IMG/VR virus record: IMGVR_UViG_3300042466_000463 | Coordinates: 1-55,010 of that record | Length of the DNA stretch: 55,010 bases | Reading direction: 5' to 3' (one strand) | Source: a virus | Shown: positions 1-55,010 of the stretch, in pieces | How positions within the stretch are numbered: position 1 is the stretch's first letter | How the letters are laid out: each line of letters begins with the position of its first letter | The notes under the pieces: generated by a model | Seen by the model: the letters and a program-made list of their open reading frames with translations, nothing else | Told to the model about the DNA's origin: nothing | Database searches by the model: none | Translations under genes and position numbers: made by a program

Positions 1-86
1 TCCCTTAAATCATTTACCTGAATCCTAGCTATAACAAGGAATACAAGTAAAACAGCCCATAATAAATACCCTGCAATTTTTTTCAT
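1..86 (-). CDS. N-terminal part of a small membrane-anchored protein, cut by the window edge
   Basis: An ATG at 86 opens a minus-strand frame that has no stop before the edge (28 complete codons). The start MKKIAGYLLWAVLLVFLVIA is a Lys-Lys-led hydrophobic segment, typical of a signal anchor. The frame continues exactly into the open frame entering at the other edge (54815-55010), giving a joined protein of about 93 residues if the sequence is circular. Function is not recognised. Confidence 0.6.
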   Translation of the reverse strand, partial: MKKIAGYLLWAVLLVFLVIARIQVNDLR

Positions 87-105
87 ATGTTATTGATTTA
101 GTTCG

Positions 106-206
106 TAGTCAGGACAGGATTCGAACCTGTATGAAGAGATTTGTTTTTGTGGTGTAAGATTCTCTTCTAACCAACAATTAGCGTCTACCAATTCCGCCAC
201 CTGACT
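106..206 (-). tRNA. tRNA-Leu-like gene with an abnormal, oversized anticodon region
   Basis: Read on the minus strand, a perfect 7-bp acceptor stem (AGTCAGG with CCTGACT, discriminator A) closes the molecule. The D arm has the Leu-type block GGCGGAATTGGTAGACGC, and the T arm is ACAGG-TTCGAAT-CCTGT. The part between the D and T arms is 50 nt and cannot be folded into a normal 5-bp stem with a 7-nt anticodon loop. Total length is 101 nt, against about 82-88 for tRNA-Leu. TTGTT/AACAA and AAGAGA/TCTCTT can pair but cross each other. The anticodon cannot be assigned. It could be a tRNA with a small insertion or a tRNA mimic. Confidence 0.6.
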
Positions 207-210
207 ATGT

Positions 211-345
211 TGGTTGTTCTGGCACAACCATAAGCCCCTCTGCATTCTTTATGGGGATTATAACTTTCGGATAGATGGAAACCCAATGTCAAGAATGCTG
301 TGTCTACCGCAGCCACGAGGATATAGCACAAGCGTTATGTCCTCC
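211..345 (-). other. Structured non-coding stretch beside the tRNA-like gene
   Basis: No convincing gene lies between 207 and 420. Three inverted repeats fall close together: TGGTTGT/ACAACCA (211-217 with 224-230), GCATTCTT/AAGAATGC (242-249 with 291-298), and a 9-bp pairing with one G-U between 317 and 344. On the minus strand this stretch lies just upstream of the tRNA-like gene, so it could be part of a precursor or a separate small RNA. No terminator T-run is seen. This is a structural observation only. Confidence 0.35.
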
Positions 346-420
346 TACTATCCCTATCTCTTATCCCTATACCTAATATGGTAATAGGCTAACATGCATA
401 GTACGTATATTACTATGACA

Positions 421-627
421 TCAAATATTATTGTCTTGGGTAACTTCATTTTCTATATTTTCTTCGTATGACATAATCTTGAATGACCTTTTGTTTAACT
501 TTAAGGCGTCATTCATAAACAGTTGGAACTTCTTGTATATGTCGTCGTTATACCATAGGTAGTGGTATAGCCTAGCCATTTCCATTTGTCTTTCTAGTGG
601 CGTTAAGTCTTGAAATTTATTTTCCAT
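421..627 (-). CDS. Small hypothetical protein (68 aa)
   Basis: A 68-residue soluble protein, rich in Met, Tyr and acidic residues, with no signal peptide or membrane segment and no recognised domain. Its start overlaps the end of the upstream 99-residue gene by 11 nt, which supports co-transcription and coupled translation. It is the last gene of the leftward run before the structured stretch and the tRNA-like gene. Confidence 0.7.
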   Translation of the reverse strand: MENKFQDLTPLERQMEMARLYHYLWYNDDIYKKFQLFMNDALKLNKRSFKIMSYEENIENEVTQDNNI

Positions 628-916
628 TGTTTTTATTTTTAATAGTGTAAGATATAATAGATATAGATAATATGTATGTCATCTTCTCATTGAATTGATA
701 ATCAGCCTCTTCTACGGTTATATGTTTTAATAATTCAGAATTTTTACCAGATAATATATTCCTCAACTCAATACAATAATCAATCTCATACTTATCAAAG
801 TAATGCTCTCTCGCAAAATCAAATACGTGATTGAAGAAATTATCTTTTACCCAATCATCATATACGTAATCAGCGTCTATCATATCCTCTTGTGGCCCAT
901 CATATAACTTACTCAT
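617..916 (-). CDS. Hypothetical acidic protein (99 aa)
   Basis: A 99-residue protein with an acidic, aromatic N-terminal half (motif DADYVYDDW) and a more hydrophobic C-terminus that looks too weak for a membrane span. No family recognised. The 40-nt gap before it holds a perfect 16-nt inverted repeat (931-946), a possible operator that recurs in the origin region. Its 3' end overlaps the next gene. Confidence 0.72.
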   Translation of the reverse strand: MSKLYDGPQEDMIDADYVYDDWVKDNFFNHVFDFAREHYFDKYEIDYCIELRNILSGKNSELLKHITVEEADYQFNEKMTYILSISIISYTIKNKNNGK

Positions 917-930
917 AAAATTAAATATTA

Positions 931-946
931 ATTGCTAAATAGCAAT
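931..946. promoter_or_regulatory. Palindrome, possible operator
   Basis: ATTGCTAAATAGCAAT is a 7+2+7 inverted repeat in the gap upstream of the 617-916 gene. The 15-mer ATTGCTAAATAGCAA occurs again, in inverse orientation, in the gene-free divergent region (8977-8991). A half-site is found near the minus-strand promoter at 54783-54790. A shared regulator-binding site is the natural reading, but the protein is unknown. Confidence 0.4.
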
Positions 947-956
947 GTTTTAAATG

Positions 957-1583
957 TTAAAATTTTCCCCATTGTTGAGCGATAGCTTTTGCTATGCCTG
1001 GAAATGTCTTACTTCTTAATGTTCTTCTTTCTGCCGCTGTCTTGGCGTTCGCTAATGCATCTGCATACCATTTAGGATGCGATTTGCCGGACTTAAATAT
1101 AGTTCGCTCACCTTTTCCTACAACATTTGTAGGCTCTAATTTTGGTAGGTTTTTGAGCCAAAGACATGTGGTCTTGGTTGCCTCATCTCCGAACATCCAT
1201 GGCTGTATGATTTGGTCAGGCTTTCTAATTAGTGTAGATATAACTGACACCGGATTCTCTATGGCTATCCTAGGTATGTTGACATGCATTAAATCACTTA
1301 CGAAACCTATTGCTAAATCTCTCTGCTTATATCTATCTCTATTAGCAGTACCGTCTTTATTATACAGCCACCTAGCACCACTTACTGAAAGGTATGTGCA
1401 TGGCGGATGAGCAATCATTAAATCCCAATCCCTATCCACAAAATTAAAAACGTCTCCTTTAAGATGCCATTCAGGATGTCCGCCACTACAATCAAGTATG
1501 TCGCATGAGTACGCCTCATGACCTAGTGCCCTAAATTCTTTTGTTATTGTTTGGCTCTCTTCACAAGCCACAAGTACTCTCAT
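957..1583 (-). CDS. DNA cytosine-methyltransferase-like protein
   Basis: A 208-residue protein that begins with a Rossmann-type start (MRVLVACEESQTITKEF) like a SAM-binding motif I. AHPPCTYLSVSG at about residues 58-69 carries the PPC catalytic-loop motif of C5-cytosine methyltransferases, and IENP at 108-111 fits the ENV-type motif. It is much shorter than a full C5 enzyme (over 300 residues) and has no obvious target-recognition domain. Such compact forms are frequent in phages. No restriction enzyme is adjacent, so it is an orphan that may modify phage DNA against host restriction. Methylation activity is inferred. Confidence 0.78.
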   Translation of the reverse strand: MRVLVACEESQTITKEFRALGHEAYSCDILDCSGGHPEWHLKGDVFNFVDRDWDLMIAHPPCTYLSVSGARWLYNKDGTANRDRYKQRDLAIGFVSDLMHVNIPRIAIENPVSVISTLIRKPDQIIQPWMFGDEATKTTCLWLKNLPKLEPTNVVGKGERTIFKSGKSHPKWYADALANAKTAAERRTLRSKTFPGIAKAIAQQWGKF

Positions 1584-1586
1584 ATA

Positions 1587-1826
1587 TTAATGTATTGTTG
1601 GTAAGACCCCATTGGAGCCGTAAAATAGTACACCACCATCATTGCCTTCATCATCCATTGATAGCATACAAGACGTTCCGTCATCTAGAAAAAAGCATAG
1701 CGACCTACTACCCCAACCCATCATCTCCATTTCTTCATCGTTAAGGTATCTAGCCTCTACTATCTTTCTTCCTACTAATACTTCTTTGGCTTTCGTGTTC
1801 CAGGTTGATACGTAATCTTTACTCAT
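1587..1826 (-). CDS. Small conserved phage-type hypothetical protein (79 aa)
   Basis: A 79-residue soluble protein with the pattern ARYLNDEEMEMMGW followed by a beta-rich half and the segment MDDEGNDGGVLFY. I recall similar small proteins from many phages, always without a known role. It sits 3 nt upstream of the methyltransferase gene, in the same run. No catalytic motif is visible. Confidence 0.75.
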   Translation of the reverse strand: MSKDYVSTWNTKAKEVLVGRKIVEARYLNDEEMEMMGWGSRSLCFFLDDGTSCMLSMDDEGNDGGVLFYGSNGVLPTIH

Positions 1827-1836
1827 GGTAATAATT

Positions 1837-2016
1837 TTATTTATTAAAAAATTCAGCCTCTACTAAATCAAATTCCCATTTGCTTTCAGGAAGCTCCCCG
1901 TTATCTTCTCTTTCATTATTGTGCCTACGAAACCATTCATCAAAGGCTTTTGGAGAGTCAACAATAGCCTCTATACTGTTATCTTCTTTGTAAATAATCG
2001 CATACATTGTTTTCAT
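1837..2016 (-). CDS. Small hypothetical protein (59 aa)
   Basis: ATG at 2016 starts a frame that ends with TAA at 1837-1839. The product begins MKTMYAIIYKEDNSIEAIV and continues as a charged alpha/beta protein with several acidic residues. It fills a 192-nt gap between two genes with 10 and 2 nt to spare, which is what is expected of a real gene in this tightly packed run. Function unknown. Confidence 0.7.
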   Translation of the reverse strand: MKTMYAIIYKEDNSIEAIVDSPKAFDEWFRRHNNEREDNGELPESKWEFDLVEAEFFNK

Positions 2017-2018
2017 AT

Positions 2019-2543
2019 CTATGAATTTTGTTTTAAGATTAGCTGTCTCATGTCAGACTTAAAATTATTCGTACTTACTATATCTTCTAATGATTCAAAT
2101 TTGCCACCATAATACATATATTCATACGACGTATCAAGTTTTGCTATACTGTTTATATTGCTATCAAAATAAATCTTATCAGATTTTTGACGGCACGATA
2201 TATCAACATGCTCAGTAGTCTCTATATAGTATCTTTTGAATTGCTTTAATGTTGTTATACGAATATTAGAAGTCCATTTTTTATATGCTACCAAATCATA
2301 TTTAACTAAATCATCATTTATCCTTTTAATATCCTTGTCTACGTTATCGAGAAATATCTTTGTGTTTATAGTATTCTGCAATTCAATCTCGCTCCTTCTA
2401 ATCTTATCTGCATTCAGTTCCTTAATGAGTGTACTTAAATCTATAAGCCCACCTTCGTATGTCTTGTAATCATCATTAATCTTATTGAACTCATTAGTGA
2501 TTTGAGTTATAATATCTTGCTGGTTTTGTGTTAATTGATTCAT
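2019..2543 (-). CDS. Hypothetical coiled-coil protein (174 aa)
   Basis: The N-terminal two thirds (about residues 1-110) are rich in Asn, Asp, Lys, Ile and Leu with heptad-like spacing, suggesting a long helix or coiled coil. The C-terminal part has many Tyr and Ser residues. No signal peptide, membrane span or recognised domain. It lies 2 nt from both neighbours. The role is unknown. Confidence 0.75.
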   Translation of the reverse strand: MNQLTQNQQDIITQITNEFNKINDDYKTYEGGLIDLSTLIKELNADKIRRSEIELQNTINTKIFLDNVDKDIKRINDDLVKYDLVAYKKWTSNIRITTLKQFKRYYIETTEHVDISCRQKSDKIYFDSNINSIAKLDTSYEYMYYGGKFESLEDIVSTNNFKSDMRQLILKQNS

Positions 2544-2545
2544 AA

Positions 2546-2821
2546 CTATTTTATTTTGTTTGTGTAAACTAATTTATCTTTATCTTCTGAATGTATTTCG
2601 CAAGTTGGCTCACCACCATTATCCTCGGGGTCCATACCTTCAAGCGTTTCATATAGATACTCCCAATCTAAATCATCATCATAACTTAGATTTTGCCGTG
2701 GGTCTGATTCTATTTGCTTGATTTTCTCCAATGCCTGCTCATAGCTTTCAGCCTCGATGCTGAACTTTAATCTTAACCATATTGTATTTTTCTCATCTTT
2801 GTAGAAGTCAAAAGTTTTCAT
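2546..2821 (-). CDS. Hypothetical acidic protein (91 aa)
   Basis: A 91-residue strongly acidic protein. The segment FSIEAESYEQALEKIKQI (about residues 20-37) has the look of a small alpha/beta fold, followed by an acidic run with DPEDNGGEP. No known family could be named. It is spaced 2 nt from both neighbours. Confidence 0.75.
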   Translation of the reverse strand: MKTFDFYKDEKNTIWLRLKFSIEAESYEQALEKIKQIESDPRQNLSYDDDLDWEYLYETLEGMDPEDNGGEPTCEIHSEDKDKLVYTNKIK

Positions 2822-2823
2822 GT

Positions 2824-3033
2824 TTATTTATTTATATTATTAGAAAATTGCATATCCATTTGCACAACTTCATTTGACACCATCCAATTAGCATTGGATA
2901 GGTCTATGTACATATAACTTGTGGCGTACTCATCAACAGATGATATATCGCCCATGTCTTCCCAGCCGACCGGTAGCTTGTACTGTTTGACAGTTTTTTC
3001 TTCGTGGTCCATTACTACTAAATAATACTGCAT
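2824..3033 (-). CDS. Small hypothetical protein (69 aa)
   Basis: A 69-residue protein that starts with a beta-strand-like stretch (MQYYLVVMDHEEKTVKQYKL) and ends Asn-rich. No motif of known function. It belongs to a row of four small genes (2546-3233 and 2019-2543) separated by only 2 nt each. Confidence 0.7.
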   Translation of the reverse strand: MQYYLVVMDHEEKTVKQYKLPVGWEDMGDISSVDEYATSYMYIDLSNANWMVSNEVVQMDMQFSNNINK

Positions 3034-3035
3034 AC

Positions 3036-3233
3036 TTAATCCGTTTTAGTGTTTTCAATTATAGAATAATATTTATCATATAGGTCATTGAATATATCCT
3101 GTGCCTCATCGGTATACTCTAACACATCTGCATTATCATCTTTATATATCTTTATAGAGTTCTCCCAATCTTGATGAAGCTTTTCACTAGCTAACTCACT
3201 AGCTAATTCTATTATGTTTATTGTTACGTTCAT
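3036..3233 (-). CDS. Small hypothetical protein (65 aa)
   Basis: A 65-residue acidic, helical-looking protein (MNVTINIIELASELASEKL, then many Asp and Tyr). No recognised domain. It lies 2 nt after the metallopeptidase gene in the direction of transcription, so it is probably on the same message. Confidence 0.68.
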   Translation of the reverse strand: MNVTINIIELASELASEKLHQDWENSIKIYKDDNADVLEYTDEAQDIFNDLYDKYYSIIENTKTD

Positions 3234-3235
3234 AA

Positions 3236-4312
3236 TTAATTTAGTTGCTTTTGATTATTAGTAATATGCTTTTGAGCCGTATACATATCGTTCTCGTATA
3301 TGTCGAAGCATGATTTACATACTATCGCATCGAAGTCTTGCAAGTATTCGGCCTCTCCTACTTTTGATATGTTATTACAATCCTCGCATAAGAACTCATC
3401 ATCTTTTAGGTATGCCTTCTTCTTTGTGTCGAGCCCTAGCCAGTTATCGTATGAATCCCAATCGTATGAGTCATACTTTTTATCATTGGCGGTAGTGCTG
3501 CTCCACTTATTGTATCCACCATATCCACCATAATATCCTGTGCCATACCCATATGACCTATCTGCCTTATGCTTGTAAGTATCAGTCATAGTAGTCATAA
3601 TCTCATACACCATGAGCATACAGTTATTGACATCATCGAATACAACAATCTCATCATCGCTATGTGGATTGTAGTAACCGCAACTCATATTAGCAACCGA
3701 TACACCAACGCCATCGAGAGCAAGTTGGTAAACATCTGTCATGCCGCCATCGGAAAACTCATAGCCATAACGCTTGATGATAGTGAGCACATCATTAGAG
3801 AAGTCGGAACTCTGCAAGTCCAAGCCAAAGATGTTATTGACAAAATCTTTGTTACCCTTCCTATCACACTGCAATATAAATCTAACATCATCGAAGAATT
3901 CTAGCATGGCATCACTACTACCAACGCAACCCACCTCCTCATCACGAAAGAATACAACCTTTACATTGTCCAGGTGTTTGAGCATAGTAAGGCACACGAA
4001 TATACCTACCTTATCATCGCCACCGCAACCACTAGGCATATTAAGCCCTCTATCGAAACCCATTGCACAATAGTCATCGTGCATAATCTTGAACCTATCT
4101 TGCGGTATAATCTTGTGCACTGTATCCATGTGAGAAACTATGCATGGGTATGAATCTGCCACACCTTTTGATGCATAGATATTTCCGTTATCCATAACGT
4201 AATCTATATTCATTTCATCAAGTCTATCCATGATGAAGTTCTCCATGTCAACAGAGTTGTAAGTTTCTGACTGAACGGATAGTATGTCTATTAGTAGTTG
4301 CTTGTTAAACAT
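3236..4312 (-). CDS. M20/M28-type metallopeptidase fused to a C-terminal zinc ribbon
   Basis: A 358-residue protein with the full metal-ligand set of co-catalytic di-zinc peptidases of the M20/M28/M42 type. SHMDTVH gives His61 and Asp63; GGDDKVG gives Asp99 as the bridging ligand. RDEEVGCVGS gives the catalytic Glu125/Glu126, LQCDRKGN gives Asp150, and NPHSDDE gives His217. A Gly/Tyr-rich linker (about 253-270) leads to a C-terminal zinc ribbon with Cys309-x2-Cys312 and Cys332-x2-Cys335. The gene overlaps the 3' end of the upstream 544-residue gene by 8 nt. It is cytoplasmic, as there is no signal peptide. Substrate unknown: it may be a peptidase or a deacylase of small molecules. The fusion is unusual for a phage. 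Confidence 0.82.
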   Translation of the reverse strand: MFNKQLLIDILSVQSETYNSVDMENFIMDRLDEMNIDYVMDNGNIYASKGVADSYPCIVSHMDTVHKIIPQDRFKIMHDDYCAMGFDRGLNMPSGCGGDDKVGIFVCLTMLKHLDNVKVVFFRDEEVGCVGSSDAMLEFFDDVRFILQCDRKGNKDFVNNIFGLDLQSSDFSNDVLTIIKRYGYEFSDGGMTDVYQLALDGVGVSVANMSCGYYNPHSDDEIVVFDDVNNCMLMVYEIMTTMTDTYKHKADRSYGYGTGYYGGYGGYNKWSSTTANDKKYDSYDWDSYDNWLGLDTKKKAYLKDDEFLCEDCNNISKVGEAEYLQDFDAIVCKSCFDIYENDMYTAQKHITNNQKQLN

Positions 4313-5939
4313 TTTCTTCTTCTTTTAATTGTTCTAAATATTCTTCAACGAAATCATTGTGTACCCAAACATATACCTCAACCTCTGTCATGCTCTCTCT
4401 GTGATACGTGCGGCCAGTATGAGCACACTCTTCTGCATCATCTTCGTGAATAGTATCTCCGTCATATGTTTCTTCTGTATCATCTACCCTGAAATACTCT
4501 CCTCTCGAATCAACATACACAATACTATCCGAACCTTCTGCATAATAGTCGAAGCCTACATTAATAGCATCTCTCTCTAATATCCTATATCCGTCTGCTG
4601 ACATTACCGTGTTGTCTATATGCGTAGTGCCACTCCAACTTACTTCATCAGTGCAATAGGATAAATAAACCGAATCCTCTTCACAAATAGTACGGTCGTC
4701 TAATTCATCGTACACGCCATTCTCTTCATAACCTCCGTCAGTACATCTTAATGTATGGGTATAGTCATAATCTCTATTAGATAATAACTTGTTGTTTTGA
4801 TTAAGGTACATCATCGTGTCCATGTACGGATACTCCGAGAAGTCAGCATCGTGTAACTTTACAACAGCCTCCCAATCGCTACAACTACCACCGGCATACA
4901 TATCGAACTCGTGATGATGGCATGACTGCTGGGACTTGTAATAGTAATCATTATCAATAGCCCACTTGACAAACACTTGCCTAACTCTGTCAGGAGAATA
5001 GATAGTATCCATTGCCTTCCTACCATTAGTACACTCCCATAACAAAGCCCTGCCTACAATCTTACCAAACGTATCTTTGGCTACTAACATCTTGATATTG
5101 TTTTCTACATATATGTCAAAGTAATCCTGACACGAGCCATACCGCATACACGAGCCCCATAAGTTACTGCCGCTATCTGCAAGTTCGCTGTAATTATTCT
5201 CATGATACCCCTTGCGTATGTCTTCGCCTGACAATACCTCTATGGATAGCGTTCTACCTTCTCCGTCTTCATCGCCATTGATACCTATGTATGACCTTAC
5301 CATATTACCGAACTGCTCGAAGTCCTTATCTGTCAGCGTAATCTTATGATACAACTCATCTCTTATCTCATCATCTTCATGTAGTATTTTTCTAGCTATC
5401 TTGCCTGGCTTCATCTCTTGTCTACCTTCACGTGCCCATCTGCCGCTATCATTAACAACGTGCGGCTTACCCTTTGGCAGATAAGAAAACATCTCTCCAC
5501 GCATAGTTACATAGTCGCAAAATAAATTCTTGTCAGAATAGTTAAGCATTAAGCTGGCTACTATACTATGATTCTCCAACTCCCTTAACATAAAGCGTGT
5601 TGATTCGCTGAATGTAACGAGCCTCTTCTCTCTAATCCTATACAACTCACGAACCCTAGCACGCTTATCCTCTTCCTTCTGCTCTTCGATAATCTCTTGA
5701 ATACGTTGAGCGTGCCTATGCTCTTCCGTATACTTATCATACAGTTCATTCCAATACTCGTGACCTTGTGGGGTATGACTCCAACGCATAGTCATAGTAA
5801 TAGCTTGGGCCATTGATATGAATGTATCGCTCTCTTCATATATATTAGAATGAGAGCATCTACCACTACTTACATTTTCCAGGGCCTGAGTCCTATACGG
5901 CTCAGGTAGTTCATTGAACCATTCTACATAAGTCTTCAT
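4305..5939 (-). CDS. Large phage hypothetical protein of the SCMRY-motif type (544 aa)
   Basis: The N-terminal part (about 1-110) is helical and charged. The centre (about 215-335) has the pattern GSNLWGSCMRYGSC followed by FDIYVEN, GRALLWEC and WAIDNDYYYKS. I recall this pattern from many environmental phages as an uncharacterised family, loosely like PcfJ. The C-terminal third carries repeated Cys/Asp units (ICEEDSVYLSYC, ECAHTGRTYHRES), which may bind metal or be degenerate treble-clef elements. Its end overlaps the metallopeptidase gene by 8 nt, so the two are translated together. Function unknown. Confidence 0.75.
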   Translation of the reverse strand: MKTYVEWFNELPEPYRTQALENVSSGRCSHSNIYEESDTFISMAQAITMTMRWSHTPQGHEYWNELYDKYTEEHRHAQRIQEIIEEQKEEDKRARVRELYRIREKRLVTFSESTRFMLRELENHSIVASLMLNYSDKNLFCDYVTMRGEMFSYLPKGKPHVVNDSGRWAREGRQEMKPGKIARKILHEDDEIRDELYHKITLTDKDFEQFGNMVRSYIGINGDEDGEGRTLSIEVLSGEDIRKGYHENNYSELADSGSNLWGSCMRYGSCQDYFDIYVENNIKMLVAKDTFGKIVGRALLWECTNGRKAMDTIYSPDRVRQVFVKWAIDNDYYYKSQQSCHHHEFDMYAGGSCSDWEAVVKLHDADFSEYPYMDTMMYLNQNNKLLSNRDYDYTHTLRCTDGGYEENGVYDELDDRTICEEDSVYLSYCTDEVSWSGTTHIDNTVMSADGYRILERDAINVGFDYYAEGSDSIVYVDSRGEYFRVDDTEETYDGDTIHEDDAEECAHTGRTYHRESMTEVEVYVWVHNDFVEEYLEQLKEEENV

Positions 5940-5973
5940 AACATTTGATTTATAGGTTTAGAAATTTAAGTGA

Positions 5974-6312
5974 TTAATTTATTGTTACATCGGTAGGAAG
6001 TTCAGGATATTTGTAATCCTCCCACCACTCCGCACCGTCATACTCTCTTCTATCTAACCAAACTCCATTTGTTAGCCACACTACACCAAACAAACCCTGA
6101 ATACCGTATCCATTTTGATATTCAAAATCAAGCTTGGATAAGAAGAAATCAAACTCTTCATCTATATAACCCTGTTTTAATTCAAAGCGTTCTTCTCCAA
6201 GGCTTACACTGGCAGCACTACCAAAGTAAATACTAGCACATAATACTTCTGCATTATGTTTCTTCTTAACATCGTTTAGCACTTCCAATAACTCTTCCTT
6301 TGCATTTATCAT
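5974..6312 (-). CDS. Hypothetical protein (112 aa)
   Basis: A 112-residue soluble alpha/beta protein with many aromatic residues near the C-terminus (YDGAEWWEDYKYPELP). No known domain. Its leader just before the ATG is a 23-nt exact copy of the leader before the next upstream gene (6625-6647), and the gene downstream (start 5939) carries a diverged copy. Confidence 0.72.
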   Translation of the reverse strand: MINAKEELLEVLNDVKKKHNAEVLCASIYFGSAASVSLGEERFELKQGYIDEEFDFFLSKLDFEYQNGYGIQGLFGVVWLTNGVWLDRREYDGAEWWEDYKYPELPTDVTIN

Positions 6313-6332
6313 AGCTTTTTATTTAGAGGTTT
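6310..6332 (-). repeat. Repeated gene leader, copy 1
   Basis: This 23-nt stretch includes the start codon complement (6310-6312) and is identical to 6625-6647 before the neighbouring gene. A diverged third copy lies at 5937-5968. On the coding strand the leader is pyrimidine- and A-rich and ends AAAGCT before ATG. AAGCT-ATG also precedes the starts at 6855 and 53740. It probably helps translation initiation in a host that does not rely on Shine-Dalgarno sequences. Confidence 0.55.
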
Positions 6333-6627
6333 TAGATTTTAATTTACTTGAATACAATCTTCCGTCTACCATGTCTTCTTTATTAATTCCGTTAGCGAGT
6401 TCCAATCCTTTCTTGTATCTATCTATCTCTTCATTAAGCTCATTTACTACAAACTCCTTAGCCTCCTCAAAACTTCTCAGGTACTTGCAATCGTCTTCGT
6501 AATAATCTAAATCAAACTTATATTCATCCTCATCTTTTATATGCACTTCTATTATTGCATATTTTAGTTTATCGTAACTTCCATAATCTTCATTAAAGGT
6601 TACTTCGTATGCTAATACTTTTTTCAT
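6319..6627 (-). CDS. Hypothetical protein (102 aa)
   Basis: A 102-residue acidic N-terminal half (DEDEYKFDLDYYEDDCKYL) and basic C-terminus. It may have a small beta-alpha fold like phage proteins that mimic DNA charge, but that is a guess. It shares the repeated leader with the 5974-6312 gene and lies 6 nt upstream of it. Confidence 0.7.
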   Translation of the reverse strand: MKKVLAYEVTFNEDYGSYDKLKYAIIEVHIKDEDEYKFDLDYYEDDCKYLRSFEEAKEFVVNELNEEIDRYKKGLELANGINKEDMVDGRLYSSKLKSKTSK

Positions 6628-6647
6628 AGCTTTTTATTTAGAGGTTT
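6625..6647 (-). repeat. Repeated gene leader, copy 2
   Basis: Exact copy of the 23-nt leader at 6310-6332, placed at the start of the 6319-6627 gene. The copies are 315 nt apart, in step with the gene starts, so they mark initiation regions and are not random repeats. Confidence 0.55.
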
Positions 6648-6742
6648 AGAAATTTATCCGTGTATCCCGTTTCGCTTTTTCTTGCGTCTCTTACTATCAG
6701 TATGGCAAACACTACTGACATGATGGGTATTACTACTAGCAT
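6638..6742 (-). CDS. Tiny membrane protein (34 aa)
   Basis: ATG at 6742, TAA at 6638-6640. The product MLVVIPIMSVVFAILIVRDA and a charged tail form one membrane span with a positively charged end. Its ATG overlaps the stop of the upstream 39-residue gene, a layout of coupled translation. It resembles tiny phage membrane proteins (holin-like or superinfection-exclusion type), but no family can be named. Confidence 0.5.
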   Translation of the reverse strand: MLVVIPIMSVVFAILIVRDARKSETGYTDKFLNL

Positions 6743-6855
6743 GTTACTTTCTTTTTAGTGAATAAAGATTTTACCGCAGCGCCTACAATGAACAGACCTA
6801 ACCCAATAAATAAAGTAAACAGCGTATCGTGTACGATGTGCAATAGATTTGACAT
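6736..6855 (-). CDS. Tiny membrane protein (39 aa)
   Basis: ATG at 6855, TAG at 6736-6738. The product MSNLLHIVHDTLFTLFIGLG has one hydrophobic span (about 11-28) and a Lys-rich end (FTKKKVTC). It overlaps the next 34-residue membrane protein by 7 nt. It starts with the AAGCT-ATG context shared with other genes of this block. Unknown role at the inner membrane. Confidence 0.5.
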   Translation of the reverse strand: MSNLLHIVHDTLFTLFIGLGLFIVGAAVKSLFTKKKVTC

Positions 6856-6858
6856 AGC

Positions 6859-7062
6859 TTAATTGTTATTGATGATAAAATTTAATTCTTCTTTTAACCG
6901 CTTGACACATAGCTTTTTAGTAAAGTATGCCTTATCTCCTGGCTGACCGTCTATTTTGTATTCCCATATAGTACCCCTATGAGTTCTATGGCTACTTACA
7001 GAAATAAAAAAGCCGGATACTATTGTTGTATAGTTGCCGGCTCCAACCCTTCTAAATATCAT
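6859..7062 (-). CDS. Small hypothetical protein (67 aa)
   Basis: A basic 67-residue protein with beta-rich sequence (NYTTIVSGFFISVSSH) and a Lys-rich C-terminal helix. The hydrophobic part is too short and polar to be a sure membrane span. It lies 3 nt upstream of the pair of tiny membrane proteins. No family recognised. Confidence 0.62.
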   Translation of the reverse strand: MIFRRVGAGNYTTIVSGFFISVSSHRTHRGTIWEYKIDGQPGDKAYFTKKLCVKRLKEELNFIINNN

Positions 7063-7073
7063 GTGCTTACATT

Positions 7074-7280
7074 TTAGAATCTTTTAAGTTTATTTTTCCT
7101 TACATCTTTATAGCTGTAATAATAAAGCGCACTTGATAAGTAGCCTAATATAGATGCCATTGTAATTACTCCAAAGCTAACTGCTCCGACCTCCAATGTT
7201 GCAAATAATAATAGGATAATAAATGTAGTAACTATTGCCAATGCAACAGATACTAATAAGTAAGATTGACTTTCCTTCAT
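7074..7280 (-). CDS. Small two-span membrane protein (68 aa)
   Basis: I start the gene at the ATG at 7280. The longer frame back to 7370 would run into the stem of the leftward terminator (7362-7391) and adds a poor N-terminus. The product MKESQSYLLVSVALAIVTTF has two hydrophobic spans (about 7-27 and 33-50) and a basic tail (KNKLKRF). The topology is holin-like. Function unknown. Confidence 0.6.
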   Translation of the reverse strand: MKESQSYLLVSVALAIVTTFIILLLFATLEVGAVSFGVITMASILGYLSSALYYYSYKDVRKNKLKRF

Positions 7281-7354
7281 GTGTTTAATTTTAATGATTA
7301 AATAAAATAGCGCCATACTATAATTGAATATCACGGCTTTACCGGCATGGCTAT

Positions 7355-7391
7355 AAAAAGAAAGGAGCAAAGAAATTAATCTTTGCCCCTT
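7355..7391 (-). terminator. Rho-independent terminator, leftward
   Basis: AAGGAGCAAAGA (7362-7373) pairs with TCTTTGCCCCTT (7380-7391) over 12 positions with one mismatch, with loop AATTAA. Read leftward, the stem is followed by TTCTTTTTAT, a proper U-tract. It ends transcripts that come from the structured stretch to its right. Confidence 0.75.
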
Positions 7392-7640
7392 CTAATATAT
7401 GTTTATGTTTGTTTATAGTCGACTCATATATTTTGCTATCAATATTGACCTTCGACTCGTATACCTTCACGCGTCTACACTCCTAATGTAGCCGATGCTT
7501 GACTTATATACAATTACGAACTCCCCTACATATATGTATATGTAGCGTAATGATTCAGGCACTAATGAAATACCTAAAAAAGTATTTCGGTTAATTAGTG
7601 TTTATCCTAATTGGATTCACTTTGCTAAATTGCAAAGTAA
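7392..7640 (-). ncRNA. Candidate structured RNA ending at the leftward terminator
   Basis: This part of the 537-nt gene-free stretch holds three hairpins. One pairs 7560-7566 with 7594-7600 and 7567-7573 with 7582-7588; another pairs 7526-7534 with 7537-7545; the third pairs CTACA 7475-7479 with TGTAG 7487-7491. The motif GACTYRTATA occurs three times (7421, 7454, 7501). The palindrome CTTTGC-taaatt-GCAAAG (7620-7637), with a near -7 box reading leftward (TTACTTTGC), would place a start near 7630. With the terminator at 7355-7391 this defines a transcript of about 270 nt. No family recognised and no usable open frame. Confidence 0.45.
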
Positions 7641-7748
7641 AGGGACAATAATTTCAAAGATTCAATAAAATTTATAGGCTTATGCTATCTATGTGCAGCG
7701 GCTATAAACATACGGCAATTTTTAGAGCGAAATTGCATAAACTATTGG

Positions 7749-7806
7749 GGGGTATATAAATATCCGATATTTGCAGCGGTCTATTTGCAACCGCTTAATA
7801 TACCCC
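7749..7806. other. Three-way-junction fold downstream of the 7818-8243 gene
   Basis: GGGGTATAT (7749-7757) pairs with ATATACCCC (7798-7806) without mismatch. Inside are two more perfect hairpins: AAATAT/ATATTT (7758-7763 with 7767-7772, loop CCG) and AGCGGT/ACCGCT (7775-7780 with 7790-7795). The element lies in the 3' untranslated region of the minus-strand gene at 7818-8243. It might end or stabilise that message, or be a DNA cruciform linked to replication. The GGGTATA core also occurs in the repeats at 8441-8547. Confidence 0.5.
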
Positions 7807-7817
7807 GAAAAAACGCC

Positions 7818-8243
7818 TTAATTGTTACATAATTCGGCAAAGGTTAGACGCTTATTTGCAGCGTCTTTATATGCTTGTTTTATAGCACTAATCTTAGGTA
7901 AATTTTGCATATCTAACCCTTCAACTTCGGGCGCAAATTGTACCCGAATAGCTTTAAAGATAGCTTTTGCCGTGCTTACTGAATCGCTTTTCATTATTTC
8001 GCTACCTTCAACAAGTACCGACCCCGATTCGTTTGTAACGCTCATAGCCCACTCAATAGGTTGACCCTTTGCGATACCCTTAAACATACTACCAACTAAT
8101 TGGCTAAATAAAGGAGTGAGCCCTTTGCCCCATGTGTCCGCATCGTTTACTGAAATTTCTGCGTGTCTAGTTAAGCCTGAAAAATTTGCACCTTTAAGAT
8201 TAACAAATGGTGCTGCATCGATTGTGAAATTTACTTTTGTCAT
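7818..8243 (-). CDS. Hypothetical protein next to the control region (141 aa)
   Basis: A 141-residue soluble protein with an N-terminal beta-rich part (MTKVNFTIDAAPFVNLKGAN) and a C-terminal helical part ending LTFAELCNN. No domain recognised. Its base composition and codon use look richer in G and C than its neighbours. It is the first gene of the leftward block after the divergent region, so it is likely expressed early. Structured sequence lies before and behind it. A regulatory role is possible but not shown. Confidence 0.72.
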   Translation of the reverse strand: MTKVNFTIDAAPFVNLKGANFSGLTRHAEISVNDADTWGKGLTPLFSQLVGSMFKGIAKGQPIEWAMSVTNESGSVLVEGSEIMKSDSVSTAKAIFKAIRVQFAPEVEGLDMQNLPKISAIKQAYKDAANKRLTFAELCNN

Positions 8244-8274
8244 AAAACATAATTTTTGTGCTCGTTAAAATTTT

Positions 8275-8394
8275 TGAGCGGTGAATGAATAGGGGCGCAA
8301 TGTACGTCGGGCAATAAATATAAGTCAAGGTTATTATGATGAGCGGTAAAAAAGACATGATGAGCGGTAAAAATATTTTAATAGAAGGTAAAAA
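8275..8394. repeat. 21-bp phased repeats in the divergent region
   Basis: ATGATGAGCGGTAAAAA occurs exactly at 8336-8352 and 8357-8373. The core GGTAAAAA recurs at 8387-8394, giving a strict 21-bp period over three copies (two helical turns). TGAGCGGT also occurs alone at 8275-8282. Phased A-tracts of this kind bend DNA, and such repeats typically bind initiator or regulator proteins. This supports an origin or control role. Confidence 0.65.
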
Positions 8395-8440
8395 TTGCAT
8401 GGCAAAGTAAAAAAATAAGGTAGTAATATAATGATGAAAT

Positions 8441-8547
8441 AAGGGTATAAAATGGAGCGAATAAAGTAACAATATAAGGGTATAAAGTAGCTGCAAAAAA
8501 TAGGGGTATAAAGTGGTAAGTATAAGGGTATGAAATTGGGGTATATG
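8441..8547. repeat. Five GGGTATAAA-like direct repeats
   Basis: Cores lie at 8443-8452 (GGGTATAAAA), 8478-8487 and 8504-8513 (GGGTATAAAG), 8526-8535 (GGGTATGAAA) and 8539-8547 (GGGTATATG). Spacing is 35, 26, 22 and 13 nt. They look like iterons or multiple operator sites. A minus-strand open frame over this area is only a by-product of the repeat composition. Confidence 0.6.
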
Positions 8548-8746
8548 TGTAGGGGTTAGACGCGGTAACGCAGCCAACAATTTACCAGTTGAAATGCTAA
8601 AAAAATTAGTAAAGTTTACCCAAAATTGTTAGTACTAAAAAATTTAGCAGCCATACTAAAAAAACTGGCTAATTTCGTATGAAATAAAATTACCATATAT
8701 AAAGAAACGCCATCAAATTACAAAAAATTCGTATGTGTAGGGTACA

Positions 8747-8812
8747 CGGGTAGCGAAACGCAATTACCCGAGGGGATAGCCTGGGCCGGTGTAAAAAGTT
8801 AACCCCACTCGG
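8747..8812 (+). promoter_or_regulatory. Two mutually exclusive hairpins
   Basis: Hairpin A pairs CGGGTA (8747-8752) with TACCCG (8765-8770), with an inner GCG-AAA-CGC. Hairpin B pairs CCGAG (8768-8772) plus GGG with CCC and CTCGG (8808-8812), with A8807 bulged. They share bases 8768-8770, so only one can form fully. That is a switch-like arrangement, or an origin-type structure. Confidence 0.4.
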
Positions 8813-8976
8813 TCATACATTTCACATTTTTTCAACAACCAAAATCGCCCATATTTTACATTTTAGGGGGTACTCTATTTTACGAAATCTGTAACAAAAT
8901 TTGCCAAAATACGTAACAAAACAGGTCCAAATTCGGAAGTGATACTACCAATTATGTACAAGAATACGTACAATGT

Positions 8977-8990
8977 TTGCTATTTAGCAA
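8977..8990. promoter_or_regulatory. Palindrome, possible operator (second copy)
   Basis: TTGCTATTTAGCAA is a 6+2+6 inverted repeat. Its complement with one extra base is the same 15-mer as at 931-945. It lies in the divergent region about 220 nt before the RepL-like gene. Probably bound by a phage or host regulator that also acts at 931-946. Confidence 0.4.
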
Positions 8991-9196
8991 TACTCCGCAA
9001 TGAAATGAAACAGTTAAATAGGGTCATACTAGAAACCTATATCTTTTTGAGGTCATTTTAGAGCTTAAATTAGGTACTGTTTTAAGTCTCTATTTATTAG
9101 AAAAGTAACTATTAATATACATTAAGAAGGAAATGTTATAACTCATTGATTATTAACACTAGTATAGAAAAATTTTTTTCTTTAAAAGAAAGAATT

Positions 9197-9204
9197 TACG
9201 TTTG
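9197..9204 (+). promoter_or_regulatory. Bacteroidota-type -7 box
   Basis: TACGTTTG ends 5 nt before the ATG at 9210, so the RepL-like message would be almost leaderless. No -33 TTG at the right distance is obvious. Confidence 0.5.
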
Positions 9205-9209
9205 TAGAT

Positions 9210-9683
9210 ATGAAACAGAAAGAATACCTACAAAATCCATTTAAGCCTACAGGCATAGAGTTGAAAGAGTATATGACCTCAGATAGTGAGACAATAACGA
9301 TTGACCCTAACACAGGAGAACTCTACTCTATGAAGAAGCTTCCTAAAAATAAAAAGGTGCTTCACGATTCAAAGATATATATAAAACTGTTTCAGGACAA
9401 ATCAGACGTCTTGATGAATCTTCCATACCAAAGCATGAGAATCTTCTTTTACATATGCTCTAGAGTACGACCCATGAGAGACTATGTATTTCTCAATAAA
9501 GATGATATTACGGCTGTTTTAGGTAATATGTCTGAGCCAACATTCAGACTTGCTATTAATGGTCTTATTGAGGCTAATGTGGTTGCTAGGAAGATGGGTT
9601 CAAGTTTAGAGTATTGGTTGAATCCTGATATCATGTTTAATGGAAGTAGACTCAAGCTAGTGGAAAATCACAAAATGATTTAA
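9210..9683 (+). CDS. RepL-like winged-helix protein, candidate replication initiator
   Basis: A 157-residue protein. After a polar N-terminus it has a winged-helix region (about 75-150): MNLPYQSMRIFFYICSRV, a helix-turn-helix with MSEPTFRLAINGLIEANVV, and the ending YWLNPDIMFNGSRLKLV. The last pattern is characteristic of the RepL family of plasmid initiators and related phage regulators. It is the first gene of the rightward block and adjoins the repeat-rich region. It could start replication there or act as a transcription switch; sequence alone cannot separate these. Confidence 0.72.
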   Translation: MKQKEYLQNPFKPTGIELKEYMTSDSETITIDPNTGELYSMKKLPKNKKVLHDSKIYIKLFQDKSDVLMNLPYQSMRIFFYICSRVRPMRDYVFLNKDDITAVLGNMSEPTFRLAINGLIEANVVARKMGSSLEYWLNPDIMFNGSRLKLVENHKMI

Positions 9684-9687
9684 AGCA

Positions 9688-9695
9688 TATCTTTG
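9688..9695 (+). promoter_or_regulatory. Bacteroidota-type -7 box
   Basis: TATCTTTG ends 19 nt before the ATG at 9715 and matches the Bacteroidota -7 consensus TAnnTTTG. It probably drives the cassette of small basic proteins. Confidence 0.65.
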
Positions 9696-9714
9696 CATAC
9701 AGAATAAAGTAAAA

Positions 9715-9885
9715 ATGAAAAGTACTGTAAACAAAGCCGGCAACTATACTAAGCCAACTATGAGAAAAGGCTTGTTTGAGAAAATCAAAGCAGGTACTAA
9801 AGGCGGTAACGCTGGAGAGTGGTCTGCAAGAAAAGCTCAAATGTTAGCAAAGGAGTATAAAGCTAAGGGAGGAGGATATAAATAG
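9715..9885 (+). CDS. Small basic protein of a recurrent viral family (56 aa)
   Basis: ATG at 9715, TAG at 9883-9885. The product begins MKSTVNKAGNYTKPTMRKGL, has the central pattern GGNAGEWSARKAQMLAKEY and ends KGGGYK. I recall this family from many environmental phages and large viruses. It is very basic and may bind nucleic acid, but no role is proven. It follows the -7 box at 9688 and lies 1 nt before the next small gene. Confidence 0.75.
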   Translation: MKSTVNKAGNYTKPTMRKGLFEKIKAGTKGGNAGEWSARKAQMLAKEYKAKGGGYK

Positions 9886-9886
9886 T

Positions 9887-10129
9887 ATGGCAAAGAAGGA
9901 AACGCAACAAAGTTTAGATAGGTGGACTAATCAGAAATGGACTACAGCGTCAGGAAAGCCATCTAGCAAAACAGGAGAGGTCTATGCTCCGGCAAAGACA
10001 ATATCAAAGTTGAAGAGTACTGATGAAGGTAGAAGGAAACTTGCAGCAGCCAATGCTACAAAAAGAGCAGCAACTAAAGCAGGTAAGCAATTCGCGAATC
10101 ACGGATTACATAAAGGTAAAAAAAGATAA
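9887..10129 (+). CDS. Basic DUF5872-like protein (80 aa)
   Basis: An 80-residue, Lys/Arg-rich protein with the pattern LDRWTNQKWTTASGKPSSKTGEVY, written here only in part: the WTNQKW and SGKPSSKTGEVYAP blocks fit the DUF5872 family seen in phages and large viruses. The C-terminus is an Ala/Lys-rich basic tail. Nucleic-acid binding is likely from charge. It is in the same cassette as 9715-9885 and 10131-10439. Confidence 0.75.
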   Translation: MAKKETQQSLDRWTNQKWTTASGKPSSKTGEVYAPAKTISKLKSTDEGRRKLAAANATKRAATKAGKQFANHGLHKGKKR

Positions 10130-10130
10130 C

Positions 10131-10439
10131 ATGCAAGAAAAAGAAAAAAGACCTAACAACAGAAAAGTTGGCGAAACAGGTAAGGCTAGTATGGCTAGCA
10201 AGTTTGAAGAAGCTATGCAGAAGGAAAGAGATACCGTACTGAATAGAGCTAAAAAAAGAGAAGCAGCAGAAAAAGCTAAAACTCCTAGCGTAAACATTAA
10301 TAGAGTAACTGAGATTCTTAAAAAGAAAGGAGCAGCTCTAAAATCTGCACCTATGAAAGAAGCGATAAAAAAGTCAATAAAAGAAGGTAACTCTGAAAAC
10401 TCTATGATGAAAGCTTTAATTAACAGATTTAAAAGCTAG
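10131..10439 (+). CDS. Hypothetical charged helical protein (102 aa)
   Basis: I take the ATG at 10131, 1 nt after the stop of the previous gene. The frame is open back to 10023, but that part lies inside the previous gene. The 102-residue product is a charged helix with many Lys, Glu and Ala, and the block INRVTEILKKKGAALKSAP. It is probably virion- or DNA-associated judging by its company. No family recognised. Confidence 0.68.
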   Translation: MQEKEKRPNNRKVGETGKASMASKFEEAMQKERDTVLNRAKKREAAEKAKTPSVNINRVTEILKKKGAALKSAPMKEAIKKSIKEGNSENSMMKALINRFKS

Positions 10440-10442
10440 TAA

Positions 10443-11498
10443 ATGGCAGACACTAACCCTAAACCAAGTCCTAGACCATCGTTATTAAGACAGCTTTTTG
10501 AAGGTGGAGCATTCGTACCTTCGCCAGGCGGCCTTTATACTACCATTAAAAAAATGGGAAAGCAGATTACAAGCAATATAGCTAGTAATATAGAGCCAAG
10601 GGGATATACTGACGGAAGGTCTACAGCTAAGAGTCAAACTATGCAAGACATAGAGAATACTATAAGGTCAGCAAAAAAGTTTACTAAGGCAGGTATATTA
10701 AACGAAGTGAGTCCGTATAGAATGGCTACAGATGAGCTTATAAAAAATAGCGAAGGTTCTACCGACCCATTTGTCAATAGTATTGCAGGGGAAGCTAAAG
10801 AAAGAGTAGACCTAGTTAATATGTGGGCAGGTAAGCCTCAGAAATATGGAACTGTTTTTAAATCAGAATACAAGCCAACTATAGGCGCAGAAGAGGGGAT
10901 ACAATACTATAAGCTCCCAGGTGTTGAAAAGGAATTATTTTCAAACATAATGCGAAACGGTATAATGGAAGGTAAGTTTAATCAGCCAGTAAAAACAAAG
11001 CAAGATTTAGAAAATGCACTAGGGATTGCAAAATCAGGTATTTTCACGGAAGTTAAAGATGACTCAGGTAAAAGAGTTGGATACATGGGTACTATACGTT
11101 CTTTAGGAGAAGGTACTGTTAGTGTAGGAGAAGACGAAAAGGGTCCTTACATAAGTTATTATGATAAATGGGATATAAATCCTTTAGCAGGAGCTTCATC
11201 TGCAATGCCAAGTTGGGTTCCTGATATTATTACTAAAGGAATCGACAAGGTAGTTACAGGTGTTCCGGAGAAAATGGGAATCACAAGTGCTCCAAGAGTA
11301 TATGGAAGAATATACTTTGATAGAAAAACAGGAAAGCCTATTGGTAAAGAGTTTGAAGATATTTTCAACAAACTAAAATCTGAATCTCAAGGCGTTGAAC
11401 AACCTGTAGAGGAAGGGAAAAAGAGCTCTGGTTCTACTGGTAGTTTTTCCGGATTGATTAAGAAGGGTTCTCCTAGCTCTGTAGGAAAGAAAAAATAA
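10443..11498 (+). CDS. Hypothetical, possibly virion-associated protein (351 aa)
   Basis: A Pro-rich N-terminus (KPSPRPSLLRQLFEGG), a central alpha/beta part, and GPYISYYDKWDINPL at about residues 237-251, which I recall from other Bacteroidota phages. The C-terminus is Ser/Gly/Lys-rich and disordered. The N-terminus resembles in style that of the 1938-residue ejection protein (Pro/Lys/Arg-rich), which hints at a virion role. Its last 126 nt overlap a minus-strand membrane-protein gene. Confidence 0.72.
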   Translation: MADTNPKPSPRPSLLRQLFEGGAFVPSPGGLYTTIKKMGKQITSNIASNIEPRGYTDGRSTAKSQTMQDIENTIRSAKKFTKAGILNEVSPYRMATDELIKNSEGSTDPFVNSIAGEAKERVDLVNMWAGKPQKYGTVFKSEYKPTIGAEEGIQYYKLPGVEKELFSNIMRNGIMEGKFNQPVKTKQDLENALGIAKSGIFTEVKDDSGKRVGYMGTIRSLGEGTVSVGEDEKGPYISYYDKWDINPLAGASSAMPSWVPDIITKGIDKVVTGVPEKMGITSAPRVYGRIYFDRKTGKPIGKEFEDIFNKLKSESQGVEQPVEEGKKSSGSTGSFSGLIKKGSPSSVGKKK

Positions 11499-11666
11499 GT
11501 ACAGTGTATGAGCTGGCCATATGAAGCAGAATACTAGGACATTTATTTCATTATAAGTTAGTCCTGTTAGTTCTCCGATATAATTCATTATATCAACACA
11601 TATCCAGAATAGTTCATCTACTGTTTCTTGTTGGAAAGGAAGGAATCCTACGATTTCTTGTGACAT
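11373..11666 (-). CDS. Small membrane protein on the opposite strand (97 aa)
   Basis: The N-terminal 63 residues look like a real family: GELTGLTYNEINVLVFCFIW with one membrane span (about 41-60). I recall TYNEIN-plus-membrane-span proteins in other Bacteroidota phages. It runs against the plus block and its C-terminal third (about 42 residues) is antisense to the end of the 351-residue gene. That tail is Arg-rich and probably unimportant. No clear promoter was found. Function unknown. Confidence 0.6.
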   Translation of the reverse strand: MSQEIVGFLPFQQETVDELFWICVDIMNYIGELTGLTYNEINVLVFCFIWPAHTLYLFFLSYRARRTLLNQSGKTTSRTRALFPFLYRLFNALRFRF

Positions 11667-11744
11667 TGTAAATAGTTTTTAGTTTTATAAATAGCTTATA
11701 GAACAATATTAAAGAATGAATTTGAAATAAATAGTAATTTTAAT

Positions 11745-11764
11745 AAACTTTAACAAACTTTAAC
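11745..11764 (+). repeat. 10-bp tandem repeat before a start codon
   Basis: AAACTTTAAC occurs twice head to tail (11745-11754, 11755-11764), directly before the ATG at 11767. It may be a regulator site or a translation-enhancing AT-rich leader. Confidence 0.4.
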
Positions 11765-11766
11765 AA

Positions 11767-11889
11767 ATGGCGAAGGTAAAAGGCGATAGCGTAAAAACGA
11801 ATTTTGGTAAGAGAAAGGGAGGTTCTGCAAAGAAATCCTATAATAAACATTCACCTAAGCCAAAGCAATATAGGGGACAAGGAAGATGA
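11767..11889 (+). CDS. Tiny basic protein (40 aa)
   Basis: ATG at 11767, TGA at 11887-11889. The product has MAKVKGDSVKTNFGKRKGGS and ends KPKQYRGQGR. It is extremely basic. I recall near-identical short proteins in Bacteroidota phages, in the same neighbourhood of small basic genes. Its stop overlaps the next start (ATGA), indicating coupled translation. It may bind DNA or RNA. Confidence 0.72.
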   Translation: MAKVKGDSVKTNFGKRKGGSAKKSYNKHSPKPKQYRGQGR

Positions 11890-12212
11890 TAAACCTAGAT
11901 AGACTAACTAAACTAAAGAAGAGGTACGGATTCACTGAATTCAACAAACCCAAGCCATCTGACGATAGTACACATAAGAGAATGGTACTAGCTAAAGAAG
12001 GTGACAAGGTTAAACTTGTTAGATATGGTGCTAAAGGATATTCTTCAAACTATTCAGACGAAGCTAGACAACAATATAGAAAGCGCCACGCTAAAGAAGC
12101 TAACTCATCAAAGTTAACAGCAGGTTGGTGGGCATTCCATGACCTATGGTCTAAAGGCTCTAAAGTTTATAGAGACGGCAAAACTTCTGGTAAAGGAGAG
12201 CGTTTCAAGTAA
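11886..12212 (+). CDS. Small basic phage protein (108 aa)
   Basis: A basic 108-residue protein. The pattern KLVRYGAKGY followed by YRKRHAKEA and LTAGWWAFHDLW is shared by a widespread phage family of unknown function (R-x-RH...W-x3-LW pattern). It starts inside the stop of the 40-residue gene. Virion or DNA association is a guess from charge and context. Confidence 0.7.
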   Translation: MINLDRLTKLKKRYGFTEFNKPKPSDDSTHKRMVLAKEGDKVKLVRYGAKGYSSNYSDEARQQYRKRHAKEANSSKLTAGWWAFHDLWSKGSKVYRDGKTSGKGERFK

Positions 12213-12221
12213 ATATATTCA

Positions 12222-12229
12222 TATCTTTG
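12222..12229 (+). promoter_or_regulatory. Bacteroidota-type -7 box
   Basis: TATCTTTG ends 14 nt before the ATG at 12244. Confidence 0.6.
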
Positions 12230-12243
12230 CTATAAATCAAAGT

Positions 12244-12543
12244 ATGAAGCAAGATAAATTAAACGAGGCTGTTATTGCCTCTATAGAGTATATGCTTAAG
12301 CCATACGGTATCAGCATGTTACATATCTCACAAAATCCAATAATAGAAGGTAAGCATTGGTTTCATTATTATACATTCAAATCCAAAGAGCAGTTCGAGG
12401 ATTGGAGAGAGCAAACTATTGCCATATTCAGAAAGCACGCCAAAGTATCAAAATCAGCAGCAAAGAAATATTTTAACCAATTAAACATGCAATATGGACT
12501 CAAAGAAGATTACTCTACAGAGCCTGAAACCACTGAGGGGTAA
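12244..12543 (+). CDS. Hypothetical protein (99 aa)
   Basis: The ATG at 12244 is chosen because it follows the -7 box at 12222. The longer frame from 12139 would read through the promoter and the end of the previous gene. The 99-residue product is an alpha/beta protein (WFHYYTFKSKEQFEDWREQ) with a helical, basic C-terminal half. No family recognised. Its last 50 nt overlap the next gene. Confidence 0.68.
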   Translation: MKQDKLNEAVIASIEYMLKPYGISMLHISQNPIIEGKHWFHYYTFKSKEQFEDWREQTIAIFRKHAKVSKSAAKKYFNQLNMQYGLKEDYSTEPETTEG

Positions 12544-13117
12544 GGTACTCGTAGGTGTCAACTACGATGAGAAGAAGGAACATAAACTAGCAGATGGAAC
12601 ATCTATTCAAGTTGAACGTCAGTTTGACTGGGATGGTAAGATGTCTCAAAACACATTCGGAATCATTATGCATGATTATGAGAATGTAAAGAGCGGAACT
12701 ATGATTGTCATAAATCACAACGCTTGTATCAAAGAAACTTGCCTTCCTGTTAAATACGGGAAGTATGATATATACTCTATTGATGCGGCTCAAGTATACG
12801 CATATGTAATAGACGGAGTGCCACATCCTTTTGATGGATACTTCTTAGTAGACAGGCTAGAAGAGGTAAAAGAAAAATCTGTTATCTATACCGAACATAC
12901 CGAGAAAAAACATATTCATAATAAGTTCCTGGTTAAAGAGATAGGTGTTAACGAAGATATCAAAGAAGGAGATATAGCCGTCTGTTATACAATGTCTGAT
13001 TATGAACTTCCGTATAACAATAACGGAAGATTAGAGTATCTAATAAGAGTAAAGGTTAGAGATGTTGTAGCAATAGAGAATTTTGATAAAACAAAGTATG
13101 CAATCTATGAAAAGTGA
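12494..13117 (+). CDS. GroES-like beta-barrel candidate (207 aa)
   Basis: A 207-residue beta-rich protein. LKPLRGKVLVGVNYDEKK at about residues 10-27 resembles the opening strand of GroES/gp31-type co-chaperonins, followed by an alternating beta pattern with turn glycines (GTMIVINHNA). The second half (from about 120) may repeat a similar barrel (HNKFLVKEIGVNEDIKEGD). Phages such as T4 use such a protein for capsid folding, which fits the position ahead of the packaging genes. Resemblance is weak, so this is a suggestion. Confidence 0.5.
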   Translation: MDSKKITLQSLKPLRGKVLVGVNYDEKKEHKLADGTSIQVERQFDWDGKMSQNTFGIIMHDYENVKSGTMIVINHNACIKETCLPVKYGKYDIYSIDAAQVYAYVIDGVPHPFDGYFLVDRLEEVKEKSVIYTEHTEKKHIHNKFLVKEIGVNEDIKEGDIAVCYTMSDYELPYNNNGRLEYLIRVKVRDVVAIENFDKTKYAIYEK

Positions 13118-13415
13118 TAAGGATAGTTTAAAAGAGATAATAGAGATTATAGAAAAAGACCACATCATTGGTTCTTACTATCAGCTTCAAAAGAAGCTAA
13201 TGGAGATTAATAAGCTATTAGACGTAACTGACTTATCTCAAATAAACCTAGATAACAAAGATGATGGAACATGGGAAAGAATCATGAAGCTGTTTAGCTC
13301 AATAGGTGACATTAACGATGTTCTAAAAAAACTAAGAATAGATAATGGACTTACAGGAAACAAAGAAGAAGACATCAAAAAAAGCAAATCCATCATCGAA
13401 AGATTTGCTCAATAG
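13107..13415 (+). CDS. Hypothetical helical protein (102 aa)
   Basis: The frame opens at 13083. I prefer the ATG at 13107, which overlaps the previous stop by 11 nt; 13098 is also possible. The product is helical with charged heptads (SLKEIIEIIEKDHIIGSYYQ). It ends inside the next gene, with 71 nt of overlap. It may partner the small-terminase candidate. No family recognised. Confidence 0.65.
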   Translation: MKSDKDSLKEIIEIIEKDHIIGSYYQLQKKLMEINKLLDVTDLSQINLDNKDDGTWERIMKLFSSIGDINDVLKKLRIDNGLTGNKEEDIKKSKSIIERFAQ

Positions 13416-13863
13416 ATTAGAGCACTTTAAAGCTAAATCTTCTGAACTTTCTAAAAAGTTAAGTCTATTGAAACTAGACCAAAAGAGGTTAGTGGAAAGG
13501 AGTGCAGGATACAGGAAGGAGGCTAGGATAAAGAAATTCGCTCCTATTAATGTTACGCATGACGCAAAGACTATTTCTAGGTATATGCTGTTTACTCGTA
13601 ACTTAGAGAAAGCAACGGGTGTAAGCATATATAACATGGGAATATTAATATGGGCATCTTGCTATGAGAGATTCTGTTATTCAGATTATATGAAAGACGG
13701 AATAGCTAATAGCAATTCTTATTTTATATTTATCAGATACGCTATGGAGAATAATTACATCGGAAAACATAAGAATATAGAGAACGCTAAAACATACTTT
13801 ATAACACCTCTTGGTACAAAGACAGCAAACTCTTTTATTAAGTATATGAAAAAGAACGTATGA
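13345..13863 (+). CDS. Small-terminase candidate with winged-helix part (172 aa)
   Basis: A 172-residue protein. Residues 1-60 are a basic coiled coil (SKDLLNRLEHFKAKSSELSK). About 75-172 has helices followed by YFITPLGTKTANSFIKYMKK, like the wing and last helix of a winged-helix DNA-binding domain. It overlaps the terminase large subunit start by 4 nt. Small terminases bind packaging sites with such domains and often lie just ahead of terL. The assignment rests on position and fold style only. Confidence 0.5.
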   Translation: MDLQETKKKTSKKANPSSKDLLNRLEHFKAKSSELSKKLSLLKLDQKRLVERSAGYRKEARIKKFAPINVTHDAKTISRYMLFTRNLEKATGVSIYNMGILIWASCYERFCYSDYMKDGIANSNSYFIFIRYAMENNYIGKHKNIENAKTYFITPLGTKTANSFIKYMKKNV

Positions 13864-15869
13864 TAGAAGAGATATATGGCATAAAATACGAACTACCTGA
13901 AAAGCCTAAACTAATAGAAATAGGTAACAGCGAATTGGATAAAGAGGACCAATACTTCAGGCTAACACAACTACCCGACTATTTAAGAGATGTAGAATTT
14001 GATGATAATGGTAACGCCATATATAACGAACAACAAGAGGGGTTTATTGTAAAGGAAATCAAAAGAATAAATGAGGGTTATTGGTTTTTTAATTACGGTG
14101 AGCCAACATACATAACAGGACTTCATTATTTCTACTTAAACTATTGGACACTAGAAGATGGAAGTAAGCCGGATTATAGAGAGGTAGATAGAAGATGGTT
14201 TTACTATCAAGACCACTGCGAAACATTAAATCACTGCTTTGGCATTGTCAGAATAAAGAAGCGTAGAGAGGGTGCCACATCACAGGCTACATGTTATCTT
14301 GTATGGAAATCAATTACCAAGAAGAAATCATTTTGTGGTATAGTTTCTAAAACAGGTAAAGATGCGAGCGACGCATTTATCTACATGGTAATGAACGGAT
14401 ACAGGAGCCTTCCTGTTTATCTTAAACCAAGAGCAGAAGATGAAGACACAAAGACCGAACTTGTATTTAGGGAAAAGAAAAGCAGAAAGATAAAAGTAAG
14501 AGAGAAGGGTCAAATGTTTGATGATGACATTGGTATTGAATCAAAAATAAATTGGAAGAATACCGCACTTAACTCTTATGACTCTGGAAGGGTAACCGCT
14601 CTACTAGTAGATGAGGGTGGTAAGTATCCTGCAGAGGTTCCTATCAATCAGTATTGGCCTATCGTTAAGAAGACCCTAGGGAAGGGTGCGTTTAGAGTAG
14701 GTTTCTGTTTGATGCCATCTACTGCCAACGATTCTAAATCAGGTGGTGAGCCATATAAGAAATTATTTGACGAATCTAATCACTTTGAAAATGAATATAC
14801 GGCTACGGGTCTTTATAGATACTTCTGTCCTGCTTATGATGGGTACGAAGGTTTTATAGATAGGTACGGCAAATCAATAATAGAAAATCCTACACCTGAG
14901 CAAAAAAAGTACATCAAGGAAAAGCTAGGCATGAATATAGATTGCGGAGCTAAAGATTTCTTAATGAGACAAAGGTCATTAATATCTGACCCTACATTAT
15001 TAGCGGAAGAGATAAGAATGAATCCATTCACAGAAGAAGAGGCATTCATGATTGACCAAAAGAGATGCTACTTTAACTCCGAGAAGATATATAATCAAAT
15101 AGAAAGAATAGAACAGGATAGAGTTATTCCAAGAAGAATAAGGTTATACTGGAAGTCAGAAGGAGTTGTGGATTGGTCAGATGATAAAGAAGGAATGTGG
15201 TCTGTTTACGAGATACCTGAAAAGGAACTTCAAAATAAGAAACTAGACGACAGGAAGATTCCGGCAAACACGCACATATTCTGTAATGGTATTGACCCGT
15301 ATCGTTCTACGATAATATCAGGAAAGGGGTCTATGGCAGCAGCTTATGTATTTAAGAGATTAGACCCAAATGACCCAGAGAATACCGGAATGGCTGTTGC
15401 AGAATTCTATGGTAGACCGAGACAAAAGTCAATGCTACATGAGGAAATGTTAAAGGCATGTGTTCTATGGGGAATGAAAGCGAATTATGAGAATGACGTA
15501 GGTGATGACTATGTTGACTATTTCAGGGATAGAGGATACTCTGAGTATCTATCTAAAACCCCACAAGCTGCGATAGACAGGAACAAGAAGAGGACAGGAA
15601 ATGTAACATACGGAGTAGCTTCTAGGGACCCGTTTGCCTTGGCTAGGCAATTAGAGACGTGTATCAACTACATTGAAACTCATTGCCATAAGATATTTTA
15701 CAGGGAATTGCTAGAGGAATTATTGAACTATGACCACGAGAATAGAACGCCTTTCGATAAGACTGTTGCTTTTATGATTTCCTTACTAGCAGGGGTTTCT
15801 ATAGAAATGAGAAAAGAAGAGATTAAGGTTCGCAAAGTGCCTATAAAATCTTATAAACTAAACCTTTAA
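13860..15869 (+). CDS. terL: Terminase large subunit
   Basis: A 669-residue packaging motor and nuclease. The ATPase part has a Walker-A-like loop RIKKRREGATSQ (about 131-142, a deviant P-loop as in other terminases) and Walker B ALLVDEGG (Asp251, Glu252). The RNase H-like nuclease part begins near HIFCNGIDPYRS with Asp479. Length is normal to long for the family. It overlaps the small-terminase candidate by 4 nt and ends 20 nt before the portal start, with the portal promoter box overlapping its stop. It acts in DNA packaging at the portal vertex. Confidence 0.92.
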   Translation: MIEEIYGIKYELPEKPKLIEIGNSELDKEDQYFRLTQLPDYLRDVEFDDNGNAIYNEQQEGFIVKEIKRINEGYWFFNYGEPTYITGLHYFYLNYWTLEDGSKPDYREVDRRWFYYQDHCETLNHCFGIVRIKKRREGATSQATCYLVWKSITKKKSFCGIVSKTGKDASDAFIYMVMNGYRSLPVYLKPRAEDEDTKTELVFREKKSRKIKVREKGQMFDDDIGIESKINWKNTALNSYDSGRVTALLVDEGGKYPAEVPINQYWPIVKKTLGKGAFRVGFCLMPSTANDSKSGGEPYKKLFDESNHFENEYTATGLYRYFCPAYDGYEGFIDRYGKSIIENPTPEQKKYIKEKLGMNIDCGAKDFLMRQRSLISDPTLLAEEIRMNPFTEEEAFMIDQKRCYFNSEKIYNQIERIEQDRVIPRRIRLYWKSEGVVDWSDDKEGMWSVYEIPEKELQNKKLDDRKIPANTHIFCNGIDPYRSTIISGKGSMAAAYVFKRLDPNDPENTGMAVAEFYGRPRQKSMLHEEMLKACVLWGMKANYENDVGDDYVDYFRDRGYSEYLSKTPQAAIDRNKKRTGNVTYGVASRDPFALARQLETCINYIETHCHKIFYRELLEELLNYDHENRTPFDKTVAFMISLLAGVSIEMRKEEIKVRKVPIKSYKLNL

Positions 15870-15874
15870 CTTTG
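15867..15874 (+). promoter_or_regulatory. Bacteroidota-type -7 box before the portal gene
   Basis: TAACTTTG overlaps the stop of terL and ends 15 nt before the portal ATG at 15890. It shows that the TTG at 15872 is not a start codon, as it lies inside the box. Confidence 0.65.
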
Positions 15875-15889
15875 CACAAATACATTTTA

Positions 15890-18256
15890 ATGAACTTAGA
15901 CGATAAAAAGATTCTAAACTTCCATTTGACTAATGGCGCATTGAAGCGTGAGGCCTCTGAAGGACTCAAGGTTGCAAAGATATTAGAAAAGGCATTTAAC
16001 GAGGGATTCTTCTCTAGAAGGAATAAAAAGTTCATCAAGAACAGAGCTTTCTCTCGTGGCCGTCAGCCAATGAAAGAATACCTTGACTACCTAAACATTG
16101 ATGGTAAAGAGGCTTTCGTTAACCTAGATATGAAGGCTCCGGCTATCGCTCCTAAGTTCATTCAGGTAATGATAGGTGGATTCATGAAGAGAGAAGAGAA
16201 GGTGAGAGCATCTGCCGTAGACCCTGTTTCTACAGAAAGAAAAAAGATAGAAAGAGATAATGCAGAGTTCAGAATGAATCAGGGAGCCGAGGTGGCTCAA
16301 ATGGAGCAGCAGTTCCAAATGGAATTAATGCCTAAAGGATTTACCCCTGAAGATGAAGATGAGTTAGAATTATTCTTCTCCGACTATCAGACTCCAGAAG
16401 AAATTATGTTTGAGCAAGGTGTAAGCTTTGTTCTACATCAGAATACATGGCCCGTAATTAAAAGGAAGCTACTTGAAGATTTAATTGAAGTGGGTATAGC
16501 AGGTACTAAAACGTATGTTGCTCCTAATGGTCAAGTAAAGATTAAGAGAGTTGTTCCTGAGAATATGATTTACTCATTTTCTGAATATGATGATTTTAGA
16601 GACCTGTCTTTCATAGGAGAGGTTGTTTCTAAAAAGATTGTAGAAATCAGAAACGAGTATCCTAATATGAGTGAAGACGAATTATTCAAACTAGCTAAAA
16701 GCGGTAAGAATAGAAACTCTTCTTTAGGTTGGCAAGAAAGATATAGATACGAAGTAGACAGACCTTATGATGATTGGACTGTTGAAGTTATCGACTTTGA
16801 GATTAGAACTATTGATTCTTTAATGTATCAAGCTAAAACCAATAAGTTTGGTAACCTAATCGTAGAAAGAAAAGAAAAAAGACCTACAAAGGTTTCTGAG
16901 AATAAAGAATTGATTACCAAGGATATGTTCGTTATATACCATGGCGTATATGTACTAGGTATGGATAAGATGTTACATTGGGGTATTCAAAAGAATATGA
17001 TTAAGCCTTCTGTTGTTAAAGAAATGGCAGACGCTTATTTCAGTTATTCTCTTTACATGTATGAGAATCTTGATTTAGAGAATATGCCAATACCTGAAAG
17101 AATGGAAACTTCTATTCGTCAGATGACATTGGCTCACTTGAAGATTCAGCAATTAGTTGCTAAGATGAGGCCTCCAGGAGTGGCTGTTGATGTAGATGCT
17201 TTAACAGATATGGATTTAGGTCAAGGTAAGAGTTCAACCCCATTAGATGCTCAAGCGGTATATGACCAAACAGGTGTATTATACTATAAGAGTAAGAACG
17301 AGGAAGGAGAAAGGTCAAATGGTCTTCCATTCCAAGAACTTCCAAATAGCGGTGGTGCTGCTCAATTACAACAATTACAAGCTACTTATAATTTCTATTT
17401 AGATAGGCTTAGAGCAGAGATAGGATTGAACGAGGTTGCAGAAGGAGCTTCATTAAACCCAAGAATGGGCGTAGGTGTGGCACAAGCTCAAATAGCTGTA
17501 TCTAATAACGCAACGGATTTCATATACGAAGGTTACTTATCTATATTTAATCAGACAGCATTTAAAGCAAGTCTTTTAATCTATGATGCTACAATGTACG
17601 GTGGAGAGCAGTACAGAGAGTATATGGGAGAATCTGTTAAGGATAAGAAGTTTGATATTAAGATTCAAGTTCTTCCTGATGAAAAAGATAAGCAGTATTT
17701 AGAAGCTATGATTCAGACCGCTTTATCTGCTCAACAAATAGAATTTGAAGATGCATTTAAAATAAGACACATAGAGAATGTTAAGTTAGCTGAAATGTAC
17801 CTAACTAAGTCTAAGAAAAGAAGACAAAGAGAGCAGATGGAAATAGCTCAACAAAACTCTCAAATGAACGCAGAAGCTCAACAAAAGTCTATTGAGGCTA
17901 AGGGTCAATCTGACGCTCAATTACAGCAAATGCAATCTCAATCAAAGGCTAGCCTTATTCAGATAGAGATGTCTATGAAAGCTGAAATGGCAGAGCAAGA
18001 GTTCGTTCAAAATATATTACTAAAATCATTTGAAACAGGAAGCACATTGAGTCCTGAATTAAGAATGATTGTTGATTCTTATATGGCTAAAAAACAAGCT
18101 AAAGAACAAGCTATTCAGCAGCAACAAATGCAGCAGATGCAGGAAATGCAAGCTCAACAAATGCAAGAGCAAGGAATGGAAGGAGAGATGCAAGGAGGTG
18201 AAATGGGAGAAGAGATGGAAGGAGAAGAGCAGATGAATGAAGGAATGGCTGAATAG
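15890..18256 (+). CDS. Portal protein
   Basis: I start at the ATG at 15890 (788 residues); an upstream TTG frame start falls inside the promoter box. Position between terL and the scaffold, length, and the helical centre fit a podovirus portal (about 700-800 residues). The C-terminal part (about 630-788) is a long Gln/Met/Glu-rich coiled coil that ends in an acidic Gly/Glu/Met tail, comparable to the barrel region in other large portals. The protein forms the dodecameric ring for DNA passage and neck attachment. Confidence 0.85.
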   Translation: MNLDDKKILNFHLTNGALKREASEGLKVAKILEKAFNEGFFSRRNKKFIKNRAFSRGRQPMKEYLDYLNIDGKEAFVNLDMKAPAIAPKFIQVMIGGFMKREEKVRASAVDPVSTERKKIERDNAEFRMNQGAEVAQMEQQFQMELMPKGFTPEDEDELELFFSDYQTPEEIMFEQGVSFVLHQNTWPVIKRKLLEDLIEVGIAGTKTYVAPNGQVKIKRVVPENMIYSFSEYDDFRDLSFIGEVVSKKIVEIRNEYPNMSEDELFKLAKSGKNRNSSLGWQERYRYEVDRPYDDWTVEVIDFEIRTIDSLMYQAKTNKFGNLIVERKEKRPTKVSENKELITKDMFVIYHGVYVLGMDKMLHWGIQKNMIKPSVVKEMADAYFSYSLYMYENLDLENMPIPERMETSIRQMTLAHLKIQQLVAKMRPPGVAVDVDALTDMDLGQGKSSTPLDAQAVYDQTGVLYYKSKNEEGERSNGLPFQELPNSGGAAQLQQLQATYNFYLDRLRAEIGLNEVAEGASLNPRMGVGVAQAQIAVSNNATDFIYEGYLSIFNQTAFKASLLIYDATMYGGEQYREYMGESVKDKKFDIKIQVLPDEKDKQYLEAMIQTALSAQQIEFEDAFKIRHIENVKLAEMYLTKSKKRRQREQMEIAQQNSQMNAEAQQKSIEAKGQSDAQLQQMQSQSKASLIQIEMSMKAEMAEQEFVQNILLKSFETGSTLSPELRMIVDSYMAKKQAKEQAIQQQQMQQMQEMQAQQMQEQGMEGEMQGGEMGEEMEGEEQMNEGMAE

Positions 18257-18259
18257 TTA

Positions 18260-18267
18260 TACCTTTG
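18260..18267 (+). promoter_or_regulatory. Bacteroidota-type -7 box before the scaffold gene
   Basis: TACCTTTG ends 16 nt before the ATG at 18284; the following bases (CTAAAACAAAAG) are identical to those after the box at 21556. Confidence 0.68.
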
Positions 18268-18283
18268 CTAAAACAAAAGTAAC

Positions 18284-19429
18284 ATGGATAAAAACATCTT
18301 TGACATTGATGGCTATTCTAGTGAGCCTATGTCAGCAGAATCTATAACAGATAATGCTGAAGGTATTCAAGACACTAGTGGCACATCACAAGACCAAGCA
18401 CAAGGCGAAGGGGAAGGAAATCAAACCGCATCAACTGAAGGGCAATCATTAGAAGGTCAGACCTCTGATGGACAAGAAGGCTCTACGAGCACAGAAGGCG
18501 ATTCAGGAAGTTCGGTTGATTTTGAAACTAAGTCTTTTGATTTTGAATGGGACAATGAAGAATCTAAAGTCATTTATGAGAGTCTTATAAATGGCGATTA
18601 CGGTTCAGTATCAGATATGCTTTATGAGCAGAAGCTGTTATCTAGTTTATCAGAAATGAATGATTCAGATGCAGTGATGATGTCTCTAGCATATCAGTAT
18701 CCGGATTTAACTGCAGAAGAAATTCATGAAGAGTTTGAATCTAGATACGGTGTTCCTAAAGAGGACACGGAATATATGAGCGAAGACGAGCTTTCTGCTT
18801 ACAATAAAAAAGTAGAGAAGGAAACTAAGCGAATAGAAAGAGAACTTAAAAAAGATGCTAGAGTTGCTAAAGAAACACTTTCTTCATATAAGAAAGAAAT
18901 TAGCTTCCCTGACATTCTATCGAAGGCAAAAGAGTTTGCTTCGGTAGTGGACCCAAAGGAGTATGTAAATCAATATATTCAATCTGAGCAAACTAAGTCA
19001 GAACAGACTGCGAAAGCTGAGAGAGAAAAGTACCTATCACAAGTTGATAAAGGGCTAAACGAGTTTAATGGATTTGAAGTTAAGTACAAAGACGAGGAAG
19101 TCTCTATTGACGCCAAATTCTCTATCCCTGATGAGGATAAGACTGCATTAAAGCAGGAGTTAAACGACTTTGACCTTGTTGACTATTTCGGTAACAGATA
19201 CGTCAAGGATGACCAATATGATACCAGACAGATTGCAGAAGATAAATACTTCTTGCAAAATAGAGATAAGATAATTAACTCTCTTGTAACACAGGCTGTA
19301 TCTAAAGCTAAGTTAGATTGGTTAAAATCAATAAAAGGAATAGACTTATCGTCTAAGCCTAGCATTGGAGCTAGCCCAGCAGCGAATGATGAAGTGAGAA
19401 ATGCGTCTCAAAAAATCTTTAATTTTTAA
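18284..19429 (+). CDS. Scaffold-like protein
   Basis: A 381-residue protein. Residues 1-80 are acidic, Gly/Gln/Ser/Thr-rich and disordered; the rest is charged and helical with coiled-coil character (KETKRIERELKKDARVAKE). It lies between the portal and capsid genes, where scaffolding proteins sit in podoviruses. It would guide capsid assembly and then leave. No protease motif is seen in it. The name is from position and composition. Confidence 0.72.
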   Translation: MDKNIFDIDGYSSEPMSAESITDNAEGIQDTSGTSQDQAQGEGEGNQTASTEGQSLEGQTSDGQEGSTSTEGDSGSSVDFETKSFDFEWDNEESKVIYESLINGDYGSVSDMLYEQKLLSSLSEMNDSDAVMMSLAYQYPDLTAEEIHEEFESRYGVPKEDTEYMSEDELSAYNKKVEKETKRIERELKKDARVAKETLSSYKKEISFPDILSKAKEFASVVDPKEYVNQYIQSEQTKSEQTAKAEREKYLSQVDKGLNEFNGFEVKYKDEEVSIDAKFSIPDEDKTALKQELNDFDLVDYFGNRYVKDDQYDTRQIAEDKYFLQNRDKIINSLVTQAVSKAKLDWLKSIKGIDLSSKPSIGASPAANDEVRNASQKIFNF

Positions 19430-19447
19430 TAAATAAAATAATTTAAA

Positions 19448-20836
19448 ATGCCAGTACAACAACCAGGTGGAGTAGTTCCTCAAGGTGGAGCAGTATCGCA
19501 AGCGTTCGTAACCGCATTGTCTTTATTGAAACCACAGAACTATGACCAATTTATTGAGGCTTATGGTGCTCAATCTTACACTCAAATCCTAGAAATGCTA
19601 GGTAACAAACAAGTAGTACAAGCTACAGAATTCGGTCACTATGAAAGTCGTGGTAAGCGTCATTTCGCTGTACAGACTACAGGTGCTCCGGCAGAAACTG
19701 CAGCTTATTCTGATGCAGATACTACTATCGAAGCAGGTGAAGGTGTTACAATCACCATTACTGCAGCTTCTCACTTCCCTAACACATCAGGTGGAGAATC
19801 TCCAATCCGTGTAGGTGAAGTTTATGAAATCGCAGCAACAGGTATTTTAGTAAAATGCGTAGCTGTTAATAAGGGTACTGCAGGTGCTCACACTATGACA
19901 GTTGTTCCTTTACAAAGCACTTACGTTCTTAACGCAACTAATTTACCTTCAGGTAGCTGGTTATTAGGCCGTGGCGCATCTCTTTCTGGTGAGGCTTCAA
20001 CTAAAGTTGATTCTCAAACAGAATTAGTGAATCGTTACACTAACACGACTACTATGATTCGTGAAGATTTCGAAATCACTGACAAGGCTATGATGCAAGA
20101 GCTTTGGGTTAGCTTTGATGGCGAAGCGAAATATACTCGTAAAGGTGCTAAAGAAGCGGTTAATCGTTTCTTAAACAACAAAGAGTTTACTTTACTTTTC
20201 GGTGTTCAAGCAACTAATAGCCGTGCAGGCGATAACGGTACTAGCGGTCTTATCCCTACTATCGAGTCTCGTGGTCAAACTCATCAGTGGAATTCTGATA
20301 GCGTATTCGATATCGAAGATTTCCACGCAATCAGCCGTTTAGTAGACTTCAACGGTGGTGCTTCTGAGTATCACTTCTTGATGGATAGCTACTTACGTAG
20401 CAAGATTGACGATGCATTATTCGCTAAATACCAAAATGGTGCAATCCAGTGGGCTGCAGTAGGTGGTAGCAATGATGTAGCTGTTAAGTATGGTTTTGAT
20501 AGCATCAAGATTGATGGTATTACTTACCACCTTAAGAAGTTCTTAGGATTCAACGCTGAGGCTGTATACGGTGTAGCTCCTGCTACAGAGAAGTACAAGA
20601 ACTTCGGTATCTTGGCTCCTATGAAGTCTAACAGAGACGCTCGTACAGGCGACAACATCCCTAGCTTACAAGTTGTTTACAACGAAATCGAGCCAGGTAA
20701 AGAGTTGAAAGTATGGGAAACTGGTGGTCTTGCTAAAGTTCCAACTTCTGATAAGTTGAACTTAGTTATCAGCCACGCTTGCTCTGCAGGTCTTCGTACA
20801 TTCGCAGCTAACCAATTCGTAGTTGTGAAGCCATAA
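19448..20836 (+). CDS. Major capsid protein
   Basis: A 462-residue protein with a mixed beta-rich sequence compatible with an HK97-type capsid fold with an inserted domain (about 90-170). It follows the scaffold gene and is closed by a strong terminator (20865). Codon use stands out: 14 of 15 Arg codons are CGT, while neighbours use mostly AGA/AGG. This is typical for a very highly expressed gene. No promoter box of its own was found, so it is probably read from 18260. Confidence 0.86.
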   Translation: MPVQQPGGVVPQGGAVSQAFVTALSLLKPQNYDQFIEAYGAQSYTQILEMLGNKQVVQATEFGHYESRGKRHFAVQTTGAPAETAAYSDADTTIEAGEGVTITITAASHFPNTSGGESPIRVGEVYEIAATGILVKCVAVNKGTAGAHTMTVVPLQSTYVLNATNLPSGSWLLGRGASLSGEASTKVDSQTELVNRYTNTTTMIREDFEITDKAMMQELWVSFDGEAKYTRKGAKEAVNRFLNNKEFTLLFGVQATNSRAGDNGTSGLIPTIESRGQTHQWNSDSVFDIEDFHAISRLVDFNGGASEYHFLMDSYLRSKIDDALFAKYQNGAIQWAAVGGSNDVAVKYGFDSIKIDGITYHLKKFLGFNAEAVYGVAPATEKYKNFGILAPMKSNRDARTGDNIPSLQVVYNEIEPGKELKVWETGGLAKVPTSDKLNLVISHACSAGLRTFAANQFVVVKP

Positions 20837-20864
20837 TTGATTACTAATCAATAGGTTAAATATA

Positions 20865-20897
20865 AGGGCTCTAGTTAATTCTAGGGCCCTTTTTTTG
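20865..20897 (+). terminator. Rho-independent terminator after the capsid gene
   Basis: AGGGCTCTAG (20865-20874) pairs with CTAGGGCCCT (20881-20890), one G-U, loop TTAATT, followed by a run of T. Strong. Confidence 0.85.
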
Positions 20898-20901
20898 TTC
20901 A

Positions 20902-20909
20902 TAAATTTG
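20902..20909 (+). promoter_or_regulatory. Bacteroidota-type -7 box
   Basis: TAAATTTG ends 14 nt before the ATG at 20924, directly behind the capsid terminator. Confidence 0.62.
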
Positions 20910-20923
20910 CTGAAATAGTAGCT

Positions 20924-21544
20924 ATGAGAAAAGTGTTAAGCAAGTTTAAGGATAAGAATAGTATAAATTTCATAGAAGAAGTGATAGCTACTTGTAAGCT
21001 GTATGGGGTAAAGTGTAGTATAAGAGATGTATCGTACGTAAAGCTAGGCGGATTCAAATGCGGAGGTTGGTTTGACGGAGAAGATAGAGAGTTAGTATGT
21101 AGTATGAAGCACGATAAAGGACTAGCTTTATTAGCTCATGAATTCTCACACTTTCATCAGTGGGCAGAAAATAGCGATATATGGGATTTAGCTTCAAGAA
21201 AGAACTCTCATTCGGCAATGCACGAATGGATAGAAGGGAAGCAAATTAGAGACATTAAAAAGCATATAGCAATATGTAGAGACCTTGAGGTTGATGCCGA
21301 AAAAAGGGCCGTTAAAATGATAAAGAAGTACAATCTTCCTATAGACATAGACGAGTATATTAAAGGAGCTAATGCTTACATATATTTCTACAACTACATA
21401 CTTAATATCAGGAGGTGGACTTCTCCAAAAAACAGCCCGTATAGAAATAAAGTATTGATAGCTAGTATGCCAAAGACCTTTATGAAGGACTACTCTGTTC
21501 TACCTGATAGGCTGCTCAAGGTATATCAAGAACAAGGTATATAG
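20924..21544 (+). CDS. Zincin-type metalloprotease-like protein (HExxH)
   Basis: A 206-residue protein. LLAHEFSHFHQW holds the HExxH zinc motif (His72, Glu73, His76), and DLEVDAEKRA (Glu122 or Glu126) offers the third ligand, a gluzincin-like pattern as in ImmA/IrrE or minigluzincins. No signal peptide. It has its own promoter box and lies between the capsid and further head genes. It could process head proteins or act on a host repressor. Activity is inferred from the motif. Confidence 0.72.
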   Translation: MRKVLSKFKDKNSINFIEEVIATCKLYGVKCSIRDVSYVKLGGFKCGGWFDGEDRELVCSMKHDKGLALLAHEFSHFHQWAENSDIWDLASRKNSHSAMHEWIEGKQIRDIKKHIAICRDLEVDAEKRAVKMIKKYNLPIDIDEYIKGANAYIYFYNYILNIRRWTSPKNSPYRNKVLIASMPKTFMKDYSVLPDRLLKVYQEQGI

Positions 21545-21555
21545 TACAAAATACA

Positions 21556-21563
21556 TACCTTTG
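21556..21563 (+). promoter_or_regulatory. Bacteroidota-type -7 box
   Basis: TACCTTTG ends 19 nt before the ATG at 21583, with the same flanking bases as the scaffold promoter. Confidence 0.68.
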
Positions 21564-21582
21564 CTAAAACAAAAGAAATAAA

Positions 21583-22461
21583 ATGGCAAAAGCTAAAAGT
21601 ATTCTATCTGAAGATGGTGAAATCATCGAAGTAGAACAGCCTGTTGTTAAACAAGAGGTTAAGAAAAAAAGACAACCTTCGGAGTATGTATTCCAGTTGT
21701 TAGTAAATTTCAGAAATCAAGACGGAACCTTATCATTCCCCCCAACATTTGCTCTTAGAAATAAAAGCGTAGTGTTTGATGAGGAAACAGGTAGAGAAAG
21801 AGCTACAAGATACCTTGAGGGTATTTCTACTATCTGGCAAGATGAGCAGGATTCTTTACCTGAAAGCATTCAAAACAGAAGACCTAACATTCAGTTTAAA
21901 GATGGATTCTTGAGAGTTCCTTCTACAAAGCCAACATTGGTAGAGTTCTTATTAAAGAATGACCAATACGACAAGAAGAAGAACAAAATGGACAAGTTTG
22001 CTCCTGCAACCTACACAATGATTAATTATGAGGAAGCGGAAGAAGAGCAACTTAAGAAGTCTGAAAACAAGCTAGAAGCAATGAAAGTTGCAATGAACGC
22101 TAGTGAAGAAGAGATGTTAGCTCACGCTAAATTCTTGAATGTTAAGTTTAGTTATGAAACAGGAGAGTCAAGGTCTGAAAGTGCAATTAGGTCTGATTAT
22201 GTGACTAAAGCACAGAACAACCCTGATTTATTCTTAAAGACTGTAAATAATCCTGTAGTAAAAGCTAAGTACATGGTAACTAAGGCTATGGAGAATAACC
22301 TTATTACTATTGCACATATCAAGGGTCAAGCACATTGGAGACAAACAAAGCTCCTTATTGCCCAGATTCCTGACGGAGCAGATGCAGCTAAATTCCTATC
22401 AGAATTTGCCCTTACAGAAAAGGGAGCAGAGTTCTATAACAAATTGAAAGAGTTATCTTAA
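21583..22461 (+). CDS. Structural protein candidate (292 aa)
   Basis: A 292-residue protein: a basic/polar start, a beta-rich part (about 30-130) and a helical part (about 145-290) rich in Glu, Lys and Ala. It has its own promoter box and terminator, a sign of high output, and lies between the capsid and neck genes. A head decoration or head-completion role is plausible. No family recognised. Confidence 0.65.
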   Translation: MAKAKSILSEDGEIIEVEQPVVKQEVKKKRQPSEYVFQLLVNFRNQDGTLSFPPTFALRNKSVVFDEETGRERATRYLEGISTIWQDEQDSLPESIQNRRPNIQFKDGFLRVPSTKPTLVEFLLKNDQYDKKKNKMDKFAPATYTMINYEEAEEEQLKKSENKLEAMKVAMNASEEEMLAHAKFLNVKFSYETGESRSESAIRSDYVTKAQNNPDLFLKTVNNPVVKAKYMVTKAMENNLITIAHIKGQAHWRQTKLLIAQIPDGADAAKFLSEFALTEKGAEFYNKLKELS

Positions 22462-22492
22462 AATAGGTTTTTGTTTCATTTGCTTTTGGTTT

Positions 22493-22526
22493 ACCCCTCT
22501 ACTATTCTTAGTTGGAGGGGTTTCTT
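22493..22526 (+). terminator. Rho-independent terminator
   Basis: ACCCCTC (22493-22499) pairs with GAGGGGT (22515-22521); the loop is 15 nt and a T-rich tail follows (TTTCTTTTT). Confidence 0.8.
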
Positions 22527-22536
22527 TTTATATGCT

Positions 22537-22544
22537 TAACTTTG
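22537..22544 (+). promoter_or_regulatory. Bacteroidota-type -7 box
   Basis: TAACTTTG ends 14 nt before the GTG start at 22559, right behind the terminator at 22493. Confidence 0.65.
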
Positions 22545-22558
22545 TACAAATTTGACAC

Positions 22559-23221
22559 GTGAATATAAATGACTGCTTTAAAATTGTAGCCTATCTAGTA
22601 GATAAGTATCAAGGAACAGGCGTATCTCCGGAGGACTTTAATAGGATATTTCCTATGGCAGAAAGGTCTTATTTTGATATGCTTGCAGGTGGTGTTGAGG
22701 ATTTTCAACCAGGAAGACCAATATCTAGAATAGGTATAGGAATGGGTAATAATGTAAATGAGGCATTAGCTGCATTTATACAGACATCTACCCTAACCAT
22801 AACTTCAGGAAGTGCTAACGTTCCTGCTAATTTGTTTAAATCTATAGCACTAAGAACAACCGGTAATGTTGATATACCTAGAATAGACCATGCAAAACTT
22901 GCTAGTAAATTAAATAGCTCAATAGATGCTCCAACTTTAACAAGGCCATGCTTTAATGAGGTTGGTTCTACTTATAGATTCTACCCTACAACATTAACAA
23001 CAGCTAATCTAACATTTCTTAGATTACCAAATCCTCCTGTTTGGGGATATACAACAGTAGCCGGAAGGCCTGTTTATGATGCTGGAACTAGTACTCAGTC
23101 GGAGTGGAATGACGCAGATTTAAACAAGATAATAATGAGAGCTGTTGGTCTAATTGGCGTAAGTATTAATGACCAATTAATTATACAAGCTGCAAATCAA
23201 GTTAAAGACAAAGGAGAATAA
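22559..23221 (+). CDS. Neck or head-completion protein candidate (220 aa)
   Basis: It starts with GTG; the nearby ATG is out of frame. The 220-residue product has a helical start, a Gly/Asn-rich middle and the pattern FLRLPNPPVWGY followed by SEWNDADLNKIIMRAVGLIG. I recall this pattern from structural proteins of other Bacteroidota podoviruses. It opens the neck/tail gene row. The exact place in the virion is not known. Confidence 0.68.
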   Translation: MNINDCFKIVAYLVDKYQGTGVSPEDFNRIFPMAERSYFDMLAGGVEDFQPGRPISRIGIGMGNNVNEALAAFIQTSTLTITSGSANVPANLFKSIALRTTGNVDIPRIDHAKLASKLNSSIDAPTLTRPCFNEVGSTYRFYPTTLTTANLTFLRLPNPPVWGYTTVAGRPVYDAGTSTQSEWNDADLNKIIMRAVGLIGVSINDQLIIQAANQVKDKGE

Positions 23222-23224
23222 CGA

Positions 23225-23830
23225 ATGAATAGAAGTCAATTTATAGAATTAGTAAGAAGGAATTACTACAATGGTATTCCTAGTTCTGATGCAGAATTAA
23301 CATCAGAAGAAGTTGATTTGTATGTAGATGCTGCGGTAGGTAGAGCTGTTACAATAAACTATAGAGAAGCTATCGAGTTAGATGGAATTGAAACTATTGG
23401 AGATGTATTCTATTCTACATTCAAAGGTTTTACAATAGCTAAAGATAACGATACAGGATATTATTATTTTGATTTACCTCAAGCGCCATTAGCGTCAAAA
23501 AGAGGTTATAATATAGCGACATTGACTTTTCCTGTTAGTTCAGGATTAGCTAAAGCTCCAATACAAATATCTGTTAAAGAACTTGATTATATGGACCAAT
23601 TACCTATACCGCCAAGTAAGATATTCTTCTGGCCTGAAGGTAAAAGATTATACATGAAGAGCTACATTAACTTAATAGGCAGAACTCCTATTGTAAGAAT
23701 GGTTAGCCCTAAAATAGATGAGATACCAGAAGATTACATTGCTTCATCTATAGATTGGATTATGGGTCAATTAAGAATTAAAAAACAAACACCTCAAGAC
23801 TTATCTAATGATGGTGTTGATAAAGCGTAA
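23225..23830 (+). CDS. Structural protein of the neck or tail tube (201 aa)
   Basis: A 201-residue protein with a helical N-terminal part (MNRSQFIELVRRNYYNG) and a beta-rich C-terminal half with IPPSKIFFWPEGKRLYMK. It lies 3 nt behind the previous gene and 6 nt before the next. Order and size suggest a connector-type protein. No family named with confidence. Confidence 0.65.
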   Translation: MNRSQFIELVRRNYYNGIPSSDAELTSEEVDLYVDAAVGRAVTINYREAIELDGIETIGDVFYSTFKGFTIAKDNDTGYYYFDLPQAPLASKRGYNIATLTFPVSSGLAKAPIQISVKELDYMDQLPIPPSKIFFWPEGKRLYMKSYINLIGRTPIVRMVSPKIDEIPEDYIASSIDWIMGQLRIKKQTPQDLSNDGVDKA

Positions 23831-23836
23831 TAAATT

Positions 23837-24607
23837 ATGAGTAAAGCAACAGCACAATGGGTTCCGTTAGCAGAGGTTATATATAACTATATAGACCAGG
23901 CTCATCTAACTAGTGCAGAGTTTAGAAGACTTTGGGCTCTAGGAATTAGAGGTGTTAATGAGTTGGGAATGGATGTGTTCTATACTCCTAAAACAGAAAA
24001 GTTAGTAGTTAAGCCAAACAAGACTGTTGATTTACCTGCCGATTATTTAGCATACACTAAAATAGGCGTACTGAATGCAGATGGCGAAGTTGCCACCTTG
24101 AAAAGAAATCCGAATAAAACGGCTTACAAGATAGCTGACGCAGATAGAACTAGCAATAACACAGATGACGGAATAGGTGATGCTTATGATAGCAGATTCT
24201 GGAGTTATGTAAACTATTACAGTGGAGCAGGTTATGTTAACTTGTTCGGCAATGGTTCTATGCTAAATGATGCAGGAGAATTCAATATAGACGAGGAGCA
24301 AGGTTTTATATATTTAGATAACGACTTTGCTTACGATTATATCATACTAGAGTATCTATCAGATGCTTCTAATGACACTGATTTTAAAATACCAATTCAG
24401 ATAGTAGAAGCTACTATTGCATTTTTAGCATGGAAAGACATAGAGTTTCTTGCTTCTTCTAGAAAAGTTAATATGGGAGAAAAGCAGTTAAGAAAAAGTA
24501 ACTACTATAATCAGAAGAGATTAGCTAAACAAAGAGTTAACCCAATAAGACTTTGGGAGGCTAATAGCACTATAAGAGCAGGACAGAAATTGGTTGTTAA
24601 AGGATAA
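23837..24607 (+). CDS. Tail-tube A / gp4-type connector candidate (256 aa)
   Basis: A 256-residue protein that fits the tail tubular protein A type (T7 gp11, P22 gp4) by position and pattern: a helical start, a central beta sandwich (DLPADYLAYTKIGVLN), then IYLDNDFAYDYIILEYLSD and a helical end. Such proteins form the ring that joins portal and tail. Based on order and style, not on a full match. Confidence 0.65.
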   Translation: MSKATAQWVPLAEVIYNYIDQAHLTSAEFRRLWALGIRGVNELGMDVFYTPKTEKLVVKPNKTVDLPADYLAYTKIGVLNADGEVATLKRNPNKTAYKIADADRTSNNTDDGIGDAYDSRFWSYVNYYSGAGYVNLFGNGSMLNDAGEFNIDEEQGFIYLDNDFAYDYIILEYLSDASNDTDFKIPIQIVEATIAFLAWKDIEFLASSRKVNMGEKQLRKSNYYNQKRLAKQRVNPIRLWEANSTIRAGQKLVVKG

Positions 24608-24619
24608 AAAAAATAATAA

Positions 24620-27600
24620 ATGCCTCAAGAGAAAAAGCAGTTTCAGGGTATACTAAATCTACAAGATTCAGAAGATATTATACAGTCTGGTCATCACATA
24701 GATGCCATGAATATAACCTTCAGAAATGGAATAGCTGAAAATATACTTGGCAACAGAGAGTTAGGTAGCTTGTCGTTACTACTCCCTAGCACAGGAACCA
24801 ACGTATGTATATGTGCTTATAATGATGAATTAAGAGGTAAGTTGATTATATTCAACGCCAACTCTTTAGGATTTGATGGGATATACAAAATGTCTACATT
24901 AGACTCTGCGGCAGCAACTAGAATATATCAAGCAGGAACTGCATCTTACCCAAATATATTAAATTTTAACACAGCTAATAAGATACACTCTGTAAATATT
25001 CTTTACGGAGAAACAGAGGCTGATGATATTTTATTATTTGTAGATAGTCTAGGAAGACCTACGAAAATGAAGATGTCTAGATTCATAGCTAATGAATACT
25101 CTGCATCTGAAATAAATAGAACATATATTGATGTTCATGTTAATCCACCAATGTCTCCTATTAAATGCACCTATGAGCACGATAATGCTGTTACTGCAAA
25201 TAACGTAAGAGACTCATTATTCCAATTTAGATATAGATTCGTATATGATGATAACGAGAGAAGTACATGGTCTCAGGCTAGTATAACTCCACTTCCTTTT
25301 GACTACCTAAAACAACAGGGAACAAAGAATAATTCAAGAATTGCATTATTTATGTCAACTGGCGGAAGCAACGTAAAGAAGATAGAAATCGCAGCAAAGG
25401 AAACAAAGGGAGAAGTTACTTCTGATTATTTCTTAGTTGACTCTATAGATAAAGCGATATTATCATTATCAGATAATTCTGTTTATAAATACAACTTCTA
25501 CAATAATGGCGTTTATGAGTTTTTAGACCAAAGAGAAATAGACTTAATATTTGATAAGGTTCCAGATGAAGCTAATACTCAAGAGTTATTGAATGGTAAT
25601 GTAATTATATATGGCGGTATTAAGGAAGGATATGATAACCCAACTGTAACAGGTTCATTATCATCTGAATTAAATAACTACTTAACTCAGCCAAATGGTC
25701 TTTTATTTGTAGCTTCTTCAAGAGGAGAAGATAGTTCTAATACTGCAGGAAGTATAGTCCTAACTATTGCCGGAACAGGAACGTTAGACGTAAATAACAC
25801 TACATCTATTTTAGATTCTGTTAATGCAACAGGTCATACATATATAATAAATATGGTTGACTCTTTAGGAGCTCCCGTTAATATCACGTATGATGCAACA
25901 TCACAAACAGTGGACACAATACTAGCAGGCATAGGAACCGCTGCTACAGGATTAGGATTTACGGTTTCAGCAATATCAAATCACTCGATTACTATATCTA
26001 AATCAGGTGTTAAATTATTAAGCTCTTCATTTAGAGCAAATAATCAGAACATACTATCTGACTCATTTAATGTTTATAGTGAATTAGCTAAAAACTCATT
26101 CTACTCTTTCGGCTTAGTTTACTTTGATGTAAAGGGGAAAACAAATGGAGCAGTGTATCCTATTCAAGCATTTGATAAGAGCACTAGCGAATATGCATCG
26201 TTTCCTCCACTTATGTACGACTACATAGTAAATTATATAAAACTATCAATAACTAGCAGACCGCCATCATGGGCTGTAAAATATTCTGTTGTAAGGAGTG
26301 ATAATAAAACCATAGATAAGCAGATAACTTGGGTTACCAATGACGTAGCGACAGGTTCGTCAGACTCTGCTATTTCAGCAGATGCGTTAGTAACCTATGT
26401 TGGAATACAGAACATGGGTGTATATAACGAGATACTTAATTCAGAAAGCGGAATTAACTACGACTTTGTAGAAGGAGATAGAGTTAAGTTCGTATCAAGA
26501 TATCAAACAGGTACATTTAATGACCTTAAGATTACGTATCCTTCCGGAACATACGATTACGAAATAATAGGAACAGAAATTAATCCTAAAATAGGTGGAA
26601 AAGCTAGAGATGGTAAATATTTAAAATTAAGATACTCTGACCTATCTAGTGATATATCAGCTCAATTCAAAGTTGATGGTAGCATGTTTTTTGGTAACTA
26701 CTTGATTGTAATCTATAGACAAAAGAAAAGGTCTTCAAGTGATAAAACATTCTTTTATGAATTTGGGCCTAGTTTAGGAATAGGAGATGCAGGACTTGCA
26801 ACAAGATATCATATTGGTAATGGTCAGGCATCTGATGATAATAATGGAAATCAGTCAACAAACTTGACGCATCCTGCATTAGTAAGATTCCATACAGGAG
26901 ATTGTTATACTAAATACAGGAATAATATACCTATTGTACTAGGTAAATACGAGGGCTCATTAACTTCATATAGTCATAATGTAAGTGCTGGAGATAAATA
27001 CTCCACAATGAAGATGAGTATGCCTAGCCAAGACAATACATCATTTAGAGTAAGTTCTCAAACAGAGCAATTATCTAATGGATATGGATTAGGGGATTAT
27101 CCATTATACGCAAACGATGCAGGATTCTTCTTTTTTAATAAATCAACAACGGAAGAACTTAAGATAAGGATTACAGGAACATTTAGGGCTTACGGAACTA
27201 AAACTTCATACATGAAACTTGTTCTTAAAAAAGTTCCTTCACTAGCTCCCCTTACTGTTACTACAACAGACCTGACAGGAGTTGTGGATATATCAAATGC
27301 CCCTGTTGCTTCAGGAAGCCCAGGAGCTCCTGTTGAAGTTCAATTTGATAAGGTGATATCTGTTAGACAAACAGACAAAATTTCATTGATGGCAGAGGGT
27401 ACTACTTTTTCTCAATCTGTTGTTTTATTCTCTGAATTCAATATTGAGGTTTATAGAAATGTAGAAAAAATACATGTTACCGAGGAACTAGTATCAGATT
27501 CTAGTAGGCTATACTTCAGTGGAAATGGTAGACCGTTTCTTTTTGATAGAACCGCAAAAAGAGGATACTATGGCAATCTTGTTAGATATAGCCAAAACTA

Positions 27601-28618
27601 CTTAGCAGGAAGTTCGATAAATGATACGAATAGATTCTACGATAGCAACCAAGACGAGTATGACCTTCAGCATGGAGATATTGAAAGATTCAAATCTAGA
27701 GATAAGTCTCTTAGAGTATTCCAGCAAAGAAATACAGGAACAGTTCCTATCTTTCAATCCTTAATTCAGGACACATCAGGTTCTAGTCTTATAGCTCAAA
27801 GCGACAGGATATTGAACAAAATTCAGTATTACTCCGGCAATTACGGGATAGGTAATCAGCCATGCTCATTAGCGTCATCTTCTTTCGTTGACTACTTTGT
27901 AGATACTGTAAATGGAGCTATAGTAAGAGTTAGCTTAGATGGTATTACCGCATTAAGTAAGACATACAAACTAGACGATTGGGCTGTTAGTAAGTTATCT
28001 AAATACTATAAGTTCGGATATAAGGATGTGATATTTGGAGCGTACGATAAGTTAAATAATAACTATGTAGTACACCTTCAGTCCGTTGCTAATATAGAGC
28101 CGGATTTAGCTATTACAGACACATATACACTTGCTTTCAACGAGCAAACAAACTCATTTGTTAGTTTCTATAGCTACTATCCAGAAGCAATGGTTTTCTC
28201 TAATGGAGGATTCTATAGCATGAAATCAGGCAAGGCATATATACACGATGTTGCTACAGCAGGCTCAAGAGCTAGGTTCTATGGAGTTGCAGGCGCTTGT
28301 TATATACAATGCGTATTCAACTCTTCAAGAGATGCTAAAAAGAGATTTAATGCATTAACCTACCTTGGAGATGGAGTTTGGGAAGTAGTTTCCAATACGT
28401 CTATAGGACAAGATAGTAACTTGATAGAGGCTGACTTTAGCAATGTAGAAGATAAGAAGCACGCAACAATGCTAAGGGACTCGAATAGCCCAGGAGGGTT
28501 AATTAATGGAGATGTATTGAAGGGTGATTGGATTAAGGTAAAACTATCAGCGAAATCACCGCAAAATAAAGTAAATTTGCATTTAGTAGAAGTAAACTTG
28601 TTAATACAAAATAGATAA
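24620..28618 (+). CDS. Large tail-tube B / stabilisation-type protein (1332 aa)
   Basis: A 1332-residue beta-rich protein. The N-terminal pattern (HIDAMNITFRNGIAENILGN, then repeated beta-strand units) is like tail tubular protein B (T7 gp12) and the crAss-like stabilisation protein. It follows the A-type protein directly and precedes the ejection proteins. It would form the tail nozzle. It is longer than T7 gp12 (794 residues), so extra domains are present. Confidence 0.7.
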   Translation: MPQEKKQFQGILNLQDSEDIIQSGHHIDAMNITFRNGIAENILGNRELGSLSLLLPSTGTNVCICAYNDELRGKLIIFNANSLGFDGIYKMSTLDSAAATRIYQAGTASYPNILNFNTANKIHSVNILYGETEADDILLFVDSLGRPTKMKMSRFIANEYSASEINRTYIDVHVNPPMSPIKCTYEHDNAVTANNVRDSLFQFRYRFVYDDNERSTWSQASITPLPFDYLKQQGTKNNSRIALFMSTGGSNVKKIEIAAKETKGEVTSDYFLVDSIDKAILSLSDNSVYKYNFYNNGVYEFLDQREIDLIFDKVPDEANTQELLNGNVIIYGGIKEGYDNPTVTGSLSSELNNYLTQPNGLLFVASSRGEDSSNTAGSIVLTIAGTGTLDVNNTTSILDSVNATGHTYIINMVDSLGAPVNITYDATSQTVDTILAGIGTAATGLGFTVSAISNHSITISKSGVKLLSSSFRANNQNILSDSFNVYSELAKNSFYSFGLVYFDVKGKTNGAVYPIQAFDKSTSEYASFPPLMYDYIVNYIKLSITSRPPSWAVKYSVVRSDNKTIDKQITWVTNDVATGSSDSAISADALVTYVGIQNMGVYNEILNSESGINYDFVEGDRVKFVSRYQTGTFNDLKITYPSGTYDYEIIGTEINPKIGGKARDGKYLKLRYSDLSSDISAQFKVDGSMFFGNYLIVIYRQKKRSSSDKTFFYEFGPSLGIGDAGLATRYHIGNGQASDDNNGNQSTNLTHPALVRFHTGDCYTKYRNNIPIVLGKYEGSLTSYSHNVSAGDKYSTMKMSMPSQDNTSFRVSSQTEQLSNGYGLGDYPLYANDAGFFFFNKSTTEELKIRITGTFRAYGTKTSYMKLVLKKVPSLAPLTVTTTDLTGVVDISNAPVASGSPGAPVEVQFDKVISVRQTDKISLMAEGTTFSQSVVLFSEFNIEVYRNVEKIHVTEELVSDSSRLYFSGNGRPFLFDRTAKRGYYGNLVRYSQNYLAGSSINDTNRFYDSNQDEYDLQHGDIERFKSRDKSLRVFQQRNTGTVPIFQSLIQDTSGSSLIAQSDRILNKIQYYSGNYGIGNQPCSLASSSFVDYFVDTVNGAIVRVSLDGITALSKTYKLDDWAVSKLSKYYKFGYKDVIFGAYDKLNNNYVVHLQSVANIEPDLAITDTYTLAFNEQTNSFVSFYSYYPEAMVFSNGGFYSMKSGKAYIHDVATAGSRARFYGVAGACYIQCVFNSSRDAKKRFNALTYLGDGVWEVVSNTSIGQDSNLIEADFSNVEDKKHATMLRDSNSPGGLINGDVLKGDWIKVKLSAKSPQNKVNLHLVEVNLLIQNR

Positions 28619-28620
28619 TC

Positions 28621-29199
28621 ATGGCAATAGGACCAGCAATAGGAACAGCGATAGGCTTAGGAACCGCAATTTATGGTGGCATATCAGCAGGGAAAGTAAG
28701 AAAAGGATTAGAAAGAGAGATGGCTAATAGACCAGGCCTGTCTACTCCAGCTGCACTATCTAAACTAGTATCAACAGCAGAAGATAGAGAAAGAATGGGG
28801 CTATCTGATGCCGCAAAAAATCTAGCTCAAACAACTGCCGCACAGGGCATGTCTACCGGAATTTCTGCTTTAACTAGGGCAGGTAGAGGTGGTATTATGT
28901 CAGGAGCAAGTAATCTTATTAGAACTCAACAAGAAGCAGCTAATCAATTAGCTGTTCAGGATGAAAATGCTAGATTAAGAAATCAAGCTGCGGCACAACA
29001 GGCTAGAGGCATGATGGCTCAGAACCAAATGGCAATACAAAAAGATAGACAAGAAGCATATCAAGAAAAACTATCTTTCTTGAATCAGAGATATAATCAA
29101 ATGCAAGGGTTAGCTAGTCAAGGATTAGGTGTGGCGGCATCATCTGCAGCAAAAATTGAGAAAAATCCATTTGCAGGATTATTTAAGAAAAACCCATAA
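28621..29199 (+). CDS. Internal virion / ejection protein candidate (192 aa)
   Basis: A Gly/Ala-rich N-terminus with a hydrophobic start (AIGPAIGTAIGLGTAIYGGI), then a Gln/Ala/Arg-rich helix (about 100-160). This resembles T7 gp14-type and other small ejection proteins that insert into the host membrane. Located directly after the nozzle protein. Inferred from composition and place. Confidence 0.65.
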   Translation: MAIGPAIGTAIGLGTAIYGGISAGKVRKGLEREMANRPGLSTPAALSKLVSTAEDRERMGLSDAAKNLAQTTAAQGMSTGISALTRAGRGGIMSGASNLIRTQQEAANQLAVQDENARLRNQAAAQQARGMMAQNQMAIQKDRQEAYQEKLSFLNQRYNQMQGLASQGLGVAASSAAKIEKNPFAGLFKKNP

Positions 29200-29208
29200 A
29201 CCAAAACA

Positions 29209-30531
29209 ATGGCAGCATTTAAGTTTAATTTACAACAACTCGATTTAACAGGAGCTTATGATAGGTACCTTAAAGAGTTAGAGGAGCAAAAGAAGCAGGA
29301 GATATATGATAACAAGCTTGTAGAGCAGGAGGTTAATGATTTTACCAAATACTACAATATAAAGAATATCAGGGATATAGATGCTAACTTGTTAAAGGCT
29401 TCATTTGGTGAATATAGAGATGCTGCAAATAAATTTAATAAAGCTACTAGAAGAGGCAATGTAGATGAGGCAAACGCTAATAGAGAAAAGATGCAGAAAG
29501 CGACTGTTGATATGGGTGATATCTACAGGAGGTCTTCTTCAGCAAAGACTGTTCTTGCAGACTTAGCTGTCATGAAGAAAAAAGAAATAAATGGAGAGAT
29601 TGTGATAGACGATGATGAGTATAATAAGAAATTTACATTATTCAAGACAGGTAACCTAGATGATATAACAACTAATTATGGTACTGAAGATACATGGGGA
29701 GACGTGGTGAATTCCGTATCTCTTAATAATAACAAGTATAATCAAGGTCTTGCTAAATCTATAAATGCGTTCCAGCTTCCTTCTGTTTCAATAGATAAGA
29801 ATCAGAATTTCATAAAAACGGGAACTCCTGTTAGTTATGAGGTTAGGAAATTAGCTAATGGAGATGAAGTGAAATACCCTGTGTATGAGTATAAACCGGA
29901 CTATCAAAAGGCTTTAGTTCAAGCTAGCCTTCAGCCAGAGTCTTATAAAAAGAAGACAATGAGCGATATTAATGCAACCATAGCTCAAGGTGGAGTTAAT
30001 GGAGATGTGGCAAAACAGATACTTCAGAAAGCAGCAACAGCGTTTGGTAAGGCTCCTGAATCAGTTACAGCAGACGAGTTGCTTGCATACAAAATAGCTG
30101 GAGAAACTAGAAAGGATATAGACGAGAAAGAGGGTATGAGTATCTATGAGCTTAATATAAAGAATGCTCAGATTAAATACAAGAAAGAGCTTGATGATAA
30201 GAAACTGCAAATTGCAAAAGCTAGGGCAGCTAATAAAGGCAAGGGAGGTTCAGGCAAAATAACAGGACTAGAAATTACTGCCATAAAGAATTATTATGAT
30301 GCATCAAAAGGAGATTTTACTGACAATGCCACAGGTGAAATTAAACCAGGTAAAGAGGCTATTTTTCAAGCATGGCTAAATGGGTTAACGGAATCCGACG
30401 GAACTACTAATAAGGTTATTCAATTTTTCCATAAAGTAGCTCCTAAAACCAAGACAGACCCTAAAGAAATGAATAGGGTGCTTCAAGGGTACATGAAAAA
30501 TCCACAGAGCCTATACGGAGCAATGCAATAA
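29209..30531 (+). CDS. Internal virion protein candidate (440 aa)
   Basis: A 440-residue soluble, charged, largely helical protein with several coiled-coil stretches (YDRYLKELEEQKKQEIYDNK). No enzyme motif. Its place between the 192- and 1938-residue proteins suggests an ejected core protein, as with T7 gp15. Not recognised by family. Confidence 0.65.
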   Translation: MAAFKFNLQQLDLTGAYDRYLKELEEQKKQEIYDNKLVEQEVNDFTKYYNIKNIRDIDANLLKASFGEYRDAANKFNKATRRGNVDEANANREKMQKATVDMGDIYRRSSSAKTVLADLAVMKKKEINGEIVIDDDEYNKKFTLFKTGNLDDITTNYGTEDTWGDVVNSVSLNNNKYNQGLAKSINAFQLPSVSIDKNQNFIKTGTPVSYEVRKLANGDEVKYPVYEYKPDYQKALVQASLQPESYKKKTMSDINATIAQGGVNGDVAKQILQKAATAFGKAPESVTADELLAYKIAGETRKDIDEKEGMSIYELNIKNAQIKYKKELDDKKLQIAKARAANKGKGGSGKITGLEITAIKNYYDASKGDFTDNATGEIKPGKEAIFQAWLNGLTESDGTTNKVIQFFHKVAPKTKTDPKEMNRVLQGYMKNPQSLYGAMQ

Positions 30532-30558
30532 TAGCGGAACTCCTTAGTATAAAATTGG

Positions 30559-30592
30559 TTAGCTTTGCATATTACTGTAAAGCTAATTTTTT
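30559..30592 (+). terminator. Terminator overlapping a promoter box
   Basis: TTAGCTTT (30559-30566) pairs perfectly with AAAGCTAA (30579-30586), followed by six T that end at the ATG of the next gene. The left arm contains the -7 box TAGCTTTG (30560-30567). Read-through RNA can form the hairpin, while RNA started at the box lacks the left arm. Confidence 0.7.
30560..30567 (+). promoter_or_regulatory. Bacteroidota-type -7 box inside a terminator arm
   Basis: TAGCTTTG ends 25 nt before the ATG at 30593. It is embedded in the terminator at 30559-30592. Confidence 0.62.
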
Positions 30593-33500
30593 ATGGAAGA
30601 TATCCAAAACGATAATCAACAAGAGCCTAAAAACGGAGGCTCTCCAAAAAACGGAGGCTCTTCAATAGGACCACCGAAACCAATAACGCTTCCAAATACT
30701 GGAATACTAAGACGTATTTTCGAAAAAGGAATTCAAGATGGAACTATCCAGCCAGGACCCATTAGTCCTGCTAAAAAAGTTGAAAGATTATTCATAGGTA
30801 ATACCTCAGAGGCTCAACCTAAACCTATCTCTATGCAAGGTGCCGGAATGGGAAAGCTTCCTAGAATAAAAGAACAACCTAAGCCTACATTAATTGGTCA
30901 GTTAGAGAAAGGTAAGCCAGTGGTAATAAGCAGTGATGATATTAATAAAATACAGAGCCTTGGTGACATACAGTCGTTTATTCCTAAAAGAATAATAACG
31001 GAAAAAGAGATAGAGGCTAATAGAACTAAATACCTTCCTGAAGCTATTACAAATACTATTGAAATAGCTAGAAATAGCGCACAGAATAAAGACTTATTTG
31101 ATAAAACCGTAGCTCCAAATCTTAGGAAAACATTACAAGAAGATTTTAATTCAGGAGAACTTAGTGTTAAATTAAATAAGGATAGATACCCTGTTATGAC
31201 TAGGGTAGTAGATGGATTTATTGAAAATATATTCAATGGAGTAATAGATAAGAAAAATATAATAGCATACGCTGATGAACATGATAGGCTAAGTGATGAA
31301 GAAAGAATACAGTTCTATTCAGGTAAAAGTACATTTAGGGTTCCTGTGCTATCTCAGGTAGGCTCTCCAACAAAAGACATTTATTCAGAAAGACCTAATC
31401 AAGAATATCAAGGTGCCGTTCCTACTGAAAGAGGAAAGGTAGGTGAAATAGCATACTCTATTGGTGGCGTACTTCCTGACCTTGGTACAGGTGTAATAAC
31501 CGCTCCACTAAACTTAGTAGTTCCAGGATATAGTATAGCTGCAGTTGGTGCTGTTCAAGGAAGAGTAAGCGGAATCAATGCAGCGCAAGAAGCATTTCAG
31601 GTTGCAAAACAGAATGGACTATCTGATGAAGAGGCTTTACAGGTAGCTAAAAATGCAGAGAAAAGAGGAGCTGTTACAGGAGCTTTAGAAGGTGCTGCTA
31701 GTCAGTACTTTGGTACTAAAATATTCAAAGCATTCTCTAATCCTGCGACTAAAACAGCATTAACAGGATTTGCAAATCAAGCTAAAAGCTTTTTTAAGAA
31801 CGCTGTAACTAAAACAGGTAAGACCGCAGGAGCATTAGCATCCGATATGGGTGTAGCTGGTTTTATGGAAGCTGTTAGACAGCAAGGGTTAGCTGACGAG
31901 GGATTAATAAATCCAAACGCAAGCAAGCAGATTATATCAAACATTGAGATGGAAGGTTTGGTTGGACTTATATTTGCCATTGCCGGTAAGGCTGTTAAAG
32001 TATCTAAGAACTTAAATTCTTATGCAACATCAGTATTGGCTACAATGGACCCTGATGATATGGTTGACTATGCAACTGAATTAGAGTTAACTGGACAAGT
32101 AGAACCCGGATTTGCGAATACTGTTAGAGATGAAGTTAATAAATATAAGGAAGCCAAAAAAGCAGCAGGTGACAATGTTGATGTTGAAATTGAACCCACT
32201 GTCGTTGGTTTGATAATGAAGAAGAAGAATCTTCAAGAAAAACTAAAAGCTGCTGATGAAACAATTAAGCCTCAGATACAAGCAGAAATAGACGAATTAA
32301 ATACAAGAATTACTACTACACTTGATACGAAAGTTCCTCAAGAAGTAGATGATAAAACACAATCTAAAATAGAACAAGATGCCACTAAAGAAATCGAGCA
32401 AGTCCCTACCGTACAAGAAGGCGGTACAACAGAACCTACGGGAACTCTTCCTGGACAACAAGAAGTCGGGCAAGGAGAAGGGGGCCAACGGCAAACCACG
32501 CAGCAAGGAGCAAATATTGGCGATAGCAATATCGGCAGCCAAGCGCAAGTAACAGAAGCGCAACCAACAGAAACAGGTAAGGAGAAAACTAAAAAAGCTG
32601 GGGATGCTATTAGGGCTTTCAAAATAAAACAAACTCCAAATACACTAGACACTAATGTGTTCGGTATACCTATAGCAATGTATAATACAGTTCTAGATGT
32701 TGCTGCAAATGCCGCTGATTTAGGAGCCGATGTTGTAGAAGCTGTTAGGACATACCTATCCGAACAGAACCCTGAAGATATAGCCGGCATTGATGAAAAT
32801 GCTTTAATTGAAGATGTTAAGTCTAAAATCCCTAAGCAAGAAGCTGCTACTATTGAGCAAACCAAAAAAGCATCCTTAAAGGAATCCATGGATGCAAACT
32901 CTGATAAAAGAGTTCAAGAAGAAAAGAAAGCCGCTAGAACCGTAAACAAAACAGCATGGAGAAAACTTTTAAAGGCTGTTGATGATAATCAGGTTAACGT
33001 AATAAAGGAATTAAGAAAGACAGGTAGATTTTCTGATTTATTAGTTTCGGCATTAGAGGCTACTAGACATACGTCTACAGATTCAAATCAAAGAATATCA
33101 GATTTCGATAACAATGTTTATAATGGATTAAGCGAAAAGCCTAGTATTGAAATAGAAGGTTCTTTATATAGCGAAAAAGATTTGCTAAATAAGGTTATAA
33201 TGGCTAAGAGAATTATAGAGATTCAAAAAATGCTTGGAGACAAGTTTGGTAGATTCCAGTCATTAGACGCAGAATACAATGCAGCATTAGAAGCGTATGC
33301 AGCAATAGATGAAGCAACAGCCAAGAACAAGAAGAAGTTTGATAAAGTTGCTGATAAAATAAAAGACTTAAACAGACAAATAGTAGAAGCTAATTTAGAT
33401 GAAAACAATCAAGAAGGATTCGACAAATTAGTTGATGCTGTTAGAGTGCAGCACGATAAGGCAGATGCTATACTAGCTGAGATGGAGTCGTTTTCTGAAG

Positions 33501-36409
33501 AAACTAAACAGGCTGTTGCTAGAGTTAGAGAATCAAGAAACAAAAGACAAGACGCCTTAGAGTATATAGCAGATAGAGGTGTTTTAATACGAAATGAAGA
33601 TGGAAGCTACTCTTTAGGAAAATATAAAATGGGAACCGTTGAGGGAGGAACTCCTTATACTATAGATAACGCTAATGATGTTTTAGGAGCAATATCTCAA
33701 ACTGAAGCGTTTTCTGATATAGATGCAAGGTCTGAAGCTGCTTTCGAAGGATTTAAAAAAATTCTAGATGAGCAGTACGAGGCTGGATTGATTCCTCAAG
33801 CTGTATATGATGACTTATCTAAATACAAGTATGTTCCTATTAGATATATATCAAGTGTATTAATGGATGGCAATAGCGCTTTCATGAAGAGTAAAGGAGG
33901 GGCTAATATAAAAGCACTAACAGGCGGCTCTGATGGCTCTGTTATAACAGACTATTCTACGCTATTCAATATATACTCAACAACCGCTCTAAAGAATATA
34001 GCTACAAATAAGGTTTTACAAATGCTAGAGAGTGCTATTAAGTCTGACCTTCCTCAGATGAAAGCTACTAACATGTACAACCAAAACATGGCTGTTGAAT
34101 TAGCGGAGACTGAAAAGAATAGAGATGGTACAGATAAGGTAGATAAATTCGGCAACAAGGTTTATAAAAAACCTAAAGCAGGATATACCAACATGAAAGT
34201 TCATAATAAAGACGGAATAACAATGTTATCCGCTCCTACATGGTTTGCAGATGAGTTTTATGGTAACTCTGAATACAATAAGGGGTTAAGTATGCTATCT
34301 TCAGCACTTGGAGTTAACTTGCTTAGAAAATCTGTTACTATTGCAAACCCAGCTTTTGGTATAGCACAGTTAGTAACACTAGACCCTATCCAAGCGATAC
34401 TAACAGCTAAAGGATTTAATCCGATACTTCCCGTTGCTTACGCTGAGGTGGTAGCTCAATGGCCTTCTGTAGCAAAGAGTATATTTAAAAAAGATGCTCT
34501 TTATAACGAAGCTGTTAAGAATGGTGTGTTTGGCGATATGGCAGCAAGGTCTGGCATAGATAAGTTCTATGATAACACGATATTTACAGGAATAAAAGAT
34601 ATAGATGATAATGTTGCTGATAAAAGCATATTTGAAAAAGTTTTATTTGGAGCTGATATATCTAATATTCCAGGAATAAAACAAGCTATTCAATTCGGAG
34701 AATCAACAGTAGGCGCATCAGAGAAGATGACAAGACTTATAGTTTATAAAAAGTCTAAGAAGTATTTCATTGATAAAGGTTTCTCTTCAGAAGAGGCAGG
34801 TCAATTAGCAGCATCTGAAGCTAGAAATACTGCAAACTTCTCTAGAGCTGGAGATGTTATAAAACAAGCTAACCATGTAATACCATACCTATCTGCAGCA
34901 TACGCTACTAAAAGAGCTGTTGTTAAGTCAATAAAGAGAGACCCTGCAAAAGCAACTTTCGTAATTTCACAAATGGCATTAGGTGGTATGGCTGTTACTT
35001 TATGGTCTATCGGTGCATTCTCTGATGATGAAAAAGAAAAAGAGTATTGGGGTGAAATGTACAAGGCACTTCCTGATTATTACAAGAAGAATTACGTTGT
35101 AATAAGAAACCCTTCTCACAATATAGGAGATGATATTACAAATGCATTTATTAGAATTCCTCTACCTTTTGGAGCAAAAGAAATGTACACAGGAGTTATA
35201 AGCGCTAAAATGGGAGAGTACATGGATGAAGCAACAACTCCAAGAGAAGCCGCTATATCTTCGATATTATCAGCTCTTGATATGGTAGGATTAGAAGATG
35301 TTTCATTACCTCCTCTTGCAAATGCCTTGGTTAAGTATAAATTAAATATAGACCCGTATACCGGCAATAAGATAGTTTATGATGAATCTACAGGAGAATA
35401 TAGCTATACAGAAGAAAAGCAGGGAACATTACCTATGATTCAAGCTGCAGCACAAAAAACTAAAGCATTCTCTGCTCCTAGATTGCAGGCTGCTATAGAA
35501 TCATATACAGGAAAGTTTGAAAGAAACCCTTTCACTCAGATAGTAGTTAATTCATTGAACTCTATGTACGAGTTTGCTGCAGGCAAAGAAAACTCTGTTA
35601 TTAAATCTATAAAAGATGACCCTAATAAACTCATAGAGAGCCCATTAGCATCTGTATCTGGAAGATTCTTCGCAACCCCTACAAAGTACTATAAGAATAA
35701 GTTTAATCAAATACTTATGGATTATATGTACTCTAAGATTAATAATAATTTTCATGAAGCTCTTGTAGCCTTATCGAATAAAAGAATGGCAAAGATTGGC
35801 ATATCAAATATGACATCTAACGAGCAGATGGAATTCTTTGTTAAAGATGCTGAAAAATTCTTAAAAGACGTAGAAAGGGATTTAGGTAAAAAAGAGGCTT
35901 TAAAATACGAGAAGAAATTAAGAGACGCAAGAGTTGGAGAACTAAAAGATATACTTAAGTTGCAGATAATTGAGGATGATTCTTTGAAGAGACTATCAAA
36001 AGAGACCAATCCTGTTATTAAAGGAAGGGCAGCTTATGATATATTAAAGGATGCCTCCGACAATGAAAATAGAAAGTTTTTTATAGCTACAGCATTGGAA
36101 TCTACCGAAGAGTGGAAAAATGTTGGAATGAAAGAAGCGTATATAGAAAGAATGCTTGAGGATAAGTTTGGAACAGAGTATAGAGATAAATTCAAAAATA
36201 CATTAAAAGGTAATAGAACTGCTGCAGTAGAGAGTATGTATAGGTCCTCTAAACAGTTTAATTCTGACTCACAAGAGGTAAGAGATGAGAAGTTAGGTAT
36301 ACTTGGTGTAATGGATTTCTATATAGATAGTAAGAACTATGACAGAACAACAAGAAAAGGAGACAATATAACTAAAAGGTTGTTCGGGTTCGACTACCCT
36401 CGGAAGTAA
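30593..36409 (+). CDS. Giant polyvalent ejection protein (1938 aa)
   Basis: A 1938-residue protein. It has a Pro/Lys-rich start, an Ala/Gly-rich segment with hydrophobic stretches (about 275-340), a Gln/Glu/Thr-rich linker (about 570-680) and long coiled coils (about 870-970). A C-terminal part at about 1400-1480 has SEARNTANFSRAGDV followed by YLSAAYATKRAVVKS, like the large polyvalent protein domain LPD38. A hydrophobic stretch follows (MALGGMAVTLWSIGAF). Such proteins are packed in the virion and enter the host with the DNA, forming a channel or opposing defences. It is the last of three ejection-type genes. No lytic transglycosylase motif was recognised. Confidence 0.75.
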   Translation: MEDIQNDNQQEPKNGGSPKNGGSSIGPPKPITLPNTGILRRIFEKGIQDGTIQPGPISPAKKVERLFIGNTSEAQPKPISMQGAGMGKLPRIKEQPKPTLIGQLEKGKPVVISSDDINKIQSLGDIQSFIPKRIITEKEIEANRTKYLPEAITNTIEIARNSAQNKDLFDKTVAPNLRKTLQEDFNSGELSVKLNKDRYPVMTRVVDGFIENIFNGVIDKKNIIAYADEHDRLSDEERIQFYSGKSTFRVPVLSQVGSPTKDIYSERPNQEYQGAVPTERGKVGEIAYSIGGVLPDLGTGVITAPLNLVVPGYSIAAVGAVQGRVSGINAAQEAFQVAKQNGLSDEEALQVAKNAEKRGAVTGALEGAASQYFGTKIFKAFSNPATKTALTGFANQAKSFFKNAVTKTGKTAGALASDMGVAGFMEAVRQQGLADEGLINPNASKQIISNIEMEGLVGLIFAIAGKAVKVSKNLNSYATSVLATMDPDDMVDYATELELTGQVEPGFANTVRDEVNKYKEAKKAAGDNVDVEIEPTVVGLIMKKKNLQEKLKAADETIKPQIQAEIDELNTRITTTLDTKVPQEVDDKTQSKIEQDATKEIEQVPTVQEGGTTEPTGTLPGQQEVGQGEGGQRQTTQQGANIGDSNIGSQAQVTEAQPTETGKEKTKKAGDAIRAFKIKQTPNTLDTNVFGIPIAMYNTVLDVAANAADLGADVVEAVRTYLSEQNPEDIAGIDENALIEDVKSKIPKQEAATIEQTKKASLKESMDANSDKRVQEEKKAARTVNKTAWRKLLKAVDDNQVNVIKELRKTGRFSDLLVSALEATRHTSTDSNQRISDFDNNVYNGLSEKPSIEIEGSLYSEKDLLNKVIMAKRIIEIQKMLGDKFGRFQSLDAEYNAALEAYAAIDEATAKNKKKFDKVADKIKDLNRQIVEANLDENNQEGFDKLVDAVRVQHDKADAILAEMESFSEETKQAVARVRESRNKRQDALEYIADRGVLIRNEDGSYSLGKYKMGTVEGGTPYTIDNANDVLGAISQTEAFSDIDARSEAAFEGFKKILDEQYEAGLIPQAVYDDLSKYKYVPIRYISSVLMDGNSAFMKSKGGANIKALTGGSDGSVITDYSTLFNIYSTTALKNIATNKVLQMLESAIKSDLPQMKATNMYNQNMAVELAETEKNRDGTDKVDKFGNKVYKKPKAGYTNMKVHNKDGITMLSAPTWFADEFYGNSEYNKGLSMLSSALGVNLLRKSVTIANPAFGIAQLVTLDPIQAILTAKGFNPILPVAYAEVVAQWPSVAKSIFKKDALYNEAVKNGVFGDMAARSGIDKFYDNTIFTGIKDIDDNVADKSIFEKVLFGADISNIPGIKQAIQFGESTVGASEKMTRLIVYKKSKKYFIDKGFSSEEAGQLAASEARNTANFSRAGDVIKQANHVIPYLSAAYATKRAVVKSIKRDPAKATFVISQMALGGMAVTLWSIGAFSDDEKEKEYWGEMYKALPDYYKKNYVVIRNPSHNIGDDITNAFIRIPLPFGAKEMYTGVISAKMGEYMDEATTPREAAISSILSALDMVGLEDVSLPPLANALVKYKLNIDPYTGNKIVYDESTGEYSYTEEKQGTLPMIQAAAQKTKAFSAPRLQAAIESYTGKFERNPFTQIVVNSLNSMYEFAAGKENSVIKSIKDDPNKLIESPLASVSGRFFATPTKYYKNKFNQILMDYMYSKINNNFHEALVALSNKRMAKIGISNMTSNEQMEFFVKDAEKFLKDVERDLGKKEALKYEKKLRDARVGELKDILKLQIIEDDSLKRLSKETNPVIKGRAAYDILKDASDNENRKFFIATALESTEEWKNVGMKEAYIERMLEDKFGTEYRDKFKNTLKGNRTAAVESMYRSSKQFNSDSQEVRDEKLGILGVMDFYIDSKNYDRTTRKGDNITKRLFGFDYPRK

Positions 36410-36417
36410 AAATAGCT

Positions 36418-36425
36418 TAAATTTG
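36418..36425 (+). promoter_or_regulatory. Bacteroidota-type -7 box
   Basis: TAAATTTG ends 16 nt before the ATG at 36442, which opens the fibre gene row. Confidence 0.62.
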
Positions 36426-36441
36426 CATAAAATAATAACTT

Positions 36442-36972
36442 ATGCCTTTTGAAGCAATAATAACACCGTCTCAAGGCTCAAACTGTGCTAGATTTACGGT
36501 TGCCGATACTTCTACATACACAGTAGAAGCAAAGGGGACATTTACGTCTAGAAGATTAACCTTACAGAAGTCTGACGGCTCTTATGTAACCGTAGGCACT
36601 ACTGTCTATAATAATTATGTATGGCCATATGCTGCCGGAGATTCTATTGAGATTACAGGTCTTACGTGGGACCTAGCTATTACAGCTATACTTCAATTAA
36701 CATCAAGCTCTCCTCAATCAGGAAGCGTATATAATGACACTCAAGTATTTAGCTTAACTTGTTTTACTAATTCAGCATACTTTAGCAATACTAGCCTTAT
36801 GGCTACTAACCAATCATTAGAGAAGAACCCTAAGTTTGTAAGAGACGTGATTAGGCTTTTCATAGAGCAATCTGCTGCCGTAAAAGCTGCTGCAGAAGGT
36901 AATATGTCTAGTGCACAAGCGTCTTTAGATAGAGCTGAATACATAACGAATGACCTTAAAACAGGGTACTAA
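36442..36972 (+). CDS. Tail/fibre-region structural protein (176 aa)
   Basis: A 176-residue protein with a beta-rich N-terminal domain (Ig-like alternation, about 1-110) and a helical C-terminal part (about 125-170). I recall similar proteins at the start of fibre rows in Bacteroidota phages. It shares its last base with the next gene's start. Likely a fibre base or adaptor. Confidence 0.65.
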   Translation: MPFEAIITPSQGSNCARFTVADTSTYTVEAKGTFTSRRLTLQKSDGSYVTVGTTVYNNYVWPYAAGDSIEITGLTWDLAITAILQLTSSSPQSGSVYNDTQVFSLTCFTNSAYFSNTSLMATNQSLEKNPKFVRDVIRLFIEQSAAVKAAAEGNMSSAQASLDRAEYITNDLKTGY

Positions 36973-37664
36973 TGGGATATACTTTAACTCAAATTAATAC
37001 AGTTTTATCTAAGGCTGATAGGTCTATCCATATCCTTGGTAGCGTAGCTTACAATAAAAAGTTTGCCGAGCTAGATGAAACGTATTGGTATGATAGAGAT
37101 ATTATCTTCATATATAAGACGGCTGTAGAATGGGGTAAGGTAAACGACAGAGTAGGAGACCCTAGAATGGACTTTATCGTAGAAAGATTAGAGGCTATGA
37201 TGGAGATATACGACTACGGTACCCTAACTCCAATTTATAGTCAGGTAGCTGCTGTTTTCGGCATTACGACAATAAACTACATTACAGAAGAGGAAGACCC
37301 AACGGTTCCTCAATACGTTAAAAACATAACAGAAAGCAATATTACTCATTGGGAGTCTGCTTATGACGAGAAAATCAACTCTGGTTCTGTTTCAACTCCA
37401 ACAGGAGTTAACCAAAAGACGCTGATACTTAATCAGCAAAATGGAGATACGATTAACATAACGTGGACCGACACTAATTATGTACATGACCAACAAGTTG
37501 CATCAGCCACTTGGGTTATCAACCATAATTTAGGTAAATTTGCATCAATTCATATTGTAGATACGGCAGGGGATGAAATAATAGGAGAGGTTAGGTATAA
37601 CAGTATAAATCAAATGACAGTAACATTCACATCACTAGTAAGTGGTAAAGCATATATAAACTAA
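36972..37664 (+). CDS. Tail/fibre-region protein with a C-terminal beta domain (230 aa)
   Basis: A helical N-terminal part (about 1-125) that could bind the tail, followed by a beta domain (about 170-230) with WVINHNLGKFASIHIVD and MTVTFTSLVSGKAY. The same kind of domain ends the next protein (VVTHSLGTVDVIVML and VTVSFASAPALNAY). The shared domain suggests a common attachment or folding module. It overlaps the preceding gene by 1 nt. Confidence 0.68.
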   Translation: MGYTLTQINTVLSKADRSIHILGSVAYNKKFAELDETYWYDRDIIFIYKTAVEWGKVNDRVGDPRMDFIVERLEAMMEIYDYGTLTPIYSQVAAVFGITTINYITEEEDPTVPQYVKNITESNITHWESAYDEKINSGSVSTPTGVNQKTLILNQQNGDTINITWTDTNYVHDQQVASATWVINHNLGKFASIHIVDTAGDEIIGEVRYNSINQMTVTFTSLVSGKAYIN

Positions 37665-37669
37665 TTACA

Positions 37670-38764
37670 ATGGCTAAAAAAATGTTGGTCAATTTAGACC
37701 TCTCAAAAAATCAGATACTTAACGTAGCGTTACAGAATCTTAGTTCACCTCCAGGTTCACCTGTTCAGGGTCAAATCTACTATAACACAGGAGACAAGGC
37801 TATCTACTATTGGGATGGTACTGCTTGGATTAATGTGTCAGGAGATATTAGTGCTGTATTAGCAGGAGCAGGTCTTACAGGTGGCGGAACTAGTGGTTCT
37901 GTTACTTTAGATGTGAATGTAGATAACGCAACTATCGAGATTGATAACGATATAGTTCGTGTTAAAGATTTAGGTATCACTACCGGAAAGTTGAATGATG
38001 GTGCTGTAACTACAATTAAGATTGGAGCAAATCAGGTAACCCTAGCAAAACTTGCTCAGATTGCTAATAACACTGTTATAGGTAATACATCTGGCGGTAC
38101 AGCGACCCCTTCTGAAGTTACAATCATAACTGATTTAGCTAGTGCTAGTTCTACTACACTTGCTACATCTAGCGCTATCAAAACATATATTGACGCACAG
38201 GTTGGTGGACTAGGTAACCTAGAAGGTGCATGGAATGCTTCAAGTGGAACTTTCCCTGTCGGTTCATCTCCTACTGCAGGTACAAAAGCAGGTGATTATT
38301 GGTACGTAAGTGTAGCCGGAACTACAGGCGGTGTTGCGTTTAATGTTGGTGATGTAATCATCGCTAAGGTAAACTCAGCGTCAACTACTTTAGCTTCTGA
38401 TTGGATTCAGTTAGAGGTTAATAGAGACCAAGCTACAGAAACAGTTTTAGGTTTAGCTGAAATCGCTACTCAAGCAGAAACTGACACAGGAACAGACGAC
38501 CAAAGAATCGTTACCCCATTAAAACTAAAAACATTACTAGATAATAGAACAGGCGGATACGCTGCTAATGTCGGTAATGGAAGTGCTACTTCTTATGTTG
38601 TTACACATAGCTTAGGAACAGTTGATGTGATTGTAATGTTGAAAGATAACTCTACTCTTGAAGAGGTGATTGCAGATGTGGTTATAACTGATGCTAATAA
38701 CGTAACAGTTAGTTTTGCTAGTGCACCTGCTTTAAATGCGTATAGAGTTATCATAAAGAAATAA
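37670..38764 (+). CDS. Tail fibre protein (364 aa)
   Basis: A 364-residue Gly/Thr/Ser/Asn-rich fibre. The N-terminus (MAKKMLVNLDLSKNQILNVA) is a common virion-binding fibre start in these phages. The middle has AGAGLTGGGTSGSVTLDV repeats typical of fibre shafts, and the end has the beta domain shared with the upstream protein. Probably a short or proximal fibre. Confidence 0.75.
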   Translation: MAKKMLVNLDLSKNQILNVALQNLSSPPGSPVQGQIYYNTGDKAIYYWDGTAWINVSGDISAVLAGAGLTGGGTSGSVTLDVNVDNATIEIDNDIVRVKDLGITTGKLNDGAVTTIKIGANQVTLAKLAQIANNTVIGNTSGGTATPSEVTIITDLASASSTTLATSSAIKTYIDAQVGGLGNLEGAWNASSGTFPVGSSPTAGTKAGDYWYVSVAGTTGGVAFNVGDVIIAKVNSASTTLASDWIQLEVNRDQATETVLGLAEIATQAETDTGTDDQRIVTPLKLKTLLDNRTGGYAANVGNGSATSYVVTHSLGTVDVIVMLKDNSTLEEVIADVVITDANNVTVSFASAPALNAYRVIIKK

Positions 38765-38769
38765 AGTAA

Positions 38770-41700
38770 ATGAAAGTACTATCTAATTTATCCTTATACG
38801 GAACATTAGGACTAAACTCAGTAGTTGATGCTAATACTGATACTGACAAGTTTCTTGTCATAGATTCTAATGGTATAGTAAAATATAGAACTGGTCAAGA
38901 GTTATATAATGATATTGGGGCAGGAGGAGCTGCGGCTTATACATCTGTACTTCAGCATGAAGTTAAAGCAGGTGTAGCTCTTACTAAAGGTCAGGCTGTT
39001 TATGTTACTAGTGCAGATGGTACTAATATGATTGTGGGTAAAGCTTCAAACGCATCAGAAGCTACATCAAGCAAAACACTAGGACTATTAGTTCAAAACC
39101 TTGCTATTAATGATATAGGTTTTGTTGTAACAGAGGGTTTGCTTGCAGGTCTAGATACTAGCACCGCATTGGCAGGAGACCCTGTATGGCTAGGAACAGA
39201 TGGTAACTTGATATTTGGTTTATCAAACAAGCCTTATGCTCCAGCCCACTTAGTATTTATTGGTATAGTTACTAGAGTTCAACAAAATAATGGAGAGATT
39301 TTTGTAAAGGTTCAAAACGGGTTTGAGTTAAATGAGATTCATAATGTTCAAATCACATCTACTCCTTCTGATAATACAGTTCTAGCGTACGAGACTTCTA
39401 CATCTTTATACAAGATGAAGTCGATTCCTACATTATTAGGATATACTCCTACAACAAACGCTAGAACATTAACTATAAATGGAACTTCTTATGATTTAAG
39501 TGCGGATAGAAGTTGGTCAGTAGGTACGCATACAGGAAATTTAACTACGGGATATGTCCCTAAAGCTACAGGAGCTACAACATTAACAGATAGTATAATA
39601 TATGATAATGGTAGCGGTATAGGTATTAATACAGCTTCTCCTTATGACTCAGCTAACTTTAAGTTAGATGTTAATGGAGGTGTTATTATTAAAAATACTT
39701 CAGGTACTCTTGCACAATTAATTTTAATAAACTCTAATCCTGCAACAGGCGGCAATAATGGTTTCGTGCAATTTACGGCAGGTGGCAACACTGCCACAGC
39801 ATTCGCAGAATTGCAATCATATTATGGACTTTCAGTTGCTTCAGGAGCATTAAGACTTCAACCGGCAGGTGGTCAAGTTTTAATTGGAACAAGAACAGCA
39901 TCAGCATTTACAACTGATATAAATGGTACGTTAAGAGTATCAGGTCAATTAACATTAGGTTCAACAATAAGTAACAATACCTATGTTTATACTATGCCAG
40001 GAGCTTCAGGAACTTTAGCTCTTGTTAGTCAAATACCAAGTTTAAGTGGATACGTTCAAACTTCTAGGACATTAACAATAAACGGAGTTTCTTATGACTT
40101 GTCTGCTGATAGGTCTTGGTCTATTACCGCAGGTGTATCATCAGTTCAAGCAGGTTCAGGTATAAGCGTGTCCACAAGTGGTGGCGTTGCAACTGTATCA
40201 AATACAGGCTTATTATCAGGAACCGCAGGTTCAGGTATCAGCGTAAGTACGTCAGGAGGAACTTTGAGCATTAGTAATACAGGTTTGCTATCAGCGTCTG
40301 CTGGAAGCGGAATTAGTGTAAGTACATCAGGCGGAACACTCAGCATTAGTAATACAGGATTATTATCTGCTTTGGCAGGTAGCGGTATTAGTGTAAGTAC
40401 ATCGGGAGGTTCGCTAAGTATTAGCAACACAGGTATATTATCAATACTAGCAGGTTCTGGAATAAGTGTATCTACAAGTGGCGGAACAACTACTATTACA
40501 AATACAATTACAAACACCAATCAGCTTACCAATGGTGCAGGATATATTACAGGTATCACTAGCTCAATGGTGACAAGTGCACTTGGTTACACACCATACA
40601 ATAGTTCTAATCCTAATGGGTATATAACATCTTCTGCTTTAAGTTCTTACTTACCACTTTCAGGGGGCACAATGAGCGGAATAATAGCATTCTCGAATGT
40701 TACAGGAAATAAAATAGACTTTTATCACACTACTACAGGTAGTGGAGATAGATATGGAATACAAGTCCAAAGCTCTGAATTAAGAATACATTCAGGAGCA
40801 GCGGGGGCATCCACAGGTGGTATTACATTTGGCAAAAGTGACACAACAACATTTACCGAACACTTGAGAATTAGAAATGATGGTATAGTTCAGGTAAATA
40901 GTTATTTAAGAACGTCAGGTGTTACTTCTAATACAGTATTTTTTTCAGCTGGAACAAATTCAGTTGATTTTGGTAATGCCCTTGGGCAAGGTACTTCAAG
41001 TAGAAGTACGTATTTTAGGGGTAATACAGATAATGTTTCTGTATGGTGGGGCGGTGTTGATGGTAACGGAAACAATATTCCTTATGGAGCAATAGATGCA
41101 ACAGCTGGTCAATTTACATTTTGGAGAAATAGTGGTGGAACTGGTGGTGGAGATTGGACAAATATTATGACCATGAACGCTTCTGGTCTTACAATGGTTA
41201 ATGGTAATTTTATAGGCTCCTTAATTGGTAACGCTAGCACTGCAAGCACTGCTACTAATGTAGCTTGGACAGGTGTGTCAGCAGGAATTAGAGAAAACTA
41301 CGACTTACAATTTAGACCTGCTGATAACTCTAGTAGTTATGCTGGATTAAGTTTTGCATCTCCAGGTAATTCTCAGAATGGTGGTTATTTTTTAATTAGA
41401 GGAGGCGCAGACAATGATGTATACACTCAAAATGGAATTACGCTTGTAGCAGATTTAGGTTGGTTGACTCTTGCTCAAAGAACAACAGCTAGCAGAGGTG
41501 TAAGAATAATGACAGGCTCTAGCACTTCTACAGAACGTGCAAGATTTCTTACAGATGGTCAAATACAATTTTTAAATGGAACTGGATTTACTTATAATGG
41601 TAATACTATTTGGCACCAAGGTAATCTAACTAACTTAAACCAACTTACTAACGGCCCAGGATACATAACAGGATATACTGAAACTGATACATTAGCTAGT

Positions 41701-44097
41701 GTTACCGGAAGAGGAGCAAGTACTTCAACATTATCAAACTTTAATGCAGGATTAACTTCTGCAAAGACTTCTAAAACCGCATATAGCATACATATAAAAG
41801 GAGGTTTTTATGGAGCTCCAAGATTACAGTTATATGATTTAGCTGTTGATGGTAACGCATTTGTTGGTTTAGGTGTAGACATGTCTGGTGCAGCGTATGA
41901 ATTTTCAAATTATTTTCCTAGATATGCTGGTAGTGGTAAATGGTCGGTAGGTTCTTGGGCCGGTGATTTTGGAACAGGACAATATGTTTCTGGATACAAT
42001 GAAAAGTTTTGGATAACTGAAAATGCTGCTGCATTTAATATATCTGTAACTGTAAACGGGACAATGCGTTTTACTGATACCACAAATGGTATTTATAAAT
42101 CTGGTGATAGATTAACAATTCGCTCGGAATCTACCGATAACGTAGCAAACTTTGCAAACTATGGTTTATATCTTCCTGTGATGAGCCAAACAGCAGGTTT
42201 GTATGTTGAAAGTCCTATTGAGGCTAGAGGTGGCTTAAGAATGGGTAGTGGTGCTAGTAATGGGACTATAACTGTAGGGGCTGATACTGGAGCAACCGCA
42301 AATAGACTTGTTCAACGTGATGGTGGTGGAGATATATATAGCCGATATTCTTTTGCTATACACTTTAATGCATCTTGTCCTAATAATGAAAACCCATCTA
42401 TTGCTGCTATATGGACAAATAGTGGAGCCGACAACTACTTAAGAAAGTCTACACCTGCTCACCTAATAAGTCAGCTTGGCTTAATTACTACGTCTAATAT
42501 TGGTTCTCAATCTGTAAATAACTCATCTCAACTTAATGGTTTAAGCAAAATACAGCTTTGGAATAATAGTGGACAAAATCATGAGGCATACCAATCTTTT
42601 GCAGCAATACCAAACTTTGGTGTTTGGTTTATGCAGAACTCTTCACCTTCTGATACTCCGCAATCTGCTTCACAATACTATGTTCAAACACAAGGTTTAG
42701 GAAATCAATATCCATATGGTACAGGCACACCTGGTGCTTATGCTTTAATGACTGCGGTAGCAAGAGACCATGCTCTTAAATATACTTATTACAGAACTCT
42801 TGAAAATGGTAATTGGGGAAGTTGGACAAAAGCTGCTGCAGGATATGCTGATACAGCAGGTTCATTATCAAGCATGAACATATCTCAGTTTACTAATAAC
42901 TCAGGATATGTTACAACGAGTGGTTTATCAACAGATACCGATTCTGAGCAACAAGCTGGATTAAGATATCTTAATTGGAATGAAGGTATTAGGAGAATGA
43001 ACACTGACCCAAGGTGGAATGAAAGTGGATACGATGGTGATTTAGGATGTTTACATATTTGGGCTTTTACATCCGGTGGCGTACCTTACGGAAGAGCTGG
43101 CATAGCTCTTTATAATGGTTCTGATTATCAATATTTAACAACAAAAGCATCTACATCAGGTATTTTCGTAAATAATAGTTTAATATTAACAACTGGCAAT
43201 TATAACTCTTATGCATTACCACTATCTGGTGGAAGCTTAAGTGGTGACTTAGGAATGGGAGGAAGTAGAATCACATACTCAACTTATAATGCCCCTAACA
43301 TGATTGTAGCAGGTAGTGGTGATAATAACTGGACATTTGGGTCTTTCCATGATGGTGGTTCTCAATATTGGATGCAAGTTAAATTTTATGGAACTGGTGA
43401 TGATAGTAGAGGCTTTAGAATTTTAGATGTAAATGGAGGAACTGTTAGATTTAGAGTAAACGGTGCTGGTAATGCTTATGCAAATAATAATCTTATATTA
43501 ACAACAGCTAATTACTCTTCATATGCTTTAACAACTGGAGGAGGTACTGTAACGGGAACTATTCTTTCTAGTTTTGATAATAGTTGGGCATTAAGAATAA
43601 ATAGAAGTAGTACAAGTAATTATTTAGGTATTACCTACGCTACAGGTGGAGCGCTTCAATGGTATTTAGGCCCAAGAGAAGACGGAACTCATACATATAG
43701 ATTTTATAATTTTGCTACAACGTTAAATACTTGGAGTATAGATGTAAATGGTAATTGTACAGCTAGTGGAGACATAACAGCTTTTTCTGATGCTCGTGTT
43801 AAAACAAACGTTAAGACTATTGAAAATGCACTTAATAAAGTGCTCGGTTTGAGAGGGGTTTCTTACAATAGAACAGATTCTCAAGATAAGAAAACTAAAA
43901 TTGGTGTGATTGCGCAGGAAACACTCCCTATAGTTCCGGAAGTTGTTAATCAAGAAAATGATGGAATGTATAGTGTTTCTTACGGAAACTTTGGTGGATT
44001 ATTTATTGAGGCATTCAAAGAGCAGCAACAACAGATAAAGGCTCAAGCAGAACAGATTAGTGAACTTAAATCTATAATTAATGCCCTTACCAAGTAG
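38770..44097 (+). CDS. Long tail fibre with S74 intramolecular chaperone (1775 aa)
   Basis: A 1775-residue fibre. The N-terminus (MKVLSNLSLYGTLGLNSVVD) resembles the previous fibre start. Five units of about 25 residues with AGSGISVSTSGG (40150-40509) and two copies of SYDLSADRSWS mark the shaft. A receptor part follows with many Gly, Asn and Tyr. The end is an S74 peptidase/chaperone: FSDARVKTNVKTI, GVIAQETLPIVPEVV and a coiled coil (IKAQAEQISELKSIINAL). In this family the domain trimerises, then cuts itself off at a Ser-Asp site. It reads into the lectin gene with 17 nt of overlap. Confidence 0.85.
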   Translation: MKVLSNLSLYGTLGLNSVVDANTDTDKFLVIDSNGIVKYRTGQELYNDIGAGGAAAYTSVLQHEVKAGVALTKGQAVYVTSADGTNMIVGKASNASEATSSKTLGLLVQNLAINDIGFVVTEGLLAGLDTSTALAGDPVWLGTDGNLIFGLSNKPYAPAHLVFIGIVTRVQQNNGEIFVKVQNGFELNEIHNVQITSTPSDNTVLAYETSTSLYKMKSIPTLLGYTPTTNARTLTINGTSYDLSADRSWSVGTHTGNLTTGYVPKATGATTLTDSIIYDNGSGIGINTASPYDSANFKLDVNGGVIIKNTSGTLAQLILINSNPATGGNNGFVQFTAGGNTATAFAELQSYYGLSVASGALRLQPAGGQVLIGTRTASAFTTDINGTLRVSGQLTLGSTISNNTYVYTMPGASGTLALVSQIPSLSGYVQTSRTLTINGVSYDLSADRSWSITAGVSSVQAGSGISVSTSGGVATVSNTGLLSGTAGSGISVSTSGGTLSISNTGLLSASAGSGISVSTSGGTLSISNTGLLSALAGSGISVSTSGGSLSISNTGILSILAGSGISVSTSGGTTTITNTITNTNQLTNGAGYITGITSSMVTSALGYTPYNSSNPNGYITSSALSSYLPLSGGTMSGIIAFSNVTGNKIDFYHTTTGSGDRYGIQVQSSELRIHSGAAGASTGGITFGKSDTTTFTEHLRIRNDGIVQVNSYLRTSGVTSNTVFFSAGTNSVDFGNALGQGTSSRSTYFRGNTDNVSVWWGGVDGNGNNIPYGAIDATAGQFTFWRNSGGTGGGDWTNIMTMNASGLTMVNGNFIGSLIGNASTASTATNVAWTGVSAGIRENYDLQFRPADNSSSYAGLSFASPGNSQNGGYFLIRGGADNDVYTQNGITLVADLGWLTLAQRTTASRGVRIMTGSSTSTERARFLTDGQIQFLNGTGFTYNGNTIWHQGNLTNLNQLTNGPGYITGYTETDTLASVTGRGASTSTLSNFNAGLTSAKTSKTAYSIHIKGGFYGAPRLQLYDLAVDGNAFVGLGVDMSGAAYEFSNYFPRYAGSGKWSVGSWAGDFGTGQYVSGYNEKFWITENAAAFNISVTVNGTMRFTDTTNGIYKSGDRLTIRSESTDNVANFANYGLYLPVMSQTAGLYVESPIEARGGLRMGSGASNGTITVGADTGATANRLVQRDGGGDIYSRYSFAIHFNASCPNNENPSIAAIWTNSGADNYLRKSTPAHLISQLGLITTSNIGSQSVNNSSQLNGLSKIQLWNNSGQNHEAYQSFAAIPNFGVWFMQNSSPSDTPQSASQYYVQTQGLGNQYPYGTGTPGAYALMTAVARDHALKYTYYRTLENGNWGSWTKAAAGYADTAGSLSSMNISQFTNNSGYVTTSGLSTDTDSEQQAGLRYLNWNEGIRRMNTDPRWNESGYDGDLGCLHIWAFTSGGVPYGRAGIALYNGSDYQYLTTKASTSGIFVNNSLILTTGNYNSYALPLSGGSLSGDLGMGGSRITYSTYNAPNMIVAGSGDNNWTFGSFHDGGSQYWMQVKFYGTGDDSRGFRILDVNGGTVRFRVNGAGNAYANNNLILTTANYSSYALTTGGGTVTGTILSSFDNSWALRINRSSTSNYLGITYATGGALQWYLGPREDGTHTYRFYNFATTLNTWSIDVNGNCTASGDITAFSDARVKTNVKTIENALNKVLGLRGVSYNRTDSQDKKTKIGVIAQETLPIVPEVVNQENDGMYSVSYGNFGGLFIEAFKEQQQQIKAQAEQISELKSIINALTK
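40150..40509 (+). repeat. Five-fold coding repeat in the fibre shaft
   Basis: Five units of about 75 nt encode AGSGISVSTSGG plus a short variable part (SISNTGLLS). Codons differ between units, so it is an old repeat kept for the protein. It also gives a false minus-strand open frame. Confidence 0.75.
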
Positions 44098-44914
44098 TGG
44101 AGCTTTAGGTATTGGAGCTATACGCACAGAACTAGGAAGTGGTTCAGGTAGCTTAAGAACACTCAGCTCTTTAGTTGGGTTTAGTACTCCTGATGCCATT
44201 AGTGAGTTCTACGGGTACGATACAGACCTTCTTCTTCATTTAAGGGCAAACAACTCAAGTTCATACCCAGGAAGTGGCACAACATGGTTTGATATTAGTG
44301 GTAAGGGAAATCATGGTACTCTTACTAATAGGTCTGCAATCAATCCTGTATGGAATGGTTCTAGCTTTGAGTTTCAGGGGTCAAATCCTTTTGGTACTTA
44401 TCAAAATGGTAGATATGTAAGCTTTCCCAACTACGAATTCCCTGAACCAAGCGGTAAAAATAGGGTAACACTTAATGTATGGTTTTACCCTACAGAATCT
44501 TCTTATCCTATGATTTTGGCGGGCACTAACTTTAATGGCTCAACAACATTTCAGGGGTATCAGTTATGGATAAATGGGACAACTCTGTATGGTAGGATTT
44601 CAGGCAGCGGCACTACTTTTGTAGACTTAGCATACGGATTCTCATTGAACACTTGGATAAATGCTACATTGACATATGACGGCTCAACGGCAAGACTATA
44701 TGTAAATGGCTCTTTAATAACATCTTCTTTTCTAGGGGTAACTATGAACTATGCTGCTCCTGGGCTATTTCTTATTGGCGCTCAGTATAACGCAACAGGG
44801 GCTACTAATATAGCAGAATTCTATACAGGTAGGATATCTGTGGTGAGACTCTATTCTAGGGCCCTTTCGGGGTCTGAAGTAACCGCAATATATAATCAAG
44901 ACGTTGCGAGTTAA
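44081..44914 (+). CDS. LamG/concanavalin-like adhesin (277 aa)
   Basis: A 277-residue protein. After a fibre-type start (about 1-45) comes a lectin-like jelly roll: LLHLRANNSSSYPG, WFDISGKGNHGTL, FEFQGSN, then TLNVWFYPTE and the final ISVVRLYSRALSGSEV. The patterns are those of LamG/concanavalin A-like domains. It would bind sugar on the host surface. It starts inside the end of the long fibre gene, so production is coupled. Confidence 0.78.
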   Translation: MPLPSSGALGIGAIRTELGSGSGSLRTLSSLVGFSTPDAISEFYGYDTDLLLHLRANNSSSYPGSGTTWFDISGKGNHGTLTNRSAINPVWNGSSFEFQGSNPFGTYQNGRYVSFPNYEFPEPSGKNRVTLNVWFYPTESSYPMILAGTNFNGSTTFQGYQLWINGTTLYGRISGSGTTFVDLAYGFSLNTWINATLTYDGSTARLYVNGSLITSSFLGVTMNYAAPGLFLIGAQYNATGATNIAEFYTGRISVVRLYSRALSGSEVTAIYNQDVAS

Positions 44915-44923
44915 TATAATAAT

Positions 44924-44931
44924 TACCTTTG
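44924..44931 (+). promoter_or_regulatory. Bacteroidota-type promoter
   Basis: TACCTTTG ends 15 nt before the ATG at 44947; TTG at 44904-44906 lies 17 nt upstream as a fitting -33 element. This is the most complete promoter in the window. Confidence 0.7.
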
Positions 44932-44946
44932 TAAAATAATAGAAAA

Positions 44947-45132
44947 ATGGAAACAATCGTAGATACATCGTACAACCTCAACAACTTTGAATTCGTAATT
45001 AAGCCTGTTCAGAACTTTTCAAGTGCTGATAACAGCCTGTTATTAATGGGGTGCGTTGCACTCATTTTACTTGTAAGTGTTGCAAGGTGCGAATTAATAG
45101 GATATAATAAGTATATTTGTAAATTAAAATAA
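44947..45132 (+). CDS. Small single-span membrane protein (61 aa)
   Basis: A 61-residue protein with a polar N-terminal half and one membrane span (LLLMGCVALILLVSVA, about 31-46), then a short Cys/Lys tail. It has its own promoter. It opens the row of late small genes before lysis. Role unknown; a lysis accessory is possible. Confidence 0.62.
   Translation: METIVDTSYNLNNFEFVIKPVQNFSSADNSLLLMGCVALILLVSVARCELIGYNKYICKLK
45112..45119 (+). promoter_or_regulatory. Bacteroidota-type -7 box
   Basis: TATATTTG ends 18 nt before the ATG at 45138 and lies inside the end of the previous gene. Confidence 0.58.
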
Positions 45133-45137
45133 TAAAA

Positions 45138-45425
45138 ATGAAAACAATTTATGTAGAGCCGGCAAGCATTGAAATTAATGGCTCGTCAATCGGAACTGTT
45201 ACCAAAGTAACCCTTAGCGGTAATTGCGAATTGTTCGCAACTCAGGTTAATGTATGGGTAAACATGATTTCAACTTCAACTAGCTTTGCTAATAAGTCTC
45301 TTGTTGTTACCGAAGGTATCACACCGGCAGGCGTTAATTGGGCAGCAGTAGAAGCTGATGTTCTTGAGCAACTAGGATTAACTAAGTCTGAAAATCAGAC
45401 TGAACCAGCTCCTGTAGCTCCATAA
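45138..45425 (+). CDS. Small hypothetical protein (95 aa)
   Basis: A 95-residue beta-rich protein (IYVEPASIEINGSSIGTVTK) with a disordered Pro/Ala/Glu end. No family recognised. It has its own promoter box. A minor virion protein is possible. Confidence 0.65.
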   Translation: MKTIYVEPASIEINGSSIGTVTKVTLSGNCELFATQVNVWVNMISTSTSFANKSLVVTEGITPAGVNWAAVEADVLEQLGLTKSENQTEPAPVAP

Positions 45426-45435
45426 TCAAAAGCAG

Positions 45436-45443
45436 CATATTTG
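45436..45443 (+). promoter_or_regulatory. Variant Bacteroidota-type -7 box
   Basis: CATATTTG, one base off the consensus, ends 18 nt before the ATG at 45462. Confidence 0.45.
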
Positions 45444-45461
45444 TAACATAAACCAAAAATA

Positions 45462-45914
45462 ATGGCAAAAGTAAAAAAGAAGTACCAAGAGCTACTTAAC
45501 GTAGTTAGAGCTATCAATGTTCTTGCTAATAATAAAGAGCATGCTGACGCAAACACTAAAGGCGTTAAGAAATTAGCTAAAATTGGTGAAAAGATGAAAT
45601 CTCATCTAGAAGCCTATAATGATAAGCTAGATGATATCCGTTTAGAATGTGCTAATACAGACAAAGATGGTTCTTTGTTATTAGATGAGAATGGTGGATA
45701 CAAGTACACAAAAGAGCAGTTAAAAGAACTTAACAAGAAGGTTAAGGTTTTATTAGCTGAAGAGTTTGAATTCTATCAGTTCACATTCTCTACAGAAGGC
45801 CTTGAAAAGTATGGCTTTTTAGATGGATTTGTAGAAGGATTAGAGTTCCCTGAACTAGCGGAAACCGAAGATGATGAGGATACTGCTGAAGCTCAGGTTG
45901 TAGAAATGGTATAG
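45462..45914 (+). CDS. Conserved Bacteroidota-phage protein (150 aa)
   Basis: A 150-residue charged helical protein (KKYQELLNVVRAINVLANNK, then EAYNDKLDDIRLECANTD) with an acidic tail. I recall close relatives in many Bacteroidota phages, of unknown role. It is followed by a strong terminator, which suggests separate, high expression. Cytoplasmic or virion location cannot be told. Confidence 0.7.
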   Translation: MAKVKKKYQELLNVVRAINVLANNKEHADANTKGVKKLAKIGEKMKSHLEAYNDKLDDIRLECANTDKDGSLLLDENGGYKYTKEQLKELNKKVKVLLAEEFEFYQFTFSTEGLEKYGFLDGFVEGLEFPELAETEDDEDTAEAQVVEMV

Positions 45915-45935
45915 TAAAATAAACTATAATATTAT

Positions 45936-45963
45936 AAGGGTGGCCAATAGGCTACCCTTTTTT
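45936..45963 (+). terminator. Rho-independent terminator
   Basis: AAGGGTGGCC (45936-45945) pairs with GGCTACCCTT (45950-45959), with one G-U, loop AATA, and a T run to 45963. Confidence 0.85.
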
Positions 45964-45984
45964 ATTGACTTAATTATAATTAAG

Positions 45985-45992
45985 TAATTTTG
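45985..45992 (+). promoter_or_regulatory. Bacteroidota-type -7 box of the lysis row
   Basis: TAATTTTG ends 13 nt before the ATG at 46006, behind the terminator at 45936. It probably drives the lysis genes. Confidence 0.6.
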
Positions 45993-46005
45993 TATAAAAT
46001 TGGTT

Positions 46006-46272
46006 ATGAAGAAGTTATTCACATGGATGGGAGGATTCTTTTCCTCTGAAAGCAATAATTCTAGTAAGAGACTAGTAGGTATAATAGGTGCAGGTTTCCT
46101 TTATTGGACACTTTACACTAACTCTATGTCTGAAGCTCATGTAGTACCTGCTGAATCGCTTGTATGGGCAACTACAGCCCTTATAATGGTTTCTCTAGGT
46201 CTAACTACCATCGAGTCAGTTACCGGTCTTATTAAGGGTTTTAAACAAGATAAAACAGAAGATAATGGCTAA
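46006..46272 (+). CDS. Holin-like two-span membrane protein (88 aa)
   Basis: I start at the ATG at 46006; the frame opens with TTG at 46000. The product (MKKLFTWMGGFFSSESNNSS) has a Ser-rich polar start, a first span near LVGIIGAGFLYWTLY, a second at SLVWATTALIMVSLGLTT and a charged end. The layout fits phage holins. It is placed at the head of the lysis row, so it is the best holin candidate. It overlaps the next gene by 8 nt. Confidence 0.68.
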   Translation: MKKLFTWMGGFFSSESNNSSKRLVGIIGAGFLYWTLYTNSMSEAHVVPAESLVWATTALIMVSLGLTTIESVTGLIKGFKQDKTEDNG

Positions 46273-46600
46273 AGCAGTAAGAAAGAAAGTTGCAACTAGC
46301 GAAGAGTCTAGTGGACTTAAAATAGGTGCTAATCCACTACCTATTAGTTTTTCTCAATTCTCTAAGAATCCAGTTGTAGGAACTATGTTTTTAGTTATCA
46401 TAGGAATATCTGCCTTATACGTGGACATTAGGACTACTTTCAATAAGCAGATTGATGGTCAAGGCGGAAAGATTGAGAAGTTAGAAGGTAAGGTAGATTT
46501 ATTACAAGATGCTGTTCGCAGATGCGACAGTTCTTTATCATCAGCTACAACTAAACTAAGTACACTAAATCAATTAGGTAAGATAGAAAACATCAAGTAA
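46265..46600 (+). CDS. Membrane-anchored coiled-coil protein, inner-spanin-like (111 aa)
   Basis: A basic N-terminus (about 1-35), one membrane span (TMFLVIIGISALYVDI, about 40-55), then a periplasmic coiled coil (IDGQGGKIEKLEGKVDLLQD). This is the plan of an inner-membrane spanin, though longer at its N-terminus. Its stop overlaps the next start (TAATG). The next gene encodes a candidate lipoprotein, as for Rz/Rz1 pairs. Named by topology only. Confidence 0.55.
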   Translation: MAKAVRKKVATSEESSGLKIGANPLPISFSQFSKNPVVGTMFLVIIGISALYVDIRTTFNKQIDGQGGKIEKLEGKVDLLQDAVRRCDSSLSSATTKLSTLNQLGKIENIK

Positions 46601-46920
46601 TGAAGTATTTTATTATAGTATTTTTATTTGGATGTCAGGCTGTTAATACTCAAGAGGTAAGTAAAGAGCAAATGAAAGAGTTGGAGTTTGAAAAGCTAAT
46701 GAAAGGCGTTCAAATGACAAATCAACTAAGTAGTCAAGCTCAACAAAAAGCTGCCGAAAAAGAGGTTCAGATTGTATCTAAAGCAGTAAGTACTATAGTA
46801 GACCTAAAACAAGAAGTAAAAGAATTAAAAACAGAACTAAATGAGGTTAAAGCTAAACTTGACTCTGTTAATAATATTGACAATAGCAAGCCATTCTCTA
46901 TTAAGGGCGCAGGTAGTTAA
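46600..46920 (+). CDS. Lipoprotein-like coiled-coil protein, outer-spanin-like (106 aa)
   Basis: The start MKYFIIVFLFGCQAVNTQ has a hydrophobic signal ending in LFGC, a possible lipobox with Cys12. The rest is a long coiled coil (EKEVQIVSKAVSTIVDLKQE). It could be an outer-membrane lipoprotein partner of the 111-residue protein. Its 3' end contains the start of a further gene in another frame. Confidence 0.55.
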   Translation: MKYFIIVFLFGCQAVNTQEVSKEQMKELEFEKLMKGVQMTNQLSSQAQQKAAEKEVQIVSKAVSTIVDLKQEVKELKTELNEVKAKLDSVNNIDNSKPFSIKGAGS

Positions 46921-47290
46921 AAAGATTGGAAATGACAGTGTTGTTGTTATGACTATTAAGCAAGGGATTGCTATTAATAATCTTATTGACTCTCTTGAGA
47001 ACCAGGTATATAAGAAATCCGACTCTCTATCTTTCTTAAATAAAAGAGTAGATATAGTATTAGATAGCATTATAAGAATAAACCAAAAGCATACTATAGA
47101 AAAAGATACTCTTATTCAATCTAACAAAGTAAAGCTAGATAGCCTTATGGATTATAAAAACAGATACTATAAAAACCTAGCTGTCTATAATCAGTTTGAA
47201 AAAGATGTAAAGTTTGAGCAAAAGCTACACAGATTCAATAGTACATTATTCACATTATTAGTAATATTTTTATACTCTCAAATAAAATAA
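46841..47290 (+). CDS. Secreted protein with C-terminal membrane span, unimolecular-spanin-like (149 aa)
   Basis: It starts 80 nt inside the previous gene in another frame. The product has a signal peptide (MRLKLNLTLLIILTIASHSL, cut after about residue 24), a long charged coiled coil and a C-terminal span (TLFTLLVIFLY). A periplasm-spanning rod held at both membranes is what unimolecular spanins do, here with reversed anchors. It lies 1 nt before the endolysin gene. Named by topology. Confidence 0.58.
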   Translation: MRLKLNLTLLIILTIASHSLLRAQVVKKIGNDSVVVMTIKQGIAINNLIDSLENQVYKKSDSLSFLNKRVDIVLDSIIRINQKHTIEKDTLIQSNKVKLDSLMDYKNRYYKNLAVYNQFEKDVKFEQKLHRFNSTLFTLLVIFLYSQIK

Positions 47291-47291
47291 C

Positions 47292-47891
47292 ATGAAACTA
47301 GACGCATTAGCTACGAAAATTCCAGCTCAAGTATTGTCAGAAATACCATCAGTAATGGAGAAGTTCTCTATAACAAGCCCACTTAGATTGGCTCATTTTT
47401 TATCTCAGTGTGCTCACGAGAGCGGCAACTTTAAGGCTGTTACCGAGAACCTTAATTATGGGGCAAAAGGATTGCGTTCTATATTTGGGAAATACTTTAA
47501 AGATGATGCATCAGCCAAGGCTTTTGAAAGAAAACCTGAAAAAATAGCTAATAAAGTATATGCTTCTAGAATGGGTAATGGAGACGAAGCTAGTGGAGAT
47601 GGTTGGAAGTTTAGAGGAAGAGGATATATTCAATTAACCGGCAAGGATAATTACAGTCAATTCGACAAGGTTGTAGAAGATGATATCCTAGCTAATCCTG
47701 ATTTGATAGCTACAAAGTATCCATTAATGTCTGCAGCTTTCTTCTTTGAGAAGAATAATCTATGGAAAATATGTGATGGAGGAGCTGATAAAGAAGATGT
47801 AATCGCTGTTACAAAGCGTGTAAATGGCGGTACACATGGGCTTGAGGATAGACTAGCTAAATTCAGCTTATTCAACTCTTTACTCAGCTAG
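47292..47891 (+). CDS. GH19-type endolysin
   Basis: A 199-residue enzyme with the chitinase/lysozyme GH19 pattern: LAHFLSQCAHESGNF with catalytic Glu43, TENLNYGAKGLRS with second Glu52, then WKFRGRGYIQLTGKDNY and VTKRVNGG near the end. It cuts the glycan backbone of peptidoglycan. It has no signal peptide, so it needs the holin. Spanin-like genes lie on both sides. Confidence 0.9.
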   Translation: MKLDALATKIPAQVLSEIPSVMEKFSITSPLRLAHFLSQCAHESGNFKAVTENLNYGAKGLRSIFGKYFKDDASAKAFERKPEKIANKVYASRMGNGDEASGDGWKFRGRGYIQLTGKDNYSQFDKVVEDDILANPDLIATKYPLMSAAFFFEKNNLWKICDGGADKEDVIAVTKRVNGGTHGLEDRLAKFSLFNSLLS

Positions 47892-47911
47892 TACATATCC
47901 GAATACCTTCA

Positions 47912-47919
47912 TATATTTG
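47912..47919 (+). promoter_or_regulatory. Bacteroidota-type -7 box, leaderless layout
   Basis: TATATTTG ends only 5 nt before the ATG at 47925, so the transcript would begin at or next to the start codon. Confidence 0.58.
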
Positions 47920-47924
47920 CACTA

Positions 47925-48182
47925 ATGAAAGACAACGTAGTAGATAAAGTTAAAGCGTGGCTTATGCCACTTTTACTGAGCGGATTCTGCTATATATTCT
48001 ATAGTGACATAAGAGAAATGAAGTCTGACATTAAAATATTACTAGGGCAGAGTAGAGAATACTCAATAAGAATAACAACAGCGGAAAGAGATATATCAGA
48101 ATTAAAAGGTAAAATAGCAATATATGAAAGATACCCTGCAAAGCATGAGGAGTTTTATGACACCAAAAAGAATCTTAGGTAG
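47925..48182 (+). CDS. Small membrane protein with coiled coil (85 aa)
   Basis: An N-terminal charged helix, one span (WLMPLLLSGFCYIFYSDI, about 12-29), then a coiled coil (SREYSIRITTAERDISELKG). It looks like a small holin-like or spanin-like part. It has its own promoter and overlaps the next gene by about 26 nt. Confidence 0.6.
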   Translation: MKDNVVDKVKAWLMPLLLSGFCYIFYSDIREMKSDIKILLGQSREYSIRITTAERDISELKGKIAIYERYPAKHEEFYDTKKNLR

Positions 48183-48456
48183 TCTAATTGCAGTTGTATT
48201 TATCTTGATGGTCATTTTTGTGAAAAAATCACAAAAAGAAATCAAATTAGACCTAATAAAGTACGATTCAGCCATAAATAGTGCTAAAATTGAGATAAAA
48301 TCTCTAGAATTAGAATCAAAGGAGAAAGAGAAGAAAGTAGCATCTAAAGAATATTCAGTTAAAGAAATATATATTCAGTATGAAAAAGATACTACTTATG
48401 TCAATAGTATGTCTATTGACTCTATCCAAAGCTGGTTCACAGACCGTTACAAATAA
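48157..48456 (+). CDS. Inner-membrane spanin-like protein (99 aa)
   Basis: Frame opens at 48124; ATGs at 48145 and 48157 are better starts because the membrane span follows at once. I take 48157 (MTPKRILGSLIAVVFILMVI), then a charged periplasmic coiled coil (SAKIEIKSLELESKEKEKKV). This is a typical i-spanin (Rz-type) plan. The next gene starts inside its end, in another frame, as in Rz/Rz1. Confidence 0.62.
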   Translation: MTPKRILGSLIAVVFILMVIFVKKSQKEIKLDLIKYDSAINSAKIEIKSLELESKEKEKKVASKEYSVKEIYIQYEKDTTYVNSMSIDSIQSWFTDRYK

Positions 48457-48778
48457 CGATACAGTAAAAATCCACGTAGACGTAGCAAAGAAGGTTATTA
48501 AAGACCTTTTGTTGTTAGATGGAATAAAGCAACATAATGATACTTTAACGTCGATTTTGATGCTTAAAAACGACATTATCGCTAATAAGGACTTACAGAT
48601 AGAAAACTATAAGAAGATAGGTCTAAATCAAGAGATAAAAGAAGCTATCTATGATAGTGAACTATCCAAGAAGACTATGGAATTGCGCAATGTTAACAGG
48701 AAACTATCCGTACAATCTAAACTTAAGTGGATATATCTAGCTGTTGGAGTAATTACTACCGGACTAATCTTGAAGTAA
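48380..48778 (+). CDS. Secreted coiled-coil protein with C-terminal span, spanin-like (132 aa)
   Basis: It starts 77 nt inside the previous gene. It has a signal peptide (MKKILLMSIVCLLTLSKAGS), a coiled-coil middle and a C-terminal span (WIYLAVGVITTGLIL). The plan is the same as that of the 149-residue protein before the endolysin. It is the last gene of the rightward block. Confidence 0.6.
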   Translation: MKKILLMSIVCLLTLSKAGSQTVTNNDTVKIHVDVAKKVIKDLLLLDGIKQHNDTLTSILMLKNDIIANKDLQIENYKKIGLNQEIKEAIYDSELSKKTMELRNVNRKLSVQSKLKWIYLAVGVITTGLILK

Positions 48779-48952
48779 CTACTTTGATGGCTTTTCTTTT
48801 TTAGAGAAGTCTATCTTAGTATTATCGTACTTGTATACCAACTTTCTTCTTTCCTTAATTCTTGCTTCTATCATTTCAGTTAGTTTATTTATCTCTAATG
48901 TTAGAAGTTCTACTCTTTCATTATCTTGCACTGACTCGTAAAGTGGTATCAT
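48779..48952 (-). CDS. Small coiled-coil protein (57 aa)
   Basis: ATG at 48952, TAG at 48779-48781. The product (MIPLYESVQDNERVELLTLE) is a single charged helix (NKLTEMIEARIKERRKLVYK) with a basic end. It abuts the stop of the last rightward gene, in tail-to-tail order. I recall very similar short helices in other Bacteroidota phages. No function known. Confidence 0.6.
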   Translation of the reverse strand: MIPLYESVQDNERVELLTLEINKLTEMIEARIKERRKLVYKYDNTKIDFSKKEKPSK

Positions 48953-48970
48953 TTTATTAAATATTTAGGG

Positions 48971-49177
48971 ATGCAATATAAAACATATAATCTAATCATG
49001 GAAGGCGAAATTGACAACTCTGAAAAGATTGTTGTTAAATCGTTTATCATATCTAAATCAGATGACTTAGATGATGTTTTGGATATGGCGGAACTAGCCG
49101 GCTCGGTGTCTATAACAAAAAATGGAACGAGCCACGAAAATGACCCGTTCCTTATTAAGACAGTTAGAATGAATTAA
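48971..49177 (+). CDS. Small hypothetical protein (68 aa)
   Basis: A 68-residue acidic protein (MQYKTYNLIMEGEIDNSEKI). It lies alone between two leftward genes; only 18 nt separate it from the start of the 57-residue gene, so the two promoters would overlap. No -7 box is visible. Its stop shares the bases TTAA (49174-49177) with the stop of the opposite phosphoesterase gene. Confidence 0.5.
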   Translation: MQYKTYNLIMEGEIDNSEKIVVKSFIISKSDDLDDVLDMAELAGSVSITKNGTSHENDPFLIKTVRMN

Positions 49178-50214
49178 AATATGTGAACAAATCTTGCTAT
49201 CTGACCATGCAGTTTATGATGCAAGAATCCTTCAACAGCTTTGGGGGCGTGAGTATAACCATTACGGTGATGCCAACTATCTGTTCCTGATGGACTTCTT
49301 AGGGTCTCAACATTAACACCCATATAATCTTTAGAGCGTTTATGATGCAAGTGATGTACATAAAAATACTTGTGCTTGCACTCTGACCAGTCTAATCCGG
49401 CCTCGTGAGCCATTAGCATAGGCAAATCAGATTCTTTTGCTCCGTCTCCGTGCGTTGTACCTATTAGGTTATTATGGTATCTAAAATACTTTCTGTGAGC
49501 TATTGAACAGTTAAACATAACAGCCCTATCTTTTGAGAACCAACTGTTTATCGTATCTGCTAGGAAGAAACCATTCGTATAGTCGTGATTTGATGGGTCA
49601 TACTGAACATATACGTCAGCAATCTCTCTAAGAACTTCTATGATTTCTATATGCATTTGCTTTGCAATCAAGAAGTTATCATACCACATACCATCTGTAT
49701 CCTGTGGAGTACCTGATGTAGTTTGTCTCTTTGGAGTATCTACGTGTAAAATATCGTTGCCTATTACGTAAAGGATTCTATCTTTTTTGAAACCGCTAGA
49801 TTTCTCTATGATTCCATAGACGCCTTCCATAACTCTTTTAACAGCTATATCTACGTTGTAATCCTCTCCTGTCTCAAATGCGCTAGATAATTTACCTATG
49901 TGAATATCTGCTGGGTCAACAACTAACAGATGATAGTCGTCTTGTTTTAGAACTCTGTCTCTTGTTGGGTATTTATACTGAGGGGAGTACTTGGTCATAG
50001 AGTCGATAATCTCGTCTCTAACTTCCATATACCCCTTGCCTCTGTTTGCTACATTAATAGAGAAGTGGTCTCCCTTGAACCAATAATGTTTTACATCTTG
50101 TATGGGGATTCCATTTAACTCGCACTCGTTAGCTAGGGCTTCATGTCTAGTTCTAATGTCTTTTAGAATCTCGAATTCATCTTGCGTAATGCGAGGTCTG
50201 ATTTGGTTGTTCAT
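49174..50214 (-). CDS. Calcineurin-like metallophosphoesterase
   Basis: A 346-residue protein with the di-metal phosphoesterase motifs in order: VDPADIHIGK (Asp103, His105), VIGNDILHVD (Asp154), DPSNHD, GTTHGDG and HHLHH. A helical N-terminal part (about 1-90) precedes it. In replication gene rows such enzymes act as nucleases or DNA-end processors (Mre11/SbcD style), but the substrate is not known. It is the last gene of the leftward block. Confidence 0.82.
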   Translation of the reverse strand: MNNQIRPRITQDEFEILKDIRTRHEALANECELNGIPIQDVKHYWFKGDHFSINVANRGKGYMEVRDEIIDSMTKYSPQYKYPTRDRVLKQDDYHLLVVDPADIHIGKLSSAFETGEDYNVDIAVKRVMEGVYGIIEKSSGFKKDRILYVIGNDILHVDTPKRQTTSGTPQDTDGMWYDNFLIAKQMHIEIIEVLREIADVYVQYDPSNHDYTNGFFLADTINSWFSKDRAVMFNCSIAHRKYFRYHNNLIGTTHGDGAKESDLPMLMAHEAGLDWSECKHKYFYVHHLHHKRSKDYMGVNVETLRSPSGTDSWHHRNGYTHAPKAVEGFLHHKLHGQIARFVHIF

Positions 50215-50235
50215 TGTTTATTTGCTTTATTGGGT

Positions 50236-50646
50236 TTAGTTTTTTCTCCTACCCCTTTTCGCACTTTTCTTTACAGCAGATAGGTCATTGGCTTTTAGCT
50301 TGGCTATCAGCTCTATGCATTCTGTTTGAGATGAAGGGAAGAATATCTCCGGAGTGAACTCTTCCCTAGAAGACAAGAAGTATTTGAATAGCTTCCATCT
50401 TAATTTATTCTCGGGTCTAAAAAAACCCTTGGTATCAACGATGACTGGAAAGTCTTTTGGATACACTACAAAGTCGACTGTTAAAGTCATTTTCCTTAAC
50501 GTCTCACTATTGTATTTTATTTTGTCAAATAGTACATATTCTACCTGGAACTCGAACCTTAACTTACTTTTAACAAGTAGCTCATACATATAGAGCTCTA
50601 GCTTAGAGTCGAATTTAAGTCCATGCTTATGTACCTTTTTTATCAT
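50236..50646 (-). CDS. DUF1064-type PD-(D/E)XK nuclease-like protein (136 aa)
   Basis: The opening HGLKFDSKLELYMYELL with Glu17, followed by TVDFVVYP (Asp58) and VDTKGFFR (Asp71, Lys73), matches the DUF1064 nuclease pattern. A basic C-terminal tail follows (KKSAKRGRRKN). Such proteins are thought to cut branched or phage DNA. It overlaps the next upstream gene by 4 nt. Confidence 0.75.
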   Translation of the reverse strand: MIKKVHKHGLKFDSKLELYMYELLVKSKLRFEFQVEYVLFDKIKYNSETLRKMTLTVDFVVYPKDFPVIVDTKGFFRPENKLRWKLFKYFLSSREEFTPEIFFPSSQTECIELIAKLKANDLSAVKKSAKRGRRKN

Positions 50647-50912
50647 TTCTTGCCTCTAGCTCTTTTGTCTCCAGGTTGGTCTGACTTTGAGCCACGGTTA
50701 GCTGATTGAGATTTAACCTTTAAGCCTGACTTGGTATGAGCCATATCTTTCTTGTCTCCGTTACCATATGTACCGGCTTTTCTATTGGCTTTATTAAGTT
50801 CAGTACGCTTTTCTACTTGCTCTTTCTTCTTATTGAAAGCCTTGTCGTAGTCAGCCTTTTTCTTTTTAGCTTCAGGGTTCTTGTCGTAGAACTCTTGTGT
50901 TTTACCTTTCAT
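50643..50912 (-). CDS. Small basic phage protein, HNH-like remnant (89 aa)
   Basis: A very basic 89-residue protein. NKANRKAGTYGNGDKKDMAH followed by SQSANRGSKSDQPG is shared by many marine and environmental phages. The order D-x-A-H...N-R-G resembles a reduced HNH (beta-beta-alpha metal) core, but a full nuclease site is not evident. Function unknown. Confidence 0.65.
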   Translation of the reverse strand: MKGKTQEFYDKNPEAKKKKADYDKAFNKKKEQVEKRTELNKANRKAGTYGNGDKKDMAHTKSGLKVKSQSANRGSKSDQPGDKRARGKK

Positions 50913-50913
50913 A

Positions 50914-51315
50914 TTATAATTTTTCTATTTCAGATTTAAGATATGATAATGAACTTCTAAGTATCTCCACTTGATAGTGCATCTCTTTGATTAACAGTTC
51001 CATTACTTCATCATAAAAAAGCACATCTCCCATCTCTGCATTGAGTATATATTTCTTCTCATTTGCATTCTTACCACTCTCTTGGTCTAACAAAGGTAGC
51101 TTTTGTAGTGCATATTTGTTGCATAAATATGTAAAAGATGCTTTTGTATGGGCAGCTAGGGCCTGAACGGACTGAATACACTCCATCTGTTTTAATACAG
51201 CTACGGGATTATCCATCTCTATCTTATTGGCTATAACCTTACGAACCGCTTCGTAGTTATTAACAGTTGCTTCAAATTTTCTATTGAGCAAATCATCTTT
51301 AAAAATCTCTCTCAT
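50914..51315 (-). CDS. Hypothetical helical protein (133 aa)
   Basis: A 133-residue, all-helical-looking protein (ATVNNYEAVRKVIANKIEMD; EMHYQVEILRSSLSYLKSEI). No motif recognised. It sits among nuclease genes in the replication row, so a DNA-metabolism partner role is likely. Confidence 0.68.
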   Translation of the reverse strand: MREIFKDDLLNRKFEATVNNYEAVRKVIANKIEMDNPVAVLKQMECIQSVQALAAHTKASFTYLCNKYALQKLPLLDQESGKNANEKKYILNAEMGDVLFYDEVMELLIKEMHYQVEILRSSLSYLKSEIEKL

Positions 51316-51318
51316 ATA

Positions 51319-51681
51319 TTATTGTTTAAATAGTTCGTGTATTGGTATTAAAAAGCCCTTAGATGTATCGTTGTCTCCGCCATTCATTAAGTATCTACCT
51401 TCCTTATGAAACTTCCTTAGTTTATCTTTAAGGATAGTAACATCTAGTATAATGGCTGATTTAGATTCATCTATAATGTATATCCAATAATGAGCGTCTG
51501 ATGTAGATACTCCCGAAGGCTTTCCTCTTGACTCGTATTCTATAAATACATTGCCTGTTTTGTGAGCCATCCTATCGGTCTTTACTTCTACTTTCTTACC
51601 ACTAGTAAATATATCATTTACCCAATCCTCTCCAACAGTCCCAAAGTCTAAGTCGTGCGTGAAACTAGATGAGTATTTCAT
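51319..51681 (-). CDS. PD-(D/E)XK-type nuclease-like protein (120 aa)
   Basis: A 120-residue protein. Glu18, KKVEVKTDRMAHKTGN with Glu32-x-Lys34, then VFIEYESRGKPSG and STSDAHYWIYII show the PD-(D/E)XK nuclease core in the short form common in phages. It may resolve branched DNA. Overlaps the next gene by 4 nt. Confidence 0.7.
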   Translation of the reverse strand: MKYSSSFTHDLDFGTVGEDWVNDIFTSGKKVEVKTDRMAHKTGNVFIEYESRGKPSGVSTSDAHYWIYIIDESKSAIILDVTILKDKLRKFHKEGRYLMNGGDNDTSKGFLIPIHELFKQ

Positions 51682-51935
51682 TTTTTACTTTCTTTTAAAT
51701 ACTTCTCGTAATCAATGTGCCTTATTACGTAAGGCTTACCATTCTTGTCTGTTATTCTGCCATTTCCTCTTAGCTTTGAGTAAGAGAATTTACCTTGACT
51801 TGCTCCTAAAAATTTTAAGCAATCAGTTACTCTCTTAAATACTATTTTATTCTTTGGCCTCTCCTCTATTGGAAGTGTTAAATCATATAGAGCAATGGGG
51901 GTGCTCTCGAAAACATTTTCAATATTTACTTTCAT
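51678..51935 (-). CDS. Small DNA-binding-like protein (85 aa)
   Basis: An 85-residue protein. VFKRVTDCLKFLGASQGKFS followed by ITDKNGKPYVIRHI resembles NUMOD1-type DNA-binding repeats found with homing nucleases. No nuclease part is attached. Resemblance is modest. It lies 2 nt behind the primase-helicase gene. Confidence 0.58.
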   Translation of the reverse strand: MKVNIENVFESTPIALYDLTLPIEERPKNKIVFKRVTDCLKFLGASQGKFSYSKLRGNGRITDKNGKPYVIRHIDYEKYLKESKK

Positions 51936-51937
51936 AC

Positions 51938-53740
51938 TTAGAACGGGATATTTTTTGATGTTGGTTTAGGAATTCTTTTAATAGGCGTGTCTCCATATAA
52001 GTCAACGAACTCAACTCCACCTCTTAATTTTAAGATGATAGGATTCTTTGACTGCGTAGGATTACCGCCAGTGTCTTTGTTTCTAATCTTGTGCACGTAG
52101 ATTTCCGTGTTCATCCATGTAGCTGCATCATATATATTTCTATGAATAGTTATGAAGTTATCCGTCTTGTTCATTAAGACAGAACCACCCTCAGCATCTG
52201 CTGCCCTTGGTGGAAGTTGGTTACCATCTTTGTCAACAGTCCTCTGTGCATTAGTATTAGTATGAACAGATAGGAATGTGCTGATGTTATGCTTTTTAGT
52301 GAATAGTAGTATCTCTGAATATGCTCTAACATTGTAATCATATTGCGTTGCTCTGCCTAACTCCATACTTAGTGAGTTGTATGGGTCTATAAGCAATCCT
52401 TTTATTGAACGATATTTAGCTGTGGTAATGACGTTATTTAATATGTCTTTATATGTTACCATGTCTAGATTATTCATAATAAAAAACCTATCATTTACCC
52501 ACTTCATAGCGACTTCAAAAATATCTTGTGGTACATCTTTAATCTTGTATCCTGTATAATATTCTATGAGCCTCATCTTTATTGATGCGGTCTTGTTCTC
52601 TCCTGAGAATATAAACCAACCCCAATCGTATTTATGTGCAGCAAGAAACGCCAACCATAAGTTGATAGTTGTCTTACCGGTATTAGCGTGAGAAAGTATT
52701 CCATAGAACTCTCCTTCTTTTAGAAGTAAGTGTTCATCTAGGTCTTTGTATCCATAAGGCATACCCATTGGAATCATGCCATGCTTAAACTTGTAGATGT
52801 AATCTTCGTCAGCTATATTGTCTGAAAGAAACGATAACTCCTGGTCTATAATACCAAGGTCATGTTCTACATTTAACAGTTCAGAATTAACCTCTGTTAA
52901 AGGTCTTGTCATACCGAATCTTAAACCATCTTCGATAGTTTTCTTTGCTAACGATATATCATCTACATTTCTTTTTGAAATCTCATGTATCAGTGTTTCC
53001 CTAGCCACATCATACTCCATAATTCCGGCAGAAACATATCCGCCCATAAGATTTGATGCAGACAATAAAACTTTATGCTTTTCCCCGTCAGGAGCCTTCC
53101 TAATCATACGAGCAGCTACATCTAGCTTTCTATAATCAGTAGATATTTGCGATAGGTTTATTGCGTCTCCAAAAGAAACAGTTTCTTCTTGTTCTAATTC
53201 GTAAAAAGGAACAGCAATCTCATTGATGTAAATGTCAGGGTCATACGATAGGAATAAGATACGACTCTCGTTTTGTGCAGTAGTATCTAAGAATGGAAAC
53301 TTCTTGCATAGTGCTCTATAATGCTCTCTATGTTTGTTTCCGTCAGATATTCTAACTAGACCGTGAAGTCCTCTGCCTGATGATGATGTCCACAATGCGT
53401 ATACATAAGGCTCGTGCATTAATGCCTCCTTTAACTCTTCCACATTATCTATGGAATCAACATCAATAGGAACTAATGAGCTGTGTTTTGTAAGCGACCT
53501 ATCATTTCTATACGACTCTCTTCCAGAGTCAGCTATGGGTCTTCTAAACTCTCCTGCGAAGCATACACATGGTAACTCCTTTTTGAGTTCTGTTCTCTCG
53601 GATTTGTCTTCCGAGTTCCTAATCTTATTTATAAGTTCTAAATTCTTGCCACCTGTCTTGATGGAATGTAATACGTTATCCACGGATGTGTAAATTGGAT
53701 TACCTACATCCGAGTAATGTTTGAATACTGTGACGTTCAT
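51938..53740 (-). CDS. Primase-helicase fusion (PrimPol/VirE-N-like plus RecA-type helicase)
   Basis: A 600-residue protein. The N-terminal half looks like an archaeo-eukaryotic primase of the BT4734/VirE-N type: VPIDVDS with Asp93 and Asp95, SSGRGLHG with His126, and LDTTAQNESR with Asp152. The C-terminal half is a DnaB/RecA-like ATPase: Walker A GILSHANTGKTT (about 347-358), Walker B GLLIDPYNS, and a later DAEGGSV segment. It would unwind DNA and lay primers. It starts with the AAGCT-ATG context. With the SSB-like gene it forms the core of replication here. Confidence 0.8.
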   Translation of the reverse strand: MNVTVFKHYSDVGNPIYTSVDNVLHSIKTGGKNLELINKIRNSEDKSERTELKKELPCVCFAGEFRRPIADSGRESYRNDRSLTKHSSLVPIDVDSIDNVEELKEALMHEPYVYALWTSSSGRGLHGLVRISDGNKHREHYRALCKKFPFLDTTAQNESRILFLSYDPDIYINEIAVPFYELEQEETVSFGDAINLSQISTDYRKLDVAARMIRKAPDGEKHKVLLSASNLMGGYVSAGIMEYDVARETLIHEISKRNVDDISLAKKTIEDGLRFGMTRPLTEVNSELLNVEHDLGIIDQELSFLSDNIADEDYIYKFKHGMIPMGMPYGYKDLDEHLLLKEGEFYGILSHANTGKTTINLWLAFLAAHKYDWGWFIFSGENKTASIKMRLIEYYTGYKIKDVPQDIFEVAMKWVNDRFFIMNNLDMVTYKDILNNVITTAKYRSIKGLLIDPYNSLSMELGRATQYDYNVRAYSEILLFTKKHNISTFLSVHTNTNAQRTVDKDGNQLPPRAADAEGGSVLMNKTDNFITIHRNIYDAATWMNTEIYVHKIRNKDTGGNPTQSKNPIILKLRGGVEFVDLYGDTPIKRIPKPTSKNIPF

Positions 53741-53756
53741 AGCTTAAAGTTGAGAG

Positions 53757-53823
53757 AATCCGGTATTGGAATCGAACCAATATCTTATCCGTACGAATAG
53801 TTTTACCATTAAACTAACCGGAT
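53757..53823 (-). tRNA. Short tRNA-like gene with a reduced anticodon arm
   Basis: Read leftward: acceptor ATCCGGT/ACCGGAT (7 bp), D arm GTTT-AATGGTA-AAAC and T arm ATTGG-TTCGATT-CCAAT, all perfect. The part between them holds only TATTC-GTAC-GGATA and a 4-nt link, so the anticodon loop would be 4 nt. Total length is 67 nt. The anticodon cannot be assigned. It sits in the leader of the primase-helicase gene, 16 nt before its ATG. Confidence 0.55.
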
Positions 53824-53828
53824 TACCA

Positions 53829-53905
53829 ACTAGATGCAGTTCCCATTAAATAATTCGCGATGATTAATTTAGTTAATTTTACTTTGATTATTTACTGCAA
53901 CTAGT
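53829..53905. other. Long-range inverted repeat beside the short tRNA-like gene
   Basis: ACTAGATGCAGT (53829-53840) pairs with ACTGCAACTAGT (53894-53905) at 11 of 12 positions. AT-rich sequence between them can form a further hairpin around 53847-53872. It lies between the SSB-like gene and the tRNA-like gene and could be a small RNA or a processing signal. Confidence 0.4.
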
Positions 53906-53917
53906 GTGGTCTTTTTT

Positions 53918-54187
53918 CTAGAATGGTAGGTCGTCATCTGCTTCCTTAACAGGAACTCTTTCCTGAGTTGCAGACTTTGTTGGAACCCATGTATCTTGAA
54001 CAGCGAACATGTTAGAGCCGAACTTATCCGGACTCTTTCTATTCTTTAATTCAACTTTTACAGAGCCCTTCTCATCTTGAAGTTTAGCTAACTCTTCGGT
54101 TAACAACTTAACATCAATAAGGAACTTAACGCCATACTGACTAGACTTGGCAAACTTGATGCCATTAATGTAATTGGTTTGTGACAT
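53918..54187 (-). CDS. SSB-like protein with acidic tail (89 aa)
   Basis: An 89-residue protein with a beta-rich body (GVKFLIDVKLLTEELAKL, then SVKVELKNRKSP) and the C-terminal tail EADDDLPF. That tail is the hallmark of bacterial SSB (DDDIPF), through which SSB recruits partners. The body is too short for a normal OB-fold SSB but could be a mini version. Located upstream of the primase-helicase in the same row. Confidence 0.7.
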   Translation of the reverse strand: MSQTNYINGIKFAKSSQYGVKFLIDVKLLTEELAKLQDEKGSVKVELKNRKSPDKFGSNMFAVQDTWVPTKSATQERVPVKEADDDLPF

Positions 54188-54198
54188 TTGCTTTTGGT

Positions 54199-54435
54199 TT
54201 ACTTTTTTGTTACATTGATTTGAATATCGTATCCTAGTTGGTCGAATACATCTAATACAGCCCCTATGGATACTGTTCTTGGTTTACCCTTCACATCTTT
54301 ATATTTCCCTGAATAGTTGGCAAAGAACCAGTAGAAGTGTGACTTATGGTTTTTAGGTATTTCTTCTAACTGCTCTGCTAAACTTGGGAATGATTTTTGT
54401 AATTTGCTTTTGTTTATATATTTGAGGCGACTCAT
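54199..54435 (-). CDS. Small helix-turn-helix-like protein (78 aa)
   Basis: A basic 78-residue protein. The C-terminal TVSIGAVLDVFDQLGYDIQI looks like the last helices of a Xre-type HTH domain, but the first helices are not clear. It overlaps the upstream gene by 4 nt. Regulatory role possible. Confidence 0.58.
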   Translation of the reverse strand: MSRLKYINKSKLQKSFPSLAEQLEEIPKNHKSHFYWFFANYSGKYKDVKGKPRTVSIGAVLDVFDQLGYDIQINVTKK

Positions 54436-54767
54436 TTAACCCTCCTTACGTGCTTTACTTTCCCAAACACTATTTTTACATCATATACAAATGGTTCATT
54501 GTTGTGGAATGTGTACATTCTAATATCCTTATCCCCGTTGTATCTTTTAGTACCCAAAGGAACGGCCTCCATCTTTTTAGAGAAGAGGCCATCCTCATCG
54601 GTATTATCTACTAATTGGAACTCATAATCTTCGTATGTTACATTGCCATCTCTCACGGTAAATTCTAGCCACTCTCTGTCTAGGTCGTGAGTTTGGAATA
54701 TCAGGCCCCTTTGAGTTGTCTCAGGAAGCTCATCCATCCATTTAATTATGTCGAATCTTTTTGACAT
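54432..54767 (-). CDS. Hypothetical protein at the head of the replication row (111 aa)
   Basis: A 111-residue, mixed alpha/beta protein (FDIIKWMDELPETTQRGLIF). No family recognised. It is the first gene behind the leftward promoter box at 54783-54790, and so probably the first of the replication row. Confidence 0.7.
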   Translation of the reverse strand: MSKRFDIIKWMDELPETTQRGLIFQTHDLDREWLEFTVRDGNVTYEDYEFQLVDNTDEDGLFSKKMEAVPLGTKRYNGDKDIRMYTFHNNEPFVYDVKIVFGKVKHVRRVK

Positions 54768-54782
54768 TGAATATATTTATTG

Positions 54783-54790
54783 CAAATATA
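54783..54790 (-). promoter_or_regulatory. Bacteroidota-type -7 box, leftward
   Basis: Read leftward: TATATTTG, ending 15 nt before the ATG at 54767. Upstream, ATTGCTAAA is shared with the palindromes at 931 and 8977. It is the only clear -7 box found on the minus strand. Confidence 0.65.
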
Positions 54791-54814
54791 CAATGTTTTT
54801 TAGCAATTTATCCA

Positions 54815-55010
54815 CTACTTATTAACTTTTGTCATCCAACCTGGAAGAGAGAGGGTATTTTCATTGTTTACCTTCCAATCTATTCCAATATTGAAACCAT
54901 CTGCTATCATACAGCCTAAGAAGTCATTAGCAGTCTTTTTAACGGCATATTTACCTAACTCGATAAACTCTTGGTCAGGAATCATGAATCCAAAATCAAA
55001 TACAGAACCT
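54815..55010 (-). CDS. C-terminal part of a small protein, cut by the window edge
   Basis: An open minus-strand frame enters from the edge and stops with TAG at 54815-54817. The visible 64 residues (GSVFDFGFMIPDQEFIELGK...) have a soluble alpha/beta look with LGCMIADGFNIGIDW. No family recognised. Joined to 1-86 it continues in frame, adding a Glu codon across the junction, and gains a start and a membrane anchor. Confidence 0.6.
   Translation of the reverse strand, partial: GSVFDFGFMIPDQEFIELGKYAVKKTANDFLGCMIADGFNIGIDWKVNNENTLSLPGWMTKVNK

Follow-up and report, generated by a model that had tools for sequence, protein, structure and literature searches.

Does the gene-free gap in the leftward-read part of the virus record IMGVR_UViG_3300042466_000463 (G000) encode an RNA of its own, and how might such an RNA act? 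The window, i.e. the whole stretch of DNA that we analysed, covers positions 1 to 55,010 of this 55,010-base record, and comparison with the relative G001 indicates that several kb of genome between its two ends are missing from it. Since its terminase displays 28–31% identity to those of Cellulophaga phage phi18:3 (Pachyviridae), Flavobacterium elemo phages, Maribacter phage Panino and the spring-water podovirus MW202828, we infer that the host probably belongs to the Flavobacteria. Genes point leftward up to ~8.2 kb and rightward beyond 9.2 kb; the GC skew switches at ~8 kb, and a RepL-like gene lies at 9210, close to the strand switch. The strand-switch gap beside this gene carries tandem-like repeats (ATGAGCGGTAAAA, AAGGGTATAAAATGG and variants) at 8330–8560, possibly a replication origin or a promoter array. 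Elsewhere, the minus strand of 957–1583 strongly matches a PHROG family of DNA methyltransferases (E 3.5e-64).

An earlier note had described 7355–7640 as a gene-free stretch, and indeed no open reading frame (ORF) of at least 60 aa is found in 7371–7817, while only short ORFs lie between the upstream gene and the next leftward ORF, which begins with the ATG at 7280 or, alternatively, at 7316. A structured RNA does lie at 7355–7640, but the boundaries proposed were too narrow, as conserved structure spans about 7312–7806. The same region is present in three other phage contigs (G001/L002, G002/L003 and G007/L026); L002 and L026 differ little from the window, while L003 diverges in its middle part and has 67 nt fewer. 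The locus is organised as follows.

7312–7806, minus strand: whole conserved structured intergenic block, read leftward, seen in the four-phage alignment and in most top-ranking segments of a structure scan.
7352–7630, minus strand: proposed RNA of about 270–280 nt with a putative start, supported by folding against shuffles and by comparative stems.
7818–8243, minus strand: leftward-read upstream gene for a 141-aa protein that belongs to no known family, 87–94% identity in relatives.

A search of GTDB genomes with the gene at 7818–8243 returned no match, and the structure predicted for its protein had a pLDDT of 53, too low for use. The unit at 7352–7630 on the minus strand has a core of hairpins between a promoter-like start and an intrinsic terminator, and it is flanked by two further covarying three-way junctions at 7749–7806 and 7312–7351.

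The strong hairpins reported previously were borne out by folding: the minus strand of 7345–7640 folds at −81.5 kcal/mol versus −53.9 kcal/mol for shuffled sequences (z −6.4, 0/200), and the plus strand, too, gives a stable fold (z −5.7). A sliding RNAalifold scan was run over the part of 3.0–19 kb that can be aligned with G001 and G002, about 16 kb on both strands, giving 784 segment-strand tests. The top rank among the 784 belongs to 7301–7420 on the minus strand (z −8.95, versus −4.23 on the plus strand), and most of the high-ranking segments come from the gap. Another conserved-structure signal (z ~−4.3) was observed at 9748–9870 on the plus strand; it starts shortly past a perfect TATCTTTGC promoter-like site near 9690 and may overlap a small gene. 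When the gap is read as minus-strand RNA, there are 6 G-U pairs versus 1 A-C mismatch, which fits expectation because selection on a minus-strand RNA would favour G-U.

Comparison among the relatives resolves the fold into individual helices and hairpins.

7506–7512 (5′ arm) and 7458–7464 (3′ arm), minus strand: helix P3, 7/7 pairs kept, 4 double changes.
7475–7491, minus strand: hairpin P3a, 5/5 pairs kept, 3 double changes, with the invariant loop UUAGGAG at 7480–7486.
7417–7457, minus strand: hairpin P4, 12/13 pairs kept in L003, 4 double changes, with the invariant loop GAUAGCAA at 7433–7440.
7526–7545, minus strand: hairpin P2 (CTACATA/TATGTAG), with a likely L003 counterpart (CTATGTA/TACATAG) whose homology is by position only.
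7560–7600, minus strand: long hairpin present in the window, L002 and L026, absent from L003.
7361–7392, minus strand: hairpin of the intrinsic terminator with a T-rich tail behind it, its stem exchanged in L002/L026 with 12/12 pairs kept and 5 double changes.

When folded alone, the window sequence and that of L003 each give an identical core architecture, with P3 enclosing P3a, followed by P4 and then the terminator. The arms of P3 read UGUAUAU/GUAUACG in the window versus UGCACGG/CCGUGCA in L003, and the inner stem of P4 reads AUAUU/AAUAU versus GUAUC/GAUAC. Across P3, P3a and P4, 24/25 pairs are kept in L003, the most divergent relative, with 11 changed on both sides, a count from a hand alignment that let helices shift by one base and is thus somewhat optimistic; when substitutions at the changed sites were drawn at random, a mean of 17.6 pairs was kept and 24 were reached in 24/100,000 trials. 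This core covariation comes from four sequences, effectively two divergent lineages, aligned by hand, and in the comparison of P2 with L003 the 7-nt loop was entered one base short in the script. The terminator pair counts were likewise taken from a hand alignment, the MAFFT alignment being out of register at this point. Compensatory changes, whose absence from the stems would have refuted the earlier note's proposal, are found in P3, P3a, P4, the terminator and the two flanking junctions, and we consider it very likely that a conserved structured RNA is present at the block.

Two further points of the earlier note concerned this core. The good terminator that it reported at the far end is the sole terminator-like site within 6400–8600. 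Its three copies of GACTYRTATA are exact (7421, 7454 and 7501), with no other exact copy in the window; they are not separate elements, however, because they form arms of P3 and P4 and are missing from L003.

At the other end of the unit, a near-consensus start at a palindrome had been claimed, and four sites bear on it.

7633–7665, minus strand: putative promoter-like site of Bacteroidota type, TTG-N22-TTACTTTG, conserved in relatives and equalled in ~14% of shuffled stretches.
7621–7636, no strand assigned: operator-like exact palindrome TTTGC-N6-GCAAA, a copy of TTTGCTAWWTAGCAAA, overlapping the −7 element.
8976–8991, no strand assigned: second copy of the TTTGCTAWWTAGCAAA palindrome, upstream of the RepL-like gene.
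931–946, no strand assigned: third copy of the TTTGCTAWWTAGCAAA palindrome, upstream of a leftward gene at 617–916.

The palindrome is exact and a Bacteroidota-type motif is conserved at the start, while a sigma-70 scan gives no site there and the motif is weak when taken alone. Both TATTGAATCTTTGA and TTTACTTTGC are conserved in 4/4 phages, with a spacing 5 bases longer in L003. Relatives that hold the regions of the 8976–8991 and 931–946 sites keep those TTTGCTAWWTAGCAAA copies, and a fourth copy, present in relatives only and outside the window, overlaps the −33 element of a perfect TACCTTTG promoter. In relatives, TTTGCTAWWTAGCAAA sites lie at G001 44028, G002 22388, G003 45930 and L026 2031; at ≤2 mismatches, ~0.2–0.3 matches per genome are expected in random sequence, and a few of the matches fall in coding regions. 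Since the start palindrome belongs to a conserved 16-bp motif with several intergenic copies, it is probably an operator, and TTTGCTAWWTAGCAAA probably that of a phage regulon. Since it overlaps the −7 element at the RNA gene, a repressor-like role would be the natural reading there. The operator might be owned by the RepL-like protein or, in relatives, by a DnaA-C-like protein: the relatives encode a 172-aa protein (L018:4073–4591, outside the window) just downstream of the fourth operator copy, with a weak match to the C-terminal, DNA-binding part of DnaA (E 0.0007, short of the curated cut-off).

Conserved structure extends past the promoter-terminator unit at either end.

7749–7806, minus strand: U1 three-way junction, directly past the stop codon of the gene at 7818–8243, 20 pairs all kept, 6 double changes.
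7715–7736, minus strand: U2 hairpin (GCAATTT/AAATTGC), conserved in the alignment, its stem one pair shorter in relatives.
7312–7351, minus strand: E4 three-way junction of 40 nt just past the terminator, 13 pairs, 52/52 cells paired, 7 pairs with double changes.

Slid controls gave 0 for U1, and none or almost none across U1 and E4. The loops of E4 are nnAAG and UUCRAU, and the junction overlaps the possible ATG at 7316. A CCA-like end and a UUCRA loop gave U1 and E4 a tRNA-like look by eye, a reading that was rejected, no tRNA matches being found there.

The RNA has no counterpart among the families searched. At the Rfam gathering threshold only tRNAs are found, elsewhere in the window, and no family at the block; relaxed thresholds gave a plastid psbA 3′UTR and Yfr10 on the terminator and a hairpin, far below cut-offs. 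Two tRNA genes reach the Rfam threshold on the minus strand (106–206 and 53757–53823), while ARAGORN calls none; that at 106–206 is long (101 nt), in a segment absent from the alignments with G001 and G002. DNA similarity searches of phages and plasmids at E 1e-5 returned nothing for the region, the few weak matches looking like chance or terminator-like stretches. Covariance models, which had been put forward as a check in related phages, match the RNA once per phage within this small phage group only; in the distant phages MW202828, Panino, elemoE and phi18:3 the core and E4 models gave nothing credible (best E 0.35). The core model found no match in 199 genomes of one host-like Flavobacteria family, a run with stricter filters and without a positive control. 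A pattern search with TTAGGAG-N-GATAGCAA-N-CTATAAA returned extra matches in viral contigs, which we judged to be chance, mostly coding-looking and unscored by the core model at the pattern, and 6 matches in GTDB genomes, of which 0 were scored by the core model. A literature search on Cellulophaga phage noncoding RNAs or transcriptomes found no paper.

What might this RNA do? The most likely reading, to which we give a probability of about one half, is that the block makes an operator-controlled, trans-acting phage RNA. The stretch would then be a phage noncoding-RNA gene. Host RNA polymerase would start leftward at about 7626–7630, within the palindromic operator, on which a phage regulator probably sits and times expression. 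A structured RNA of ~270 nt would be made up to the strong intrinsic terminator, its covarying stems presenting the two invariant loops, UUAGGAG and GAUAGCAA, and would most likely act in trans via both loops by binding a protein, the ribosome or another RNA. An independent small RNA, possibly a regulator or a decoy, had been suggested from the outset; its structured, leftward-strand nature is well supported, while its independent production is backed by the conserved promoter-like motif and the terminator only. An RNA role of its own is favoured because the gene directly past the terminator varies among relatives whereas the RNA is retained. No base-pairing target stood out within the phage: complements of the loops are not enriched near translation starts, and the longest antisense run is not significant. 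A 16-nt match at +10319, via a terminator arm, is reached in 4/300 shuffles and is absent from G001.

Longer transcripts must matter too, because U1 and E4, outside the promoter-terminator unit, are conserved as RNA structures, and this keeps a cis-acting leader role alive. The block would in that case belong to the RNA of the leftward early operon, its structure and terminator governing read-through into the small genes below 7316, either by attenuation or by the kind of processive antitermination known from HK022 put and the lambda late leader. We regard this main rival as possible, at somewhat unfavourable odds. Same-strand genes lie on both sides of the block, the conserved structures U1, upstream of the proposed unit, and E4, downstream of it, indicate that a read-through RNA is under selection, and E4 falls within the 5′ UTR of the next gene; that directly following gene is, however, not conserved. 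The terminator arms are exchanged among relatives without a matching upstream change, which makes a classic anti-terminator pairing unlikely, and attenuation by CTATAAA/TTTATAG pairing across the terminator was rejected, as it did not form in the predicted ensembles (the L003 sequence was entered one A short).

The hairpins could instead work as DNA, e.g. in replication near the strand switch and the RepL-like gene, and covary as palindromes. The proximity of the GC-skew switch and of that gene, together with a plus strand that folds as well, speak for such an element, but three-way junctions, invariant loops and an intrinsic terminator do not, nor does the strand bias of both the scan and the G-U count, which minus-strand single-stranded DNA would still fit; we consider it improbable. 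Even less credit is given to a small protein encoded by a 39-aa GTG ORF at 7351–7470: both the window and L002 have the frame open, the AGGAG of the P3a loop lying 9 nt ahead of the GTG, yet the L003 frame is closed by a UAG inside GAUAGCAA while the structure is retained, and terminator exchange has rewritten the C terminus in L002. Finally, the operator-controlled, trans-acting RNA can be extended to a more ambitious form, which we find rather doubtful: 7312–7806 may be one multi-module RNA island of a new kind, in which the UUAGGAG and GAUAGCAA loops would bind a host machine (e.g. the 16S rRNA anti-Shine-Dalgarno or RNA polymerase) and the two flanking junctions would tune the genes on either side.

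Few phage noncoding RNAs are backed by comparison, and this one has loops that do not change, stems that covary, clear limits and an operator-like site shared with other loci. The RNA could show how such phages act on hosts that make little use of Shine-Dalgarno sequences. It forms a new RNA family in a class already known, that of phage noncoding RNAs. The lambda 6S-type late leader (P_R'-t_R') has its own promoter, a ~200-nt leader, a strong terminator and genes beyond; the layout proposed here is the same, with a putative promoter, but in the present RNA the stems covary around invariant loops, and the genes past the terminator are small and vary. The pRNA of phi29, a structured RNA of a podovirus-like phage, resembles it in that the fold is conserved while the sequence changes; a complementary loop pair was not seen here by eye, however, and the phage group differs. 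Like the C4 and P4 CI antisense RNAs (RF01695), it would be a small structured phage RNA produced inside an operon, but it lacks an Rfam match, and its short complementary flanks (CTATAAA/TTTATAG) pair only weakly and, in L002, are broken in part. 6S-flavo and Flavo-1 are structured Bacteroidota RNAs that were also discovered by comparison (PMC2864571), and the present RNA, presumably Bacteroidota-associated as well, gives no match at or near their gathering scores. The put RNA of HK022 is ~70 nt long, with two stem-loops, lies just after an early promoter and acts on RNA polymerase (PMC9378689). The RNA described here differs in its length (~270 nt plus the flanking junctions) and phage lineage, the sequences having been compared through Rfam only, while both are phage RNAs with stem-loops, placed in a leftward early region upstream of a terminator.
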